Shown: piece after piece, positions 1 through 64,000 of the stretch
Numbering within the stretch: position 1 is the first letter of the stretch
Layout: every line of letters begins with the position of its first letter
Origin: Geomonas ferrireducens
GTDB lineage: Bacteria > Desulfobacterota > Desulfuromonadia > Geobacterales > Geobacteraceae
Length of the DNA stretch: 64,000 nt
Direction: 5' to 3'
NCBI RefSeq assembly: GCF_004917065.1
Contig: NZ_SSYA01000001.1
Location: 371,001 to 435,000, forward strand
Position numbers and translations under genes: made by a program
The notes under the pieces: generated by a model
Seen by the model: only the letters and a program-made list of their open reading frames with translations
The model's database searches: none
What the model was told of the DNA's origin: nothing

Positions 1-224
1 TTCTTTCTCTGGTCTTTCTCCATACTGGCACCCTTGTTTCTTAGCCCCCTCTCAAACTGCCCGGATACTACTCTTATCAAGAGTAGAAGTCAATGAAGTA
101 TGGCCATCGGAACCTAGATCATTTAAGTAGCTTAAATCTCACTATCTAGCCGCATTAAGCATCTGAGGCGGTACCCGTCTCTTGTCGGTGGCTCAGGACC
201 ACCCCACCTTCATTCTCTTATGCC
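1..224. other. Intergenic left edge with two short dyads
   Basis: I see no gene here. Two inverted repeats stand out: CTACTCTT-atc-AAGAGTAG at 68-86 and ATTTAAG-tag-CTTAAAT at 121-137. Neither is followed by a convincing T-run on the minus strand, so a terminator role for the TIR-caspase operon ending at 225 is possible but not shown. No attC-like RYYYAAC/GTTRRRY pair was found, so the left end of the defence operon is not visibly an integron cassette boundary. Confidence 0.4.
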
Positions 225-1079
225 TTATTTACCCTTCGGCGGCATTACCACCTTCTTCATCTGCTCATTGATTCCTGCAATTTGCTGCGCAGTGTAGAAG
301 AGTACGTCGCGACCGGTGTCAGTCCCAAGAAGCCTTGTTGTAATGTTGCCGAGGAAGTCGCCATAGGCTGTGGAGAAAGGGATTGATGCATGTTGAGGGA
401 ACTGATCCTCAAGAAGTATCTTGTGGTCTATTAGTGATAGAGCTTCTGAAAAAGCGGCAATAATGAGATTCCTAGCGACGTCCCCTTTCCCTTCTTTCAC
501 CATCCTTTTGTACCATCTCTGGCTGTCAGGGGCAGGGAGAAGGCTGATGAGGGTCAAGACGGAGTATGGTTGACTTTCCGGTACCTCTATCATCGTTAGG
601 TTAATGACTAGCCTTCCACCAACATATCCCCAGTCGATTCCCCAATCGGTATGCCAGTTAGGTTTTTCGAGCCGGTTCCGCCATTCGTTGGTCACCTTAG
701 CAACCGCTTCATGTATGGTACGAAGGCCCTCGTCAAAATTTGTACGGAAATCGGCGTACATTTTTTCGCGTAGGAAAATGGGGATGTCGCAGTCTCGAAA
801 GAGCACAGGGAGGATGACTATCCGCCGCTCTTCAAGTTCTCGGATTAAGCCGCTGTTCAACTCCTTTCTGCACCATTCTGAGGCAACAGCATCTGGTGAG
901 AGGACCACAAGAAGTGCACTAGCATCTGTGATCGCCTGTTGGACCTTATCGATTATGGACTCGCCAACATGCATTTCCCACCGATCAAGCCAGACATGTA
1001 CATTCCGCGCGACCAGTTGCATAGCAAGATTATCGACGAAGTCCTTATCTGTGTGAGAGTAGCTGATAAAAAGCGGCAT
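225..1079 (-). CDS. TIR-domain protein, third gene of TIR-caspase operon
   Basis: 284 aa. Residues 1 to about 125 form a bacterial TIR domain: strand A LFISYSH, BB-loop region LDRWEMHVGES, and SEWCRKEL with E73 in the place of the catalytic NADase glutamate. The C-terminal half (about 130-284, starting near DWGIDWGYVGG) is a domain I do not recognise. TIR proteins of this class typically cleave NAD+ or convert it to a cyclic ADP-ribose signal. The gene starts 45 bp after the caspase stop, same strand, so it is probably the last gene of the operon 2497 to 225. It could be a second signal-producing TIR, a phage sensor or an NAD-depleting effector; sequence alone does not decide. The TIR call is firm. 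Confidence 0.85.
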   Translation of the reverse strand: MPLFISYSHTDKDFVDNLAMQLVARNVHVWLDRWEMHVGESIIDKVQQAITDASALLVVLSPDAVASEWCRKELNSGLIRELEERRIVILPVLFRDCDIPIFLREKMYADFRTNFDEGLRTIHEAVAKVTNEWRNRLEKPNWHTDWGIDWGYVGGRLVINLTMIEVPESQPYSVLTLISLLPAPDSQRWYKRMVKEGKGDVARNLIIAAFSEALSLIDHKILLEDQFPQHASIPFSTAYGDFLGNITTRLLGTDTGRDVLFYTAQQIAGINEQMKKVVMPPKGK

Positions 1080-1124
1080 TTTCCCCTCGATTTCGCTCCA
1101 GATTCTTCAACGTCCTGGGAAATT

Positions 1125-2099
1125 TTAGATACGACCTTGCTCGACTAATCTGCGATAGTGTTCACCAAGGACAGTTAGCCTACATGCCTTGTTCCCCATC
1201 GCTGCGTGCCACATATGAGGAGCATCAACAGGGACTACAAGCCCGACACGGTTGTATTTCTGTAAAATTGCGAATTTTGCCGTATTGACCGGGTTGGGTG
1301 CCGGAATTGACAGATCTGCCCCTTGTCGCTCAGGCTCGAAGGACGGATCGAGAGGGAACTCATCTCCCGCTTTAGGGAAAAATTCGGTAATGCGTTGCAG
1401 TTCAGTCAGGGCCACTGGGGCCTGAACCCTTCGAAGAGAGACGAAGCTTTTTACATTTGTTTTAAATACCGGACGCTGGTCCCATGGCCCAAGAGACTGG
1501 TCTATGTGAGCATAGACACTACCAGGCGTTACATCACCAACAAGGTTCCCCGCAGCGCCGCTCAAGGCATCGACAAGCAACGTGGTGAAGACACCCGCTC
1601 CATTCTTTTCCGAGGCATACTGTTCGGCAGTAGAGGCAGTCAGGATTGTCGTTCCTTCTTTGAGTTCTGCGACATTCGAAGCCAAGGCTGAATTTCCGGC
1701 AACTCCAGAGTGGCAGCTGTCCAGTATGATGATGCGATTTCTGGCAGACGATTGGTTGGCGAACGCAACAACCTCGCTGAGCGGTATCCCTTCATCGCCG
1801 GATTTTGCATCGCTTGCAATCAGGTAGCCGCCGGTGCTCTCAATGTGACCATGTCCTGCGAAGTAAAAGAGTGCGGTCTCACATTCTCCAGCAAATAGTT
1901 CCCTGATGCCGTCCCGGAGTTGTGCCCGTTTGACGAAATCCGAAGGACCTGTTCCTGTTAAAAGCTTTGTCCCGAAGTTGACAGTTCCGTCACTGTTCCG
2001 ATCAAGAACCGTCTTTACCGTGTGTGCATCGTTCACACAGCCGAACAGTGGTGTAACATGCTCATAGTAATCAATACCGACAACCAAAGCCTTCCGCAT
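1125..2099 (-). CDS. Caspase-like (peptidase C14) protease, probable defence effector
   Basis: 324 aa from the ATG at 2099, chosen because GGAGG lies just upstream; an in-frame upstream extension would overlap the previous gene. Residues 1 to about 200 are a caspase fold: [12 protein letters not shown] opens the domain, the catalytic His is H83 in YFAGHGH and the catalytic Cys is C129 in LDSCHSG, so the dyad is intact. Residues about 205-324 are a separate non-catalytic region that could sense a ligand. The start lies 5 bp after the stop of the ThsB-like gene, suggesting translational coupling. TIR-caspase pairs are known antiphage systems (a Thoeris variant) in which a TIR-made nucleotide activates the protease. 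Inference: this is the death effector. No signal peptide is seen, so it should act in the cytoplasm. Confidence 0.88.
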
Positions 2100-2104
2100 G
2101 CCCC

Positions 2105-2497
2105 CTACCTCCCACCGCCAATGAGATTTTTCAGGTTTTCCCACGTCCACTTGTAAAGCTTGTCCGAGGACGTCGCTGACGTAGGTTTCACGCAGGTTTT
2201 GTCAGAATATGCTGCAAGGTGGAAGTATTCCTTCTTCTTCTCCTTAGCAATTGTGAGCTCTGCTGCTACCCCTGTTGCCTTGTCCGTCTTTGTGCCGCAG
2301 AGCACTACTACAACATCGATGTTGTCCATTCGGCGTCCAACTTTCTCCTTCCAGTCACCAGTCAAGTGCTCTTTGACCGATGCATCCTTGAAGTCGAAAG
2401 GACTATCTGGAAGCTTTGCCTGACCGGCCAACATGATCTTTGCGCCTTCATCGTTATCGTAGTCAAAGCTAATGAACACCCGTTTTTTTGCTGTCAT
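2105..2497 (-). CDS. ThsB-like TIR protein (MTH538/DUF1863 type), first gene of TIR-caspase operon
   Basis: 130 aa, a single small domain. It begins [12 protein letters not shown], has the [10 protein letters not shown] segment and a [20 protein letters not shown] core in which E80 occupies the position of the catalytic glutamate; this layout is typical of the MTH538 TIR-like family that includes ThsB of Thoeris. ThsB proteins sense phage and make a cyclic ADP-ribose isomer that activates a partner effector. The start ATG at 2497 has GGAGG 7 bases upstream. It leads a tight operon with the caspase and a second TIR protein. Inference: it supplies the signal for the caspase. Thoeris assignment is by domain content, not by measured homology. 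Confidence 0.8.
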
Positions 2498-2523
2498 TTC
2501 TTGACCTCCGGATTAGTTTATTA

Positions 2524-2540
2524 GGAGTTTTATATACTCC
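2524..2540. promoter_or_regulatory. Inverted repeat upstream of the TIR-caspase operon
   Basis: GGAGT-N7-ACTCC lies 27-43 bases before the first start codon of the operon. Its loop, read on the minus strand, contains TATATAAA, which could serve as a -10 box. No good -35 box was found at the right spacing, so this is a weak promoter/operator candidate. Confidence 0.25.
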
Positions 2541-2769
2541 CCATACCATTCCAACGGGACCTATGCCGAACCACCGCAACCTAAAGCAATTTTCACGTTA
2601 TGGCAAGTTCATTTTGAAAGATTTAAGTAGTAACAGTAATCAGATAAGACAGTAGAGGCAGGAGGCGTTATGACTTGAGACCGTGGTGTGGTGGACTGCT
2701 GGGTATAGAATGTCTTCTTGGCCAGGAAAAGAACCTCGTGGACCAGAAGAGGACCGCGGCCCCAACGCA

Positions 2770-2805
2770 AAAGCCCTCAGCGAATGCCAAGGGCCTTTGT
2801 TTTTA
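2770..2805 (+). terminator. Hairpin with T-run
   Basis: AAAGCCCT pairs with AGGGCCTTT (one bulge), followed by TGTTTTTA. It sits immediately beside the tRNA-like pseudogene. There is no clear plus-strand gene in front of it, so it may be a relic. Confidence 0.35.
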
Positions 2806-2806
2806 A

Positions 2807-2881
2807 TGGTCCGAAGGCAGGATCCAAACCTCCGCCCCTATGCTCCCGAAACAGATGCGGTAACTGCGCTTTGGAACACCC
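2807..2881 (-). pseudogene. Degenerate tRNA-Pro(CGG)-like sequence
   Basis: Read on the minus strand, about 75 bases follow the order of a bacterial proline tRNA: AGCGCAG of the D-arm, TTTCGGGAGC of the anticodon loop (anticodon CGG), GGTTTGGATCCTGCC resembling the T-arm, and a terminal CCA at 2809-2807. The acceptor stem no longer pairs, the D-arm has lost bases and the anticodon stem is mismatched, so it cannot be a functional tRNA. It may be a remnant of a tRNA copy carried by, or used as target of, an integrating element. Called by eye only. Confidence 0.5.
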
Positions 2882-3157
2882 ACGATCAGAAGAGCCTTTA
2901 AAGAAACCCGAAAGGTTGCCGTCACGCCCTCATACTTATAGTTCGGTCTCCTACGCCTCAGCCCCCAACAAAAATCTCCTAGCTCCTGTGTGCCTGCCAT
3001 AGATCTGACCGTTTAGGGCCTCTATACCAGATAAGAGCCGGTAAAAATCTTGGGTCTCCAAATTTGAGTGTGGAATAGGGCTATAGCTTGCCGTCCTTTA
3101 ATGAAGGCTAACAAGGTGGAAATATCCACTCCGTAGTTGATGACTTGTGGCTCTTTT
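2882..3157. other. Intergenic stretch without recognisable gene
   Basis: Between the tRNA-like pseudogene and the first attC site I see no ORF with a ribosome-binding site and no strong hairpin. It is probably filler of the island or decayed sequence. Confidence 0.35.
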
Positions 3158-3219
3158 GTCCAACGGTTCGGGAGTTGACCGGCCTCCTCTACTTGGGCCG
3201 GTCTTGCCGCTGGTTGAAT
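3158..3219 (-). repeat. attC recombination site A
   Basis: Ends are GTCCAAC (3158-3164) and GTTGAAT (3213-3219), matching RYYYAAC and GTTRRRY. The internal stem is short: ACCGGCC pairs with GGCCGGT. It lies 21 bases after the stop of the 3241-3888 gene. Confidence 0.55.
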
Positions 3220-3240
3220 GTCTTCCTTCGGCTTTACTTT

Positions 3241-3888
3241 TCACCCGCAAGCAGGTTGTCTACTCGGGCTGGGCCGCACACAACTGTCAATAGCAGGTGG
3301 ATTTTCTGCTTGCCTCGTTTTTTCTCCCTCAGCACCCAAATCGGTACTCTGCTCATGATCTTCTGATGTCTCATCTTCAAGTTGCCAAAAATCGCTCAAG
3401 TACTCATGTGATAGAGGCTGCCGTGAAAACAATAAAGGTGTAGTTTCGACTTCACAATCGTGCACTTCATAATAGCAACCAGCACCACTCATCCTGCGAC
3501 CATCACCCTTAACTTCGAGTAAGTATGAGACGAGTCCGATTCTGGTTTTATCAACATGCTTGAGATTGAGTTGTACGAATCTTTCTTCGATGATTCCAGA
3601 CACACTGAATGTCCTGAGTTTTTCTATTTCTACATCTCCTTCATCTGCATGAATGTAAACAGCCTGCCCTTTCAATTCGTTTGCATGCTGAGTGAGCTCA
3701 AACTTTGCATTTTGCGCAAGATCCCTTGCATAGCAATACCATTCACCGGCAATTTGGGTGCCTGAGTAAATAACATTTTGGTACCAAGGCAAAATTACGG
3801 CCTTGAAGATGGTTAGTGCCAGGTATAACAAGCCACTTGTAATAACTCCACTGACAACGCCTAATATGACAGTTTGTGAAGAATTCAT
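3241..3888 (-). CDS. Cassette protein: N-terminal membrane anchor plus beta-rich domain
   Basis: 215 aa. Residues about 6-33 form a hydrophobic segment (VVSGVITSGLLYLALTIF) that may cross the membrane once or twice. Residues about 45-155 alternate polar and hydrophobic residues (AGEWYCYAR, FELTQHANELKGQAVY, RFVQLNLKHV), suggesting a beta-barrel that starts with a G-x-W-Y motif. The tail from about 170 is acidic and low in complexity. An anchor followed by a small beta-barrel recalls Cap15-type membrane effectors of CBASS; this is an architectural guess, not a family assignment. GGGAAAGAT precedes the ATG. The gene lies between attC sites A and B, so it is probably one cassette. Confidence 0.6.
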   Translation of the reverse strand: MNSSQTVILGVVSGVITSGLLYLALTIFKAVILPWYQNVIYSGTQIAGEWYCYARDLAQNAKFELTQHANELKGQAVYIHADEGDVEIEKLRTFSVSGIIEERFVQLNLKHVDKTRIGLVSYLLEVKGDGRRMSGAGCYYEVHDCEVETTPLLFSRQPLSHEYLSDFWQLEDETSEDHEQSTDLGAEGEKTRQAENPPAIDSCVRPSPSRQPACG

Positions 3889-4031
3889 ATCTTTCCCTTC
3901 TCATTTCTCATTGCTGAATGTTCGGCTGGGGGTGCAGCGGCGTGGCCGGCTTCCCGCAGCCATAGTCGTAGCGTATGTATCCGTATTACGCGTGACATCA
4001 AAGATTCATCCTCTTTACCCCCTGTTCTTGG

Positions 4032-4093
4032 GTCCAACGGCGTGGGAGATCACCTGACGGTTATTTTGGTCAGGTGCATCTTCCTTGTTGGAT
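4032..4093 (-). repeat. attC recombination site B
   Basis: Ends are GTCCAAC (4032-4038) and GTTGGAT (4087-4093). The stem CACCTGAC / GTCAGGTG is perfect over 8 bp, with GGAGAT/ATCTTCC partly pairing outside it. It lies 15 bases after the stop of the 4109-4654 gene. Confidence 0.7.
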
Positions 4094-4108
4094 TTAGATA
4101 ATTGCAAC

Positions 4109-4654
4109 TTAATTATCGGTACGCCAACCAATGAATACATTTTCTAATCCACCCCCACCGGTAACATCAGGGTTGCTTGGAGGAAGGGCATTTCCATAAA
4201 CTACTACTTGAAATGAATCAATATATCTGACGCCCTCTCCTAGGGGGAGCTCAAAAAAGTGATCTTTTGTGTAGATTATCCCAAAATCTTTCTTATTTTC
4301 ATGGCCTGCAGCAAGCGGATATGTATGATAAACACCATCCACAATAAGGATGATATTCGTATAATACCCACCCATACTTTTATGTTTTGACCAACGAATA
4401 TTTGTGATCCACCCAGGTTTGTTATCCTTAGACATCTTGCTGTCGTAAGCTGTACATTCCTTGACTATTGGACCTAGAGTGACAGCATCTCGTGAATAAA
4501 TTACATCTCCTCTAAAAAATTCATGCAACTTACCATATATTGGCAGAGGTGTTTCATTACTTATATTCTGTATTTCCATCTTATCTGCGGCAAAACTCTC
4601 AAAACCAGATGATACGCAATAAGACACACAAAAGAGCAGCAACAAAAACCTCAT
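4109..4654 (-). CDS. Secreted hypothetical cassette protein
   Basis: 181 aa from the ATG at 4654, preceded by GAGGTG at good spacing; upstream in-frame codons would run into attC site C. The N-terminus MRFLLLLFCVSYCVSS followed by GFESFAADK is a signal peptide. The mature part has no motif I recognise; it contains GGYYTNIILIVDGVYHTYP and GGGGLENVFIGW stretches that suggest a beta-sandwich. Codon use is AT-rich compared with the 10-64 kb region, as expected of a captured cassette. Function unknown. Confidence 0.7.
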   Translation of the reverse strand: MRFLLLLFCVSYCVSSGFESFAADKMEIQNISNETPLPIYGKLHEFFRGDVIYSRDAVTLGPIVKECTAYDSKMSKDNKPGWITNIRWSKHKSMGGYYTNIILIVDGVYHTYPLAAGHENKKDFGIIYTKDHFFELPLGEGVRYIDSFQVVVYGNALPPSNPDVTGGGGLENVFIGWRTDN

Positions 4655-4678
4655 ATGGTTCACCTCGATATTTTTAAG

Positions 4679-4752
4679 TTCCAACGGGCCGGGCCTTGAC
4701 ACGCGCCGGGGCGGTTCTCAGCCCCGGTCGGCGTTCAAGGCCCTGGTTGAGT
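4679..4752 (-). repeat. attC recombination site C
   Basis: Ends are TTCCAAC (4679-4685) and GTTGAGT (4746-4752). It has the best stem of the array: GGGCCTTGA (4691-4699) pairs perfectly with TCAAGGCCC (4735-4743), and CCGGGGC pairs with GCCCCGG inside. The upstream gene (4718-5203) ends within this site, as is common for cassettes. Confidence 0.7.
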
Positions 4753-5203
4753 GCTCTCTATTCAAGTATGGCGGTACTTCCAGAGCGGCTTCGTAGTCAG
4801 AACGGCGATAAAACGGCCATACAGATTTGTCGCCTCTTTCTCCTTTAGTCTTAATCCTGTTGCGGATTAATGACGCTATTCCGAAAGTAAAGAGGCCAAG
4901 AAAAGCCCAAGGAACTTCTTTTATCCCCGTTTTCCTCGGCCATTCGTATTCAAGGTCTGTTTTCAGGAAGAGGATATACCGAGCAGCAATCGGTTTTCCT
5001 TCCTCCGGAATTGCCCACTTGCCTGTCAGTTTATGTTCGTGGAGATCGTCGTAAAGCGGCCAAGCTCCGTTGTAGAGCACCTCGCATACTCCAGCATCTT
5101 TGCTATATTTCTGCCTGTCTTCAAATTGGTCGTTCGAAATTTGTCCGCATATCAGGTGCCGAAAGTTCTCAGCGAGTATGTCTCTTGCTTTTCTGTCTAT
5201 CAT
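4718..5203 (-). CDS. Hypothetical cassette protein with one hydrophobic segment
   Basis: 161 aa. The N-terminal part (1-100) is soluble-looking with paired charged residues; residues about 102-116 (VPWAFLGLFTFGIASLI) could be a membrane segment, followed by a basic stretch RNRIKTKGERGDK and a short C-terminal region. I recognise no family. The start ATG lies 10 bases from attC site D and the stop falls inside attC site C, so the gene fills its cassette exactly. The last residues are encoded by the attC stem. Confidence 0.65.
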   Translation of the reverse strand: MIDRKARDILAENFRHLICGQISNDQFEDRQKYSKDAGVCEVLYNGAWPLYDDLHEHKLTGKWAIPEEGKPIAARYILFLKTDLEYEWPRKTGIKEVPWAFLGLFTFGIASLIRNRIKTKGERGDKSVWPFYRRSDYEAALEVPPYLNREHSTRALNADRG

Positions 5204-5212
5204 TCTTTACTC

Positions 5213-5341
5213 ACTCAACGGGTTGCGGGTGAGCGGTGGAGCGACCTTGCTCTCACAGGCTCCTATTCGCTCCTATTGACTCGCGCAGTCCGTCTCCAGA
5301 GATACGATTCTTCTAAAAAGGCGACTTCAAATCGTTAGGGC
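5213..5341 (-). repeat. Possible long attC recombination site D
   Basis: The left end ACTCAAC (5213-5219) fits RYYYAAC. The right end GTTAGGGC (5334-5341) is one base longer than the consensus. The first 25 bases, ACGGGTTGCGGGTGAGCGG and following, nearly repeat those of site E, and CCGTCTCCA near the right end also recurs in site E, so the two sites are related. The overall stem is imperfect. Confidence 0.4.
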
Positions 5342-5441
5342 ACCATTTTGCCTATTGACAGACGGGGGCCTGATAAGTGTTGGAATCCTTTTTAAAATGT
5401 GCCAAGTCAGGGGCTGAGCGGTTTCCCCGATGGCTCAATCA

Positions 5442-5801
5442 CTAACTCTCAATCCGATCGTTGTCCCGATATAGTCTGTAAAGTGACCATGGCCATAAAA
5501 GAACAAAAAGGGTCACTATCGAAGTTTGAAGTGCTGCTATAACAAAAATGGCGATGGAGACAAGAAAAGCCGTAAGTTTGAAGCCTTTGCCCAGTTGCAG
5601 CGGCAGAAGCAAAATAACTGTGATTAGCGCGGAGATGAGTCCCGACAGCAGGAGCAGGACGAGCCGTGGGCTGTTAGACAAAATCGCCATAAAGTCTGTC
5701 AGGCCTCCAGCATTAAGAACAACCGCCGTGGCCCCAAGATTCCCCGCAGCGGCACAGGCACTCGCCACTACTGCATTTGTTCTCTCTTTTGATGTTTTCA
5801 T
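5442..5801 (-). CDS. Small hydrophobic cassette protein, probable inner-membrane
   Basis: 119 aa from the ATG at 5801, 9 bases away from attC site E; an upstream in-frame start would lie inside that site. Four hydrophobic stretches are visible: about residues 12-33 (AGNLGATAVVLNAGG, weak), 45-62 (LVLLLLSGLISALITVILL), 72-88 (LTAFLVSIAIFVIAAL) and 90-104 (SIVTLFVLLWPWSLY). It ends in a charged RLYRDNDRIES tail. No family recognised. Confidence 0.6.
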   Translation of the reverse strand: MKTSKERTNAVVASACAAAGNLGATAVVLNAGGLTDFMAILSNSPRLVLLLLSGLISALITVILLLPLQLGKGFKLTAFLVSIAIFVIAALQTSIVTLFVLLWPWSLYRLYRDNDRIES

Positions 5802-5809
5802 TCTTTCTT

Positions 5810-5911
5810 GTCCAACGGGTTGCGGGTGAGCGGCGGAGCACCCCAGCTGGTTCAAGCTTTCGCCGTCTTCAACCGACTTGCGAAGACCGTCTCCACCCGT
5901 TGTTGTTGGGC
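5810..5911 (-). repeat. attC recombination site E
   Basis: Ends are GTCCAAC (5810-5816) and GTTGGGC (5905-5911), both exact consensus. CGGGTGAGC near the left end pairs with the region of CCGTCTCCACCCG near the right end with a few mismatches. It lies 49 bases after the stop of 5961-6263 and 9 bases before the start of 5442-5801. Confidence 0.65.
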
Positions 5912-5960
5912 AACTCCTCGGCGGACTGAGTTACATCAGCGGGTGCCTTCATTTAAGTCC

Positions 5961-6263
5961 TCACGGATCTTCCCATGTACAATCTATGTCATATCCATAT
6001 TGCGGAACACGGAGCCAACAAGCTCGGCTCTGCCCGTTCCGATCCTTTATTTTGACGTAATAAACACTTGCTCGTTTCGTATTGAAAAAATAGGGATTCT
6101 TACCCATTCCCTTGGAGGAGATGCCCGTAATTGCGTATCCCTGCTCGGCTGCCCATGTCCTCAATTTGTAATTGGTTCTTTTAAATGCGAAAACAATCAA
6201 GGAAATGACAAGAATCAGCACCAAACTGGCAAATATTTCAGGAGTGTAATATCCGAAAATCAT
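5961..6263 (-). CDS. Small membrane-anchored cassette protein
   Basis: 100 aa. One strong membrane segment at about residues 9-28 (EIFASLVLILVISLIVFAF) is followed by a basic junction KRTNYK and a compact C-terminal domain of about 65 residues with aromatic strands (ASVYYVKIKDRNGQSR, CWLRVPQYGYD). I do not recognise the family. The ATG lies 15 bases from attC site F, with AAAGGG just upstream as a weak ribosome-binding site. Confidence 0.65.
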   Translation of the reverse strand: MIFGYYTPEIFASLVLILVISLIVFAFKRTNYKLRTWAAEQGYAITGISSKGMGKNPYFFNTKRASVYYVKIKDRNGQSRACWLRVPQYGYDIDCTWEDP

Positions 6264-6277
6264 CCCTTTATCTCATG

Positions 6278-6329
6278 GTCCAACGGGCGGAAGTTGACCG
6301 GCGCGGCCGGTCTAACTTCCTTGTTGGGA
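6278..6329 (-). repeat. attC recombination site F
   Basis: Ends are GTCCAAC (6278-6284) and GTTGGGA (6323-6329; the last base departs from consensus). GGAAGTT pairs with AACTTCC and ACCGGC with GCCGGT, a compact 52-base site. It is downstream of the TIR gene 6431-7375. Confidence 0.65.
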
Positions 6330-6430
6330 ATTCTAACTTCAATTTGTCCTGTGTCGAGGGCTGCCCCCTCTCATCCTCTTTCTGCATTAAGCCTCCTACT
6401 CAGCCTCGCCCCCTCGGCTCTATTAAAAGC

Positions 6431-7375
6431 CTATTGATGCTCATCTAGCCTGAAAGTATCAGATGAAAGTTGCGAAAAATCATTTCGTCTAAGAGCTGCC
6501 ATCGCATGCCCTACACAGTACCCATCAGTAGCACCGTGTACCATATGATACACAATATCCATCACAAACTTTTTACCCTGACTTTGGTTCCACATTATAT
6601 CTATATGCTCGTTAAGATTGCCATGGTCGTCATGAAATTGTATCGACTTACACTCAAAACCAAATACTGATATTCCTGAAAGATCACGTAGTATATTCTT
6701 AATTGTCAAGCCAGTTGCCTCTACAATCCTCTCAACATCAACATGTATATTTTCTGGAAGTTCTGCATGACAACCTAACAATATTATTGTTAACAATACT
6801 TCTTTTTCAGCATCAGTTAGTCGTTTAAGTATATTAAAAAATTCAAGACACACTTTATATGCATAATATTTATTACTGTTAGTTTTACATTTGAGCTGCT
6901 TAAATAAATAGTCCGGATCGGCTGGGAAATAGTTTTCTCTTTCCCAGACCCCTATCTTTTGTACAATTAAATTCGCTAGTTCAACAGGGTTAACACTTTT
7001 CAAATTTATGTAATTTATGGTGTCTGGCAGGCCAGGTATGGCTGTATCGTCGAAACGAGCAGGAAGAATATACTCATGCTTCTCCTTTATGGCCCGAGCT
7101 TGAGCTGACCTCAATTCATGGTTGGTCCAGATTTTTTTGGCATATCTGTTCGAAGCAAAGACCACGCAATAACGTGCTGAGTTTTGGTAGATGTCATCCA
7201 AGTGCGAGTATAAGTCTTTCCCCCATAGTGCAACCAACTCGTACCTGTCGTAAAATACTCTCACTCCTTTGTGTTTTAAGGATTCAGCAACTTCCTCTAC
7301 ATACCCCCTTTCTTCTTCAGCAAACGATAAACACACATCATAGGAAAAAGATTTAATTTTATTTATTTTATGCAC
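6431..7375 (-). CDS. TIR-domain protein (tandem copy 1)
   Basis: 314 aa from a GTG at 7375 with GAGG 6 bases upstream. Residues about 9-140 are a TIR domain: FSYDVCLSFAEEE, VRVFYDRYELVALWGKDL as BB-loop, and IWTNHELRSAQARA with E87 in the catalytic glutamate position. Residues about 165-314 form a separate domain, partly helical (CLEFFNILKRLTDAEKEVLL), that I do not recognise and that differs from the C-terminus of the neighbouring TIR protein. The two TIR domains are clearly paralogous. AT-rich codon use marks it as acquired. Likely role is NAD+ processing in antiphage defence, with the C-terminal part as sensor. Confidence 0.8.
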   Translation of the reverse strand: MHKINKIKSFSYDVCLSFAEEERGYVEEVAESLKHKGVRVFYDRYELVALWGKDLYSHLDDIYQNSARYCVVFASNRYAKKIWTNHELRSAQARAIKEKHEYILPARFDDTAIPGLPDTINYINLKSVNPVELANLIVQKIGVWERENYFPADPDYLFKQLKCKTNSNKYYAYKVCLEFFNILKRLTDAEKEVLLTIILLGCHAELPENIHVDVERIVEATGLTIKNILRDLSGISVFGFECKSIQFHDDHGNLNEHIDIMWNQSQGKKFVMDIVYHMVHGATDGYCVGHAMAALRRNDFSQLSSDTFRLDEHQ

Positions 7376-7397
7376 AACAACCTCACTTGAAAAGGGT

Positions 7398-7461
7398 AAT
7401 AAGAATCCATGCCAAATGTTTTAATCTGGTTACAGTTCTACCACCTGAATTGATTCTTATT
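7398..7461. promoter_or_regulatory. Inverted repeat between the tandem TIR genes
   Basis: AATAAGAATC (7398-7407) and GATTCTTATT (7452-7461) are exact 10-bp inverted repeats 44 bases apart, filling the gap between the two TIR genes. It could be an operator or a transcript hairpin; there is no attC-type end here. Confidence 0.4.
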
Positions 7462-7483
7462 TCATAAAATCATTTCTTCGTAG

Positions 7484-8428
7484 CTATCTGTTCATTATGG
7501 ACTCAATTACATTACATGACTTTTGCCAAATACTGTCTGCTAGCTCATCATAAGTCATAACCACAGAAACCCCAGGTGTCTCAAGAAGGCTTAAGTTGGT
7601 AATGCTCACGCTTGGCTCTTTCTGACTAATAGTTTGTTGAACTTCTCCGTATGCGGTGGCTGCATTAGCTGTACTCGGTTCGTTCCAGCCATCAAGAAAT
7701 GACAAAATGTGTGCTCCCATACTGCTCCCGACAGCCATTCTGAAGAAGTAAATCAATCGCTGATTGTATGTGATTCGATAAAGTCGGCTGCCTTCAGGGG
7801 TAGTTTTGCTCACGGTCAAACCGGCCTCTCGAAGTACCGGTATGCGCTGGTCAATTACAGTTTCGATGTGTGCGACAAGGTTATATGCTTCTTGAACAGG
7901 ATCGAGGTTCGCTCTACCGATTCTCGGTATTCGAAATCCTGGGGGAGTCGGGGCAGGGGTGGTTGTTGTAGTGGCAACTTGCGCCAGAATTGGCGTAAGC
8001 GCTTCTGCATGCAGCTTCTGCAGCACTAAACTTGCTATTGATTCTACATTAACCTTTCGGAGATCAAGGTAGCCAATTGTTGGAGGCAAACCTAGCAGTT
8101 CTGTATCGTCAATTTTAATAGGTAAAATATACTCGGCGTTGTCCCGAAAAGCACGAGCTTGCGCGCTTCTTAACTCGTGGCTGGTCCAGGCTTTTGCTGC
8201 ATAGTGTTGAGATATGAAAACAACACAGAACCGAGCTGATTTACGGTACACTTCATCAAGGTGTTGATAGAGGTCTTTGCCCCAAAGGTTTGCTTGTTCC
8301 CAACTATCGAAAAAAACCCGCACGCCGGATTCATTTAGTTTATTCACGAATTGTTCGACTACCAAACGATCTTCTCCAGCAAAAGAAACCGTGATGTCAT
8401 ACTTAAACCCGCTTATTTGTTCATTCAC
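7484..8428 (-). CDS. TIR-domain protein (tandem copy 2)
   Basis: 314 aa from a GTG at 8428, chosen over an upstream TTG at 8455 because AAGGAG lies 6 bases before it. Residues about 8-140 are a TIR domain: FKYDITVSFAGEDR, VRVFFDSWEQANLWGKDL, and AWTSHELRSAQARA with E85 as the catalytic-type glutamate. A Pro/Thr-rich linker (TTTTTPAPTPP) joins it to a C-terminal domain at about 175-314 that I do not recognise. The TIR half is a close paralogue of the 6431-7375 protein while the C-terminal halves differ, consistent with one enzymatic module joined to different sensors. Confidence 0.8.
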   Translation of the reverse strand: MNEQISGFKYDITVSFAGEDRLVVEQFVNKLNESGVRVFFDSWEQANLWGKDLYQHLDEVYRKSARFCVVFISQHYAAKAWTSHELRSAQARAFRDNAEYILPIKIDDTELLGLPPTIGYLDLRKVNVESIASLVLQKLHAEALTPILAQVATTTTTPAPTPPGFRIPRIGRANLDPVQEAYNLVAHIETVIDQRIPVLREAGLTVSKTTPEGSRLYRITYNQRLIYFFRMAVGSSMGAHILSFLDGWNEPSTANAATAYGEVQQTISQKEPSVSITNLSLLETPGVSVVMTYDELADSIWQKSCNVIESIMNR

Positions 8429-8465
8429 TTTTATCTCCTTTCGTTCCTGTGCCAACTACCTATTG

Positions 8466-8491
8466 AGCGGTTCACGCGCGCGTGAACCGCT
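8466..8491. promoter_or_regulatory. Perfect 26-bp palindrome upstream of the tandem TIR genes
   Basis: AGCGGTTCACGCG is followed directly by its reverse complement with no loop. It lies 38-63 bases before the GTG of the TIR gene at 8428. A loop-free palindrome is more like a protein-binding site or recombination core than a terminator. Confidence 0.5.
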
Positions 8492-8619
8492 GATCGTCCT
8501 AAATCGGTTATTCTACCGGATCCTTACAAGTTCGACAAAATCCCGTTCTGCAAAGATGACCCAAATGAAGCCATTTGGATAGATTATCGTATTGAAAGGC
8601 TTATTTATCGGGATAAATG

Positions 8620-8639
8620 TTCCAACTGGCTTGTTGGGC
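8620..8639. repeat. Possible collapsed attC site
   Basis: TTCCAAC-TGGCTT-GTTGGGC puts the two outer attC boxes only 6 bases apart, as if the stem had been deleted. If real, it would mark the upstream end of the cassette holding both TIR genes. Short and therefore weak evidence. Confidence 0.3.
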
Positions 8640-8779
8640 GGTTTTCTGTACAACATCCCGTGACATCCTCAGCAAGCCGAATTTATAACGGTTTTAGGCA
8701 GTGGTCAATGAAAAACAGCTTATCATTATCCCGATCACTTTACGCCTCTAAAAATTGGAAACCACTTCGGGTGATGTCT

Positions 8780-8962
8780 TTACAGGACTAGATCGTATCG
8801 GCCGAATCGCGTTGATGTGCTGGGTAGGATACGGACTGATTTCAGCATTCTAGGCGGGGTCGAGTTGGTAGGCCTTGTTGAAGTTCGTGAATGATACGGC
8901 TGATTGAGAAGGTGTCGTGGAAGATGACGCAGTTGGTGACAAGATGGTTGAGCGAGGATCAA
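8780..8962 (-). pseudogene. tnpA: Decayed C-terminal end of a Tn3-family transposase
   Basis: Two minus-strand frames joined by a frameshift give a recognisable Tn3 TnpA C-terminus. The first reads HLVTNCVIFHDTFSISRIIH (compare the family's N-A-V-I-F-H-N pattern) then ELQQGLP. The second, ending at the stop at 8780, reads VRILPSTSTRFGRYDLVL, matching the family's SPYLT-x-H-I-x-R-F-G-x-Y end. Only about 60 codons remain. I could not find a convincing 38-bp Tn3 terminal repeat beside it. It shows that a transposon once occupied the island edge. Confidence 0.55.
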
Positions 8963-9124
8963 GGATAGGATGTCAGTGATCGCAAAAAATCCACACTATA
9001 TTTTTGTTTGGATGATTTTGTCACCCATTGCGTTTCCACACCGAAATTCGAAGAGCCAAAATCTTTTTTTAGGGGAGACATAATACACTTAAAGCCATCC
9101 GAGACACAGGAGGAGCATTCCCGC
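8963..9124. other. Intergenic stretch with nothing recognised
   Basis: Between the transposase relic and the yajD-like gene I see no ORF, strong hairpin or attC end. Confidence 0.35.
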
Positions 9125-9460
9125 CTACTCTTTATTCCCTTTATTTAGGTAATCCGCCAATATTCCGCGGCTATGTTCATCATCATGACAGTAAACACAA
9201 AGATTTTCCCAATTCGAACCATCACTGGGATTATTTTTATGGTTTCCATCTTTATGGTGCACCGTGAGCAGGTGAAGGTTACTTTGTTCAAACTCTCGGG
9301 CGCATTTAGCGCAAATCCATCCGTGAAGCTTAAGTGATTTCGCCCGGTAGTCCTCAAGTGCGGACCGTTCCCCTCGCATTTTCAAGACGAGCTCGTCTGC
9401 TTCCTGCTGCGAAATGGGTTTTACCGTACGGGGCCTTCTTGAATTGAATCCAGCAGACAT
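9125..9460 (-). CDS. yajD: HNH nuclease family protein YajD (acquired copy)
   Basis: 111 aa from the ATG at 9460, preceded by GGAGG at 4-base spacing. The HNH fold is clear: WICAKCAREF (first zinc Cys pair), LHLLTVHHKDGNHKNNP (catalytic His pair), SDGSNWENLCVYCHDDEH (second Cys pair and last His). E. coli YajD has the same layout and nearly the same length; its substrate is not firmly established. Third codon positions are AT-rich, unlike the native fragment of the same gene at 9766-9864, so this copy was acquired from a lower-GC source. Confidence 0.8.
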   Translation of the reverse strand: MSAGFNSRRPRTVKPISQQEADELVLKMRGERSALEDYRAKSLKLHGWICAKCAREFEQSNLHLLTVHHKDGNHKNNPSDGSNWENLCVYCHDDEHSRGILADYLNKGNKE

Positions 9461-9765
9461 GTGACCTCCGATTGCCATCGCCAAAGCCCCCCAACCTGCG
9501 GGGAAGGCTCTCCGGCTCAAACCTTTGCCATCTTCCCGCAAGAATGCTATCATCCCCCCCAGAAATCAAGCTCCAATTAATTTTATCCCTGGTGCACCTT
9601 TTCAGGACCTCGTCTAAGAACGATTCCCACCCGCCAAAAGGAAAACAGCCCGTACCTACCGAAGGCAATTGCCGAATGTCATCAAATTTGGCATGGGCAA
9701 AGTTTTTCAGAAATTCAAAGAGTGTCGGGGTAGAGTTTCTAAAAAAAGAGTGGGGGGTACCGCCC
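9461..9765. other. Junction region between the two yajD copies
   Basis: Both strands carry open frames here, but neither has a ribosome-binding site or a motif I recognise. The minus-strand frame contains a protein-like stretch (KFDDIRQLPSVGTGCFPFGG) that might be a broken gene; I could not assign it. GC content rises from left to right across this segment. Confidence 0.3.
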
Positions 9766-9864
9766 GACGGGAGCAACTGGGAAAACCTTTGCGTCTACTG
9801 CCACGACGACGAACACAGCCGCACCATCCTAGCCGACTACCTCGCGGAGAAGGACAAGAAATAA
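9766..9864 (+). pseudogene. Truncated native yajD (last 32 codons)
   Basis: Plus-strand frame encoding DGSNWENLCVYCHDDEHSRT and a final ILADYLAEKDKK, nearly the same protein as the end of the 9125-9460 gene but with GC-rich synonymous codons. The 5' two thirds, including the catalytic His pair, are missing; homology begins abruptly at about 9763. This is what would remain if an incoming element had replaced the front of a resident yajD. Confidence 0.7.
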
Positions 9865-9880
9865 AGAACAAGGCGTTTAA

Positions 9881-9977
9881 CAGGGATGAAGGGGATAAAA
9901 GGGATAACTGCAAAGGCAAAAACACGAACCTTTATTTGGTTTAAAAGCCTTTATCCCTTTCATCCCCTTCATCCCTG
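9881..9977. repeat. Long inverted repeat (27-bp arms)
   Basis: The left arm (9881-9907, starting CAGGGATGAAGGGGATAA) and right arm (9951-9977) are reverse complements with one mismatch, separated by 43 bases. Each arm contains internal GGGATRA-type repeats. It could act as a bidirectional terminator or be a dispersed REP-like element; it stands at the left edge of the core chromosome. Confidence 0.6.
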
Positions 9978-10079
9978 TCAGTTTGCCTTTTGCTTTTGAC
10001 AAACTCCCGCCGCTTTACCTACAATGTCCCGTTGTTCCGGGCACCCCGGCCTCAATAGTCCCCCAGGAAGGAAACCTCG

Positions 10080-12023
10080 ATGCTGCACCTGAAGAAACTC
10101 TCCAAGGATTTCGCGGGAAAACCGCTTTTCGTAGACATCAGCTGGCATCTGAAAAAAGGCGAGCGCGTCGGTCTAGTCGGCGAGAACGGCGCCGGCAAGT
10201 CGACCCTCATGCGCATCATCGCGGGCGAGGTGGAAAGCACTAGCGGCGACATCCAGATCACCCGCGGCGGCACGGTAGGTTACCTCCCGCAGGACGGCAT
10301 CGTCGCGAAAGGCCAGCCGCTCTTCGCTGAGGTGATGACGGCGCTCTCCGAACTGCAGGAGATCGAGCGTGAGATCGCCCAGCTGACCGCGCGCCTGGAA
10401 CACGAGCCGCACGACGCGCCGGGGCACGACCAGCTCCTGGACCGCTTCGGCCACCTCCAGGAGGAGTTCCGCCTGAAGGGGGGCTATGCCATGGAGAGCG
10501 AGGTCGGCAACGTCCTCACCGGTTTAGGTTTCTCCTCCGCCGACTGGGAAAAGGAGTGCGGCGAGTTCTCCGGCGGCTGGCAGATGCGCATCGCACTCGC
10601 GAAGCTCCTCCTCAAGAAGCCGAACGTCCTCCTTTTGGACGAGCCTACCAACCACCTGGACATCGAGGCGCGCAACTGGCTCGAAGGCTACCTGCAGAAC
10701 TACCCCTACTCCGTGATGCTGGTCTCGCACGACCGCTTCTTCCTGGACCAGGTCTGTTCGAGGATCGCCGAGGTCTGGAACCACGCCATCACCGATTACC
10801 ACTGCAACTACAGTAATTATCTCGTGCAGCGCGAGGAGCGGGTTTCCGCCCTCCGCGAGGCCAAGAAGCGCCAGGACGAGGAGGTGGAGAAGATGGAAGA
10901 CTTCATCTCCCGCTTCCGCTACAAGGCGGACAAGGCCGCCATGGTGCAGTCGCGCATCAAGCAGCTCGAGAAGATCGAGCGCATCGTCCTCCCCCCCGAG
11001 CGCAGGAAGATCCACTTCCGCTTCCCGACCCCTCCAAAGAGCGGCAAGACCGTCATCGAACTGACCGGCGTAACCAAGGCCTACGGCAGCAACGTGGTGC
11101 TCGAAAACGTGGATCTCACCGTGGAAAGCGGAGAGCGGGTCGCGCTGGTAGGCCACAACGGCGCCGGCAAATCGACCCTGATGCGGGTGCTGGCAAACGC
11201 CGACGTCACCTCCGGGGCGGTGAAGGACGGCCACAACGTGATCAAGGATTACTTCGCACAGGACCAGGCCCAGGAGCTCGACGCATCGCGCACGGTCTAC
11301 GACGAGATCCTCGCCGAATCCCCATACGACATGGTGCCGCAACTGCGCGACATCCTCGGGGCCTTCCTCTTCTCCGGCGACGACATCCATAAGAAAGTAG
11401 GGGTGCTCTCCGGCGGCGAAAGAAACCGCCTCGCCCTCGCAAAGCTTCTTTTGCGCCCCGCCAACCTGCTCCTCATGGACGAGCCGACCAACCACCTGGA
11501 CCTCTTCAGCAAGGACGTACTCCTCGAGGCCCTCAAACACTTCGGCGGCACCGTCGTCTTCGTCTCCCATGACCGCCACTTCATCGACGGTCTCGCCACC
11601 CGCGTCGTCGAGGTCGGTGGTGGCAAGCTCGAGAACTTCTACGGCGACTACGAGTACTACCTGGAAAAGACCGCCGGCACCGCAGCCGCGGCTCCCGGCC
11701 AGGACGGCCTCGGGCGCCTCACCCCGGTCAAGGGAGAGGAAAAGACCGCGGCCGCCGAGGAGTCCTCCGACCCGCGCCTGTCGCGCCAGCAGCAGCGCGA
11801 ACTGGACAAGCAGCGCCAGAAAGAGGAGCGGGCACGGGAGCGAAAACTTTCGGAAATCGAGGAGAAGATCGGCGTGAAGGAAGGTGAGCTCGCAAAACTC
11901 GAGGAGAAGATGGCACAGCCCGATTTCTTCAACGACCACGAGGCGGCCAGAACGGCGGGTGAGCGGCACGCGTCGCTCACCGCGGAAATCGCAGCCCTGT
12001 ACGAAGCGTGGGAGGCGATCTAA
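10080..12023 (+). CDS. ABC-F family ATPase, probable ribosome-associated translation factor
   Basis: 647 aa with two ABC domains and no membrane segments. Domain 1 has Walker [10 protein letters not shown] (34-42), signature FSGGWQMR and Walker [12 protein letters not shown]. Domain 2 has GHNGAGKST (about 360), LSGGERNR and [12 protein letters not shown] charged interdomain linker (about 245-320) and a C-terminal coiled coil (about 580-645, rich in E/K/R) match ABC-F proteins with a C-terminal extension such as Uup/YheS. Such proteins act at the ribosomal E site to relieve stalled or problematic translation. GGAAGG precedes the ATG. Exact subfamily not decided. Confidence 0.9.
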
Positions 12024-12036
12024 ACGGCGGTTCCAG

Positions 12037-12064
12037 TTGACAGGGGGAGCTTCTCCAGTACTCT
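12037..12064 (+). promoter_or_regulatory. Sigma-70 type promoter for lon
   Basis: TTGACA (12037-12042), 16-base spacer, TACTCT (12059-12064), 43 bases before the lon ATG. Confidence 0.4.
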
Positions 12065-12107
12065 TTTACAGTTCGCGCCCCCCAACCAAGTATCTGGAAA
12101 TACTGCC

Positions 12108-14426
12108 ATGACAGAAAACATCACCATAAACATGCCGGAGATCGTCCCGCTGTATCCGCTGCGGGAGATCATTGCCTTCCCTTACATGGTCTTCACCATC
12201 TTCCTGAAGCAGGAAGATATGCCCCCTTTCGAGGAGGCGGTGCTCTTCAACAACCTCGTCGCACTGGTGAAGCTGAGACAGGAACCGGAAGGCGAACTAC
12301 TTCCCGCCCTGCACGAGATCGGCACCCTTTGCAAGGTGGTGCAGCTCAACAAGCTCGCCGGAGGCGGCGCCAAGGTTGTCCTCGAAGGGGTGATCCGGGT
12401 CCGGCTGCTCGCCATCGTGCAGCAGACCCCGGTGGCGCTCTCCCGACTGGAGCCGGTGCGCGAGTTCGCCGAGAAGTCGATGGTCTCCGAGGCGCTGGTG
12501 GGAAGCCTGAACGCGCTTTTGAAGATCGCCCTCTCCTACGGCCGTCCCCTTCCCGATGATGTCATGAAGATGATCGACTTCATCGACAACCCCGCGCGTC
12601 TCTCCGACCTCGTGGCGCTCTACCTGAACCTCCCCATTGACGAGCTGCAGAAACTGCTGGAGACCCTCGATCCCTTGGAGCGGCTCAAGAAGGTCTACAT
12701 GCACCTGACGACGGAGGTGCAGCGGCTGCAGATCAAGGGAGAGGTCCAGGCCGAGGTCACCAAGAAGGTCGGCAAGAGCCAGAAGGAATTCCTGCTGCGC
12801 GAGCAGATGAAGCAGATCCAGGAGGAGCTCGGCGAGGAAGATTCCCGCATGGGCGAGACCAACGAGCTCCGAAGCAAGATCGAAAGCGCGAAGATGCCCG
12901 ACGACGTCCGCAAGATCGCGGAAAAGGAGATGAGGCGGCTCGAGCGCATCAACCCCGCCTCCCCCGAGTACACCGTCTCGCGCACCTACCTCGAATACCT
13001 GACCACGATCCCGTGGCAGACGAGCACCCCGGACAACAAGGACATCAACCAGGCCGAGGTGATCCTCAACGAGGACCACTACGACCTTAAGAAGGTGAAG
13101 GAAAGGATCCTCGAGTACCTGGCGGTCCGGACCCTGAAGGACAAGATGAAGGGCCCGATCCTCTGCTTCGTCGGCCCCCCGGGGGTCGGCAAGACGAGCC
13201 TCGGCAAGTCGATCGCCCGGACGCTCGGCCGCAAATTCATCAGGATCTCCCTGGGGGGGATGCGCGACGAGGCGGAGATCCGCGGCCACCGGCGCACCTA
13301 CATAGGCGCCCTTCCCGGCCGGATCATCCAGGAGATCAACCGCGCCGGCTCCAACAACCCGGTCTTCATGCTGGACGAGGTGGACAAGATCGGCGCCGAC
13401 TTCCGCGGTGACCCGGCGAGCGCCCTTTTGGAGGTGCTCGACCCGGAGCAGAACTTCTCTTTCACCGACCACTACCTCGACGTTCCGTTCGACCTGACCA
13501 ACGTGATGTTCATCACCACGGCGAACCAGCTCGACCCGATCCCGGCGCCCCTGAAGGACCGCATGGAGGTGATCACCCTCTCCGGCTACACCGACGAGGA
13601 GAAGCTGAACATCGCCAAGAAGTACCTGATCGCGCGGGAAGTGGAGGAAAACGGACTCAGCAACATGGTCCCGAAGTTCACCGACGAGGCGGTCTACCGC
13701 ATCACCCACGACTACACCCGCGAGGCAGGGGTCAGGAACCTGCAAAGGAGCATCGCCTCGGTCTGCCGCAAGATCGCGAAAGAGGTGGCACAGGAGAAGC
13801 CGCTGCGCACCCTGGTCGACCCGGAAACGGTGGCGGAGCTTCTGGGGCCGCCCAGGTTCTTCGACGAGGTCGCTTCCGAGAAGGACCGGATCGGCGTCGC
13901 CACCGGGCTTGCCTGGACCGAAAGCGGCGGCGACATCATCTTCGTCGAGGCGACCAAGATGAAGGGTAAGGAGGACCTGATCCTCACCGGGTCGCTGGGC
14001 GAGGTGATGAAGGAATCGGCCCGCGCCGCACTCTCCTTCGTCAAGGCGAACTGCTCCGAGCTCGGCATCGAAAAGAAGGCCTTCGACGACACGACGCTGC
14101 ACATCCACGTGCCGGCCGGGAGCATACCGAAGGACGGCCCCTCCGCCGGGATCACCATGGCCACCACCATCGTCTCGCTTTTCTCGGGTCGCCCCGCGAA
14201 GAGGGACGTCGCCATGACCGGCGAAATGAGCCTCACCGGCCGCGTGCTCGCCATAGGCGGCCTTAAGGAAAAGGTGCTTGCGGCCCGTCGCGCCGGGGTG
14301 AAGAAGGTGCTGGCCCCCGCGAAGAACAAGAAAGACCTCGAGGATATCCCGGAAAACGTCAGGGAGGAGCTCGAATTCATCTTCGTCGACGACATCCGCG
14401 AGGTCTTGTCCCAGGCCCTCAAGTAG
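12108..14426 (+). CDS. lon: Lon protease, ATP-dependent
   Basis: 772 aa, the usual length of bacterial LonA. It has an N-terminal substrate-binding domain ([20 protein letters not shown]), a helical middle region, an AAA+ module with Walker [10 protein letters not shown] (about residue 356) and Walker [12 protein letters not shown], and a C-terminal serine protease domain with catalytic S679 in KDGPSAG and K722 in [10 protein letters not shown], the same numbers as E. coli Lon. It degrades damaged and regulatory proteins in the cytosol. It has its own likely promoter and a strong terminator, so it is probably monocistronic. Geobacter genomes often carry more than one lon; this is a complete one. 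Confidence 0.96.
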
Positions 14427-14460
14427 CCCTGCAAGCAACGCCTCCATCACGATACACTCA

Positions 14461-14495
14461 ATCCCGCAGGAGCGCATCTCCTGCGGGATTTTCCT
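14461..14495 (+). terminator. Rho-independent terminator of lon
   Basis: ATCCCGCAGGAG-cgcat-CTCCTGCGGGAT, a perfect 12-bp stem followed by TTTTCC. Confidence 0.85.
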
Positions 14496-14577
14496 GTCTT
14501 TTAACCCCTTGCGCTTCAAAAGGACAAATGTTATCTTTTTTCACACTTCACATTAAAACCACCGAACCGAGGTAGTC

Positions 14578-16068
14578 ATGAAGATAGTGTCCAGATGGGT
14601 TGTTGCCCTCGTCATCCTCGTCAACGCGTCGATATGCTTTGGGCAGGGGCTCGCCGAGCGGGTGCAGGAGCACACCCTCAAAAACGGCATGAAGCTCCTG
14701 ATGGTGGAGCGCCACAATTCCCCCACCGTGGCGGCGTGGATCCGTTTCAAGGTTGGGAGCGTGGACGAGAGAAGCGACGAGCGCGGGCTTGCCCACCTCC
14801 TGGAGCACATGCTCTTCAAGGGAACCAAGACGCTCGGCACCAGGGACTACAAAGCGGAGAAGCCGCTTCTGGACAAGATCGAACTGACCGCGCAAGAGCT
14901 GCTGGCGGAAAAGAACAAGCGCGACGAAGCCGATCCGAAGGTGATCGAGAAACTGACCGCGGAGCTTAAGCGCCTTGAGAAGGAGGCGGAGCAGTACGTC
15001 GTGAAGGAGGAGTTCGCCGACATCTACTCCCGAAACGGCGGCGCCGGCTACAACGCCTTCACCAGCAAGGACGGCACCACCTACCTCATCAACATCCCGG
15101 CCAACAAGCTGGAGCTGTGGGCCGCCATCGAATCGGACCGGATGCAGAACGCGGTGCTGAGGGAGTTCTACACCGAGCGCTCCGTCGTGATGGAGGAGCG
15201 GCGCCGCTCCTATGACGCTGAACCGGAAGGGAAACTGTGGGAGACCTTCCTCGCCGACGCCTTCAACGCGCACCCGAACGGGCAGCCGACCATCGGCTGG
15301 ATGTCCGACATCGAGAACCTCACCCGTACCAAGGCGGAGAACTTCCTGCACAAGTACTACGCCCCCAATAACGCCATCGTCGCCATCGTCGGGGACATCG
15401 ATCCGAAGCAGACCATCGCCCTCGTCGAGCGCTATTTCGGCGGCATCAAGCCGGGGACCCCGGTCCCCCCCGTCGCGGTCCAGGAACCGGAGCAGTCGGG
15501 CGAGAAACGGACCGAGGTGATCGGCGACGCCGAGCCCGAGGTGATGATCGGCTTCCACAAGCCGACCCTGCCGGCGCCCGACGACTACGTCTTCGACGTC
15601 ATCGACATGCTTCTCACCAGCGGCCGCACCTCGCGCCTTTACAAGAAACTCGTCCTAGAGAAGCAGCTCGTCACCTCCGTCTCCTCGTTCGGAGCACCCG
15701 GGAGCCGCTACCCCAACCTCTTCATCATCAGCGCGACGCCGCGCGCGCCGCACACGGTGGCCGAAGTGGAGGCGGCGATCTACCAGGAACTCGATCGCCT
15801 GAAGACCGAGCCGATGACGCACGAGGAGCTGCAGCAGATCCTGAACCAGCTCGAGTTCGAGGAGTCGCGCCAGATGGCCTCCAACGGCGGCCTCGCGCGC
15901 AACCTCACCGAGTACGAGGCGATCGCCGGAACCTGGCGCTACCTCATCGAACACCGTCAGAAGGTGGCGAAGATCACGCCCGAGGACGTCATGCGCGTTG
16001 CCAAACAGTACTTCACCCGCCAAAACCGCAACGTCGGCTTCATCACGAAGGCCGAGGCCGCGCAGTAA
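14578..16068 (+). CDS. M16 zinc peptidase, catalytic member of a pair
   Basis: 496 aa with signal peptide MKIVSRWVVALVILVNASIC followed by FGQG. The inverted zinc motif HLLEH is at 73-77 (GLAHLLEHMLFKG), with the downstream acidic ligand in the region of NGGAGYNAFTSKDGTTY. A coiled charged insertion (about 100-140, rich in K/E) follows the motif. The C-terminal M16 half carries the R/Y-type region TSGRTSRLYKKLVLEKQL. M16 enzymes of this type act in the periplasm as pairs of an active and an inactive subunit, like the processing peptidases. The next gene, 81 bases downstream, is the inactive partner. Confidence 0.9.
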   Translation: MKIVSRWVVALVILVNASICFGQGLAERVQEHTLKNGMKLLMVERHNSPTVAAWIRFKVGSVDERSDERGLAHLLEHMLFKGTKTLGTRDYKAEKPLLDKIELTAQELLAEKNKRDEADPKVIEKLTAELKRLEKEAEQYVVKEEFADIYSRNGGAGYNAFTSKDGTTYLINIPANKLELWAAIESDRMQNAVLREFYTERSVVMEERRRSYDAEPEGKLWETFLADAFNAHPNGQPTIGWMSDIENLTRTKAENFLHKYYAPNNAIVAIVGDIDPKQTIALVERYFGGIKPGTPVPPVAVQEPEQSGEKRTEVIGDAEPEVMIGFHKPTLPAPDDYVFDVIDMLLTSGRTSRLYKKLVLEKQLVTSVSSFGAPGSRYPNLFIISATPRAPHTVAEVEAAIYQELDRLKTEPMTHEELQQILNQLEFEESRQMASNGGLARNLTEYEAIAGTWRYLIEHRQKVAKITPEDVMRVAKQYFTRQNRNVGFITKAEAAQ

Positions 16069-16149
16069 GGCCGCGATATTCAGCCCCTCCGCCAGGCGGC
16101 GGGAGGGAGCCGTGATTGATCCTAATAGTCCAGAAGAAGGGGACCCTGA

Positions 16150-17649
16150 ATGATTCGAAAATACCTTTCCCGTTTCGTGCTGCTGAGCGCCCTCGCCCTT
16201 TGCACCGCCGGTTCGTTGGTATCTGAGGCGGGCGCGGCCCGCTCCGGCACCATCGCCGAGTCAAAGACGCAGAAGGTGACACAGGCACCGACCCAGGTGC
16301 AGCCCCCGGCGAACCCGCGCAACATGACCTTCCCGCCGCTCAAGTTCCAGCTACCGAAGAGCGAAAGGGTGCAGCTCAAAAACGGCATGATCGTCTACCT
16401 GCTGCAGGACCACGAGCTCCCCATCGTGAACCTCACCGCGTACCTGAACGCCGGGAGCGTCTACGAGCCGGAAGCGAAGACCGGCCTTGCCTCTTTGACC
16501 GGCGCGGTGTTGAGAAGCGGCGGGACCTTGAAGACCCCGGCCGACAAGCTCGACCGCGAGCTGGAATTCATGGCCTCGTCCATCGAGTCCGGCATCAACT
16601 CGGACAACGCGAGCGTCTCGTTGGCCACCCTCTCGAAGAACCTCGACCGCACCCTCACCCTCTTCGCCGAGGTGGTCCGGGAGCCGGCCTTTGATCCGGA
16701 GCGCGTCGCGCTCGCCAAAAGCCACGCCATCGAGGGGATCAGGCGCCAGAACGACGATCCCAAGGGAATCGCGGGAAGGGAGCTTGCCCGGGCCATCTAC
16801 GCCGGCCACCCGCTCGGACGTATCCCCACCATAGCCACGGTGAACGCCATCACCCGTCAGGACCTGATCGACTACCACCGGCGCTACTTCTACCCGGCCA
16901 ACATGATCGTGGCGGTCTCCGGTGACTTCGACCGGGCGGAGCTTCTCAAGAAGCTCGAGGGCCTCTTCGGCGACTGGCCCAACCAGACCGCGCCCTTCCC
17001 GGCGGTCCCCGCTCCCCGCGAGGAGATGACCCCGGCGGTACTGCACGTGCAGAAAGAGGTGAACCAGTCGGTGATCCGCATGGGGCACCTGGGGATCGAC
17101 AAGAACAACCCGGACCTCTACGCCCTCAAGGTGATGGAATACATCCTGGGGGGGGGCTTCACCTCGCGTCTCACCCAGGAGATCCGCTCCAACCAGGGGC
17201 TTGCCTACAACGTTGACGCCTACTTCGAGGTCGGGCGCCGGTTCAAAGGCCCCTTCATCGCCGAGACCGAGACCAAGGTGGATTCCACGGCGCGGACCAT
17301 CAAGCTGCTCGACTCGATCATCAACGGCATGACCCAGAGCGAGGTGTCCGAGGCGGAGCTCAAGCTCGCCAAGGATTCCATCATCAACTCCTTCATCTTC
17401 GCCTTCGAGAAGAGCAGCTCCGTGGTGACCCAGCAGGCGCGCCTCGAGTTCTACGGCTATCCCAAGGGGTACCTCGAGAACTACCGCGACAACATAGCCC
17501 GCGTCACCCGCGCCGACGTGCTGCGCGTGGCGAAAAAGTACCTCGCCCCGGAAAATATGAAGCTCGTGGTGGTGGGGGACCAGAAGAAATTCGACCAGCC
17601 TCTTTCCACTTTCGGGAAGGTGCAGGAAATAAAGCTGAACAACAACTAA
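16150..17649 (+). CDS. M16 family protein, non-catalytic partner
   Basis: 499 aa with signal peptide (MIRKYLSRFVLLSALALC... AGAA). It has the full M16 fold but no HxxEH: the corresponding segment reads TGLASLTGAVLRSGGT, so zinc cannot bind. The substrate-handling R/Y region is kept (GGFTSRLTQEIRSNQGLAYN). This matches the alpha-type subunit of paired M16 peptidases and suggests a heterodimer with the 14578-16068 product in the periplasm. AAGGGGACC precedes the ATG. Confidence 0.9.
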   Translation: MIRKYLSRFVLLSALALCTAGSLVSEAGAARSGTIAESKTQKVTQAPTQVQPPANPRNMTFPPLKFQLPKSERVQLKNGMIVYLLQDHELPIVNLTAYLNAGSVYEPEAKTGLASLTGAVLRSGGTLKTPADKLDRELEFMASSIESGINSDNASVSLATLSKNLDRTLTLFAEVVREPAFDPERVALAKSHAIEGIRRQNDDPKGIAGRELARAIYAGHPLGRIPTIATVNAITRQDLIDYHRRYFYPANMIVAVSGDFDRAELLKKLEGLFGDWPNQTAPFPAVPAPREEMTPAVLHVQKEVNQSVIRMGHLGIDKNNPDLYALKVMEYILGGGFTSRLTQEIRSNQGLAYNVDAYFEVGRRFKGPFIAETETKVDSTARTIKLLDSIINGMTQSEVSEAELKLAKDSIINSFIFAFEKSSSVVTQQARLEFYGYPKGYLENYRDNIARVTRADVLRVAKKYLAPENMKLVVVGDQKKFDQPLSTFGKVQEIKLNNN

Positions 17650-17661
17650 GAGGAGGCAATT

Positions 17662-17772
17662 ATGGCAACGTGGAAATGCAAGAGCTGTGGATTCACCAAG
17701 GAAGGTCGCTGCAAGCCGCAGAAGTGCCCCCAGTGCCAGGAGAAGGGGAACTTCGAGAAGGCGGAGGAATAA
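17662..17772 (+). CDS. RCKP-type rubredoxin-like peptide
   Basis: 36 aa, preceded by AGGAGG at ideal spacing. MATWKCKSCGFTKEGRCKPQ then KCPQCQEKGNFEKAEE: two CxxC pairs (CKSC, CPQC) form a rubredoxin-like metal knuckle around the RCKP motif that names the family. It probably binds Fe or Zn; its partner is unknown. It is 12 bases after the M16 gene and ends before a strong terminator, so it is the last gene of that operon. Too short for most ORF callers, but codon use and ribosome-binding site support it. Confidence 0.85.
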   Translation: MATWKCKSCGFTKEGRCKPQKCPQCQEKGNFEKAEE

Positions 17773-17808
17773 ACTCTTTCGCTGATCGTGCAGAGACATA
17801 GAACAACG

Positions 17809-17845
17809 AAGGCCCGACCGCGAAGATGCGGCCGGGCCTTTTTCT
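17809..17845 (+). terminator. Rho-independent terminator
   Basis: AAGGCCCGACCGC / GCGGCCGGGCCTT with a 6-base loop, followed by TTTCTTG. It closes the M16 pair - RCKP operon. Confidence 0.85.
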
Positions 17846-17848
17846 TGT

Positions 17849-17898
17849 CCCTTCTCCCTCAAACGCCCCTACCGCGCCCCTCTCCAGAGGGAGAAGGG
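17849..17898. repeat. Inverted repeat between convergent genes
   Basis: CCCTTCTCCCTC (17849-17860) and GAGGGAGAAGGG (17887-17898) are exact inverted repeats 26 bases apart. It lies 12 bases beyond the stop of the minus-strand hydratase gene and may help stop its transcription or be a dispersed repeat. Confidence 0.45.
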
Positions 17899-17909
17899 GG
17901 GGGACGATT

Positions 17910-18689
17910 CTATTCGCCGGTGAAGACCGGCGCTCTTTTCTCCAAAAACGCCTTGATCCCCTCCGCGTAATCCTTGCTGTCGTAGACGGTCCGCCTGAGC
18001 CCCTGCACCCGTTCGAAAGTGAGCGGCGAGAGGGGATGGGCGCTCGCGAGGAGCCGGATCTGCTCCTTGATCACCCCGATACTGAGCGGACTGTTCCTCG
18101 TGATCTGGTGCGCCATTGAATAGGTGAAGTCCGCAAGCTCCGCGGCTTCCACCAGGTGGTTCAGAAGGCCCGCCCGGTTCGCCTGCTCCGCCGAGAGCGG
18201 CTCCGCGGTGAAGAACATCTCCTTGGCGAAGTTCACCCCCATGATGTTCATGAAATGCAGGATGCCGGAGACGTTGTAGGGGACGCCGATCTTCGCCGGG
18301 GTCATGCAGAACGACGTGGTCGGGCAGCCGATCAGGATGTCGCAGGAAAGGGCAAGGTCGCAGGCCCCGCCCCAGACGCTCCCCTCGATCATGGCAATGA
18401 CCGGGATCGGGAGGCTCTGGATCGAACGGAGCACGGTCACCAGGGGGTCGTGATACGAAAGCGGGTCGCGCCCGGGAAGCGGCAACTCGTGCACGTCGTG
18501 CCCGGCCGACCAGACCTTGGAACCCGCCGGGGCCCGGATCACCAGGACCCGCATCTTCCCCTTCTGCAGCGCGCCGATCGACTGCAGCATCTCGTCGATC
18601 ATGGTGCTGCTCAGGATGTTGCGATGTTCCGGATCGTTGAAGGTGATGGTCCCGATGTTGTCCTTTAGCTGCGTGTTGATGACCGCCAT
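17910..18689 (-). CDS. scpB: Methylmalonyl-CoA decarboxylase (crotonase family)
   Basis: 259 aa from the ATG at 18689, preceded by GAGGGGG; upstream starts lack a ribosome-binding site. It follows E. coli ScpB (YgfG) closely: APAGSKVWSAGHDVHELP, GRDPLSYHDPL, MIEGSVWGGACDLALS (oxyanion-hole region), MTPAKIGVPYN, GLRRTVYDSKDYAEGI and a final FLEKRAPVFTG. The family decarboxylates (R)-methylmalonyl-CoA to propionyl-CoA. No mutase or propionyl-CoA:succinate CoA-transferase gene is adjacent, unlike the E. coli scp operon, so here it may balance odd-chain or propionate metabolism on its own. Crotonase fold certain; substrate by strong resemblance. Confidence 0.85.
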   Translation of the reverse strand: MAVINTQLKDNIGTITFNDPEHRNILSSTMIDEMLQSIGALQKGKMRVLVIRAPAGSKVWSAGHDVHELPLPGRDPLSYHDPLVTVLRSIQSLPIPVIAMIEGSVWGGACDLALSCDILIGCPTTSFCMTPAKIGVPYNVSGILHFMNIMGVNFAKEMFFTAEPLSAEQANRAGLLNHLVEAAELADFTYSMAHQITRNSPLSIGVIKEQIRLLASAHPLSPLTFERVQGLRRTVYDSKDYAEGIKAFLEKRAPVFTGE

Positions 18690-18781
18690 GGCTTTCCCCC
18701 TCTGTCCGATGCCTTCCATAGACAAGGGCGCTGCGGATGATCAAGCGCCAGCTACTGATTCTAACAGGTAATGTAGAAAAA

Positions 18782-21700
18782 TCAGAAACCGGTCTGCAGC
18801 AAATTCATTAGCTGATCGAGCCGGTAACCCGCCGCGGCGGCACTCTCCTTCAGGAGGGCGACAAGCGCCTCCCCGGTGGGCTCCTTCACCCCCGTTTCCT
18901 TCCTGCCTTCCGGCTTTTCCAGCGCGACTCCAGCCTTTTTCCGAGCAACTTCGGCTTTTTCCTGCGCAGCGTCCCCCCTGCCTGCGAACGGCTCAACCTT
19001 AAGCAGCCACGACAGCAAAAGCTCGAAGCGCTCCTTGTTGAACCACTGGGCGCCGCCGCTTTCGTGCAGGTACAGGAAGCGGGCCGCCACCGGATCGGAG
19101 AAGAGCGCGGTGCAGCAGCGCACGGCGCCCAGCTCGCGGCACTGCGCCAGGAAGGTATCGTGCCGCAGCATGAGCCCTAGGAGTTTTCCGAAGCTCTTCG
19201 GCGGCAGGTCGATCAACTGCTCCGGATCGGCAGGCGGCAGCGACTGGAAGGCCTGCACCACTGGATGCACCAGGCCGAGCTCTTCGAAGAGCCCCCACGT
19301 CCCGGTCCCGGCGAGGTCTCCGGTCCGGTGCAGTGCAAGATAGGCGCATAACAGGACCCACTCGGCGGGGAGAAGCTCCCCTCCCGCCTTCGCGGCGAGC
19401 GCCTCGGTAAGCTCGGTACCGAAAGCTGCGAGGAGGGCGCGATGGGACTTATCAGGTGCCTGAGGCGCCAGCGCCTTGTAGAAGCCGGCCAGGAGCGGCT
19501 CCAACGGCCCAAGGCGGACCGGCGGCGCCACGCCAGGCTCCTGGAGCACCACGGCGGCCTTGACGAGAACCGCCCTAAGCGCCTCGTGGAGGGAAGCGTA
19601 GCGGACCTTCTTCACCTCGTCGTCCAGGTTCTCAACTCCGGCTCCGTTCATGCGGTAGCAGAGCGCACCCCAGGTCCCGTAATCGTCGTCGTATATCTCC
19701 CGGAAATCCAGGAAGGCATGGTACTCGTAGCCGCCCATCTCGACGTAGAGCCCCCGGTCGCACAGGTCGCGTCCGTTTCTCAGGTAGCTAAGCCCCGAGG
19801 CGTAGTCGCGGAAGCTGTAGTAGTGGCGGCCGTCCCCCTTGAAGCCGAGCGACTCGCCAAGCGTGGTCTGCGCGAGAGAGGTCCCCCCTTCCGCGGTTTT
19901 TCTCAAGACGGCGCAGGAGGTACGGATCCACCCGGAGGTCGTGGCGTAGGCATTGTGATAGAGGATGAGGCCGCGGTCGCCGTCGTTGCGGTTGGAATAG
20001 GCGAAGACGTTCTCGTTCACGCTGTGGCCGGAATAGAAATCGTACAGGGTGAACTGTTCGCTCCCCGAGAAGATGTGACGCCGCCGCATGAGCGGGAAGA
20101 TGTCGCTTTCGTGGCGCGCCACGAAGTGCTGGTCCACCGGCTCGTCCCAGTAGGCCCGGCGGTACTCCATGCCGTACTTCTCGTGGAAGCCCTCGATCTG
20201 ACCGTGGCCGAACATGGGAAGACCGGGCATGGTGACGAGGAGTACGGTCGCCCCGAAGTACTTCCCTTCCTTGCCGAACTGCTCGACCGCGGTTCTCTCG
20301 TCCGGGTTGTTCATGAAGTTCACGAAGCGCTTCAGGATCTCAGGCTCGAACTCCAGCACGTTCTTCAAGGTCTGACGGTACTTGGCGTTCTCCTCCATCT
20401 TCAGCATGTTCATGAAGGCCGAGTTGTAGACCCGGTGCATCCCGAGCGTCCTCACGAAATACCCTTCCATGAGCCAGAAGGCCTCGGCGAGGAGCAAGGT
20501 GTCCGGCGCCTCGGCCGCGACCCGGTCCACCACCTCGCGCCAGAACTCCTCCGGAAAGACCTGGTCGAAGCTCGCGCGGTCCATGCCGTGCTCGGCGCGC
20601 GACGGAACGCCGGAGCCGTGGCCCGGCAGCGGATACCAAAGGCGCTGGTAGTGCTTCTTGGCAAGCGTCATGGCTGCGTCGAAGCGGATGATGGGGGTCT
20701 GGCGCGCCACGTGGAGGATGGTGTTGATCACCGCCTCGCGCACCTCCGGGATCAGGTAGTTCAGCTGCGCGGTGTCGTTCCAGGGGGTCGAGGTCCCGTC
20801 GTTGCCGTGGTAGATGTAGCGCACGCGCCCGTTGCCGCGGTCCAGGTGCTTGAAGACGACGGCGGCGTCGCGCTTGTCCCAGTAACCGTCCTCGATGAAG
20901 AGGCCGATGCGCCCGTCCGGGGAGAGGTCCGGGCCGTTGAACTGGTAGTCGGGGTACGGCGGGTAGTCGAGCTGGATGAACCAGTCCGGGTGCTCCACGG
21001 TCCATTTGGAGTAGAGTCCGGTGTGGTTCGGGACCATGTCGCTCGCAAGGCGGATGCCGCGGGCGGCGCAGCGCCGCCTCAGGTTGTCCAGCGCCCCTTC
21101 TCCGCCCAGGTCATGGGCGATGATGTAGTCGTAGAGGGAGTACGCCGAGCTGATCGCCTCCTGGTTCCCGGCGATCCTCTTTATGGTCTGCGAGGAGGGA
21201 GATCGCTCCCAGATGCCGATCAGCCAGAGCGCGCTGAACCCGTAACGGGCGAGGCGGTCGAGCTCCGCGTCGGGGATCTGGTCCAGCGTGTTCACCTCGA
21301 CGCCGTAGGTCTTCGAGAGCTGGCCGAGCCAGACGTAGACCATCTTGGCGATCATGACGACGTTGGACATCCAGTCGGCGTCGCGCGAGAAGCGTTCGTA
21401 CTCCGGGTACTCCTCGCCCCCCTGCGCATCCCTGCCGAAGCGGAGCACCTTGGGCTCGCCCGGGCCGCCGAAGAAGGCACGCCCCTCCTGGGAGACGATG
21501 TCGAGGGCGGTGACGAGCTCGGTCAAAAGCTCCGGGGGAAGGATGGCGCCCCAGTGCTCCCTGATGTAGGCGATCTGCCCGGCGAGTGAATCGGGAGAGG
21601 CCTTCATCGGGGCGCGCAAAAGCTCCGGCAGCGGCACCCCGATCGGCTCGAAAGGAGGAGCCTTGGCAAGGCCTCGGTCGATGTCGGTGGCTACCTTAAG

Positions 21701-22246
21701 GTACTGAGAGGAGCCGGCGAGTTCAGAGGCGTCGAAGAGCCGGCGGAACTGGTCCAAGGCCCGGTTCTCGCCGTTTAACAGCATGAGGAGAAGTTCCGCC
21801 GAGAGGGCTTGGCGGCGTCCCTGCTCGTCGTCGTCCCCGGAGAGAAAGCCGTCCGGGGTGTCCTCATCGAGCACCATGCGCTGTGAGGGGAAGAGTTCCA
21901 TGAAACGCCGCAGCGTTGCTTCGGCGTCACCGGTAAAGCCCGGGTATCCCGCCTGGGCCGCCGTCGCCGCGAGCACCCCCGGCTGCTGCTTTGCGCAGTA
22001 CTGCCCGGCCACATAGCGATAGACGCGGCTCAGCGTGGAGTAGAGATGCAAAAGCCCAGGCTGGATGGGTGTTTCGTGCGCCTGCAGCCCCTTGTTGAGC
22101 TTCGCGGCCACCCGCCTCGCGTAGATGATGCCCGGCACATCGCCCAACTCCTCGAGCGTGCCGCGCAGGTCGATGCGGTCGCCGCAGGCGGCCGAAATCT
22201 GTATCTGAAAGGGGAAATAGTCCGAGTTAATAAACCTCTGCTTCAT
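18782..22246 (-). CDS. Large GH13 (alpha-amylase family) enzyme
   Basis: 1154 aa from the ATG at 22246, preceded by GAGGTG. About 300 N-terminal residues without a recognised motif precede a GH13 barrel. The four conserved regions are visible: DMVPNHTG (I), IRFDAAMTL (II, nucleophile Asp), LLLAEAFWLMEG (III, acid Glu) and FMNNPDERT (IV). A long C-terminal region (about 800-1154) has an E/K/A-rich low-complexity segment at about 1100-1130. There is no signal peptide, so it should act in the cytoplasm on glycogen-type glucans or a related donor. The product is much longer than ordinary amylases (450-700 aa). The exact reaction cannot be read from motifs. Confidence 0.8.
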   Translation of the reverse strand: MKQRFINSDYFPFQIQISAACGDRIDLRGTLEELGDVPGIIYARRVAAKLNKGLQAHETPIQPGLLHLYSTLSRVYRYVAGQYCAKQQPGVLAATAAQAGYPGFTGDAEATLRRFMELFPSQRMVLDEDTPDGFLSGDDDEQGRRQALSAELLLMLLNGENRALDQFRRLFDASELAGSSQYLKVATDIDRGLAKAPPFEPIGVPLPELLRAPMKASPDSLAGQIAYIREHWGAILPPELLTELVTALDIVSQEGRAFFGGPGEPKVLRFGRDAQGGEEYPEYERFSRDADWMSNVVMIAKMVYVWLGQLSKTYGVEVNTLDQIPDAELDRLARYGFSALWLIGIWERSPSSQTIKRIAGNQEAISSAYSLYDYIIAHDLGGEGALDNLRRRCAARGIRLASDMVPNHTGLYSKWTVEHPDWFIQLDYPPYPDYQFNGPDLSPDGRIGLFIEDGYWDKRDAAVVFKHLDRGNGRVRYIYHGNDGTSTPWNDTAQLNYLIPEVREAVINTILHVARQTPIIRFDAAMTLAKKHYQRLWYPLPGHGSGVPSRAEHGMDRASFDQVFPEEFWREVVDRVAAEAPDTLLLAEAFWLMEGYFVRTLGMHRVYNSAFMNMLKMEENAKYRQTLKNVLEFEPEILKRFVNFMNNPDERTAVEQFGKEGKYFGATVLLVTMPGLPMFGHGQIEGFHEKYGMEYRRAYWDEPVDQHFVARHESDIFPLMRRRHIFSGSEQFTLYDFYSGHSVNENVFAYSNRNDGDRGLILYHNAYATTSGWIRTSCAVLRKTAEGGTSLAQTTLGESLGFKGDGRHYYSFRDYASGLSYLRNGRDLCDRGLYVEMGGYEYHAFLDFREIYDDDYGTWGALCYRMNGAGVENLDDEVKKVRYASLHEALRAVLVKAAVVLQEPGVAPPVRLGPLEPLLAGFYKALAPQAPDKSHRALLAAFGTELTEALAAKAGGELLPAEWVLLCAYLALHRTGDLAGTGTWGLFEELGLVHPVVQAFQSLPPADPEQLIDLPPKSFGKLLGLMLRHDTFLAQCRELGAVRCCTALFSDPVAARFLYLHESGGAQWFNKERFELLLSWLLKVEPFAGRGDAAQEKAEVARKKAGVALEKPEGRKETGVKEPTGEALVALLKESAAAAGYRLDQLMNLLQTGF

Positions 22247-22500
22247 CAAGCACCTCGTCTGCCCTACTGTAGTGGTGTTCCGGTCCCGGTCGGGCGGCAC
22301 GGTCAGATATCATACCGTGGAATACCACCACTGTCTTTAAAAATTTTATTATTAACGCAGCACCAGCATAAATTCGCCCGCTGATGGCTCAGGCATTTAG
22401 CCTTGACACAGTTAGCGATTTCACCTAAACCTAATGCTGAGTCAGCAAAAGCCCTGTTTTCACCTAGGATAGTGCCATCATCGCTTCCAGCCTCAAAGAC
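22247..22500. promoter_or_regulatory. Divergent promoter region of GH13 and mltG
   Basis: For the plus strand, TTGACA (22403-22408) with a 17-base spacer leads to TAAACC, a weak -10. An AT-rich block at about 22335-22355 could hold the minus-strand promoter. No operator-like dyad is obvious. Confidence 0.3.
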
Positions 22501-23526
22501 ATGTTCCGTAAGCAGCGCAGACTCTGCATCGCGCTGCTGCTGATAGTCATCCTGGTTCCCATCACCCGTTTCACCAGGTTTCTCTTGTTTCCCGCCGGCG
22601 ACGGCAAGCGCGTGGAAATAGTGGAACTGAGCAGAGGACGCTCGCTGCGCGCCTTCGCCGCCGACCTCGAGGCGCGGCGCATCATCACCAGCGCCCGACT
22701 CTTCGTATTTTACGCCCGCATGAAAGGGGGCGACGCGCGTCTCAAGGCAGGTCCGTACCAGCTCGACGATGGGTTGCGACCGGGACAGATCCTCGCCAAG
22801 ATGATCGCCGGCGACGTCTATCTGCGACTTTTCGCGCTCCCGCAAGGGTACTCGAGCTACCAGGCTGCCGAGATGCTCGAAAAGCGGGGGATCTTCACCA
22901 GGGAGAGCTTCCTCGCTGCTTGTAGCGACCGGACGCTCCTGAAGGAGATGGGGATCGACGCACCGAGTGCCGAAGGGTACCTCTTTCCGGGCAGCTACAA
23001 CATCCTCCCCGGCAGAAACGAGCGTGACGTGGTGCGCGAGATGATCAAGCGGCAGAAAGAGGTGCTTGCCGGATCGGTCGACGGACGGGCCAAGGCGAAG
23101 GGGTTGTCGATGCGGGAAGTGCTCGTCCTTGCCTCGATGGTGGAAAAGGAGGCCGTGCTCCCGCAGGAGAAGCCCCTCATCGCCGCCGTGTTCCGCAACC
23201 GCCTCAAGATCGGCATGAGACTGCAGAGCGATCCCACGGCACTCTACGGCGTGCGCGCCTTCGCCGGCAAGGTGAGCCGCGACGACATCCTGAAGCCGAC
23301 CCCTTACAACACCTATCTCATCCCGGGGCTTCCCCCCGGCCCGATCGGCAACCCGGGCAAGGATGCCATAGAGGCGGTGCTGACCCCCGCTGCGGTCCCT
23401 TACCTCTACTTCGTGGCACGCGGCGACGGCAGCCACCACTTCTCGAACGACCTCGCGTCGCACAACGACGCGGTCAACAGGTACCTTAAGGCGCCGAGCG
23501 CGGCACCCCGGGGAGGAGCCAGATGA
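22501..23526 (+). CDS. mltG: Endolytic murein transglycosylase MltG
   Basis: 341 aa. One N-terminal membrane segment (about 8-31) is followed by a LysM-like region (VEIVELSRGRSLRAFAADLE) and the YceG/MltG catalytic domain: LPQGYSSYQAAEML, EGYLFPGSYNI, LASMVEKEA (catalytic Glu), RLKIGMRLQSDPTALYG and PYNTYLIPGLPPGPIGNPG. The enzyme cleaves nascent glycan strands at the outer face of the inner membrane and sets strand length. The start has no strong Shine-Dalgarno sequence. The stop overlaps the next gene by 4 bases (ATGA), indicating co-translation with the receiver/TPR protein. Confidence 0.92.
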   Translation: MFRKQRRLCIALLLIVILVPITRFTRFLLFPAGDGKRVEIVELSRGRSLRAFAADLEARRIITSARLFVFYARMKGGDARLKAGPYQLDDGLRPGQILAKMIAGDVYLRLFALPQGYSSYQAAEMLEKRGIFTRESFLAACSDRTLLKEMGIDAPSAEGYLFPGSYNILPGRNERDVVREMIKRQKEVLAGSVDGRAKAKGLSMREVLVLASMVEKEAVLPQEKPLIAAVFRNRLKIGMRLQSDPTALYGVRAFAGKVSRDDILKPTPYNTYLIPGLPPGPIGNPGKDAIEAVLTPAAVPYLYFVARGDGSHHFSNDLASHNDAVNRYLKAPSAAPRGGAR

Positions 23527-25439
23527 CGGGCAGAGTCCTGCTGGTTGAGGACAACGAACGGCTTTGCACCATGCTGCGCGGCGTCCTCGAGGCGCGCGGG
23601 CACGAGGTGCGTTGCGCGACCAGCGGTGACGCCGCCCTCGCCCTACTGCAGGGGGAGCGCTTCGATCTCCTCGTCCTGGACCTGAAGCTTCCCGGCATGA
23701 ACGGGGTGGACCTCCTTCGGCACGTACGGCGCAGCGCCGCGCTCAAGGAACTCCCCGTCGTCATCATGACCGGCGTTTTCCGCGGCGCGGGTTACGCCCA
23801 GGCGGCGGCAAAGCTCGGCGTCTCGGCGTACCTCGAGAAGCCCTTCGGCAGGGACGACTTCCTGAAGGCCGTTAACGGAGCCCTCGAACAGGGCCCGGGA
23901 GGAAAGGAGCTGAGACGCCTCCTTCTCGAGCTTTTCCGCGACGGCAAGAGCGGCACGCTGGAACTGCGCGGCGGGACCAGGGTATTCGTCATCGGGGGTG
24001 AACCGGCGAGCTTCTCGTCGCCCAGGTTCGTACCCTTTCTCGTTCTGGGAAACCACCTGCAGCGCGCGGACCTGGAGCGCTTCCCCCTCGCCCGTCCCGG
24101 ACGGCTCCCCCTCGTGGAGGCGGGCCTTTTAAGCTACGAGGAGCTCCTGGAGCAGTCGCGGCTCTTCCTGTCCCGCACCCTCATCGAGGCGCTCGCGCAA
24201 AAACAGGCGCCGCGTTTCTCCCCGGAGCTTGCCACAATCGAACTTCCGCTCACCCCCCTTTGCCTGCCGCGTCTTCTGCACCAGGCCGCCGACGCCGCCC
24301 CCTTTGACCTCGCCGCCTATCCCGCGCGCGCCGGCGAACTGTTCCCGACGCTGACGCAGACCTATTTCCGCCTGGCCAACCTGCTCAACATGAGGCAGGA
24401 AGAGATCGAGCTCCTGCAGCAGCTCGGGCAGGGGAAGACGGTACAGGCCATCCTCTCCGGCCTGGAAAAGCCCGCCCGCGGCGGCGCATTCCTCGACCTG
24501 CTGGCGGGGATGGGCATGCTCACCTTGAACAGCGCGCAGGCCTCCGACCAACCCCCCGAGTTCCCCCAGAAGCGGCTCTTCAACCGCCCCATCGAGGAGG
24601 TTGCCGAGTTGCAGGCGGCAGCCATGAGCTTCGAGGACCTGGTAGACGAGGTGTCGGACTCCATCGAACTCGTGGTGGGGGAAACAGGGATGGCCGCGCC
24701 GCTCTCCTCAAGCGAGATCGACTTCGAGCAGGAAGTGCAGCGTGATTACGCCGCGATCCAGGACAAAAACTATTACGAGATCTTCGGCATGAGTCCCGGC
24801 AATTTCAGCTTCGACGCCCTGAAGGAGGCCTACTTCGCCAAGACGCGCCAGTATTCGCCCGAGAAGTTCATGCAGCTTTCCGGCGCCATCCTTGGGCGCG
24901 CACAGGACGTCCTTTCCCATTACGCAAACGCCTACAACACCCTCTCCAGCGTCATCGCCAAGGAACGCTACGACGAGATGCTGAACGCGAACACCATAGG
25001 GCTAGCCGGCAAGCGCGACGACGAGCTGCAGGCCCGCATCCAGTTCCAGTCCGGCAAGGTCTTCCTGGAGATGGAGGACTTCGGCAACGCCGAGCGCGCG
25101 CTGCAGGACGCCTACACGCTCGCCCCGGACGACGCCCGCACGAGCGCCTACCTCGCCTGGTCCATCTACAAGAACCCGGGCAACCAGCGCTCTGCCGGGG
25201 CCCTCGAAAAGTGCCGCATGCTCCTTACCAAGAGCCTGCAGGCCGAGCGCACCGCCGAGGCCTTCGCCTTCCGGGGGTGGATGCTCCTAGACGAGGGGCG
25301 CGACGGGCTCGCCGAGGGAGAATTCCAGAAGGCCCTGAAGCTGAACGCGCACGACGCCCACGCCCTCGGGGGGATGCGCCTGATCACCGAGCGGCGCGAG
25401 GCCGAGAAGAAGGGGCTTTTCAAGCGCATCTTCGGCTGA
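23523..25439 (+). CDS. Response-regulator fusion: receiver, middle domain, J-like domain, TPRs
   Basis: 638 aa. Residues 1-120 are a receiver with phospho-acceptor D53 (LLVLDLKLPGMNG) and switch K in YLEKPFG. Residues about 130-390 resemble the DUF4388/PATAN-type middle domain of Myxococcus and Geobacter regulators. Residues about 415-490 are J-like (YYEIFGMSPGNFSFDALKEA) but the HPD tripeptide is replaced by YSPEKF, so it should not stimulate DnaK in the normal way. Residues about 500-630 hold TPR-like repeats. GGAGGAGCCAG precedes the ATG. It overlaps mltG by 4 bases. It probably serves as a phosphorylation-dependent scaffold; no output DNA-binding domain is present. Confidence 0.8.
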   Translation: MTGRVLLVEDNERLCTMLRGVLEARGHEVRCATSGDAALALLQGERFDLLVLDLKLPGMNGVDLLRHVRRSAALKELPVVIMTGVFRGAGYAQAAAKLGVSAYLEKPFGRDDFLKAVNGALEQGPGGKELRRLLLELFRDGKSGTLELRGGTRVFVIGGEPASFSSPRFVPFLVLGNHLQRADLERFPLARPGRLPLVEAGLLSYEELLEQSRLFLSRTLIEALAQKQAPRFSPELATIELPLTPLCLPRLLHQAADAAPFDLAAYPARAGELFPTLTQTYFRLANLLNMRQEEIELLQQLGQGKTVQAILSGLEKPARGGAFLDLLAGMGMLTLNSAQASDQPPEFPQKRLFNRPIEEVAELQAAAMSFEDLVDEVSDSIELVVGETGMAAPLSSSEIDFEQEVQRDYAAIQDKNYYEIFGMSPGNFSFDALKEAYFAKTRQYSPEKFMQLSGAILGRAQDVLSHYANAYNTLSSVIAKERYDEMLNANTIGLAGKRDDELQARIQFQSGKVFLEMEDFGNAERALQDAYTLAPDDARTSAYLAWSIYKNPGNQRSAGALEKCRMLLTKSLQAERTAEAFAFRGWMLLDEGRDGLAEGEFQKALKLNAHDAHALGGMRLITERREAEKKGLFKRIFG

Positions 25440-25477
25440 CGCCCCCTGCCACTGATTACAACCTACAGACACAACGA

Positions 25478-25504
25478 AGCCTGCCTGCGAGCAGGCTTTT
25501 CTTT
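25478..25504 (+). terminator. Rho-independent terminator
   Basis: AGCCTGC-ctgcga-GCAGGCT followed by TTTCTTTTTC, 38 bases after the receiver/TPR gene. Confidence 0.75.
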
Positions 25505-25729
25505 TTCCTGCCACACCCCTCCACGATGCGCCCGCCATCCATAAAAACATTCTAAGAGAAAGCCTTGCCATCCAATCATTAGTAGTTTATTATTGGCGGG
25601 TTTTCAAAATCTACCATCCTCTGGATGGAGCCCATTTGCAACAGCCCGAAATGATTGTGCTTACAACCACGACGCAGGCTGTCCCCATGTGGCCCCTGCG
25701 CGAGCCTACCCAGAGAAAAGGAGGTTGTC

Positions 25730-26863
25730 ATGAGAAAGATGATTTTCCTCACCGTGGTGCTGATGATGATCGCTCCGACGGCACAAGCTGCGGGGGCGGC
25801 AGGCGACGTCATCAAGATCGGCATGGTGAACGACCAGAGCGGGGCCAACAAAGGCTCAGGAAGAGGGATGAAGGTCGGCGTCGACGCCTACTTCAAGGCG
25901 ATCAACGCGAAAGGTGGTGTTAACGGCAGGAAGCTGGAGCTCGTCGCCATGGACGACCAGATGACGACGGACAAGACCATCGACTGCCTGCTGAAACTGG
26001 CCGACGAACAGAAGGTATTCGCGGTGGTCGGCTCGGTCGGTACCTCGAACTGCGTCGCGAGCCTGCCGGTGGTCAAGGAATACAAGCTTCCGTACATAAA
26101 CCCGAGGACCGGCGCCACCGAACTGCGCACTCCGGTGGTCCGGGAGGTCTTCCATGTCCGCGCCAGCTATCAGCAGGAGGTGGACAAGATCGTGGACCAG
26201 TTGGTGAAGCAGGGGGCGAAGCGTTTCGCGGTCTTCTACCAAAACGACGGGCTCGGCACCGACATCCTCGCCTCCACGGAGAAGGCGGTGAAACGCCACG
26301 GGCTCTCCGTCGTCTCCAAGGGCTCCTTCGAGCGTAACACGGTGGCGGTGACGGCAGGGCTTGCCAGCATCATGGAGGGTAAGCCGGACGCCATCATCGT
26401 CGGCGCGGTGTACAAACCGGGTGCCGAGTTCATCAAGCTCGCGCGCAAGGAAGGGGTAACCGCACGCCTCGCCTCCGGCTCCTTCGCGGGGGGCATGAAT
26501 CTCGTCAAGGCGGTGGGGCCCGAGGCGGCCGAGGGTGTCATCATGAGCCAGGTGGTGCCCGAACTGGACGACTTGAGCCTCCCCATCACCAGGGAGTGCA
26601 AGGAGGCGATCGAGAAGAGTCCCGAGGAGGTCGGCTTCAACTCGGTCAGCATGGAAGGATGCATGGCGGCCAAGTCCATCGTCATGGCGCTGGAGAAGGC
26701 GGGCAATCCCCCCACCCAGGCCGGCTTCATCCAGGCCTACGAGGCGATGAAGGACGCGGACATGGGCGGGATCAAGCTCACCTTCACGCCGCAGGACCAC
26801 CAGGGGCAGGACAACGTCTACCTGCAGGTCGTGAAGGGTAACAAGCTGGTATCCATGAAGTAG
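25730..26863 (+). CDS. ABC transporter substrate-binding protein, LivK-like
   Basis: 377 aa from the ATG at 25730, preceded by AAAGGAGG. Signal peptide [20 protein letters not shown]. The mature protein is a type I periplasmic binding fold (Peripla_BP_6): [55 protein letters not shown] and [15 protein letters not shown]. Such proteins bind branched-chain amino acids, amides or aromatic acids. No permease or ATPase genes follow; instead a chemoreceptor starts 86 bases downstream, so it might deliver its ligand to that receptor or to a transporter encoded elsewhere. Confidence 0.85.
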
Positions 26864-26949
26864 CTCATGAGTACGACGACAGGTCGGGAACCGGCGCCGC
26901 GACTGACTGCGGCCCGGTTCCCTCGGCACGGCATCTTATTTCCGGGGGC

Positions 26950-29436
26950 GTGGCAATGACCGTCAAAAGCAAGCTCTGGGGCAACATCGCGCTGACCATC
27001 GTGGGGATCTCGGTACTGGCCGGGATCGGTCTTTTTTCCATAGCGAAGGTGAAGTCGAGCATCGAGATCCTGACGGGAAAGTCGACGCCGTTGCACCTTA
27101 AGATGCTGGAGCTGCAGCAGACGGTGGAAAAGGTCTCCGCCGATTTCATGCGCCTTGAGATGACGACCGAGCCCGCCGAGGTAACGCGCCTGTCGGAGTC
27201 GATAACGACGCGCATCAAGCGGATGGAGGCCCTGAACGACGACATCGTCAAGGGGGGCGCCTCCTCCAGCGGGGTCGACACCGCGGTGCTGCGCGACATC
27301 GAAAAGACCGTGGTGCAGGTAGCCTCGCAAAGGCTCAGCGACATGTCCCTTTTCAAGAGCGAGATCGCCTCGGTCAACGCGGAGCTCTTGAAGGCCGAGG
27401 GAAGTGTCAGCGCCATGCGCCGACAGATCAGCCAGATGGGAAACAGCGCCCTCTCCAACATCAACTCCTCCCAGGCAGCAAACCTCCAGGTGAACAGCTC
27501 GATCAAGAAACTACTCACCCTGCAAAGCCGGTTGAAGGACATCAACATCTTCATGGCGGACCTCGAACTGGTGAAGAGCAAGTTCAAGATCGCGCCCTTA
27601 AAGGAGCGCCTGAAAAACACCATCGAGCTCACCCGCAACATCGAAGTGGATCCGGGGGACAACCCGGCCATCAAGGAAGTGAAGGGTGTGGCGACCGAGA
27701 TCCTGAACCGGATCGGCGCCGAGGAAGGGGGCCTTCTGGCCCTCAGGCAGGAGATGCTGAACAACCCGGAGAAGGCTGACGCGGAGCAGTACGCGACCAA
27801 GGCGCGGGAGATCATGAAACCGCTCGAGGAAAACAGCAAGAAGATCTTCAACACCATCGACACCCTCGAGCTGCAGATCGTTAAGGACCGTAACAAGGTG
27901 GTGTCGTCGCTAGGCTTTCAGAATGCGGCCAACGGCGTAATGGAGGCTGGCAGCAACATCAGTGTGGACGTGAAGGAGCTGAACGCCGGGGTGCGCCAGA
28001 TCATGCTGAGCGGCACCGAAGCGGAGGTAGGCAAGCTGTCGGGAACGCTAGCCCAGTCCCAGAAGAGGATCGAGGCGAACATAGCCGCGGCTAGAAAACT
28101 CCTGCTCGACTCCGGGCAGAAGGACCTCGCGCGGAACATCACCGATGTCTCCGGCATCATCCGCAAAGCGGGCGCATCGATCCGGAAGATCGAGGCGACC
28201 AAGCTCGGCGTGATCCGCAGCAACCTCGCCATGCAGAAGGCGCTGGAATCGGCGCAAGGGATCTCACGCGAACAGGCGCAAAGAAGCGAGGAGCAGGTAA
28301 AAAGCATCGGCGAGAACCAGCAGCAGATCCTGACCGGCGTGCGCCGCGCGGTAGACAACGCCACCCTGCTCTCCTATGTCATGATTGCGGTCTCGGCGGC
28401 CGTGATCCTCATCTCCTTCGTGATCAGCCTGCGCATCATCGCCTCGATCACGAGGCCCCTCGCCCACGCGAAGCTCGTGACCGCGGAGATCGCCGCCGGC
28501 AACCTGACCAAGCGCATCAAGACCGGTTCGCGCGACGAGATCGGCGACATCTGCGACAGCATCAACAACATCGTCGTGAACCTGCACGAGGTACTCTCGC
28601 GGGTTTCGCAGAACACCGCCCAGGTCGCCTCGGCCTCAACGGAGCTCTCCTGCGCCGCCGAGCAGATGGCAGCCGGTGCGGCCCAGGTCGCCGGGCAGGC
28701 TGCCACGGTGGCCACGGCCAGCGAGGAGATGGCGGCGACCTCCAACGAGATAGCCCTTAGCTGCACGCAGGCCGCCGAGGGGTCGAAGCAGGCCAACAAC
28801 GCCGCGGAGGCGGGCGCTGACGTGGTGAAGGAAACGGTCCAGGGGATGAACCAGATCGCCGAGCAGGTCCGTGCGTCCGCAGTGACGGTGGGTGACCTCG
28901 GCAAGAAGTCGGAACAGATCGGCGCCATCGTCAACACCATCAACGACATCGCCGACCAGACGAACCTCCTGGCATTGAACGCCGCCATCGAGGCGGCGCG
29001 CGCCGGAGAGCAGGGGCGCGGCTTTGCCGTCGTCGCCGACGAGGTGCGCGCCCTGGCGCAGCGGACTTCGAGTGCGACACGCGAGATCGGTGAGATGATC
29101 AAGGCCGTGCAGCAGCAGACGAGAGGTGCGATCGGTGCCATGCAGTCCGGCGTCACCCGGGTCGAGGCGGGCACCGTCGAGGCGGCGAAATCGGGTGCCG
29201 CACTGGAGGAGATCCTCCAGCAGATCGGCTCGGTCACCGTCCAAGTGAACCAGATCGCCACCGCAGCGGAAGAGCAGACCGCGACCACGGTGGAGATCAG
29301 CAACAACATCCAGAACATAAACGAGGTGGTGCAGGACACCGCGAAGAACGCCCAGGAGTCTGCGGCGTCCGCGGCGCTTCTGTCACGGCTCGCCGAGGAA
29401 CAGCAGAAACTGGTCGGGCAGTTCAAGCTGAGCTAG
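26950..29436 (+). CDS. Methyl-accepting chemotaxis protein
   Basis: 828 aa. It starts at GTG 26950 or ATG 26956. TM1 is at about 10-30 and TM2 at about 475-497 ([19 protein letters not shown]), enclosing an unusually long periplasmic helical domain of about 440 residues. A HAMP domain follows ([19 protein letters not shown]), then the signalling hairpin with the invariant tip [20 protein letters not shown] and [17 protein letters not shown]. It relays ligand signals to CheA/CheW. No CheW-binding pentapeptide tail is visible at the C-terminus (ends VGQFKLS). The preceding periplasmic binding protein is a possible ligand partner. Confidence 0.92.
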
Positions 29437-29488
29437 CAGATCGCTGGGCGCGCAACGCCCGGTCATGACAGCGAGATGAGGTGCGATC

Positions 29489-31135
29489 ATGATCAAGATT
29501 CTCCTCGAGAACCCGTTGATGCTTCTGCTCATGGTGGCTGCGCTTGGTTATCCGCTCGGGCGCATCAAGTGCTACGGCATCACCTTAGGCGTCGGCGCCG
29601 TCCTCTTCGTGGGGCTGGGCTTCGGCATGCTCCACCCCGACATGAAGGCCCCCGCCATCGTGTACATCATGGGGCAGGCGCTCTTCGTCTACACCGTCGG
29701 GCTCTCGGCCGGCCCCTCCTTCGTCTCGACCTTCCGCAGAAACGGCGTCATGAACAACGCCGTCGCAGGCGGGGTACTCTGCGTGTCGGCTGCGGTATGC
29801 ATAGCACTGCAGCGCTACCTGGAACTGAAGCCGGGAATCGCCGCCGGGATTTTCTGCGGCAGCCTCACCGCCTCCCCGGCGCTCGGGGGCGCGCTCGAAT
29901 CGATCCGTCAGACCGCGCCGGAGAACCTCCTCGAGAAGCTTTTGGCCGAGCCCGTAGTCGGTTTCTCGGTCGCCTACCCCATCGGCGTCATCGGTCTCAT
30001 GCTGACGATAAACGTCTGCCAGAAGCTCTGGAAGGTGGACTACCAGGCCGAGTACCAGGTCCTGCATAAGCCCGAGGACCGCAAGTCGTTGGTGCACTGC
30101 ACCATCAAGGTGCAGACAGTGGAGCCGCCGGACACGACCGTTCAGAGGCTGAACGAGTCGAACAACTGCGAGGTGATCTTCAGCCGGGTCAAGCGCTCCG
30201 GCGAGTTCTTCTACGCCGGTCCCGCCACCGTGCTGCAGCCTGGAGACCTGGTCATGGTGGCCGGCCTGCCGCAGGAGATCGAAAAGCTCGCGGCGGTGCT
30301 AGGGGAACGCAGGAGCAAGGAGCGCCTCGGGCTGGACCGCACCGAGTACGAGTACCGCCGGATATTCGTATCGAGTCCGCAAGCGATCGGGCGCACCATA
30401 GGCGAGTTGCACAATGACCAGCGTTTCGGTGAGGTGATCACGCTCGTGCGCCGCGGCGACAGCGAGCTGCTTCCCGACGGGGAGATGGTGCTGGAGTTGG
30501 GGGACGTGATCCGGGTCCTTGCGCACAAAAGCGACATGGATGCGGTGACCGCCTTCTTCGGCAACTCGTATCGCAAGGTGAGCGAGGTGGACGTGATGAC
30601 CTTCAGCCTGGGCCTCGTCATCGGTCTCATCCTCGGTCTCATCCCCTTCCCATTCCCGGGGGGCGGAAGCATGCAACTCGGCTTCGCCGGCGGCCCCCTC
30701 ATCGTCGGCATCCTCCTCGGCACCTTCGGCAGGACCGGCAAAATGGTCTGGAGCCTCCCCTACAGCGCCAGCATGACGCTGAAGCAGGTTGGACTCGTCC
30801 TTTTTCTCGCCGGGATCGGCACCCGCTCCGGCTACAGCCTGCTCACCACGCTGACCGAGGGGGGGGGCGGCGCCATCTTCATCGCCGGGGTCTGCCTCAC
30901 CGCAGTCACCGCCTTCCTTGGCCTCTTCATCGCGCACAAGATCATGAAGCTCCCGATGACGCTCGCCGTAGGCATCGTCGCGGGGATGCACACCTCCACG
31001 CCGGGCCTCGGATACATCAAGGAACAGACCGGCAACGACCTCTCCGACCAGGGGTACGCCTGCGTCTTCCCGTTCGCCACGATAGGGAAGATCATCCTGG
31101 TCCACATCATTCTTGCCACGGTCGGCCCCTACTGA
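29489..31135 (+). CDS. AspT/YidE-family transporter with two RCK_C domains
   Basis: 548 aa. The N-terminal half has about five membrane segments (LLMVAALGYPLGRIK, YIMGQALFVYTVGLSAGP, GIAAGIFCGSLTASPALGG). The cytoplasmic centre has two RCK_C/TrkA-C domains (about 200-270 and 285-365, with LQPGDLVMVAG and LELGDVIRVLAH). The C-terminal half repeats the membrane module (FSLGLVIGLILGLIPFPFPG, AVGIVAGMHTSTPGLGYI). The layout is that of aspartate:alanine exchanger relatives. The substrate here is unknown. GAGGTG precedes the ATG. The gene follows the chemoreceptor by 52 bases. Confidence 0.88.
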   Translation: MIKILLENPLMLLLMVAALGYPLGRIKCYGITLGVGAVLFVGLGFGMLHPDMKAPAIVYIMGQALFVYTVGLSAGPSFVSTFRRNGVMNNAVAGGVLCVSAAVCIALQRYLELKPGIAAGIFCGSLTASPALGGALESIRQTAPENLLEKLLAEPVVGFSVAYPIGVIGLMLTINVCQKLWKVDYQAEYQVLHKPEDRKSLVHCTIKVQTVEPPDTTVQRLNESNNCEVIFSRVKRSGEFFYAGPATVLQPGDLVMVAGLPQEIEKLAAVLGERRSKERLGLDRTEYEYRRIFVSSPQAIGRTIGELHNDQRFGEVITLVRRGDSELLPDGEMVLELGDVIRVLAHKSDMDAVTAFFGNSYRKVSEVDVMTFSLGLVIGLILGLIPFPFPGGGSMQLGFAGGPLIVGILLGTFGRTGKMVWSLPYSASMTLKQVGLVLFLAGIGTRSGYSLLTTLTEGGGGAIFIAGVCLTAVTAFLGLFIAHKIMKLPMTLAVGIVAGMHTSTPGLGYIKEQTGNDLSDQGYACVFPFATIGKIILVHIILATVGPY

Positions 31136-31196
31136 CGCCTGCGGGCTCGGCCCGCCTCCCCTACCCGCCACCCGAACCGCAGCTGAACGCGCGGCG

Positions 31197-31215
31197 TGTA
31201 TAGCGTCGCTATACA
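31197..31215. promoter_or_regulatory. Dyad TGTAT-N9-ATACA, site A (candidate BccR-type binding site)
   Basis: TGTATAGCGTCGCTATACA is a perfect 19-bp dyad (one central base). It lies about 99 bases before the sigma-54 promoter of the dodecaheme cytochrome. The same outer pattern with the same spacing recurs twice before the sigma-54 promoter on the other side of the regulator gene (34132 and 34236). Confidence 0.65.
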
Positions 31216-31313
31216 GCGCCCCCTCACCGGGGCGCCGCCCTTCCGTGCGGCCGTCGGCAAAAGGCCCATCTTTCCAAACAGATACCGAATCTCGGCTAAC
31301 CACCGGATATTCC

Positions 31314-31329
31314 GGCACGCGTGATGCAA
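31314..31329 (+). promoter_or_regulatory. Sigma-54 promoter for the dodecaheme cytochrome
   Basis: CGGCACGCGTGATGCA carries the -24 GG and -12 GC exactly 10 bases apart and matches TGGCACG-N4-TTGCA at all but two positions. It lies 77 bases before the start of the cytochrome gene. Confidence 0.65.
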
Positions 31330-31405
31330 CAGGTCCTTTCTGAAAACAATCTGCTCGAGAAACGGCAGTACGGTACATCAATCCACAAACCGGGAGGGAC
31401 AGACC

Positions 31406-32401
31406 ATGGGACGCAGATCCGCATTCGCCGTGTTGGCCGCATTGGCACTGGCAGCATCCGGGGCGATGGCACTGGAGCTGAAGAACGTCGTGTACGAGAC
31501 TGACGGGGCGGGCAAGGTGGTCTTCAGCCATTCGACCCATCTGAAGGCGAAAAACGCCCAGGGCGGGAAAACGACCTGCAAAAGCTGCCACGAGGACGCC
31601 AATGCACCGAAGAGCAAGGCAACCATGGCGGACATGGAGAAGGGGAAATCGTGCGGCAAGTGCCACGACGGCAAGCATGCATTCGCCGTCGCGCAATGCA
31701 CCAGATGCCACAAGGTGAAAAACATCACCTACAAGATCAAACAGACAGGCCCGGTGCACTTCAGCCACGCCATTCACCTAAAGAGCATGCAGTGCACCGC
31801 GTGCCACGACGCCATTTTCACTACCGGGCACAACCCGCCGACGACCATGGCGGAGATGAAGAAGGGGAAATCGTGCGGGGCTTGTCACAACGGCAACAAA
31901 GCCTTCAGCATCGACCGGTGCGAGGCCTGCCACCCCTCGCCCAAGCAGGTGGTCTTCAAGGTCAAGCAGACCGGCCCTACCGTCTTCGACCACGGCAAAC
32001 ATGCAGGGCTCTACAGCTGCGGCAAGTGCCACTCTGCCATCTACTCGCTGTCACCCAATCACAAGCCGGTCTCCATGGCGGCCATGCAGAAGGGGAAATC
32101 CTGCGGTGCCTGCCACAACGCGAAAGAGGCCTTCGCCTTGGCCAAGTGCGAAAAATGCCATCCGGTACGGGAAATCAACTTCAAGGTGGCCAAGGTCGGC
32201 GATGTGAAGTTCAGCCACACCTCGCACCTGCAGATGTACAAATGCCAGGACTGCCACACGCGCACCTTCCCGACCAGAAGCGGCAACAAACCGATCTCGA
32301 TGTCCGAGATGAAGAAGGCCAGGTCGTGCGGGGCATGCCACGACGGCAAGGCCGCCTTCACGGTCAACGGCAACTGTGACTCCTGCCACGTCCGCGGCTG
32401 A
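31406..32401 (+). CDS. Dodecaheme c-type cytochrome of four c7-like triheme repeats
   Basis: 331 aa with signal peptide MGRRSAFAVLAALALAASG then AMA. Twelve CxxCH heme sites: CKSCH, CGKCH, CTRCH, CTACH, CGACH, CEACH, CGKCH, CGACH, CEKCH, CQDCH, CGACH, CDSCH. They fall in four repeats of about 75 residues, each with F-x-H-x-x-H, then CxxCH, M-x-x-M-x-K-G-K-S-C-G-x-CH and a third CxxCH. This matches the triheme c7-polymer ('nanowire') cytochromes such as GSU1996, and the heme count equals that of OmcQ (GSU0592). It probably stores and conducts electrons across the periplasm. The sigma-54 promoter and site A link its expression to the neighbouring regulator. Confidence 0.9.
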   Translation: MGRRSAFAVLAALALAASGAMALELKNVVYETDGAGKVVFSHSTHLKAKNAQGGKTTCKSCHEDANAPKSKATMADMEKGKSCGKCHDGKHAFAVAQCTRCHKVKNITYKIKQTGPVHFSHAIHLKSMQCTACHDAIFTTGHNPPTTMAEMKKGKSCGACHNGNKAFSIDRCEACHPSPKQVVFKVKQTGPTVFDHGKHAGLYSCGKCHSAIYSLSPNHKPVSMAAMQKGKSCGACHNAKEAFALAKCEKCHPVREINFKVAKVGDVKFSHTSHLQMYKCQDCHTRTFPTRSGNKPISMSEMKKARSCGACHDGKAAFTVNGNCDSCHVRG

Positions 32402-32421
32402 GAAGGGGCCCTAAAACGCAG

Positions 32422-32466
32422 CGCGGGCCGTCGCTTCACGAAGAAGCGGCGGCCCGCGTTTTTTTC
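32422..32466. terminator. Strong bidirectional terminator
   Basis: CGCGGGCCGTCGCTTC pairs with GAAGCGGCGGCCCGCG (one G-T wobble), followed by seven T. It lies between the convergent cytochrome gene and the regulator gene. Confidence 0.85.
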
Positions 32467-32484
32467 ATGCGGCAAGCGCAAAGG

Positions 32485-33912
32485 TTACGTCTTGCCGAAG
32501 TAATCCTTCACCGAGATCCCGAGCCGTTTCAGCATGGTCTGGAAGTTCGGGCGCAGCATGCCGGTCTCCTCGGCGGCCCGTGAGATGTTCCCCTGGGTCT
32601 TCTTGAGCGCGTTGATCACGAAGGCCTTTTCCACGCCCTCCACCGACTTGTCACGAATCTGGCGCTTCATCTCCTTCAGGTCCTCGACGTTTTGCGGCAC
32701 CAGCCCGCCAAACTCGTCGTCACCCTCCGCATCATCCCTTCCAGAGACGACTGCGTCGCCAAGTTCCAGGTCTTCCTGCTGAACCAGTTCCCCCTCGGTG
32801 AGTACGACGGCCCGCTCGATGCAGTTCACCAGCTCGCGCACGTTCCCCGGGAACGGGTAGTGCTCCAGAAACTGCATCGCCTCCTGGGAGATGCCCCGGA
32901 TATCCTTCCCCATTTCACCCACGAATTTTTCGAGGTAGTGCCGCGCGAGAAGCGGGATGTCACCCTTGCGCTCGCGCAGGGGTGGGAGTTCCAGCGGGAT
33001 GATGTTCAGACGGAAGAAGAGGTCTTCGCGGAAGGTCCCTTCGGCGACCATGGTCTTCAAGTTCCTGTTGCTCGCAGCGACCAGGTGCACGTCGAAGGGG
33101 ACGGGCTGGGTCCCCCCGATCGGGGTTACCTTCCGCTCCTGCAGTACACGCAAAAGCTTCGCCTGCGTGGAAACGCTGATGTTGGACACCTCGTCCAGGA
33201 AAAGGGTACCGCCGTCGGCAACCTTGAAAAGGCCGGTTTTCGTCTGCACCGCCCCGGTGAAGGCGCCCCGCACATGGCCGAAAAGCTCGCTCTCCAGAAG
33301 GGTTTCCGCGAGTGCCGTGCAATCTACGGCCACGAAGGGACGGTCCCTGCGGGGACTGTTGTTATGAATGGCGCGCGCCGCGAGCTCCTTCCCCGTACCG
33401 CTTTCGCCGTAGACGAGGACCGTGCTAGCCGTGGGTGCGACCTGCAGGATGCGCCGGTAAACCTTCTGCATCTCCGGGCTCTGCCCCACGAAGAGGTCGA
33501 AGCCCTGGTGGCACTGCAATTCGTTTTTGAGAAAGAGGTCTTCGGGGGGAAGCTTGCGCTGTTCCAGGGCGAGCTTAACTTTTTCGAGGATCTGGTCCGG
33601 AGCGAACGGCTTGACGAGGTAATCGACGGTTCCCCGGCGCATCGCCTCGACTGCGGTCTCCACCGTGGCGAACCCGGTGATCATGATGACCGGAACCCCC
33701 GGCTGCAGCGTCTTCACCGTGTCCAGCACCTCGAAACCGCTCATGCCCGGCATCTTGAGATCGGTGATGATGAGATCGAATTCCTGTTTTTGCAGCAATG
33801 GGATGGCTACGATACCGCTCTTCGCAGTTTCCACCTGGTAACCAGCACCCTCCAGAATCCGTGAAAGCCCCTCCCGAATTACAGCTTCATCATCTACAAC
33901 CAGGATGTTCAT
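32485..33912 (-). CDS. bccR: Sigma-54-dependent response regulator, BccR-like
   Basis: 475 aa from the ATG at 33912 (GGTGAG upstream). The receiver has phospho-acceptor D51 (IITDLKMPGMSG) and KPF switch. The AAA+ domain has Walker A GESGTGKE (169-176), the sigma-54-contacting GAFTGA loop (216-221) and LFLDEVSNIS. The C-terminal Fis-type helix-turn-helix is about 435-470. In G. sulfurreducens the regulator BccR (GSU0598) lies divergent from the cbcBA genes and controls them; this gene has the same position relative to cbcA/cbcB here. No cognate kinase is adjacent; the di-heme histidine kinase at 47735 is one candidate. Regulator class certain, BccR orthology by synteny. Confidence 0.88.
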   Translation of the reverse strand: MNILVVDDEAVIREGLSRILEGAGYQVETAKSGIVAIPLLQKQEFDLIITDLKMPGMSGFEVLDTVKTLQPGVPVIMITGFATVETAVEAMRRGTVDYLVKPFAPDQILEKVKLALEQRKLPPEDLFLKNELQCHQGFDLFVGQSPEMQKVYRRILQVAPTASTVLVYGESGTGKELAARAIHNNSPRRDRPFVAVDCTALAETLLESELFGHVRGAFTGAVQTKTGLFKVADGGTLFLDEVSNISVSTQAKLLRVLQERKVTPIGGTQPVPFDVHLVAASNRNLKTMVAEGTFREDLFFRLNIIPLELPPLRERKGDIPLLARHYLEKFVGEMGKDIRGISQEAMQFLEHYPFPGNVRELVNCIERAVVLTEGELVQQEDLELGDAVVSGRDDAEGDDEFGGLVPQNVEDLKEMKRQIRDKSVEGVEKAFVINALKKTQGNISRAAEETGMLRPNFQTMLKRLGISVKDYFGKT

Positions 33913-33997
33913 AGGCTCACCATACCTCATTCAAGGTTACAGGCTCGATCACCTCGTCGGTCGACGTCAACAAAAGATGTCATTCATGTGCAGCTAT

Positions 33998-34026
33998 TCA
34001 ATAGCCCACAAACATCATCGTGTCAA
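33998..34026 (-). promoter_or_regulatory. Sigma-70 type promoter for the sigma-54 regulator
   Basis: On the minus strand TTGACA (34026-34021), 17-base spacer, TATTGA (34003-33998), 86 bases before the regulator start. Confidence 0.5.
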
Positions 34027-34131
34027 CATCAAGCATTGTAAACGGCAAGTTCCTCACTGCAACCTTCCATGCCTTTGCAGATAAAGAAGCAAAAGGCTCG
34101 AGACAGTAAAGCCGCGCCGCACCTCCTAGAG

Positions 34132-34150
34132 TGTATCTCGCCTTTATACA
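34132..34150. promoter_or_regulatory. Dyad TGTAT-N9-ATACA, site B
   Basis: TGTAT-CTCGCCTTT-ATACA, extended by G/C to GTGTAT...ATACAC. It lies about 190 bases before the sigma-54 promoter of the cbc operon and 104 bases before site C. A further short dyad CCGTGT-tgg-ACACGG abuts it at 34151-34165. Confidence 0.65.
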
Positions 34151-34235
34151 CCGTGTTGGACACGGATAACATGTTGAAATTGCGTGATCTGCCTTTAGCG
34201 ACGACCGTTTTGCCCATCCGCCCGAAACACGGAGC

Positions 34236-34254
34236 TGTATTAAAGCGTTATACA
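34236..34254. promoter_or_regulatory. Dyad TGTAT-N9-ATACA, site C
   Basis: TGTAT-TAAAGCGTT-ATACA, extended by C/G to CTGTAT...ATACAG. It lies about 84 bases before the sigma-54 promoter, a normal distance for an NtrC-type enhancer site. Confidence 0.65.
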
Positions 34255-34337
34255 GATTCGGGAAGACTTTCTCGCCACGCCGGACACACCATTCGCACAC
34301 ATATAATAATTTCAACCACTTGCAAGTTTACAAAAAG

Positions 34338-34353
34338 TGGCATGGTCGATGCT
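34338..34353 (+). promoter_or_regulatory. Sigma-54 promoter of the cbc operon
   Basis: TGGCATGGTCGATGCT matches TGGCACGG-N3-TTGCT at 14 of 16 positions counting the free bases, with -24 GG and -12 GC 10 bases apart. It lies 53 bases before the first gene of the operon (34406). Confidence 0.7.
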
Positions 34354-34405
34354 AGTAGGAAAGCAAGATCCGGGCATGACGATCTGCCCGCGACGGGGAG
34401 GAATC

Positions 34406-34654
34406 ATGAAAGCGCTCGCCACCTTGATCGTAGCCCTGCTCGCCTCCGTACCCCAGGCCCTTGCTGCAGCCCAGGATTCGGCTCCTGCCTGGAACGGATT
34501 CGCTGCCACCTTCTTCATTACCTTCGCGGCCACCGTGTTCATTTTCCAGCTCTTCCCCGGCGCAGCGCTCTTCATCGGGCTTCTCAAGGGACTCTTCGGC
34601 GCCCACACCAAGCGGGAAGCGGCGGTGAAGAGCCGCAGCACCAGAATCGGCTAG
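34406..34654 (+). CDS. Small membrane protein 1 of the cbc operon
   Basis: 82 aa from the ATG at 34406 (GGGGAGGAATC upstream). Signal-like segment MKALATLIVALLASVPQALA, then one membrane segment at about 34-55 (TFFITFAATVFIFQLFPGA) and a basic tail. The membrane segment shares the pattern F-x(6-9)-Q-hydrophobic-hydrophobic-P with the next two proteins. By position it matches the small genes (GSU0595-GSU0597) between bccR and cbcA in G. sulfurreducens. Function unknown; probably a subunit or assembly factor of the Cbc complex. Confidence 0.75.
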   Translation: MKALATLIVALLASVPQALAAAQDSAPAWNGFAATFFITFAATVFIFQLFPGAALFIGLLKGLFGAHTKREAAVKSRSTRIG

Positions 34655-34705
34655 AGCACCCTGAACCGTTAACAAGCACAATTTCCCGATACCAAGGAGG
34701 ATGCC

Positions 34706-34969
34706 ATGAAAAAGCTAGCCAACCAAAAAGCCAAAATCGTCACCTGCTCCATCATCGGTCTGGTCCTGGCCGGTGCCGCCATGATCTCCGGCGTAGTCGA
34801 TCTCTCCGGGCATGAAGGGACCATGTCCAAGGTGTTCTTCCTCTTCCTCGGTGCTGTGATCGTGGTCCAGGTGATCCCGGGGCTCATGCTGCTGGGTGCT
34901 ATGCTCAAAGGGGTCTACTCCCTGGTCAGCAAAAAATCCCGGGTTCCAGTGGAAACCGATACCAAGTAG
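34706..34969 (+). CDS. Small membrane protein 2 of the cbc operon
   Basis: 87 aa, AAGGAGG upstream. Two membrane segments: about 11-30 (IVTCSIIGLVLAGAAMISG) and 43-67 (VFFLFLGAVIVVQVIPGLML), joined by a short loop with DLSGHEG. The second contains the same Q-x-I-P-G motif seen in protein 1 and, as QLVP, in protein 3. No cofactor ligands (His, Cys pairs) are evident within the membrane. Function unknown. Confidence 0.75.
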   Translation: MKKLANQKAKIVTCSIIGLVLAGAAMISGVVDLSGHEGTMSKVFFLFLGAVIVVQVIPGLMLLGAMLKGVYSLVSKKSRVPVETDTK

Positions 34970-35001
34970 TCGGTGCTGGCTAAGGCCAGTCGAGGTGGGC
35001 C

Positions 35002-35655
35002 ATGAAAGAGCTTAGAGTCATAGTAGCGGAACACGACGCGGTGCGGCGTGACCGGATGGCGGACAGGTTCAGTGCCTCGGGATACTCGGTGACAACCATG
35101 GGTTCAGCCGCCGAGTTGCTGCAGGGCGTCTTCGAGACGCAGGGTGGCGTACTGCTGCTGGACGGGGACTTCGATCCCCATATCGCATCGGCTGACCTGC
35201 TCCACCTGCTGAAACGTGGCGATCCGAACCTCCAGGTGATTCTGGTATGCGATGACGTCCCAGCCGCGCTTGCTCGCCGGGTCCACAACGAGGGAATTTT
35301 CTACTGCGCCTTGAAACCGGCCGATCCGTGCGACACCGAGGAACTCGAGGCGGCAGTAGGATGTGCCTTCAGGAAAAACCGCGAAAACGGCCGCAAAGGC
35401 GTTGTCGGCCGGGAACGTAACAGGATAGCGGCACCGGCCAGGCACGTCGTCTGCCTCATGACGCTTCTTTCCGTGGTCATCGGCGCGGCCCTTACCCTCG
35501 CCATACAGGGGGCCGGATTTGCCACCGCAGGGCTGACCTACCTCTTCCTCGGTTTCTGCGCCGTCATCATCACCACGCAGCTCGTGCCGATTTTCCGCAT
35601 CAGGCTGGCACAGCGGGTGGCGCAGACCGCGGTTAGCGAATTGTCCAAGAGATAA
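35002..35655 (+). CDS. Receiver-like protein with C-terminal membrane segments
   Basis: 217 aa, GAGGTGGGCC before the ATG. Residues 1-118 follow a receiver fold (LRVIVAEHDAVRRDRMADRF, GGVLLLDGDF, VILVCDDVP, KPAD), with an Asp in LLLDGDF where the phosphoacceptor is expected. Two membrane segments follow a basic linker: about 149-170 (VVCLMTLLSVVIGAALTLAI) and 177-198 (GLTYLFLGFCAVIITTQLVP). A receiver ending in membrane helices is unusual. The last helix shares the Q-L-V-P motif of the two preceding small proteins, so all three may pack together in one complex. Confidence 0.7.
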   Translation: MKELRVIVAEHDAVRRDRMADRFSASGYSVTTMGSAAELLQGVFETQGGVLLLDGDFDPHIASADLLHLLKRGDPNLQVILVCDDVPAALARRVHNEGIFYCALKPADPCDTEELEAAVGCAFRKNRENGRKGVVGRERNRIAAPARHVVCLMTLLSVVIGAALTLAIQGAGFATAGLTYLFLGFCAVIITTQLVPIFRIRLAQRVAQTAVSELSKR

Positions 35656-35677
35656 CTGCCGTAAAAAGGAGGTCAAC

Positions 35678-36763
35678 GTGAACCGTCACACGAACCAGAA
35701 CTGGATAGCCCTTTTCCTCATGGCACTGCTCTTCTTGGCAAGCGCGGCCATCTGCAGGGCGGAAGGCTTTTCCTTCGGCGGCACCGAAGGGAAAAGCGGC
35801 ACCTGCCTTTCCTGCCATGCGGACCCCGCCGCCGTAGGCGGGAAGATGCTCATCGATCCCGCGCGCTACACACGGACCACGCACGCCAAGATCGGCTGCC
35901 CATCATGCCACGACTCCATGCCGGCGACACATCCGCAAGGTGGAGTGCCGGCCAGGGCCGAGTGCGCCGAGTGCCACTCGGAGATCGCCCAACAGTACGG
36001 CTCCAGCATCCACGCAGGCAAGACCAGATGCGCCGGTTGCCACAACCCGCACAAGGTGAAGTCTCCCGAGGAAATCTCCGGTCAGGAGATAAACACCATG
36101 TGCTCCAACTGCCATGACGTCTTCAAGATGACGGCAACACACGGGCAGTGGCTACCCCAGGCGGATCTGCACATCAGGATGCTGCCGTGCATCACCTGCC
36201 ATACCGGGGCGAAGAGTTACTACATCAGCATGTACATCGTGAAAGGACAAAACGGCTCGCGTTTCGGGAAACAGGAGATGGCAAGCTACGACGAGCTGAA
36301 AGGTCTCGCCGGGGGCGCGGAGATCGTAACCCTGGTCGACAAGAACCACGACAACTACATCTCCATCCAGGAACTGCGCAACTTCAACAACGACCCGGCG
36401 CACAAGAACCTGCACCTGCAGGGGATGATGACCCCGGAAACGGTCACCCACAACTTCGAGATCCTCGACAACCGCCGCAACTGCTCCTTCTGCCACACCT
36501 CGGGTTCCACCGTGATGCAGACGAGCTACCTCACCTTCCCGGGGAGGGACGGCACCTATCAGCGGGTGGCGGTCGAGAAGGGGGCCATCCTCGACGCCCT
36601 CTATGGCACCCCTGACTTCTACCTCATGGGCTCGACGAAAAACCAGAACCTGAACCGCATCGGCCTCGCCATCATCTGCGGCGGCCTCATCATGCCTGTC
36701 GGGCATGGCTTCCTCCGCTTCCTTACCCGCAAAAACAGAGAGAGAAAGGAGCATGAGTCATGA
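35678..36763 (+). CDS. cbcA: CbcA-like heptaheme c-type cytochrome with an EF-hand
   Basis: 361 aa from a GTG with AAAAGGAGG upstream. N-terminal signal/anchor (about 9-27). Seven CxxCH sites at 43, 74, 96, 118, 142, 171 and 269. Between the sixth and seventh hemes lies a textbook EF-hand loop, DKNHDNYISIQE (221-232), so calcium may tune this domain. A C-terminal membrane helix (about 337-358) anchors it to the inner membrane. CbcA of the G. sulfurreducens CbcBA complex also has seven hemes and is encoded beside a b-type cytochrome and bccR; that complex supports respiration near the lowest usable potentials. It should take electrons from CbcB and pass them to periplasmic cytochromes. Confidence 0.87.
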   Translation: MNRHTNQNWIALFLMALLFLASAAICRAEGFSFGGTEGKSGTCLSCHADPAAVGGKMLIDPARYTRTTHAKIGCPSCHDSMPATHPQGGVPARAECAECHSEIAQQYGSSIHAGKTRCAGCHNPHKVKSPEEISGQEINTMCSNCHDVFKMTATHGQWLPQADLHIRMLPCITCHTGAKSYYISMYIVKGQNGSRFGKQEMASYDELKGLAGGAEIVTLVDKNHDNYISIQELRNFNNDPAHKNLHLQGMMTPETVTHNFEILDNRRNCSFCHTSGSTVMQTSYLTFPGRDGTYQRVAVEKGAILDALYGTPDFYLMGSTKNQNLNRIGLAIICGGLIMPVGHGFLRFLTRKNRERKEHES

Positions 36764-37494
36764 GCGATAAAACGAAAATATACCTGCAGCCCATCCCGAT
36801 CAGGGTCTGGCACTGGCTAAACGCCTTCGGCATCATCACGCTCGCAGTAACGGGCGTCCAGATCCGCTTCCCAGAAACGCTCAGTTTTCTCGGGAGCTAC
36901 CAGACCGCAATCAGGGTCCATAACACCGCCGGCTTGATCGTATCGTTCTCCTTTCTCATCTGGTTCTTCTACTACGCGACGGTGAAGAGCAACCTGGACG
37001 ACATCTACATTCCGAACCAGGAAGACATCAAGCACGGCATAGTAAGACAGCTTCTTTACTACTGCTTCTGGTACTTCCTCGGGCGTCCGAGCCCCTTCCA
37101 CGCGACACCCAAGGTGAAGTTCAACCCGATGCAGAAGGCGGCGTACCTGGTGGTCATGTTCATGCTGGAGCCGTTCGTCATCTTCAGCGGGCTGCTGCTC
37201 ATGAACGTCACCCCGCTCAGGGTGCTGGTGCTCATGACCGGAGGGATCAAGTTCATCGTCGCGCTGCACTTTCTCCTTGCCTGCTCACTGGTGGCCTTTC
37301 TCTGCACCCACGTCTACCTGGCGACCCTCGGCGCCACCCCGCTTTCCTACCTGAAACCGATGATCTTCGGTTGGGAGGAGGTGGAGGAGCACCACGAGGT
37401 GGCCGAAGAGCACCAGGACGCTCCCAGGGGGTACCGGCCCGTACGGCATTACCCGGAGTGCATGCAGCACATACCTGACAATCAGCATAGTTGA
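36760..37494 (+). CDS. cbcB: CbcB-like b-type cytochrome, quinol-oxidising membrane subunit
   Basis: 244 aa, overlapping cbcA by 4 bases (ATGA). Cytochrome b561/FdnI-like fold with four main membrane segments: about 17-37 (WHWLNAFGIITLAVTGVQI), 53-72 (NTAGLIVSFSFLIWFFYY), 128-150 (AYLVVMFMLEPFVIFSGLL) and 167-190 (FIVALHFLLACSLVAFLCTH). Histidines in helices 1, 2 and 4 (H18, H54, H172 and H187 regions) are suitable ligands for two b hemes. The C-terminal tail is acidic and His-rich (EEVEEHHEVAEEH). It likely oxidises menaquinol and passes electrons to CbcA. Confidence 0.87.
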   Translation: MSDKTKIYLQPIPIRVWHWLNAFGIITLAVTGVQIRFPETLSFLGSYQTAIRVHNTAGLIVSFSFLIWFFYYATVKSNLDDIYIPNQEDIKHGIVRQLLYYCFWYFLGRPSPFHATPKVKFNPMQKAAYLVVMFMLEPFVIFSGLLLMNVTPLRVLVLMTGGIKFIVALHFLLACSLVAFLCTHVYLATLGATPLSYLKPMIFGWEEVEEHHEVAEEHQDAPRGYRPVRHYPECMQHIPDNQHS

Positions 37495-37559
37495 GGCGGC
37501 AGCCACCCCGGCGCCGGAGTAAACCGGTCGCCGGGGATACGTGAAAACGGAGGTGCACC

Positions 37560-38396
37560 ATGTTCGAGCGAATCGCAGGGAGGGCTTTGGTCCCGGTCGG
37601 GATCGTGGTAACCGGTTTCCTCGTGGTCTGCTTCGTGCTCCTGTATGCGGCGATCAAGAACGTGGTGCTGCGGGACTCGGTGGAACACGCGAACAACCTG
37701 GCGGGAATCGTGCTGAAGTCTACGCGGCATGCCATGCTCAAATCGGACCGCGAGCTAAACCGGGCGATCATCCGGAACATAAGCGAGCAAAAGGGCGTAC
37801 AGCACGTGCGCATCTTCAACAAGAAAGGGACCGTCGTGGTCTCGTCGCACCCGGAAGAAGTGAACCGCCAGCTCGACAAGAAAGCGGAAGGGTGCGTCAT
37901 CTGCCACGAAAAAGCTCAGCCCATCACGACGCTCGGCAGCATGCAGAAGGCCCGCAGCTTCAAGAACAACCTCGGCGCCGACGTGATCGCGATAACCGCG
38001 CCGATCTACAACGACCCCGAATGCGCCAACGCCGCCTGCCACTTCCACCCCGCCGACCAGAAGGTGCTGGGAACCTTGGATATCGGCCTTTCGCAGGAAG
38101 CTACTCTCGCCTCGCTGGCATCGATCCGCCTGCAGATGATCATCTTCTCGATACTGACGCTGGTACTGACAATGGCGGGGGTGATCGCACTACTTAAGAT
38201 GATCGTGCTTGTGCCTATGAGGAAGCTGCAGGATTTTGCGGAAAAAAACGAGGAGGGAGGTACCGCGCTGCACCCGCCAAAACTCCCCTATGAGCTTGAC
38301 AGGATCGCACAGTCTTTCTACTGTATCAGGAAAAGGCTGGACAACGTCGAACTGAACCGGGTGAATCCTTCCCCCAATGCAGATCCGAACCGGTAG
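37560..38396 (+). CDS. Membrane di-heme sensor-like protein without kinase domain
   Basis: 278 aa, CGGAGG upstream. TM1 about 11-33, periplasmic domain 34-188, TM2 about 190-213, HAMP-like tail to about 265. The periplasmic domain has CVICH (112-116) and a wider heme-like motif CANAACH (155-161), followed by FHPADQKVLGTLD. The histidine kinase at 47735 has the same two motifs at exactly the same residue numbers. There is no HisKA, GGDEF or MCP output domain, so it may sense redox state or ligands and act through its HAMP region on another protein, or be a structural part of the Cbc system. It lies 65 bases after cbcB. Confidence 0.75.
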   Translation: MFERIAGRALVPVGIVVTGFLVVCFVLLYAAIKNVVLRDSVEHANNLAGIVLKSTRHAMLKSDRELNRAIIRNISEQKGVQHVRIFNKKGTVVVSSHPEEVNRQLDKKAEGCVICHEKAQPITTLGSMQKARSFKNNLGADVIAITAPIYNDPECANAACHFHPADQKVLGTLDIGLSQEATLASLASIRLQMIIFSILTLVLTMAGVIALLKMIVLVPMRKLQDFAEKNEEGGTALHPPKLPYELDRIAQSFYCIRKRLDNVELNRVNPSPNADPNR

Positions 38397-38406
38397 CAGG
38401 CCAGTC

Positions 38407-38982
38407 ATGAAAGCGGACGGGTGCTCCATGGAAGCGGCAAGCAAAGACAAGATAGCGACGGGTAGCGCTGCCCGGGACGCGAAAAGCGTGCTGCGGCAGG
38501 GGCTTATGGACGACATGGCGAGGCTGCGGCGCTTCTCAAACCGCGGGCTCTTCGCGCTGTCGCTCTTCATAGTCGCCAGTACCGTGGCGTGGCGGGGCTT
38601 CACCTTCCTCCCCACTCCCCAGCAGCTCGTGGCGGCCATGGGGACGCCCCCCACCCCGTTCATGGTCAGCATGGTGCTGGTGCTTTACACCTTTTCCGCC
38701 ATCATCCTGAGCCTGTCGCGCATGATGGCCGGCGTGTACCACAAAAGCAGCTTCTGTCATGTCGGCTACGCGCTCGGGTTCTACCTTTTCTACTACGTGG
38801 CCGACGCGCTCGCCGACAACTACTGGGCCGTTTTCGGCGCCGGTTTCACCGTCCTCTGCCTGGAAAGTTACCGGATCTGGACTTTCTGCAGCGACCAGCT
38901 CGGAAAGAAACAGGAGCAACTGGACTTTCTGGAGCGAAACGGCAGGATGCCCCCCGAGGAAGAAGACTCCCTCTACAGCTGA
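38407..38982 (+). CDS. Hypothetical inner-membrane protein at the end of the cbc operon
   Basis: 191 aa from the ATG at 38407, 10 bases after the preceding stop; a later Met (38428) is also possible. About 45 polar residues precede four membrane segments: 55-72, 91-112 (FMVSMVLVLYTFSAIILSL), 118-137 (SSFCHVGYALGFYLFYYVA) and 142-165. The C-terminus is charged (KKQEQLDFLERNGRMPPEEE). No family recognised. It is the last gene before a strand switch. Confidence 0.65.
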   Translation: MKADGCSMEAASKDKIATGSAARDAKSVLRQGLMDDMARLRRFSNRGLFALSLFIVASTVAWRGFTFLPTPQQLVAAMGTPPTPFMVSMVLVLYTFSAIILSLSRMMAGVYHKSSFCHVGYALGFYLFYYVADALADNYWAVFGAGFTVLCLESYRIWTFCSDQLGKKQEQLDFLERNGRMPPEEEDSLYS

Positions 38983-38989
38983 TCCCCCA

Positions 38990-39226
38990 TCAGTTCTCAG
39001 CCGCCTGGTGTTTCTCGTAACTGTTGCAGGGCTGCCCCGTCTTCATGCGGGGCACGTCCAGCACGGTGTAGATGGTGCAGCGCCCTTTGAGGTGGAGCTT
39101 GCAGTCTTCGTAGCTGCAGACCACGTAGGCACGGTCGTTGGGGCCGGAGAGCATCTGCTCCAGCTTGTCAGCGATCTTGTCGTTTTTCCCCGCCATCGCG
39201 GCGATCTGCGTCAGCTTGTCTTCCAT
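38990..39226 (-). CDS. Small cysteine-containing hypothetical protein
   Basis: 78 aa, preceded by AGGTGG. The N-terminal half is helical and charged (KLTQIAAMAGKNDKIADKLE); the C-terminal half has four Cys (VVCSYEDCKLHLKGRCTIYT and later QPCNSY), in the order Cx4Cx6C then a distant Cys, possibly a metal or cluster site. No family recognised. It is convergent with the cbc operon, only 7 bases from its last stop. Confidence 0.55.
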   Translation of the reverse strand: MEDKLTQIAAMAGKNDKIADKLEQMLSGPNDRAYVVCSYEDCKLHLKGRCTIYTVLDVPRMKTGQPCNSYEKHQAAEN

Positions 39227-39300
39227 CGTTTTCCACCTCCACAGTGATCTCGCTGCAGTTGGACCGGCAGATTATCATCACACGTCCGGGACCGCTACAA

Positions 39301-39335
39301 AAAAAGGCCCCCGAGCGCTTGCTTCGGGGGCCTTT
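39301..39335 (-). terminator. Terminator of sfrBA
   Basis: GGCCCCCGA (39306-39314) pairs with TCGGGGGCC (39324-39332). On the minus strand the stem is followed by a run of seven T, 31 bases after the sfrA stop. Confidence 0.85.
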
Positions 39336-39365
39336 CGTTCTTTCATGCCGTGCGCGGCATCCTTC

Positions 39366-41837
39366 CTATCCCTTTTCCACTTTCACTTCGACGAGGTTGC
39401 AGTTCCCCTTGAGGAGCGCGTTTGCGTTCAGCTCCCTGAAGTGCGACGGAGCGAAGAGCAGGCCGGGCTGCACCTTGTCGCTGATGCGCGCCGGGGCGGT
39501 CATGGCACCGTTGCCGGAGGATAGTTTGACGCTCGCCCCTTCCGCGACCCCAAGGGACGCGGCATCGGAGGGATGCAGCTCAACGAATCCGGTCGGGCAG
39601 ACCTCGAGGTTCGCGGAGGAGCGGGTGGTGGAGGTACCGTTGTGGTAACCGACCGGTCCGACCAGGAGCTGGAACCTCGCCTTGGCGGAGCTTGCCGGCT
39701 TGGTGATCGGTGCGAGCGGCGCATCGCCCCTGGCAGCGGTAGCACCCTTTGTAACGCCGTCACGCGAACCGTCAAATGCCTCGTACGCTTTGACCTTGGT
39801 CTTGATTTCAGCCATGACGCTTGCCGGGGTTATGCGCTGGTTGCTGGAGGTGAGGCGGCTCCAGAGGTCGGCCAGGATGGCCCAGTCTTCCTTGGCGTGG
39901 CCGGGGGCGTCGACCGCCTTGAAGATCGCCTGCACCCTGTTGTCGAGCGAGGTGAACGAGCCGCTCTTCTCAGCCGCGGCACCAGCCGGGAGCGCGGCGT
40001 GGGCATACTCGAGAGAGTCTCCCTCGAAGACGTCCTGCACCACCAGGAACTCAAGCTTCGCGAGGGCCTTCCTGATCCGCTGGTTGTCCGGGAAGCCGGC
40101 CAGGTCACATCCCATGAGGTAGAGCGCCTTGATGCTCCCCGCCTCGATCCCCTCGACGATGCCCCAGATATCCTTGCCGTCCGCCCCGGGGACCACCCCC
40201 ATGTCGAGCAGGCCTACGCTGTTGTTCTTCGCGTCGATCGGGTAGATGCCCCCCCCCTGCGCGTCGGAGGCCCCGGTGAGCACGGCGAGGTCGGCAAGTG
40301 CCGCGATCTTGACGGAAGCATCGGCGCTCCTGATCAGATCGGCGCCAAAGACGATGGCCACGCGGCTCATCCCGGCGAGTTGCTGCACCGCGTTCTCGAC
40401 GGCCGCCTCGGTGATACCGGCCTGCTCGCAGAGCTCGGCCATGGAAAGCTGGGCGAGCCCTTCCTTGACGCTCTCGGCCCCGGCGGGGACGGCGACGCCT
40501 GCCGCGATGAGACCCTTCATCAGGGCGTAGATCACCTGCAGCTCGGCACCTGGTGCGTTCTTCAGGTGCACGTTGGAGAACTTCTTCAGCTTGACGTCGC
40601 GCATGTTCACGAGGACCAGGCGCGCATCTTTTTTCGTCGCCGCCTTGATGACGCGGTACTCGGCGTTGGTCGCCTCGGCGTTCAGGTCGCAGCCAAAGAC
40701 CAGGATGGCCTGGGCCTCATCGAGCGCGTCGAGCTGTTTGCTTGCGCCGGTGAAACCGAAGCGTCTCTGCATCTGGGCCTGCGCCTGGGCGAAGCCAAGT
40801 CCCGCTTCCGAATCGACGTTGCCGCAGCCTAGCGCCTCGCGGAAGATCTTCTGGAAGAGGAAGCTCTCCTCGTTGGTAACCCTCGGGGAACCGAGGCCGG
40901 CAACCGCCTTGCCCCCTTCGCGCGCCACGATCTCCTTAAGTTTCGCCGCCACCGTGTTGAGCGCGGTGTTCCAGTCGGTCTTACCGAGGGCCCCGGCATC
41001 GTTTCTCAGCATCGGCTCGGAAAGTCTCTGGTCGGAATCGAGGTAGCGGTAGCCGAAGCGGCCGTTGATGCAGAGATTGCCGTTGTTGTAGCCGTCGTCC
41101 TCGCTGGTTACCCGCTCGACGCGACCTTCCTTCGCGTGATACTCGATCTGGCAGCCGGTACCGCAGAAGGCGCAGACGCTCGGAATCCGGTTGAAGGTCC
41201 AGGGACGCCCCTTGAACTTGAACGGCTTGGAGATGAGGGCGCCGGTCGGGCAGGCCGCGACGCAGTTGCCGCAGAACTCGCAGTTCAAGGGTTTGCCGTC
41301 GACGGTGTCGATGATGGCGTCCTCCCCCTTGTTCACAACCTTGATCGCGTCGCAGCCGACGATCTCGTGGTCCACCTTGACGCACTTCTCACAGAGGATG
41401 CAGCGGTTGGGGTCGCTTTCGATGAGGGGCCAGTCGTAGCGGATCTGGCGGCGCTCCAGGATCGCCGAGTAGTCCTGCTTGGTCGCGTTCAGCGCGTAGC
41501 AGGAGTCCTGCAGGTCGCACTCGCCGCCGGCGTCGCAGACCGGGCAGTCCAGCGGGTGGTTCACCAGCATGAGTTCCATGATCTTGCGCCGCGCCTCCCG
41601 GAGGGCCGGCGTGTCCGTGGTGACCTGGATACCCTCCTTGACCGGCGTGTTGCAGGCGGTCATGGTACGCTCCACCCCGGCCACCTCTACCGCGCAGACG
41701 CGGCAGGCGCCGGTGGGGGAGACCTTCTTCAGCCAGCAAAGGGTCGGGATCGTGATCCCGACCGTGGCCGCGGCCCCCAGTATGGTGGTACCTTCTTCGA
41801 CTTGCACGCTCTTGCCATCAATGGTTAAGCTGACCAT
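39366..41837 (-). CDS. sfrA: SfrA-like NADPH oxidoreductase alpha subunit (NuoG-like)
   Basis: 823 aa (about 87 kDa). The N-terminus has a 2Fe-2S domain with Cys 34, 45, 48 and 62 (LCWLKKVSPTGACRVCAVEV), an HPLDCPVCDAGGEC cluster site, then two ferredoxin-type 4Fe-4S sites (CILCEKCVKVDHEIVGC and CEFCGNCVAACP). The rest is a molybdopterin-oxidoreductase fold beginning CAFCGTGC, as in NuoG. With SfrB it forms the soluble NADPH dehydrogenase complex first isolated from G. sulfurreducens as an Fe(III) reductase and later tied to acetate growth through NADPH reoxidation. It lies 57 bases after sfrB. ATG with TGAGGT upstream. Confidence 0.92.
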   Translation of the reverse strand: MVSLTIDGKSVQVEEGTTILGAAATVGITIPTLCWLKKVSPTGACRVCAVEVAGVERTMTACNTPVKEGIQVTTDTPALREARRKIMELMLVNHPLDCPVCDAGGECDLQDSCYALNATKQDYSAILERRQIRYDWPLIESDPNRCILCEKCVKVDHEIVGCDAIKVVNKGEDAIIDTVDGKPLNCEFCGNCVAACPTGALISKPFKFKGRPWTFNRIPSVCAFCGTGCQIEYHAKEGRVERVTSEDDGYNNGNLCINGRFGYRYLDSDQRLSEPMLRNDAGALGKTDWNTALNTVAAKLKEIVAREGGKAVAGLGSPRVTNEESFLFQKIFREALGCGNVDSEAGLGFAQAQAQMQRRFGFTGASKQLDALDEAQAILVFGCDLNAEATNAEYRVIKAATKKDARLVLVNMRDVKLKKFSNVHLKNAPGAELQVIYALMKGLIAAGVAVPAGAESVKEGLAQLSMAELCEQAGITEAAVENAVQQLAGMSRVAIVFGADLIRSADASVKIAALADLAVLTGASDAQGGGIYPIDAKNNSVGLLDMGVVPGADGKDIWGIVEGIEAGSIKALYLMGCDLAGFPDNQRIRKALAKLEFLVVQDVFEGDSLEYAHAALPAGAAAEKSGSFTSLDNRVQAIFKAVDAPGHAKEDWAILADLWSRLTSSNQRITPASVMAEIKTKVKAYEAFDGSRDGVTKGATAARGDAPLAPITKPASSAKARFQLLVGPVGYHNGTSTTRSSANLEVCPTGFVELHPSDAASLGVAEGASVKLSSGNGAMTAPARISDKVQPGLLFAPSHFRELNANALLKGNCNLVEVKVEKG

Positions 41838-41894
41838 ATAAAAACCTCAGTATTCGGTGTAATGAATTCAACTAGGTCGGGGCCGGCGTGTCGC

Positions 41895-43907
41895 CTAGAC
41901 GGCCACCATGGCGACTCGGTAGCAACGCAGGCACCTTTCGGCCTCCCGCACCGCCTGGCTGTTGGCGTAGCCGAGTTCCACCTCGCAGTAGTTCTTGTAG
42001 CTAGCCCTCTGCTTCCCGTGCACTTCCTTCTGGTGCGCGCGGGAAGCGGAATCGAGCCACTGCACGTCCTCGTTCTTGTCGTAGACGCCGAAGTAGGTGA
42101 GGATGTCCTCCATCCTCTCGTCGTCGGTAAGCTCTACCCCTTTACCTTCGAGGTAGCGCTGGATCACCTTGGCAGCGCGGTGACCGGAGCCGATGCAGGC
42201 CACGACGGTGAGCGGGCCGATCTCGGCGTCGCCCCCGGCGAAGACGCCGCCGCAGTCGGTGATGAGGGTCCTGGAAAGCATGTTCCCCATGCCGTCTTTC
42301 AGGTCCTTGCCGTCGTGCCCCTTGAGCGGAACGTACTTGGTGACGATGGTGCTCCACTTGGTGGTGTCGATCCCCGCATCGGCCGGGATGAAGGAGAGGT
42401 CGGCATCCTGACCGATGGCCGGGATGATGGTGTCGCACTCGATGACGAACTCGGAGCCCGGCACCGGCTCGGGACGGCGACGCCCAGAGGCGTCCGGCTC
42501 GCCCAGCGCCATCCTGATCAGCTCGACGCCGGTGACCTCGTTCTGTTCGTTGGCGATGACTTTGGTCGGGAGCACCTGGAACTCGAAACGCACCCCTTCC
42601 TCGTCCGCCCCGTCGACCTCCCAGACGTCCGCCGGCATCTCTTTGCGGGAGCGGCGGTAGACGAGCACCGACTCCTCGGCCCCCTCGCGCAGCGCAACCC
42701 TGACGCAGTCGATGGCGGTGTTGCCGCCGCCGACCACGAAGACCTTCTTGCCCATCCCTGTGGGAAGGCCGAGGTAGACGTTTCTCAGGAAGTCGATACC
42801 GCCGGTCAAGAAGCCTTTGTAACCTTTGTCCTCGCCCTCGACCCCCATCGGCTTTGAGCGGTGCGCGCCCGGCGCCAGGAAGACGGCGTCGAACTTCTGC
42901 CTCAGCTCGTCGAGGGTGACGTCCTTGCCGACCCGCGTGTTGTAGACGATCTCGACGCCGAGCGCCGCGATGATGTCGATGTCGCGCTGCAAAAGGTGAC
43001 GCGGCTGCCGGTACGGCGGGATGCCGACGGCGACCATGCCGCCACCGAGCGGGAGCGCCTCGTAGATGGTGACCGGGTACCCTTCAAGCGCCAGGTAGTA
43101 GGCCGCGGCGAGGCCGGCAGGACCGGCACCCACGACGGCGACCTTCTTGGACTTCTTCTCCGCCGGTACCATGGGGGGGAGATGGCCGTGCTGCCACTCG
43201 TAGTCGGAGGCGCTGCGCTTGAGAACCATGATGTTGATCGGCTCGTCGACGTTTTTCCTGCGGCAGGCGGTCTCGCACGGATGCGGGCATACGCGCCCGC
43301 AGACCGAAGGAAGCGGCATCGATTCGCGGATCGTGGCGAGCGAATCGCCGAAGCGGTAGTCCTTCACCGCCTCGATGTAGGTCGGGATGTCGATGTGGGC
43401 CGGACACTTGTCCATGCAGGGGGCGGTGTACTTCTCGATGTAACGGAATTCGGAGGAGAGGCTCTTCGCGCCGCGGATATAGTTGACGAAGGCATCGCGG
43501 AAGTGGGTGACCGCGTCGATCACCGGCACCGAGGAGCTCGGACAGAGGGTGCACTTGCAATGGGCGAGCACGCTCCCGACGTCGAGGATGGTGTCGAGGT
43601 CCTCCTCACTGCCGCGCCCCTCGAGAATGCCGGCGAGGGCGTCCATGATGACGCGGGTCCCCTTCTTGCCCGGGGTGCACTTGCCGCAGACGTACTTCGT
43701 CTGCACCCGCTTCATGTACTCGGTAACCATGGCCGGGATGTCGACATCCTTGTTGTACAGGATGATCCCGTCCCACCCGATGAAAGCCGAAAGGGGGCGC
43801 TCGCCATCGTAGGTGGCAGGCAGCTTGAAGGACAGGTCCTTCTTCTCGCCACCCTTGCGGTTGTCAACTATGTTTCTGCCCCAGCTGGAAAAAACCACCT
43901 CTGCCAC
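41895..43907 (-). CDS. sfrB: SfrB-like NADPH oxidoreductase beta subunit (NuoF/GltD fusion)
   Basis: 670 aa from a GTG with GGAGG upstream. Residues about 1-150 hold a NuoF-type 4Fe-4S region (KYVCGKCTPGKKGTRV, CKCTLCP). Residues about 165-230 carry GltD-type cluster cysteines (CMDKCPAHIDIPTYIE, CGRVCPHPCETACRR). Residues about 245-600 are a two-nucleotide flavoprotein: FAD site VAVVGAGPAGLAAAYYL and NADPH site VFVVGGGNTAIDCVRVA. It oxidises NADPH and passes electrons to SfrA. It is first in the sfrBA operon; two dyads lie in its upstream region. Confidence 0.92.
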   Translation of the reverse strand: MAEVVFSSWGRNIVDNRKGGEKKDLSFKLPATYDGERPLSAFIGWDGIILYNKDVDIPAMVTEYMKRVQTKYVCGKCTPGKKGTRVIMDALAGILEGRGSEEDLDTILDVGSVLAHCKCTLCPSSSVPVIDAVTHFRDAFVNYIRGAKSLSSEFRYIEKYTAPCMDKCPAHIDIPTYIEAVKDYRFGDSLATIRESMPLPSVCGRVCPHPCETACRRKNVDEPINIMVLKRSASDYEWQHGHLPPMVPAEKKSKKVAVVGAGPAGLAAAYYLALEGYPVTIYEALPLGGGMVAVGIPPYRQPRHLLQRDIDIIAALGVEIVYNTRVGKDVTLDELRQKFDAVFLAPGAHRSKPMGVEGEDKGYKGFLTGGIDFLRNVYLGLPTGMGKKVFVVGGGNTAIDCVRVALREGAEESVLVYRRSRKEMPADVWEVDGADEEGVRFEFQVLPTKVIANEQNEVTGVELIRMALGEPDASGRRRPEPVPGSEFVIECDTIIPAIGQDADLSFIPADAGIDTTKWSTIVTKYVPLKGHDGKDLKDGMGNMLSRTLITDCGGVFAGGDAEIGPLTVVACIGSGHRAAKVIQRYLEGKGVELTDDERMEDILTYFGVYDKNEDVQWLDSASRAHQKEVHGKQRASYKNYCEVELGYANSQAVREAERCLRCYRVAMVAV

Positions 43908-44289
43908 TTAGGCCTCCGAAATAGCTGTAAAATCTGCCGCTTTATCGGCTAAATATTTACATTTATTAAGTAAATTTTGCCGGTCACATTGTATACAGTA
44001 TCCAGTTTTTACCACATCACTCTGCTCTAATCAAGCGAAAAATCATTCGGATTATCGCCGCTGTACGTCGTATACAAAGCGACGCCTCGCCCCGAAGGGT
44101 GAGCGCATGCATGGCTGCAATTAATGGTTGTTTTTATCTCCGTTCCCCCCTAACATCGCCCCGTCCGCACCGAGTACCACACCCCGTGCTGCCGGCGCCG
44201 CATCAAGAAGACTCAACTTTTGCCCGGCTGCGCCGATAATAATGGCAAAGCGCCCATGAATACGCACTGGGCGTCTTCGGGAGGCGTTC
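43908..44289. promoter_or_regulatory. Divergent control region of sfrBA and the FapA-family gene
   Basis: An AT-rich block just upstream of sfrB holds the dyad ATTTAC-N9-GTAAAT (43955-43975). TGTATACA, a perfect 8-bp palindrome, follows at 43990-43997, and TGTACGTCGTATACA is at 44062-44076. These could be sites for a regulator such as the nearby IclR protein, but this is a guess. The remainder (44080-44289) is GC-rich with no clear promoter that I can place. Confidence 0.3.
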
Positions 44290-45927
44290 ATGGAGAAGAA
44301 CCATTTGCTCGACGGCACCGGCCTAACCCTCCAGCTCACCCCGGACGGGCAGTCGCTCCAGGCGCAGTTCACCCCGCTCGTCCAACGTCGCGCCCTCGAG
44401 GTAAGCCAGCTGCAGGAGGCGCTTATCGAGCTAGGTTTCGGCGAGCTCTTCGTCCCCCCTGAGGCGCTGGAACAGCTGCTGCAAAAATGCGCCGTGACCC
44501 CGCTTGGCTTCACGCAGCGCATAGGCGAAAGGCGCGATGCCACGCTCGCGGTCCAGCTCTCCGACGACGCCATGACAGCGACTATGACGATACAGCCAGC
44601 CTGCGGCGGCCGAACCATCACCTTCGAAGAGGTCGAGAAGGAGCTGTCCCGGCTCGGGGTGGTCTGCGGCATCCTCTACGACGAGATCAGGGGCGCCCTG
44701 GCGGCCGGCAAGGCATCCCGGCTCGTCATCGCCCAGGGGACCCCGCCCGTACCCGGTGAAGACAGCCAGTTCATCAGCCTCATTCCCGAGATGGCCGAGC
44801 AGGTACCACTGCTGTCCGACGATGAGACCGCTGACTACCGAAACCTTGGAGACATCGTCAGCGTTGGCCTGGGCGACCCAGTTATGCGCAGGACCCGGCC
44901 CACCCAGGGGACCCCAGGGGTGAATCTGCTGGGGGTGGAACTTCCCGCCACCGACGGCGTCGACATCCCCTTCGCCGAAAACCTGACCGGCATCGCCTGC
45001 GACGTCGAAGACGGCGACCTACTCGTCGCCGCCATTTCCGGATACCCGGTCATCGTACCGCACGGGGTCATCGTGGACCCTGTCTTCAAGTTGAAACGCG
45101 TCGACCTCTCCACGGGAAACCTCCACTTCAAGGGCTCCTTGGAGATTTCCGGCGATGTCTCCGAGGGGATGGAGGTCGCCGCCACGGAAAACATCACCGT
45201 GGGGGGGCTTGTCGAAGCGGCAAGGCTCAAGGCCGGAGGGGACATCGTGGTACAGGGAGGTGTCATCGGGCACGGCCACGCCGTTCAGGGGAGGATGGTC
45301 AGCCGGCAGGAAATGGCCCAGCTCGAGGCGGGGGGGGCGGTGACGGTGCAGTTCGCCGAGAACGCCGCCATCACCGCCGGCGGCGACATCACCATAGGCG
45401 AACTCGCCATGCAGAGCGATCTCACCTCCGGCGGAAGCATCCTGGTCGGCGAGCGTGGGGGGCGCAAGGGACACATCATCGGCGGGCTTTGCCGCGCAGC
45501 CACCCTCGTCCACGCCGTGGTAATCGGTTCGCACGCTGGAGTGCCCACCGTGATAGAGGTCGGCGTCGACCCGGCCCTCAACCGCAAACTGGAAATGGTG
45601 CAGGAAACCCTGGCGGGAAAGCAGCGCCAGATGGATGAACTGACGAAGACCATAGCCTACGTCCAGGAAAATCCGGGGAGCATGGACCCGGGGCTTTTCA
45701 ATCTGAAACAGCGGATCTATACGAAATACCAAGGCGAGATCGCCGAGCTGACCGGCGAGAAAAAGCGTTTGCAAAAACGGATGGAGATAAACGCACAGGC
45801 GCGCGTGGAGGTGGAGCGGGATGCCTTCCTCGGCGCGCAGATCAGGATCGGCTCGAGCGTCACCCAGATCGAGGAGGACCTCACCTCCCCGACCTTCACC
45901 CTCGGGGAGGATGGGATCACCTACTGA
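44290..45927 (+). CDS. FapA-family polymer-binding protein (DUF342)
   Basis: 545 aa, GGGAGG upstream. Residues about 1-180 are an N-terminal region with ITFEEVEKELSRLGVVCGI; residues about 195-440 form the FapA beta-helix, with the family hallmarks PTQGTPGVNLLG, DGDLLVAAISGYPVI and a run of GGD-type turns (KAGGDIVVQGGVIGHGH, TAGGDITIGELAMQ). A coiled coil (about 440-520) ends the protein. FapA proteins take part in flagellar assembly, polymer attachment or cell-surface control in different bacteria; the role here is unknown. coaE starts 11 bases downstream. Confidence 0.85.
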   Translation: MEKNHLLDGTGLTLQLTPDGQSLQAQFTPLVQRRALEVSQLQEALIELGFGELFVPPEALEQLLQKCAVTPLGFTQRIGERRDATLAVQLSDDAMTATMTIQPACGGRTITFEEVEKELSRLGVVCGILYDEIRGALAAGKASRLVIAQGTPPVPGEDSQFISLIPEMAEQVPLLSDDETADYRNLGDIVSVGLGDPVMRRTRPTQGTPGVNLLGVELPATDGVDIPFAENLTGIACDVEDGDLLVAAISGYPVIVPHGVIVDPVFKLKRVDLSTGNLHFKGSLEISGDVSEGMEVAATENITVGGLVEAARLKAGGDIVVQGGVIGHGHAVQGRMVSRQEMAQLEAGGAVTVQFAENAAITAGGDITIGELAMQSDLTSGGSILVGERGGRKGHIIGGLCRAATLVHAVVIGSHAGVPTVIEVGVDPALNRKLEMVQETLAGKQRQMDELTKTIAYVQENPGSMDPGLFNLKQRIYTKYQGEIAELTGEKKRLQKRMEINAQARVEVERDAFLGAQIRIGSSVTQIEEDLTSPTFTLGEDGITY

Positions 45928-45938
45928 AAAGGAGCAGC

Positions 45939-46553
45939 ATGCGTATCATAGGACTCACCGGGGGGATCGCCTCTGGCAAGACCACCGTCGCCCGTCTCTT
46001 CGAGAAGCTGGGGGCGCCGGTGATCGACGCGGACCAACTGGCGCGGGAAGTGGTGGAACCTGGGACGGAAGGGCTGGCCCGCATCGTCGACGCCTTCGGC
46101 GCCAAGGTCCTGAATCCGGACGGCACCCTGAACCGGACCGAACTGGGGGCGGTGGTGTTCGCCGATCCGGCGGCCCGTCGCATCCTGGAGGGGATCACCC
46201 ACCCCGCGATAAGAAAACTCGCAGAAGAAAAGCTGCAAAGGCTCAGGGAGGCGGGAACGGCGACCGCGTTTTACGTTGCCCCGCTTCTCATCGAGGCGGG
46301 GATCACCTCCCGCGTGCACGAGGTCTGGGTGGTATACCTCGACCGGGAGACCCAGTTGGAGCGGCTCGTGGAGCGGGACGGCCTTTCCCGCGAGGCGGCA
46401 CTATCGCGCATCGCGTCGCAGATGCCCATGGAAGAGAAGAAGAAACTCGGCAGGATCGTCATCGACAACCGGGGAAGCAGGGAAGAGCTGGAGGCCCAGG
46501 TACTGAGGCTGTGGGAGAAAGAGATAGCGCACCGGGAAGCGGAGCACCGGTAG
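45939..46553 (+). CDS. coaE: Dephospho-CoA kinase
   Basis: 204 aa, AAGGAG upstream. P-loop kinase: MRIIGLTGGIASGKTTVARL (Walker A at 8-16), VIDADQLAREVVEPG (catalytic Asp region), HPAIRKLAEEKL, and a C-terminal lid with ERDGLSREAALSRI and IDNRGSREELEAQV. It phosphorylates dephospho-CoA to CoA, the last step of CoA synthesis. Length is normal. It is co-transcribed with the FapA-family gene and closed by a bidirectional terminator. Confidence 0.95.
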   Translation: MRIIGLTGGIASGKTTVARLFEKLGAPVIDADQLAREVVEPGTEGLARIVDAFGAKVLNPDGTLNRTELGAVVFADPAARRILEGITHPAIRKLAEEKLQRLREAGTATAFYVAPLLIEAGITSRVHEVWVVYLDRETQLERLVERDGLSREAALSRIASQMPMEEKKKLGRIVIDNRGSREELEAQVLRLWEKEIAHREAEHR

Positions 46554-46574
46554 GGGCTCCACGTCCCTGAAATG

Positions 46575-46606
46575 AAAAAGGCCCCATGGTGACGGGGCCT
46601 TTTTTT
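46575..46606. terminator. Bidirectional terminator
   Basis: AAGGCCCC (46578-46585) and GGGGCCTT (46594-46601) with A-run before and T-run after, between the convergent coaE and iclR-type genes. Confidence 0.8.
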
Positions 46607-46624
46607 CGTTCGGGGTATGTACGG

Positions 46625-47407
46625 CTACTTGTGGTAGCCGAGCTTGTGGGAGATCTCCTCGCCCGCCTTGATCACCAGCGGGATGAGTTCCTTTTCCATG
46701 CGCTCGTCATTGAAGCGCATCGAGGGACCGGAGATGCTGACCGCGCCGATGATGCGGCGGGTGTAGTCGCGGATCGGTGCGCCGACGCATTTCACCCCGA
46801 CATCCATCTCCTCGTCGTCGATGGCGTACCCCTGGTCGGCGATCACCTTCAGGTGCTTCTTGAGCTCCTCGCGGTCGGTGACCGTCTTCTGGGTATAGCG
46901 CTTCATCTCCTTGGTCGGCAGGTAATTCTCAAGCTCCTCGTCGGCCATGTAGGCGATCTGGACCTTGCCGGCCGCGGTGCAGTAGGCCGGAAGACGGGCG
47001 CCGACGCGCGGCACGACCCGAACCGTCAGGTCGGTCTCGACCACGTCGAGGTAAACGATGTGGAACTCCTTAAGGATGGCGACGTAGGTAGTCTCGTTGC
47101 ACTCCTTAACCAGCGCCTCGAGTACCGGGCGGGACTGGCGCAAAAGCCCCATCTGCTTAATGAAGGTCTGCCCGAGCTCGAGTGTCTTGAGCCCCAGCCG
47201 GTAATTCTCGGTTACCCTGTTCTGCTCTATATAGTTCCTGGACTCAAGGGTCGCCAGGAGCCTAAAAACGTTGTTTTTGTGGAGTTTCAGCCGCTTGGAG
47301 AGCTCGGTTACCCCCAGCTCGTCCACCTCGTCGTGAAACTGTTCCAGGAGGTCGAGGGCATGCGAGACGGCCTGGATGATGTACTCTGATTTCTCTTTTT
47401 TCGCCAT
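46625..47407 (-). CDS. IclR-family transcriptional regulator
   Basis: 260 aa from the ATG at 47407 (AGGTG upstream). Winged helix-turn-helix at about 10-75 (AVSHALDLLEQFHDEVDELG, LSKRLKLHKNNVFRLLATLE) and effector domain about 90-255 (YVAILKEFHIVYLDVVE, VGARLPAYCTAAGKVQIAY, DYTRRIIGAVSISGPSMRF). By synteny with sfrAB and coaE it probably corresponds to GSU0514 of G. sulfurreducens, an IclR regulator in which a point change improved lactate growth by relieving repression of succinyl-CoA synthetase. The effector is unknown. Confidence 0.85.
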   Translation of the reverse strand: MAKKEKSEYIIQAVSHALDLLEQFHDEVDELGVTELSKRLKLHKNNVFRLLATLESRNYIEQNRVTENYRLGLKTLELGQTFIKQMGLLRQSRPVLEALVKECNETTYVAILKEFHIVYLDVVETDLTVRVVPRVGARLPAYCTAAGKVQIAYMADEELENYLPTKEMKRYTQKTVTDREELKKHLKVIADQGYAIDDEEMDVGVKCVGAPIRDYTRRIIGAVSISGPSMRFNDERMEKELIPLVIKAGEEISHKLGYHK

Positions 47408-47449
47408 TGGCTGCACCTATTCTTATGTCAAAAAAATTTCAAACAATAG

Positions 47450-47478
47450 TAACTAGGCCATTTGACCAGCCGTGTCAA
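47450..47478 (-). promoter_or_regulatory. Sigma-70 type promoter for the IclR gene
   Basis: Minus-strand TTGACA (47478-47473), 17-base spacer, TAGTTA (47455-47450). Another TTGACA closer to the start lacks a good -10. Confidence 0.45.
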
Positions 47479-47734
47479 GAAAATTAATCGCTTGATAAAC
47501 CCTTTTAATGTGTTTAAACTCGCCGTATCCCAAACCGCGCATCATGGATCGTATGACACCGGGTTAAAACAAAGAGTCCCGTCATACAGGGGAAAATGAG
47601 CCCCTCAGGGATTGTTTGTAGCCAAAATATAGAATTATGTTCTAAAGAAGTCAAGCCCCAAAAAACTAACGATGTACTGGCATCTTGACTACCCGGCGCC
47701 CCCCTGGGGGCCGTCACGCCGGCGGAGGGGGAAC
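47479..47734. other. Divergent intergenic region between iclR-type gene and histidine kinase
   Basis: Mostly AT-rich. AGAA-TTATG-TTCT at 47631-47643 is a small dyad that could be an operator. I cannot place a confident promoter for the kinase gene. Confidence 0.25.
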
Positions 47735-49351
47735 GTGCGCCTCAACCTCATTTCCAAGCTTGCCCTCGCTTCCGGCCTCGTGCTCCTTTGCACCATCGCC
47801 CTCTTCGCCTATCTTAATCTGAGAAGTCTTAAGGGGCTCCTACTGCAGGAGGCCATCGCCGAGGCGGATCGCGTCTCCGAAACGATCATCCGGACCACGC
47901 ACAACCAGATGCTCAGGGATGACCGGCCGCTGTTCTACAAGACGATACAGGAGCTGGGCGCTCAGCAGGGGGTGGAGAGGATCCGCCTCATCAACAAGAC
48001 CGGCCGCATCATCTTTTCCACCGACGACGCGGAAATCGGCACCGTGCTCAGCAAGTACTCCGAGGTTTGCGGCGTGTGCCACGGCGGCCCGCAGCTCTTG
48101 CTCACCGCTTCCTCCATGCACCGCAGCCGCCGCTTCTACGCCCCTTCCGGAGAGGAGTTCCTTGGCATCACCAACGCCATCTACAACGAGGAGAGCTGCT
48201 ACACGGCAAGCTGCCACTTCCACCCCGAAAAGCTCAAGGTACTCGGAGTGCTCGACGTGGTCGTGCCCCTTGACCGGATGCACTCCCTGATCGTCGCCTA
48301 CCGCGACCGCATGCTGTTCCTCACCCTGCTCCTCATTACACTCACCTCGATCAGCCTCACCTTCTTCACCCAGAAGCTGGTGAACCGACCGGTGCGCGAA
48401 CTCCTGAAACACACCCACATGCTCTCAAGGGGGGAGCTGGACGGCTCGGTGCCCAGCTTCGCCAACGACGAGCTTGGCGAGCTCGCCGACTCCTTCAACG
48501 CGATGACGCTCAACCTGAAGAAGGCGCGTGAGGAGCTCGAGGGGTGGGGACGCGACCTGGAGCAGATGGTGCAGCAGCGCACCCTCGAGGTGACCCGCAT
48601 GCAGGCGCAGCTGATCCGCTCGGAAAAGCTCGCCTCACTGGGGGAGCTGGTGGCGGGGATCGCGCACGAGATCAACAACCCGCTCACCGGGATCATGGTG
48701 TTCTCCTCCCTGATCCAGAGCGCGCCGACCCTCGACCCGGCACTCAAACGCGACATCGAGACGGTCCTGCGGGAGACCAAGCGCTGCGCCGACATCGTCA
48801 AGGGGCTTCTCGAGTTCGCCCGCTGCGCCCCGCCCCAGAAGGCCCCCTGTTCCCTGAACGACATCTCCGACGCCGCGCTCGAGCTGGTCCGGCACCAGAT
48901 CCTGTTCCAGGACGTCACCATCGTACGGCAATACGCCGGGAGGCTCCCCGCGCTGCACCTCGACTCGAACCAGATCGAACAGGTCCTGGTCAACATGTTC
49001 GTCAACGCGGGACACGCCATGATGGGGGAAGGGATGCTCATCGTGGTGACCGGGTTCGACCAGAAAACGGAGACCGCCTCCGTGAAGATCACCGACAACG
49101 GCTGCGGCATCCCGGAGGCGAACCTGGACAAGATCTTCGACCCCTTCTTCAGCACCAAGTCGAGCAAGGGAACCGGGCTCGGCCTCTCCGTCTCTTACGG
49201 CATCGTCCAGGAGCACGGGGGAAGGATCGAAGTGGAGAGCCAGGAGGGGGTTGGGACCACCTTCACCGTACTGCTGCCGCTGCACCCTGCCCCGAGCCCT
49301 TCCCTGCCGGCTCCCGATGACGCGGGCGCCGAATACTCCGCCCCGGCCTAA
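47735..49351 (+). CDS. Di-heme periplasmic sensor histidine kinase
   Basis: 538 aa from a GTG at 47735, preceded by GGAGGGGG; an upstream ATG lacks a ribosome-binding site. TM1 about 8-27, periplasmic domain 28-188, TM2 about 193-213, HAMP about 214-265, HisKA with H311 in LVAGIAHEINNPLTG, and a HATPase domain (VNMFVNAGHAM, ITDNGCGIPEAN, KGTGLGLSVSYGIV). The periplasmic domain carries CGVCH (112-116) and CYTASCH (155-161), then FHPEKLKVLGVLD. The same layout, residue for residue, is found in the protein after cbcB. It probably senses redox state. No response regulator is adjacent. Confidence 0.88.
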   Translation: MRLNLISKLALASGLVLLCTIALFAYLNLRSLKGLLLQEAIAEADRVSETIIRTTHNQMLRDDRPLFYKTIQELGAQQGVERIRLINKTGRIIFSTDDAEIGTVLSKYSEVCGVCHGGPQLLLTASSMHRSRRFYAPSGEEFLGITNAIYNEESCYTASCHFHPEKLKVLGVLDVVVPLDRMHSLIVAYRDRMLFLTLLLITLTSISLTFFTQKLVNRPVRELLKHTHMLSRGELDGSVPSFANDELGELADSFNAMTLNLKKAREELEGWGRDLEQMVQQRTLEVTRMQAQLIRSEKLASLGELVAGIAHEINNPLTGIMVFSSLIQSAPTLDPALKRDIETVLRETKRCADIVKGLLEFARCAPPQKAPCSLNDISDAALELVRHQILFQDVTIVRQYAGRLPALHLDSNQIEQVLVNMFVNAGHAMMGEGMLIVVTGFDQKTETASVKITDNGCGIPEANLDKIFDPFFSTKSSKGTGLGLSVSYGIVQEHGGRIEVESQEGVGTTFTVLLPLHPAPSPSLPAPDDAGAEYSAPA

Positions 49352-49421
49352 GCCGTATACAAATCCGCTACATCCCCCGCAAAACGCCCCCTTCCGGCCG
49401 CAACTGCGCGGAAGAAAACGA

Positions 49422-49450
49422 TTGACAGGGAGAGGCCGTATTGCTAGTTT
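49422..49450 (+). promoter_or_regulatory. Sigma-70 type promoter of the thi operon
   Basis: TTGACA (49422-49427), 17-base spacer, TAGTTT (49445-49450), 82 bases before thiS. No TPP riboswitch motif was found between it and thiS. Confidence 0.55.
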
Positions 49451-49531
49451 ACGGTCGGGGCATCCCCGGACCCAGCTTTTTGCCCCACCACACCGGCAGC
49501 ATCGAACCCCACGCTTAAAGACGGAGCAGCA

Positions 49532-49741
49532 GTGAACATCACCACCAACGGCGAGGCCGTATCGATTAATCCCCTTACCATTCAGGAATACCTGGTCTCC
49601 CTCGGCATCGACCCGCGGCGGGTTGCGGTAGAGCTGAACCTCGAGATCCTCCCGAAGGCGCAATACGAGACCACGCAGCTGAAGGACGGGGACACCCTGG
49701 AGATAGTCCACTTCGTAGGCGGCGGGGCCGCGCGCGCCTGA
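49532..49741 (+). CDS. thiS: ThiS sulfur-carrier protein with an extended C-terminus
   Basis: 69 aa from a GTG (CGGAGCAGCA upstream). Ubiquitin-like fold: [57 protein letters not shown]. In the family the chain normally ends at the Gly-Gly that is adenylated and thiocarboxylated; here AARA follows the glycines before the stop. Either the tail is cut off after synthesis or activation differs. ThiS donates sulfur for the thiazole of thiamin. First gene of thiS-thiG-thiE-radical SAM. Confidence 0.9.
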
Positions 49742-49829
49742 TCCAGCACCACGGCCTCTTTCCTCCGCGCTTCGCCTGGCGGCGAGCGACCGGAGCCGAC
49801 CAACGCGATACACCGATTGGAGAACAGTG

Positions 49830-50612
49830 ATGCCCGAATCAAACGACAAGCTCGTCATCGCAGGACGTGAATTCGACTCCCGCCTCATGGTGGGGACCGG
49901 CAAGTACGCCGACTTCCAGCAGATGGTGCGCGCCATCGAGGTCTCCGGCGCCCAGATCATCACCGTCGCGGTGAGACGCGTCAACATCACGGACCGGGCC
50001 AAGGAGTCCCTCCTTGACCATATCGATCTTAAGAAATATACCCTCCTGCCGAACACCGCGGGGTGCTACACCGCCGAGGATGCCATCAGGACCTGCAGGC
50101 TCGCCCGCGAGGCCGGCCTCTCCGACTTCGTGAAACTCGAGGTACTCGGGGACGAGAAGACCCTCTACCCGAACAACGAGGAACTCCTGAAGGCGGCGAA
50201 GGTTCTCATCGCCGAAGGGTTCACCGTGCTCCCCTACACGAGCGACGACCCCATAGTCTGCAAGCGCCTCGAGGATATGGGGTGCGCCGCGGTCATGCCG
50301 CTGGGCGCTCCGATCGGCTCGGGACTCGGCATCCGGAACCCTTACAACATCCAGATCATCCTGGAGACGGTGAAGGTTCCCGTTATCGTCGATGCCGGTG
50401 TCGGCACCGCCTCCGACGCGGCCATCGCCATGGAGCTTGGCTGCGACGGCGTGCTCATGAACACCGCGATCGCCGGTGCCCAGGATCCGGTCGCCATGGC
50501 GCTGGCGATGAACCTCGCCGTCCGTGCCGGGCGCCTCGCTTACAAGGCGGGACGCATCCCGAGGAAGCTCTACGCGAGCGCCTCGTCGCCGCTTGCGGGT
50601 CTCATCTCGTGA
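49830..50612 (+). CDS. thiG: Thiazole synthase ThiG
   Basis: 260 aa from the ATG at 49830 (GGAGAACAGT upstream). TIM barrel with [19 protein letters not shown], the Schiff-base lysine K102 in [17 protein letters not shown], and phosphate-binding [17 protein letters not shown] and [20 protein letters not shown]. It joins 1-deoxyxylulose 5-phosphate, dehydroglycine and ThiS-thiocarboxylate sulfur into the thiazole. Its stop overlaps the thiE GTG. Confidence 0.95.
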
Positions 50613-51265
50613 GAGAACTCCACTCCCCCTGGATCGACTTCAACCTGTACCTGATCACCGGGCGCGGGGAGACCCTGGGGCGCAACCTCGAGTTCGTCGT
50701 CGAGGAGGCGCTGCGCGGCGGCGTGCGCGCCGTGCAGTTAAGGGACAAGGGGGCCAGCAGCAAGGAGCTGTACGAGACCGCGCATGAACTGAGGCGTCTC
50801 ACCTCGCGCTACGGCGCCAAGCTTTTCATCAACGACCGCACCGACGTGGCCCTGGCCGTCGACGCCGACGGGGTCCACATAGGGAGTTCGAGCCTGCCGC
50901 TTTACAAGGTGCGGAGGCTTATAGGGGAGCGCCGGCTGATCGGCGTCTCCTGCCACAACCAGACCCAGGCGATCACCGCACAGGAGATGGGGGCCGACTT
51001 CATCACCTTCGGCCCGGTCTTTTACACGCCGAGCAAGGCGGAGTACGGCGAGCCGGTCGGGGTGCAAAAGCTCGCGCACGTGGCTGAGCTGTTGCAGATC
51101 CCGGTCTTCGCCCTCGGGGGGGTGAACCAGGAGAACTGCGCCGAGGCGGTGGCCTGCGGCGTCCACGGCATCGCCCTCATCTCCGCGATCCTGTCGGCAC
51201 CCGAGCCGCGCGACGCCGCAAAGAAACTGCTGGCACAGCTCCCCACACTGGAGCACAACGACTAG
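50609..51265 (+). CDS. thiE: Thiamin-phosphate synthase ThiE
   Basis: 218 aa from a GTG that overlaps the thiG stop by 4 bases (GTGA), indicating coupling. Barrel motifs: [70 protein letters not shown] and [19 protein letters not shown]. It couples the thiazole and HMP-pyrophosphate to thiamin phosphate. Usual length. The next gene starts directly after its stop. Confidence 0.93.
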
Positions 51266-52219
51266 ATGACCACGAGCGAACTGATCCATAGCGACCTGCG
51301 CATAAACTCCTACGGCTCTTACCTTAGACGCCGCTTCTCCTGCCGCGTCAGCAAGGTGAACGTGGACGGCGGTTTCACCTGCCCCAACCGGGACGGCAGC
51401 CGGGGCACCGGCGGGTGCATCTACTGTGACAACAGCTCCTTCTCGCCGAAGGAGACGGTCGCGGTGATCCCGATCGAGGAGCAGATGGCTGCGGGGATGG
51501 CGTACCATAGAGAGCGCCTCGGGAGCGAGAAGTTCATCGTCTACTTCCAGAAGTTCACCAACACCTACGCGCCGGTGGAGCGGCTGGCCGACCTTTACCG
51601 GCGCGCCCTCGACCACCCTGACGTGCTCGGCATCTCGGTGGGGACGCGGCCGGACTCGCTGGCGCCGGGGGCGATCGACCTTTTGACCGAGATCGCGCGG
51701 GACCGCTACGTCTGCGTCGAACTGGGGCTTCAGTCGATGGACGACGGCATCCTCGCGCGCATCAACCGGGGGCACACCCTGGCCGAGTACTTAAACGCGG
51801 TGGAGCGCCTCTCCGGCCGCGGCATGGAGATCTGCACGCACCTGATCCACGGCTTTCCCGGGGAGACCCGGGAGGGGTTCCTTAAGACGGCGCGGCTCAT
51901 CGCCGGGCTCCCGGTCACCTCGGTGAAGCTGCACCAGCTCCATGCCGTCGAGAACACGCGGCTTGCCCAGATGTACCGCGACGGGAGCTGGCAGCCGATC
52001 GGCGTCGACGAGTACATCGCCGCCGCCTGCGACTTCCTGGAGGAGCTCCCCGCGCGGGTCTCGGTGCAGCGCCTCTACGGCTCGGCACCGCTTTCCATCC
52101 GGGTGGCGCCGAACTGGAACCTCAAGAACAACGAGATGTGGTATGCCGTGCTGAACGAGCTCAAGCGGCGGGGTAGCTGGCAGGGATGCCGGCTCGACCG
52201 TGCGGTCCGTGCGGCCTAG
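51266..52219 (+). CDS. Radical SAM protein, TIGR01212/YhcC family
   Basis: 317 aa, ATG immediately following the thiE stop. The N-terminal cluster segment GGFTCPNRDGSRGTGGCIYC has the family's wide Cys spacing (C-x-N-R-D-G-x(4)-G-G-C-x-x-C). Later elements include IVYFQKFTNTYAPVERL, GISVGTRPDSL, ELGLQSMDDGILARINRGH and THLIHGFPGETREGFLKTAR. The family's E. coli member YhcC has no settled substrate. Position at the end of thiSGE suggests co-expression, not proof of a thiamin role. Confidence 0.88.
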   Translation: MTTSELIHSDLRINSYGSYLRRRFSCRVSKVNVDGGFTCPNRDGSRGTGGCIYCDNSSFSPKETVAVIPIEEQMAAGMAYHRERLGSEKFIVYFQKFTNTYAPVERLADLYRRALDHPDVLGISVGTRPDSLAPGAIDLLTEIARDRYVCVELGLQSMDDGILARINRGHTLAEYLNAVERLSGRGMEICTHLIHGFPGETREGFLKTARLIAGLPVTSVKLHQLHAVENTRLAQMYRDGSWQPIGVDEYIAAACDFLEELPARVSVQRLYGSAPLSIRVAPNWNLKNNEMWYAVLNELKRRGSWQGCRLDRAVRAA

Positions 52220-52234
52220 GGCAACGGGAGAATC

Positions 52235-52891
52235 ATGAAAAGCGTACAAGTGAAGGGAAGCGCGGAGCCGGTCAGGATCGGCAAGATCCTCTGCATCGGG
52301 CGCAACTATGCGGATCACATAAAGGAGCTGGGGAACGAGACGCCGGAGCGCCCGGTCATCTTCACCAAGCCCGCCTCCAGCGTCATCGGCGAGGGTGAGG
52401 AGATCGTCATCCCCCCCTACTCCGGCGACTGCCACCACGAGGCGGAGTTGGCGCTCCTCATCGGGAAAAAGGGGAAGGAGATCGCGGCCGCTGACGCGCT
52501 CTCACACGTCGCGGGTTACGGCGTCGCCATCGACCTGACGCTCAGGGACGTGCAGGCGGAGCTCAAGAAGAAGGGGCTTCCCTGGGACATCGCCAAAGGG
52601 TTCGACACCGCCTGCCCCCTCTCCTCCTTCGTCCCGGCCGGGGCAGTATCCGATCCGCAGGCCCTGCGCATCACCCTCACCGTGAACGGCGAGAAGCGCC
52701 AGGACGGCGGCACCGACCTGATGATCCACCGCATCCCGGAGCTTCTTTGCTACCTCTCCTCGGTCTTCACCCTGGAGCCGGGGGACCTCGTGCTTACCGG
52801 CACGCCGGCCGGTGTCGGCCCGGTGAAAAGCGGGGACCGCGTGGTCGCCGAAATCGGCGGCGTGGGGCGGATCGAGGTCTCGGTCCGCTGA
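52235..52891 (+). CDS. Fumarylacetoacetate hydrolase-family protein
   Basis: 218 aa, GGGAGAATC upstream. FAH fold: ILCIGRNYADHIKELGNETP, PVIFTKPASSVIGEGEEIV, CHHEAELALLIGKKGKEI (metal-binding His/Glu region), YGVAIDLTLRDVQAELKKKG, PWDIAKGFDTACPLSSFVP and LTGTPAGVGPVKSGD. Members split acylpyruvates or decarboxylate oxaloacetate using Mg2+/Mn2+. Specific substrate unknown. It lies 16 bases after the radical SAM gene and 33 bases before the candidate selenoprotein gene. Confidence 0.9.
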   Translation: MKSVQVKGSAEPVRIGKILCIGRNYADHIKELGNETPERPVIFTKPASSVIGEGEEIVIPPYSGDCHHEAELALLIGKKGKEIAAADALSHVAGYGVAIDLTLRDVQAELKKKGLPWDIAKGFDTACPLSSFVPAGAVSDPQALRITLTVNGEKRQDGGTDLMIHRIPELLCYLSSVFTLEPGDLVLTGTPAGVGPVKSGDRVVAEIGGVGRIEVSVR

Positions 52892-52924
52892 CAGTTGATG
52901 TTCAATGAAAAGGAGGGTCAAGAG

Positions 52925-53074
52925 ATGACCAACGAGAAAAGCTGCCCCGACTGCCAGGGGCTCATGATCCTGATGCCCGGCTGAGGGGGCCTCTTCTGGC
53001 GGTGCCAGAAGTGCGGCAAACGACTCCCGCTGAGCCCCGACGGCTCCAAGGGATGCGGATGCGAGTGTGAGTAA
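52925..53074 (+). CDS. Candidate selenoprotein: zinc-ribbon peptide with in-frame TGA
   Basis: If TGA at 52982-52984 is read as selenocysteine, the frame encodes 49 residues: MTNEKSCPDCQGLMILMPG-U-GGLFWRCQKCGKRLPL, then a Gly/Cys/Glu-rich end GCGCECE. AAGGAGGG precedes the ATG. CPDC and CQKC form a zinc-ribbon-like pair flanking U20, and three more Cys end the protein. Reading stays open and Cys-rich after the TGA, and a perfect 8-bp hairpin with a GGU loop starts 8 bases beyond it, where bacterial SECIS elements lie. Geobacter species are known to make selenoproteins. The alternative is a nonsense change in a small zinc-ribbon gene (for example from TGC or TGG). I do not recognise a named family. 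Confidence 0.6.
52985..53011 (+). promoter_or_regulatory. SECIS-like hairpin after the in-frame TGA
   Basis: CTTCTGGC (52993-53000), loop GGT (53001-53003), GCCAGAAG (53004-53011). The loop begins 17 bases after the TGA, inside the 16-37 base window typical for bacterial SECIS apical loops, and contains the GGU expected for SelB recognition. Confidence 0.55.
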
Positions 53075-53076
53075 CG

Positions 53077-53109
53077 AAAAGGGGGACCGGCTAACCGGTC
53101 CCCCTTTTT
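53077..53109. terminator. Bidirectional terminator
   Basis: AAGGGGGACCGG-ctaa-CCGGTCCCCCTT with A-run before and T-run after; closes the plus-strand thi/FAH/selenoprotein unit and the minus-strand YaaR-type gene. Confidence 0.88.
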
Positions 53110-53125
53110 AATTCGAAAAGCTCCG

Positions 53126-53575
53126 CTAGAGGAGGAAGTCGACGACGAGCCCCTTTATCTTCACGATCTGGGCGACGATGCGGATGTGGTCCTTCTGCTC
53201 GCGCATGACCAGGTGGTAGAGGAGGTCGGCCTCCTTGTCGATCACGCTGATCACCTCGTGGCTGCGCCCGGTCACCCCGCCCCCCAGAAGTTCCATCCGG
53301 TACGCCTCGGCGGAAACCTTGCGCGCCATGGTGCCAAGGAGCTCGCGAAACGCCTTGAAGTTGGCGATGGTCGGCTCCTGCTCGAGGATGTCCCCGGCCC
53401 GGTCGATCTCCTCCTTCAGGCGCTGCAACTCGCCGGAGTAGTCGGAGTTCGCCTTGGTGACCGCGGCGAGCCGACCGGCAAACAGGGGGGCGCCCGGGGC
53501 CGCCACCCCCTTCGCGGGGGTCCCTTTTTCCTTCTTTGCTATGGAGCGGGAGTCGGATTTTTCGTTGATACGCAT
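53126..53575 (-). CDS. YaaR-family (DUF327) protein
   Basis: 149 aa. A low-complexity basic N-terminus (MRINEKSDSRSIAKKEKG) is followed by a helical domain with the family's pattern: ELQRLKEEIDRAGDILEQEP, NFKAFRELLGTMARKVSAEA, VISVIDKEADLLYHLVMREQ and a hydrophobic end IVKIKGLVVDFLL. YaaR proteins are small helical proteins of unknown biochemical role found in Firmicutes and many flagellated bacteria. It stands alone between two terminators. Confidence 0.75.
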   Translation of the reverse strand: MRINEKSDSRSIAKKEKGTPAKGVAAPGAPLFAGRLAAVTKANSDYSGELQRLKEEIDRAGDILEQEPTIANFKAFRELLGTMARKVSAEAYRMELLGGGVTGRSHEVISVIDKEADLLYHLVMREQKDHIRIVAQIVKIKGLVVDFLL

Positions 53576-53600
53576 GGGACACCGTCCTGACGGACATTAA

Positions 53601-53630
53601 AAAGGCCCCGACGAGATCGTCGGGGCCCGA
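53601..53630 (-). terminator. Terminator of the cold shock gene
   Basis: GGCCCCGACG-agat-CGTCGGGGCC; on the minus strand it is followed by TTTTTAATG, 18 bases after the csp stop. Confidence 0.85.
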
Positions 53631-53648
53631 TCAAGGACAAAGGCGAGC

Positions 53649-53849
53649 CTAGTTCCTGACCACGTTGGCGGCCTGGGGCCCTTTGGCGCCCTGGACCACG
53701 TCGAAGGTCACCGAGTCACCTTCGGCGAGGGACTTGAAGCCGTCCCCCTGGATGGACGAGAAATGCACGAACACGTCCCCCCCGTTTTCCTGCTCGATGA
53801 ACCCAAACCCCTTCGCGTCGTTGAACCACTTCACTACACCTTTTGCCAT
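53649..53849 (-). CDS. Cold shock domain protein
   Basis: 66 aa, AGGAGAAAGAG upstream. Single OB-fold: [20 protein letters not shown] with RNP1 KGFGFI, and RNP2 VFVHF in [17 protein letters not shown]. It binds single-stranded RNA/DNA and melts mRNA structure. Length and sequence are typical of CspA-type proteins. Its 156-base upstream gap to the ppdK stop probably contains promoter and a regulated 5' leader, as in other csp genes, though I cannot outline the leader fold. Confidence 0.95.
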
Positions 53850-54005
53850 TCTCTTTCTCCTGGTACTGCCTTCGTTTTTGTCGGCGGCCGTTGCCGGCCG
53901 CCCCCGTCTCGCGTCATGGACGCGTTATCGGCTATTACACGTTTACCTTCAGCATGTCAAGGTTTCCGGCGCGGTTGCGACGTCCCTGCCGTGGTGCCTG
54001 CCGGA

Positions 54006-56744
54006 CTAGGCTCCTGCCACGGGCTGCTGCTGGGCGTCACTCCCCTTTCCCGCTGCGGCACCCTTGGCAGCGGGAGCGGCCGCCTGCGCGTTCAGCGTGG
54101 CGTGGGCAGCGGCCAGGCGCGCGATGGGCACCCGGAACGGCGAGCAGGAGACGTAGTCGAGCCCGACCGAGTCGCAGAAGATGACCGAGGCGGGGTCGCC
54201 GCCATGTTCGCCGCAGATGCCGAGCTTGATTTTAGGGCGCGTCAAGCGTCCCTTCTCGCAACCCATGCGCACCAGCGCGCCTACGCCGTTTTGGTCGAGG
54301 GTGACGAACGGGTCGTCCTCGAGGATGCCGTTCTCCACGTAGAAGGGGAGGAACTTGCCGGCGTCGTCGCGGGAAAGGCCGAAGGTGGTCTGGGTCAGGT
54401 CGTTGGTACCGAAGGAGAAGAAGTCAGCCTCGGTTGCGATGCTGTCCGCGGTGATGGCGGCGCGCGGCAGCTCGATCATGGTCCCGATCAGGTAGTCGAC
54501 CTTGACGCCGTAGCGCTTCTGCACGTCCTCGCAGACGGCAACCGCGTTGGCGCGCATGATGGAGAGTTCCTTCGTCACCGCGACGAGCGGGATCATGATC
54601 TCGGGTACGATCTGGAACCCTTCGTCCTTCACCAGCTCGCAGGCCGCCTCCATGATCGCCTGCACCTGCATGTCGTAGATCTCGGGGAAGGTGACCCCGA
54701 GGCGGCAGCCGCGGTGGCCGAGCATCGGGTTGAACTCGTGCAGGAACTCGACCTTGTGCTTCAGGGTCTGCGCCGACACGCCCATGGTAGCGGAGAGCGC
54801 GTCGATGTCCTTGTCCTCCTGGGGGAGAAACTCGTGCAGCGGCGGGTCGAGGAGGCGGATGGTGACCGGGAGCCCCTTCATCTCGCGGAAAAGCCCCTTG
54901 AAGTCACCCTTCTGCATCGGGAGGATCTTGGCGAGCGCCTTCTTCCTCCCCTCGAGGTCGGCGGAAAGGATCATCTCGCGCACCGCGGCGATGCGGTCCG
55001 CCTCGAAGAACATATGCTCGGTACGGCAAAGGCCGATACCTTCGGCGCCGAAGTCGCGTGCGGTCTTCGCGTCGTGCGGGGTGTCGGCGTTCGCGCGCAC
55101 CTTCATCCTGCGGAACTTGTCCACCCAGGCCATGACCGTGGCGAAGTCGCCCCCGACCCCGGCCGCGACCATGGGAACCGAACCCTTCATCACCTCGCCG
55201 GTGGAGCCGTCCAGGGTGATCACGTCACCCTTCTTGATGACGGTGCCGTCCTTCGCGACGAACTGGCCGGCGTGGTAGTCGACCTTGATGTCGCCGCAGC
55301 CGGCGACGCAGCACTTGCCCATGCCGCGGGCGACCACCGCCGCGTGCGAGGTCATGCCGCCGCGGGCGGTGAGGATACCCTGCGCCGCGTGCATGCCGTG
55401 GATGTCCTCGGGGGAGGTCTCGACGCGCACCAGGATCACCTTGTGACCGAGCTTCGCCGCGCTCTCCGCCTCGTCGGCGGTGAAGACCACCTCACCGGCG
55501 GCAGCACCCGGGGAGGCCGGGAGCCCCTTGGCGATCACCTTCTTCTCGGCTTTGGGGTCGAGGGAGGGGTGCAGGAGCTGGTCGAGCTGGGAGGGGGCCA
55601 CGCGCAGCACGGCGGTCTTCTCGTCGATGAGCCCCTCTGCCACCATGTCCACCGCGATCTTGATGGCGGCCTTCGCCGTCCTCTTGCCGCTTCTGCACTG
55701 CAGCATGTAGAGGATCCCCTTCTCGATGGTGAACTCGATGTCCTGCATGTCCTTGTAGTGACGCTCCAGGATGTCGCGGATCTGCACGAGCTGCTGGTAG
55801 CACTCGGGGAGCACCTCCTCCATGGAGGGGAGGTCGCCCGGCTTGTACTTGGCGCGGTTGATCGGCTGCGGGGTGCGGATGCCGGCAACGACATCCTCGC
55901 CCTGCGCATTCACCAGATACTCGCCGTAGAAGTAGTTCTCACCGGTGGAGGGGTCGCGGGTGAAGGCGACGCCAGTTGCGCAGTCATCCCCCATGTTGCC
56001 GAAGACCATGGACTGCACGTTGACCGCGGTCCCCCACTCGGCGGGGATGTTGTTCAGTTTCCGGTAGGTGATGGCGCGCTGGTTCATCCAGGAGCCGAAC
56101 ACGGCGCCGATGGCGCCCCAGAGCTGCTCCTTCGGGTCCTCGGGGAAGTCCACACCAAGGGTCGCCTTGATCTTTGCCTTGAACTCGGAGACGAGCTCCT
56201 TCCAGTCGGCCGCGGCAAGCTCGGTGTCGAGGTGCACGCCGCGCGCATCCTTCTTGCGCTCGAGAAGGTGCTCAAGCTCGTCCTTGTGCATCCCCATGAC
56301 GACGTCGGAGTACATCTGCACGAAACGGCGGTAGGCGTCATAGGCGAAACGCTCGTCGCCGGACTGGGCGATGATCCCCTGCACCGTGGTGTCGTTCAAC
56401 CCCAGGTTCAGGATGGTGTCCATCATCCCCGGCATGGAAGCGCGGGCGCCGGAGCGGACCGAGACGAGGAGCGGGTTCTTGGCGTCACCGAACTTCTTGC
56501 CCATGAGAGCTTCCACACGAGCGAGGTTCGCCTCGACCTCGGCGGCGAGCGGGGCCGGGTACTGCTGGTTGTTCTTGTAGTACTCGGTGCAGACCTCCGT
56601 GGTGATGGTGAAGCCCGCCGGGACGGGGAGACCGATTGCGGTCATCTCGGCCAGGTTCGCCCCCTTGCCCCCCAGGAGCTCTTTCATTTTGGCGTTGCCG
56701 TCAGCCTTGCCCGCGCCGAAGAAGTAAACGTACTGCGTTCCCAT
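54006..56744 (-). CDS. ppdK: Pyruvate, phosphate dikinase
   Basis: 912 aa from the ATG at 56744 (AAGGAGGG upstream). ATP-grasp N-terminal domain ([40 protein letters not shown]), central phosphohistidine domain with [16 protein letters not shown] (catalytic His near residue 467), and C-terminal PEP/pyruvate barrel ([37 protein letters not shown]). It interconverts pyruvate + ATP + Pi and PEP + AMP + PPi; in Geobacter it helps make PEP from acetate-derived pyruvate. The last 25 residues are an Ala/Gln-rich tail ([16 protein letters not shown]) not part of the catalytic fold. Confidence 0.96.
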
Positions 56745-56783
56745 GTGCACCCTCCTTACAGTTTGTTAATTAATTTGGAGCTT

Positions 56784-56812
56784 AAAGTATACACATAAAC
56801 CGAAAAAGGCAA
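56784..56812 (-). promoter_or_regulatory. Sigma-70 type promoter of ppdK
   Basis: Minus-strand TTGCCT (56812-56807), 17-base spacer, TACTTT (56789-56784), 39 bases before the ppdK start. Confidence 0.45.
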
Positions 56813-56844
56813 CAGCCGCCGGGAGTTCCACCCGGACGGCTGTT
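56811..56844 (-). terminator. Terminator of glyQ-glyS
   Basis: AACAGCCGCCGGG pairs with CCCGGACGGCTGTT (one mismatch); minus-strand T-run CCTTTTT follows a few bases later. It overlaps the -35 region proposed for ppdK. Confidence 0.6.
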
Positions 56845-56927
56845 TACGTGAGCGTCAGATATTCGTGTTATCGCTGCGGCGCCCTTCCCGAGGTTTTGGC
56901 ATCCCGGTTCCGGCTGTCGCAGTCTCA

Positions 56928-58991
56928 TCATGCCGATAACCTCGCGAAGTCGGCGAGGCGACCGAAGAGCCTTGCGATCGAGGTGAGCAGGGCCAGGCGG
57001 TTTTGCCGCACCCGCTCGTCCTCGGCCATGACCATCACCTTGTCGAAGAAGAGGTCCACGGCGGGTTTCAAGGTGGCGATCTCGGTGAGGGCGGAGAGGT
57101 AGTCGGCGCGCTCCACGGCGGCCTCCACCTTCCCTTTCACCGCCTGCTGCGCCTGGAAGAGACCGCCTTCGGCATCCTCCTGGAAGAGTGCTGCGTCCAC
57201 CGGGGTGTCCACCCCCTCCTTCACGATGTTGCAGACGCGCTTGAAGGCGACGGCGAGCGCGCTGAAGTCCTCGCGCTTTCTGAAGCCCGCAAGGGCCTCG
57301 ATCTTGGCGGCCGCCTCGACCAGGTCGTCGAAGGAGACCGAGACCACCGCCTCCACCACATCGGAGGGGTAGCGGTCCGCCATGAGGTTCACGAAACGGC
57401 CGCGGAAGAACTCCAGCACGTCGCGGTAGACGTCCTCGACCGGGCGGGTCGCCTTCGCGGCGAGGAGGTCCAGGGAAGCACGGATCAGGCCGGAGAGCGG
57501 CTCGCGGTACTGCTTCTCCAGGATGATGTTGATGATCCCGAGCGCGGAGCGGCGCAGCGCGTAGGGGTCGGCGGAGCCGGTCGGGATGAGACCGACGCTG
57601 AAACAGCCGCAGATGGTGTCGACCTTGTCGGCGAGCGAAACGAAGGCGCCGATGTCTGAGGCGGGAAGCTCGCCTCCGGCCTGGGTCGGGAGATAGTGCT
57701 CGGCGATGGCGTTGGCTACCGCCGCGTCCTCGCCGTCATGCAGGGCGTACTCGCGCCCCATGATCCCCTGCACCTCGGGAAACTCACCGACCATGCCGGA
57801 GACGAGGTCCGCCTTGCAAAGCGTGGCGGCGCGGGCTGCCTTGTCGGCAACGGCGGGGTTGTGACGTCCAGCGAGCCCCTTGGCCAGCTCGCGGAAACGC
57901 TCCATCTTCTCGTAGGAGGTGCCGAGCTTCGCCTGGTACACGACGCTTTTGAGCGACTCCACGCGGGACTCGAGTTTAACCTTGTGGTCCTCGTCGAAGA
58001 AGAAGCGGGCGTCGGAAAGACGGGCGCGAAGCACGCGCTCGTTCCCTTTGACCACCACGGAGGGATCCTCGGTGAGGGTGTTGTTGATGGTGATGAAGCC
58101 GGGCAGGAGTTTCCCCTGGTCGTCGACCAGCGAGAAGTAGCGCTGGTGCTCGCGCATCGAGGTGATGAGCACCTCGCGCGGCACGACGAGGAAGTCCGGC
58201 GAGAAGGTGCCGTGCACCGCGGAGGGGTACTCGACCAGGAAGGCGACCTGCTCGAGGAGCGCCTCGTCGGCGAGGACGTTCCCCTTCGCCTGGCGCGCCA
58301 CGCGCTCGATCTCCTGGCGGATGATCGCCTTTCTCTTCTCGGGGTCCGGGATCACGAAGTGGCGCTCGCACTCCTCGAGGTAGCTCGCGAGGTCGCGCAC
58401 CGGGAAGGTGGTGTTGGCCATGAAGCGGTGCCCGCGCGAGGCGCTGCCGCTTTCGATGTTGCCGAAGGAGAAGGGAACGACGACGCCGTCGAAGAGCGCC
58501 ACGATCCAGTGGATCGGACGGGCGAAGCGGACGTCGAAATCGGCCCAGCGCATCGATTTCTTGAACGGGATGGCGCCGATCATGCGCGGGAGCATCTCGG
58601 GGAGGAGCTCGGCGGTGTCGCGCCCCACCTCGCTTTTCACCGCGGCGAGGTACTCACCCTTAGCTGTCATGACCACCTTGAGGTCGGCGACGTCCATACC
58701 CTGTCCTCGGGCGAAGCCCTGGGCCGCCTTGGTCGGGTTGCCGTCGGCGTCGTAGGCGGCGCTTTTCGCCGGCCCCATCGCGGTCAGCTCGGCGTCGGGC
58801 TGGCGCTCGGCCATCCCCTTCACCGCGAGCACCAGGCGGCGCGGGGTACCAAGCGTCACGATCTCGCCGTACTCGATGCGGGCCGTTTCCAGCTCGCGTT
58901 TCATGAGGGCTTCCATGTCGGCCATCGCCTTGGGGACGAAGCCGGCGGGAACCTCCTCGCATCCTATCTCGAGGAACAGATCCTTTGCCAT
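56928..58991 (-). CDS. glyS: Glycine-tRNA ligase beta subunit
   Basis: 687 aa, standard length for bacterial GlyS. It opens [20 protein letters not shown] and includes GTPRRLVLAVKGMAERQPD, GHRFMANTTFPVRD, FLVEYPSAVHGTFS, MREHQRYFSLVDDQGKLLPG, DARFFFDEDHKVKLESRVE, an HD-like helical region and an anticodon-binding C-terminus (DKVMVMAEDERVRQNRLALL). It forms the alpha2beta2 enzyme with GlyQ. Its ATG overlaps the glyQ stop by one base (TAATG). Confidence 0.96.
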   Translation of the reverse strand: MAKDLFLEIGCEEVPAGFVPKAMADMEALMKRELETARIEYGEIVTLGTPRRLVLAVKGMAERQPDAELTAMGPAKSAAYDADGNPTKAAQGFARGQGMDVADLKVVMTAKGEYLAAVKSEVGRDTAELLPEMLPRMIGAIPFKKSMRWADFDVRFARPIHWIVALFDGVVVPFSFGNIESGSASRGHRFMANTTFPVRDLASYLEECERHFVIPDPEKRKAIIRQEIERVARQAKGNVLADEALLEQVAFLVEYPSAVHGTFSPDFLVVPREVLITSMREHQRYFSLVDDQGKLLPGFITINNTLTEDPSVVVKGNERVLRARLSDARFFFDEDHKVKLESRVESLKSVVYQAKLGTSYEKMERFRELAKGLAGRHNPAVADKAARAATLCKADLVSGMVGEFPEVQGIMGREYALHDGEDAAVANAIAEHYLPTQAGGELPASDIGAFVSLADKVDTICGCFSVGLIPTGSADPYALRRSALGIINIILEKQYREPLSGLIRASLDLLAAKATRPVEDVYRDVLEFFRGRFVNLMADRYPSDVVEAVVSVSFDDLVEAAAKIEALAGFRKREDFSALAVAFKRVCNIVKEGVDTPVDAALFQEDAEGGLFQAQQAVKGKVEAAVERADYLSALTEIATLKPAVDLFFDKVMVMAEDERVRQNRLALLTSIARLFGRLADFARLSA

Positions 58992-59869
58992 TAGCGACCT
59001 CCTTTAAGGAGCGGGAAGCCGAGCCGCTCGCGCATCTGCAGGTAACCTTCGGCGCAAAGACGCGCGACGTTCCTCACCTTGCCGATGTAGGAGGCGCGCT
59101 CGGTGACCGAGATGGCGCCGCGGGCGTCCAGGAGGTTGAAGGTGTGGGAACACTTCATGACGTAGTCGTAGGCCGGTAGCACGAGCCCCTTATCGACCAG
59201 GCGGATGCACTCCTTCTCGTACATCTTGAACAGGGAGAGGAGCATGTCGACGTCGGCCTCTTCGAAGTTGTAGGTGGAGAACTCCACCTCGCTTTCGTGG
59301 TGGATGTCGCCGTACTTGACCCCCTTGACCCACTCGAGGTCGTAGACGTTGTCCACCCCCTGCAGGTACATGGCGATCCTCTCGCAGCCGTAGGTGATCT
59401 CGGAGGAGACCGGTTTCAGGTCGATGCCGCCTGCCTGCTGGAAGTAGGTGAACTGGGTAATCTCCATGCCGTCCAGCCAGACCTCCCAGCCAAGGCCCCA
59501 GGCACCCAGGGTCGGCGATTCCCAGTCGTCCTCGACGAAGCGGATGTCGTGCTTGTTCGGGTCGATGCCGAAGGCGCGCAGGGAGTCGAGGTAGAGGTCC
59601 AGGATATTCATGGGGGAGGGCTTCATGATCACCTGGAATTGGTAGTAGTGCTGCAGGCGGTTCGGGTTCTCGCCGTAGCGCCCGTCGGTGGGACGCCTGG
59701 AGGGCTCCACGTAAGCCACCTTCCACGGTTCGGGTCCGAGCACGCGCAGGAAGGTAGCGGGGTTGAAGGTGCCCGCCCCCTTCTCGGTATCATAGGGTTG
59801 CTGGATTACGCACCCCTGCCCTGCCCAATACCCCTGCAGGGAGAGGATCAGATCCTGAAATGTCAACAC
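58991..59869 (-). CDS. glyQ: Glycine-tRNA ligase alpha subunit
   Basis: 292 aa. Class II catalytic core: [80 protein letters not shown] and [20 protein letters not shown]. It charges tRNA-Gly with glycine in the cytosol. First gene of the glyQ-glyS pair; length is normal. Confidence 0.96.
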
Positions 59870-60127
59870 GCCGCCTCCGATCTAAACAATATTTTCAAGT
59901 GGTGCAGCTTTTGGCAGAAAAAAGTTTACTGTATCCAAACAGTTAGGCTCGCCAGATTACAACAGCGGCAAGCGCCCTGTCAAGGAATATCACCGGGAAA
60001 AGGGCGGAAAACCGGGCTGCGGCAAACGTGCGACGGGGGGCGGGGAAAGGGAGCCGGAAAAAAACCGGTGAATTCTTCTGTTTACCGGTCACCCCTTTAC
60101 GGTAAACTCATCGGGGGGGATCTTCAC
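59870..60127. other. Divergent intergenic region between glyQ and the MerA-like gene
   Basis: AT-rich near glyQ, GC-rich near 60000-60060. No T-box (not expected outside Firmicutes) and no MerR-type operator dyad is evident. Confidence 0.3.
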
Positions 60128-61534
60128 GTGAGAGACAGCGATACCATCGTCATAGTCGGCTCGGGTTCCACCGCGTTCGCCGCGGCGCTCAGGGCGAAGG
60201 AGCACGGGGTCAAATCGATCATGATCGAGCAGAGCATCCTCGGGGGTACCTGCATAAATTGGGGGTGCATCCCCTCGAAGACCCTGATCCACTGCGCCCT
60301 GTTCCGGCACGAGGCGCAGCTTGGCGAGCGGCTCGGCCTCGGCGTGCACCGGGACGGCGTGGAGTACCAGATCCTCGACGGACACAAGTTCGCCGTGGTG
60401 CAAAGGCTTCGGGAAGAGAAGTACCTCGACGTTTTGCAGCGGCTGCCCGAGCTCTCCCTGGTGAAGGGAAAGGCCGTTTTCACCGCCCCGGGAACCATCC
60501 AGGTGGGAGACCAGGTCATCGAAAGCGACCGCATCCTCATCGCCACCGGGGGGCACCCGCGCGTCCCGAAGATCCCCGGCCTCGAGAAGACCCCGTATCT
60601 CACCAGCAAGAGTGCCCTGTTGCTGAAATCGCTCCCGGAGAGCCTCACCATCGTCGGAGGCGGCGTGATCGCCCTGGAGCTTGGGCAGATGTTCCTGCGC
60701 CTGGGCGTTCCGGTCACCATCCTGGAGCACGGCTCCCGGGTCCTGCCGGCCGTCGAGGCAGAGCCTGCGCTTGCCCTGCAAAAGGCCCTTGAGAACGAGG
60801 GGATGCAGGTGGTGGTCGGTGCCGCGGTCTGCTCGACGGCAAGGGACGGCGACGGGGTGAGGGTGGAGGTGCTCGTCGACGGGGAGCCGCGCGAGTTCCG
60901 CTCGCAGCAGCTCTTGATCGCGGTCGGGACCGCCCCCGCCACCGAGGGGATCGGCTTGGAGCAGGCTGGGGTGGAACTGGACGCGCGCGGCTTCATCAAG
61001 GTGGACCGCGAGATGCGCACCACCGCCCCAGGCGTCTGGGCCGCCGGCGACGTGACCGGCGGGATGCAGATCGCCACGGTCGGGGCCCGCGAGGGGATCG
61101 CCGCCGTCGAAAACATGCTGCAGGCCGGCTGCCACTGCGCCCTCGACTACGAAAGCCTCCCGATGGCCATCTTCACCGACCCGGAAGTCGCCATGGTCGG
61201 TCACGGCGAGGAGTCCGCGAAAAAGGCGGGCTTCGACGTCGAATGCCAGACCATCCCCGCCTCGGCAATCCCCAAGGCCCACGTCACCGGTTCGCTCGAC
61301 GGCGCCGTCAAGATCGTCGCCGACCGCGCGACCGACCGCATCCTAGGCGTCCACCTCTGCCTGCACCGCGGCGCCGACATCATCAACGAGGCTGCGCTCG
61401 CCATACGCTGCCGCATGACCGTCGCCGAGCTCGCCGACACCCTGCACGTCTACCCTTCGATGGGGGAAGGTTTGCGCCTCTGCGCCCAGGCCTTCAAGAG
61501 GGACTTGAGCCAGCTCTCCTGCTGCGCCGAATGA
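60128..61534 (+). CDS. merA: MerA-like mercuric reductase / FAD-dependent disulfide oxidoreductase
   Basis: 468 aa from a GTG (GGGGGGATC upstream). FAD site TIVIVGSGSTAFAAALRAKE, redox-active disulfide C42/C47 in GGTCINWGCIPSKT, NAD(P) site LTIVGGGVIALELGQMFL and second FAD contact GVWAAGDVTG. The C-terminus is the decisive part: ADTLHVYPSMGEGLRLCAQ and the final LSCCAE give the Tyr and Cys465-Cys466 pair that hand Hg(II) to the active site in MerA, replacing the His-Pro-x-x-x-E of lipoamide dehydrogenase. It lacks the N-terminal NmerA domain. No merR, merT or merP is nearby. Other metals or substrates remain possible. Confidence 0.78.
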   Translation: MRDSDTIVIVGSGSTAFAAALRAKEHGVKSIMIEQSILGGTCINWGCIPSKTLIHCALFRHEAQLGERLGLGVHRDGVEYQILDGHKFAVVQRLREEKYLDVLQRLPELSLVKGKAVFTAPGTIQVGDQVIESDRILIATGGHPRVPKIPGLEKTPYLTSKSALLLKSLPESLTIVGGGVIALELGQMFLRLGVPVTILEHGSRVLPAVEAEPALALQKALENEGMQVVVGAAVCSTARDGDGVRVEVLVDGEPREFRSQQLLIAVGTAPATEGIGLEQAGVELDARGFIKVDREMRTTAPGVWAAGDVTGGMQIATVGAREGIAAVENMLQAGCHCALDYESLPMAIFTDPEVAMVGHGEESAKKAGFDVECQTIPASAIPKAHVTGSLDGAVKIVADRATDRILGVHLCLHRGADIINEAALAIRCRMTVAELADTLHVYPSMGEGLRLCAQAFKRDLSQLSCCAE

Positions 61535-61570
61535 CCGCTTCCTGCGCTTTTTTCCTACATTAGATTAGAA

Positions 61571-61599
61571 TTGACAAGTAATTCATGAAGGCATACCAT
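61571..61599 (+). promoter_or_regulatory. Sigma-70 type promoter of the HD-GYP regulator
   Basis: TTGACA (61571-61576), 17-base spacer, TACCAT (61594-61599), 73 bases before the start. Confidence 0.5.
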
Positions 61600-61672
61600 G
61601 CAGCGCGAACGACCTCAGGTCGGAACTGCATCTGCGCGGATATGCGCGTGTTATGAGCGAGGGGAAGCACCG

Positions 61673-62704
61673 ATGGCGGCTGAAATTCTGTTCGTGGACG
61701 ACAACAAATTGATCCTGCAGGCATCCGTAGATCTCTTCAAGTCGAAGGGTATCGACCTCCTCACCGCCGGCAACGCGGAGGAGGCGCTGGAGCTGTTCCG
61801 GCACCACGAGATCGCGGTGGTGGTATCGGACAACCAAATGCCCGGGATGTCGGGGCTCGATTTTCTCACCGAGCTGCGCCACGTCTCACCGGATACCGTG
61901 AAGGTGCTCATCTCCTCCTACGTCGACCTCGCCACCGCCCTCGCCGCCATCAACAACTCCGAGGTGTACCGCTACCTTTTAAAGCCCTGGAAGGAGCAGG
62001 AGATCCTGGACGTGGTGCAGGAGGGACTCAGGCGCTTCCGCACCGTGCGCTCCATGCGGCGCGAGGACGAGGCAGTGCTCCGTTCCCTCGCCCAGACCAT
62101 CGAGCTCAAGGACCCGAGCACCAAGGGGCACTGCGACCGGGTCGCCGTGTACGCCCTCTTAATCGCCGATGCCATGGGACTTTCCAAGGAGACCCAGCGA
62201 CAGATCAAATACGGCAGCTGGCTGCACGACTGCGGCAAGATCGGCGTCTCCGAGGTGATCCTGAACGGCAGCGGCAGCCTGAACGCCGCCGAGTTCGCCA
62301 CCATGAAGATGCACACCGACTGGGGCGCCGACCTGGCTGACAAGGCGAGGCTCTCCGAGGCAGCCCGCAACATCATCCGCCACCACCACGAGAAATACGA
62401 CGGCACCGGCTACCCCCTGGGGCTCGCCGGCGAGGCGATTCCGCTCGAGGCGCGCATCGTCTCGGTCGCCGACGTCTACGACGCCCTCACCATGGACCGT
62501 TCCTACCGCAAGCGCTACCCCCTCGCCAAGGCGCGCGAGATGGTAGCCGCCATGAGCGGCGAGGCGCTCGATCCGGCGGTCGTGGAGGTCTTCCTCACCG
62601 TGGTGCCGGAAGGCTCCCTTCCCACCTCCGAGGATCTGCAGGGGGAGATCCCGCTTCTCACCAGAAAGGGCGTCTCTTTAAGCCTCAAGAGCGCCCACGC
62701 CTAA
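61673..62704 (+). CDS. Response regulator with HD-GYP phosphodiesterase domain
   Basis: 343 aa from the ATG at 61673 (GAGGGGAAGC upstream). Receiver 1-120 with phospho-acceptor D53 (VVVSDNQMPGMSG) and LLKPWKEQE. HD-GYP domain about 145-325: ELKDPSTKGHCDRVAVYALL, LHDCGKIGV (metal-binding HD), HHHEKYDGTGYPLGLAGEAI (GYP) and VADVYDALTMDRSYRKRY. The RpfG-type family hydrolyses cyclic di-GMP to GMP. No diguanylate cyclase or kinase is adjacent. Its stop overlaps the convergent NlpC/P60 gene by 4 bases. Confidence 0.92.
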   Translation: MAAEILFVDDNKLILQASVDLFKSKGIDLLTAGNAEEALELFRHHEIAVVVSDNQMPGMSGLDFLTELRHVSPDTVKVLISSYVDLATALAAINNSEVYRYLLKPWKEQEILDVVQEGLRRFRTVRSMRREDEAVLRSLAQTIELKDPSTKGHCDRVAVYALLIADAMGLSKETQRQIKYGSWLHDCGKIGVSEVILNGSGSLNAAEFATMKMHTDWGADLADKARLSEAARNIIRHHHEKYDGTGYPLGLAGEAIPLEARIVSVADVYDALTMDRSYRKRYPLAKAREMVAAMSGEALDPAVVEVFLTVVPEGSLPTSEDLQGEIPLLTRKGVSLSLKSAHA

Positions 62705-63570
62705 GCGCCCCCACCCACGCGGGGAAACCACCGGCGCACCACGAAGGCCCGGTCGCCCGCGCTTCCCTCCGGGAAACGGTCCGCGGGCCTGCGCGTCTTC
62801 ATGATCCCCTTCAAGAGTTCCAGCTTCGGCGTCATCATGACGCCGCTTTGCTTCCCGCCGCACCCCATCCTGCTCTCGATCACCGAATCTTCATCGAGCA
62901 CGATCATCACGTGCCCCTTCCACACCAAAAGGTCGAGCGGTTCGAGCTTTCTCGCGATCGCCTCAGCGGAAAGCCCCGCCACCGCAACCGCATTGCCGTA
63001 GGAGGTGAGCGTCGAGGTGTTGCGCGGCGTGAAGCCGTCGGTCGCCTCGTACAAAAGCCCCGAGCAGTCCACCCCGGAGAGCGGGTCCCCCTGCGGGTAA
63101 TACTTCCTTAAAAGCGGCACGCCGTCCTTCACGTTGCCGCCCCAGACGTACGGCTTCCCCATCGCGGAGAGGAGCCGTTTCTGGATCTCTTCCAGCGCCG
63201 GAAGACGGCGGCTGCGCTCCGTGACGGGACAGCTCGCCTGCTTCACGAAGCGCTCGTCCACGAAGAGCCCGGTCTTCGAGGGGTACGGGTAGTCGTTGGT
63301 GGTGACGCGCAGGACTTTCACACCGGAGCGCGTAAGCTCGCCGTGCACGGTGAAGAGGGTTCCCGGCAGGGCGATGAACTCGACGGGACGCACGCCGCGG
63401 CAGGGGTCGAGACGGGCAGTACCGCCGAAGCTACCTGCGAAGTCGGGGGTGTTCAGAACAGGGGCATAAGAGAGGGCAACGACGTGTCGCTCGGCCGCCC
63501 CGGCGTGCCCGGGGACGGTGACGGCGAAAGTCGCCACGAGGGTGAGGATGACGAGAAAGAAAGGCTTCAT
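62701..63570 (-). CDS. Secreted NlpC/P60 cell-wall peptidase-like protein
   Basis: 289 aa from the ATG at 63570 (GAGGTG upstream). Signal peptide MKPFFLVILTLVATFAVTVP. An SH3-like segment (about 75-125: FTVHGELTRSGVKVLRV) precedes an NlpC/P60 domain: GKPYVWGGNVKDGVPLLRKY, catalytic Cys in GVDCSGLLYEA, His in LLVWKGHVMIVLD and a polar residue later (ESRMGCGGK). Such enzymes cut gamma-D-Glu-diaminopimelate or related peptide links in murein. Confidence 0.82.
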   Translation of the reverse strand: MKPFFLVILTLVATFAVTVPGHAGAAERHVVALSYAPVLNTPDFAGSFGGTARLDPCRGVRPVEFIALPGTLFTVHGELTRSGVKVLRVTTNDYPYPSKTGLFVDERFVKQASCPVTERSRRLPALEEIQKRLLSAMGKPYVWGGNVKDGVPLLRKYYPQGDPLSGVDCSGLLYEATDGFTPRNTSTLTSYGNAVAVAGLSAEAIARKLEPLDLLVWKGHVMIVLDEDSVIESRMGCGGKQSGVMMTPKLELLKGIMKTRRPADRFPEGSAGDRAFVVRRWFPRVGGGA

Positions 63571-63661
63571 GACGCACCTCGGCAAAATGCTGCGGCACGC
63601 GGCCGGCAGCCGGTGGTACGCGGCACGCGCCGCGCGGCGTAAAGGGGAAAAGAGCGGGATT

Positions 63662-64000
63662 TCAGCGGGCGAAGGCCTCGGCAAGGGGGAGCAGGCGCGG
63701 CTTTTTCTCCCTCAAAAGCGGCAGCGCGAGCCTGATCCCCTTCGGCTCGTTGCCGTTGCCGTGCACGAGGACGAAGCTGCCGCGGCGCGGCTCCTCACCC
63801 TTGGCGAGCCAGGCGTCGGCACCTATCGGCACCAGGGAGAGCTCGCCCAGGCGCTCCATGACGGCGCGGTCCGAAACGAGGCCGGGAAAACGGAAGAAGG
63901 GGGACGGGACGAGATCCCGGGCGAGGAGGAGTTCCTCAACGTGAAGCACCTCGGCGGTCAGGTCCGTGCCGGGGGCAAGGAGGAAGTTTTCGGCCAGCGG
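63662..64000 (-). CDS. Partial: probable polysaccharide deacetylase family protein
   Basis: The frame is open to the window edge, so the N-terminus is missing; about 112 C-terminal residues are visible. SPFFRFPGLVSDRAVMERLG resembles the F-R-x-P-G motif of NodB-type carbohydrate esterases, followed by LVPIGADAWLAKGEEPRRGS and LVHGNGNEPKGIRLALPLL. The catalytic Asp/His motifs would lie further upstream outside the window. Family assignment rests on the one motif. Confidence 0.5.
   Translation of the reverse strand, partial: PLAENFLLAPGTDLTAEVLHVEELLLARDLVPSPFFRFPGLVSDRAVMERLGELSLVPIGADAWLAKGEEPRRGSFVLVHGNGNEPKGIRLALPLLREKKPRLLPLAEAFAR

Follow-up and report, generated by a model that had tools for sequence, protein, structure and literature searches.

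We present here a small gene on the plus strand, at positions 52925 to 53074, of a 64,000-nucleotide stretch of the Geomonas ferrireducens genome (contig NZ_SSYA01000001.1, positions 371,001 to 435,000), referred to below as the window. The gene starts with ATG at 52925, ends with TAA at 53072-53074, and comprises 49 codons, the 20th of which is an in-frame TGA (52982-52984, plus strand). On read-through, it encodes 49 residues, MTNEKSCPDCQGLMILMPG-U-GGLFWRCQKCGKRLPLSPDGSKGCGCECE, with selenocysteine (Sec) as U20. The Shine-Dalgarno-like sequence AGGAGG (52911-52916, plus strand) lies 8 nt 5′ of the ATG, and GGAG is found within 20 nt 5′ of the start in 25 of 32 homologues. The product contains a first CxxC motif (C7 and C10; 52943-52954), a second CxxC motif, CQKC (C27 and C30; 53003-53014), and a Cys-rich tail (C44, C46, and C48; 53054-53068), all on the plus strand; both CxxC motifs are invariant in a 25-row alignment of the family (A1), and the tail carries CxC or CC in most homologues. 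An earlier note on this DNA had described a 49-codon frame with a ribosome-binding site, open save for the TGA at codon 20 and retaining CxxC, U, CQKC, and a Cys-rich tail on read-through; its coordinates, ribosome-binding site, and motifs agree with our reading of the sequence and its translation. Judged from this sequence and its homologues, the product is very probably a selenoprotein, with Sec and not a stop at the TGA codon.

The gene lies 33 nt 3′ of a fumarylacetoacetate hydrolase (FAH) family gene (52235-52891, plus strand; NF007967, 228.3 bits; cut-off, 201), which itself lies 15 nt 3′ of the gene for the tRNA modification radical SAM protein MnmL/YtqA (TIGR01212; 51266-52219). Just 3′ of the selenoprotein gene, a hairpin with a 13-bp stem and a T run (53077-53108, plus strand) is terminator-like and is predicted from its sequence to be an intrinsic terminator. 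Spacing and orientation suggest that the selenoprotein gene and the FAH-family gene probably share an operon, of which the selenoprotein gene would be the last. The minus strand at 53126-53575 encodes a 149-residue protein that has no NCBIfam match at an E value of ≤0.001 and that occurs near the selenoprotein gene in the closest relatives. Over the whole window, nothing reached the Rfam gathering threshold, and ARAGORN found no tRNA.

A bacterial SECIS-like hairpin is located within the gene at 52993-53011 (plus strand) and consists of the arms CTTCTGGC (52993-53000) and GCCAGAAG (53004-53011) with the loop GGT (53001-53003). The stem is perfect and begins 8 nt after the TGA. The bacterial SECIS model given in the Fig. 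2 legend of PMC13188914 has a loop of 3 to 9 nt with a G in its first two positions, a stem of 4 to 16 bp, a UGA-to-loop spacing of 16 to 37 nt, and a minimum free energy of ≤-7.5 kcal/mol; the window hairpin agrees with that legend on all four counts (3-nt GGU loop, 8 bp, 16 nt, and -10.9 kcal/mol). The hairpin and its distance are thus as the earlier note had reported them.

The genome encodes tRNA-Sec (74.9 bits; gathering score, 47), SelB (395.9 bits), SelA (609.9 bits), and SelD (359.2 bits), the last with an in-frame TGA, as well as three FdhA genes, each with an in-frame TGA. Lack of selB or selC had been named beforehand as evidence against Sec; selA, selB, selC, and selD are all present. 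Like the gene described here, selD of the same genome has an in-frame TGA followed, at a spacing of 17 nt, by an 8-bp hairpin whose loop is 3 nt long; the FdhA genes share the in-frame TGA and a SECIS-type stem-loop, in all three with the loop GGUCU. The SelD and FdhA proteins are unrelated to the 49-residue product. Since selB scored over the cut-off in all 58 relatives searched, its presence or absence is uninformative as a test within the order.

A six-frame search of the 58 relatives found a homologue in 32, which represent 13 of the 24 genera. Every homologue has a single internal stop, a TGA; in 32/32, this TGA is codon 20, between the two CxxC motifs. When a collection of 84,980 species was scanned, 110 stretches were obtained, from which 45 named loci were confirmed; all 45 have TGA at the Sec site. 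The site was checked residue by residue in these two sets, the 32 matching relatives and the 45 named loci, and neither contains a sense codon there, including the Trp or Arg codons that the earlier note had listed as contrary evidence, or a Cys form of the family, which we call the PGU branch. Because one of the two peptide patterns used in the scan had Cys at the Sec site, any Cys form sharing its motif and sufficiently similar overall should have turned up. Of the 45 named loci, 44 carry labels from in or around the Geobacter group (Geomonas, Citrifermentans, Trichlorobacter, Oryzomonas, Geotalea, Geobacter, Geomobilimonas, and Geobacteraceae, plus metagenome-assembled genomes [MAGs] labelled merely Deltaproteobacteria, Pelobacter, or Desulfuromonadaceae). 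The sole member labelled outside this group is in a MAG of Candidatus Methylomirabilota (L096:4351-4524); its copy has the same 8-bp stem with the loop GUU, its genome encodes selB (368.9 bits), its locus has no FAH match, and its neighbours are presumably glycogen-synthase-like, MBL-fold-like, and galT-like. Transfer or misbinning is possible for this copy. In Geotalea toluenoxydans (L097:6001-6146), a frameshift that reflects sequencing error or decay falls right after the TGA.

Matches were found in 59 of 277 genomes of the class, 57 of which we counted as members; all 57 are within the order of the window and have the TGA, and one is split by a frameshift. Three matches without a TGA (in G513 and G562 and a second, weak one in G001) were dropped from this count without their sequences being read. 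At the phylum level, 13 of 395 genomes matched at an E value of ≤0.001, seven of them with the PGU branch. The other six comprise two NF041197-type proteins with RTU (L047 and L049) and four dual-CxxC frames of a different type (L048, L050, L051, and L052), in which the spacing is wider and the site holds a residue other than Sec or Cys; in L048 and L052, the reported stops lie 3′ of the motif. A viral-contig locus (L039) was rejected as a 21-residue match without the CxxC-U-CxxC frame. The gene is absent from 26 of the 58 relatives, all of which have selB, and is therefore dispensable.

The region downstream of the TGA is conserved. In alignment A1, C7, C10, P18, G19, and GGLFWRCQKCG are among the invariant positions; more divergent members outside A1 have His for Leu (L087) or PA-U-GT (L090). 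Among 12 sequences from the same genus, pN/pS is 0.17 before the TGA versus 0.38 in the tail after the hairpin, and the latter value speaks for in-frame translation beyond the TGA. A lack of conservation downstream, which the earlier note would have taken as counterevidence, is hence not what the alignment and the tail pN/pS indicate. The homologues are 45 to 54 residues long, and 30 of 32 have six Cys besides Sec (one has seven and one has four). Among the 49 distinct read-through proteins listed, the tail motif is CxC in 39 and CC in 6. The four remaining entries have a replaced tail (one protein counted twice, as two entries that differ by first-letter treatment), CxxxC, or a single tail Cys.

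The hairpin codons are frozen. Codons were counted in 75 coding sequences (CDS) from overlapping sets (32 from the genomes of relatives and 43 from named loci, with the divergent L096 and the frameshifted L097 excluded), 50 of which are distinct. Among these 50, CTC is conserved in 49 and TTC, CGG, TGC, CAG, and AAG in all 50; nearby codons for equally invariant residues do vary, with Gly at +11 encoded by four codons. In the neighbouring genes of 20 representatives with less than 90% identity, a mean of 30% of the Arg codons are CGG, and CTC accounts for a mean of 30% of the Leu codons. The naive log10 probability of finding the same codon in 20/20, which ignores shared ancestry, is -11.2 for CGG (20/20 seen) and -11.9 for CTC (19/20 seen). 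Covariation is absent because the stem never varied among the homologues. The earlier note had looked to homologues with TGA at position 20 and a conserved hairpin as support, and both are found here, the former in 32/32 and the latter as frozen codons.

From this one sequence alone, the case for a selenoprotein is suggestive, not decisive; the homologues make the case. An 8-bp hairpin is in range at 11 of the 1,818 TGAs of the window (three of the 11 share the hairpin at 52993-53011, and one has the stem at 53077-53108), the 52925-53074 frame is the only one of 91 TGA-interrupted ATG frames in the window to have one in range, and the fold of the 51-nt stretch is not clearly superior to those of its shuffles (z, -0.83; 34 of 200 equally good). 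These single-sequence figures are not extreme and would suit a true stop within a decaying gene or between two chance frames, but the TGA at the same codon in 32/32 matching genomes across 13 genera, the GGLFWRCQKCG that follows it invariantly in the 25 aligned sequences, and a tail under purifying selection make this explanation very improbable. Reading of the TGA as another residue without selenium (Trp, Cys, or near-cognate read-through) is hardly credible at all, with TGA terminating other genes of the window in the usual way, such as the FAH gene (52889-52891), a complete Sec machinery in the genome, and a hairpin constrained at synonymous sites. Sec insertion at UGA inherently competes with termination, and the codon could be a selenium-responsive switch that gives a 19-residue peptide at low selenium and the full protein with selenium, the balance being the function; the first 19 codons do encode a conserved peptide. 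This proposal appears improbable against the terminator-like hairpin after the gene, the lack of an evident downstream target gene in the window, and the protein-level constraint on the tail. We infer instead that UGA codon 20 is almost certainly decoded as Sec by SelB and Sec-tRNA, directed by the downstream hairpin.

In 39 of the 45 named loci, the gene immediately upstream, in the same orientation, is the FAH gene, as determined by tblastn with the window proteins. The exceptions are three loci that contain no FAH match (L066, L080, and L083), one in which FAH lies at a distance of 1 kb (L084), one just inside the start of its contig (L089), and L096. In many named loci, the MnmL, FAH, and selenoprotein genes follow, in this order, two genes that we take to be thiG and thiE. 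FAH is also present in 22 of the 26 relatives without the selenoprotein gene, and in the 19 readable of 20 FAH loci in such relatives, no CxxC...CxxC frame occurs within 500 nt downstream; there is thus no hidden Cys version at those 19 loci. Downstream neighbours vary from locus to locus and by eye are presumably NadA-like, ribosomal-protein-like, phospholipase-D-like, and GGDEF-like. Inspection by eye of the 15 neighbour clusters printed, for which the longest open reading frames had been used and antisense frames confused the clustering, revealed no conserved redox partner. FAHD1, the mitochondrial FAH-family member, is described as an oxaloacetate tautomerase and decarboxylase in the part of PMC12176266 consulted.

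Among known small selenoproteins, the closest curated model is NF041197 (dual CXXC motif small [seleno]protein), which shares with the window protein its small size, Sec at the equivalent place, and, in most members printed, the spacing CxxC-x9-[U/C]-x6-CxxC. The two differ in that the window protein reaches 24.4 bits, below the cut-off of 40, and its match stops at model position 31 of 53; NF041197 has RxU where the window branch has PGU; its C-terminal part, mostly with a DRI/DRL-like or IIYD ending, is replaced here by a short Cys-rich tail; and it includes both Sec and Cys members, whereas no Cys form was found in the PGU branch. At an E value of ≤0.001, the NF041197 model matched none of the 58 relatives in a six-frame search. 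All 25 members of A1 match it at an E value of ≤1 (best, 1.3e-5); for the one A1 member tabulated, no family ranks higher. Three Pfam matches were obtained, all under the cut-off. NF041197 itself is over its cut-off in 87 of 395 genomes of the phylum sample, with members both with and without TGA; those without TGA have Cys at the site where it was read, and this alternation of Sec and Cys is as would be expected for a thiol/selenol site.

In profile-profile comparisons, the window family matched an alignment of 22 RxU-type or Cys members (A3) at 97.2% probability (E value, 3.1e-11), over the CxxC-U-CxxC core only, and matched an alignment of GxU-type members (A4) weakly at 27.3% (E value, 6.6e-4); A3 and A4 matched each other at 98.1%. 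We regard A3 as OS_HP3-like and A4 as DW-like by the RxU or GxU motif alone, the named accessions not having been compared. Hypothetical proteins OS_HP3 (RxU) and DW (GxU) are both filed under NF041197 in Table 1 of PMC13188914; DW derives from deep-Sep (2025), according to the part of PMC12013277 consulted. The GxU-type loci taken as DW-like by motif have the same CxxC-U-CxxC spacing as the window protein and differ from it in GxU in place of PGU and in a YxxEIExxKE-like C-terminal segment. The two names are unsettled in the literature, since SMF39960.1 is OS_HP3 in the consulted part of PMC9312934 and DW in that of PMC13188914. Within Table 1 of the latter, only RxU and GxU proteins are listed under NF041197, and no entry fits a small CxxC-PGU-CxxC protein. 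The consulted parts of the literature on novel Geobacter selenoproteins (PMC1914089 and PMC1242214) cover cytochromes and known families. No prior description of the PGU branch was found in the portions of these sources consulted; the figures and supplements of deep-Sep and the original OS_HP3 paper could show members. The earlier note had called the protein a candidate new selenoprotein of a family it did not recognize: the branch does look unlisted, but its kinship to the NF041197, OS_HP3, and DW group had been overlooked. On sequence grounds, the PGU branch looks like a divergent, so far Sec-only relative, in the Geobacter group, of NF041197-type dual-CXXC selenoproteins.

Several other dual-CXXC genes were observed in the phylum sample. 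GxU genes with TGA that score under the NF041197 cut-off occur in other genomes of the phylum at L128 to L132, L134 to L136, L138, L139, L142 to L148, L150, and L156. By our count, 32 of 111 matching genomes have two NF041197 matches, often one of each type; entire branches thus seem to escape the curated model. A branch with the motif U-Q-G and a different C-terminal segment is found at L151:999-1184, L153:947-1132, L154:1003-1209, and L149:1039-1206, the last with a Cys immediately 5′ of the TGA (CU). One NF041197 match (L152; G101:C34:23348-23437) has two in-frame TGAs; it might be either a member with two Sec residues or a frame that arose by chance.

A four-stranded structure model of the window protein places the Sec residue at the turn that joins the strands at residues 13-19 and 22-27; its pLDDT is moderate at 73.1, with residues 41-49 below 50. 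Foldseek returned no match to the model at an E value of ≤0.001. Its top matches were chain-I subunits of eukaryotic RNA polymerases, presumably of the Rpb9 type, and ZifS (TTHA0897); these are small zinc-binding beta folds but have no Sec, and the resemblance, at E values above 0.001, is one of fold type only. Together, motif and model suggest that the four Cys of the two CxxC motifs likely hold zinc in a small zinc-ribbon. In the model, Sec would sit between the CxxC pairs, exposed at the tip of a beta-hairpin turn, from which it might attack a disulfide or an oxidant; the selenenyl-sulfide could then be resolved by one of the Cys in the C-terminal CxC/CC tail. We tentatively favour such selenol/thiol redox chemistry, with a tail Cys as the resolving thiol, as a role that the protein may have.

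The main rival for the biochemical role is that Sec and the Cys-rich tail serve as a soft-metal ligand, for zinc, copper, mercury, or cadmium, in a sensor, chaperone, or scavenger and not in a redox catalyst. Several of the selenoproteins listed in Table 1 of PMC13188914 bind or transport metals, and the small size of the homologues (45 to 54 residues), the presence of six Cys together with Sec in 30 of 32, a zinc-ribbon-like motif, and CxC or CC tails would all fit. Against it, no metal transporter or regulator was recognized by eye among the 15 neighbour clusters printed. Moreover, we know of no metal-binding motif with Sec at such spacing, and we consider this role somewhat doubtful. The proposal of redox chemistry can also be extended to a Sec-only enzyme or redox carrier in which Cys is unable to substitute and which partners the FAH-family enzyme in central carbon metabolism. 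This would be a zinc-ribbon of 45 to 54 residues with a catalytic selenol at the hairpin tip, next to an FAH enzyme that is possibly oxaloacetate tautomerase-like; the extension is speculative, and we regard it as a whole as unlikely.

Both halves of the gene are shorter than 30 codons, so ordinary gene callers are expected to miss it. The authors of deep-Sep state, in the part of PMC12013277 consulted, that selenoproteins without Cys homologues may escape their method; as no Cys form was found, tools based on Cys homologues are liable to miss the PGU branch. The gene described here is a well-supported addition to the bacterial selenoproteome, beyond the reach of the closest curated model, NF041197. 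Its product is a Sec-only candidate whose small size would permit complete synthesis, determination of its structure, and comparison of Sec and Cys forms; the conserved FAH neighbour provides a first functional lead.
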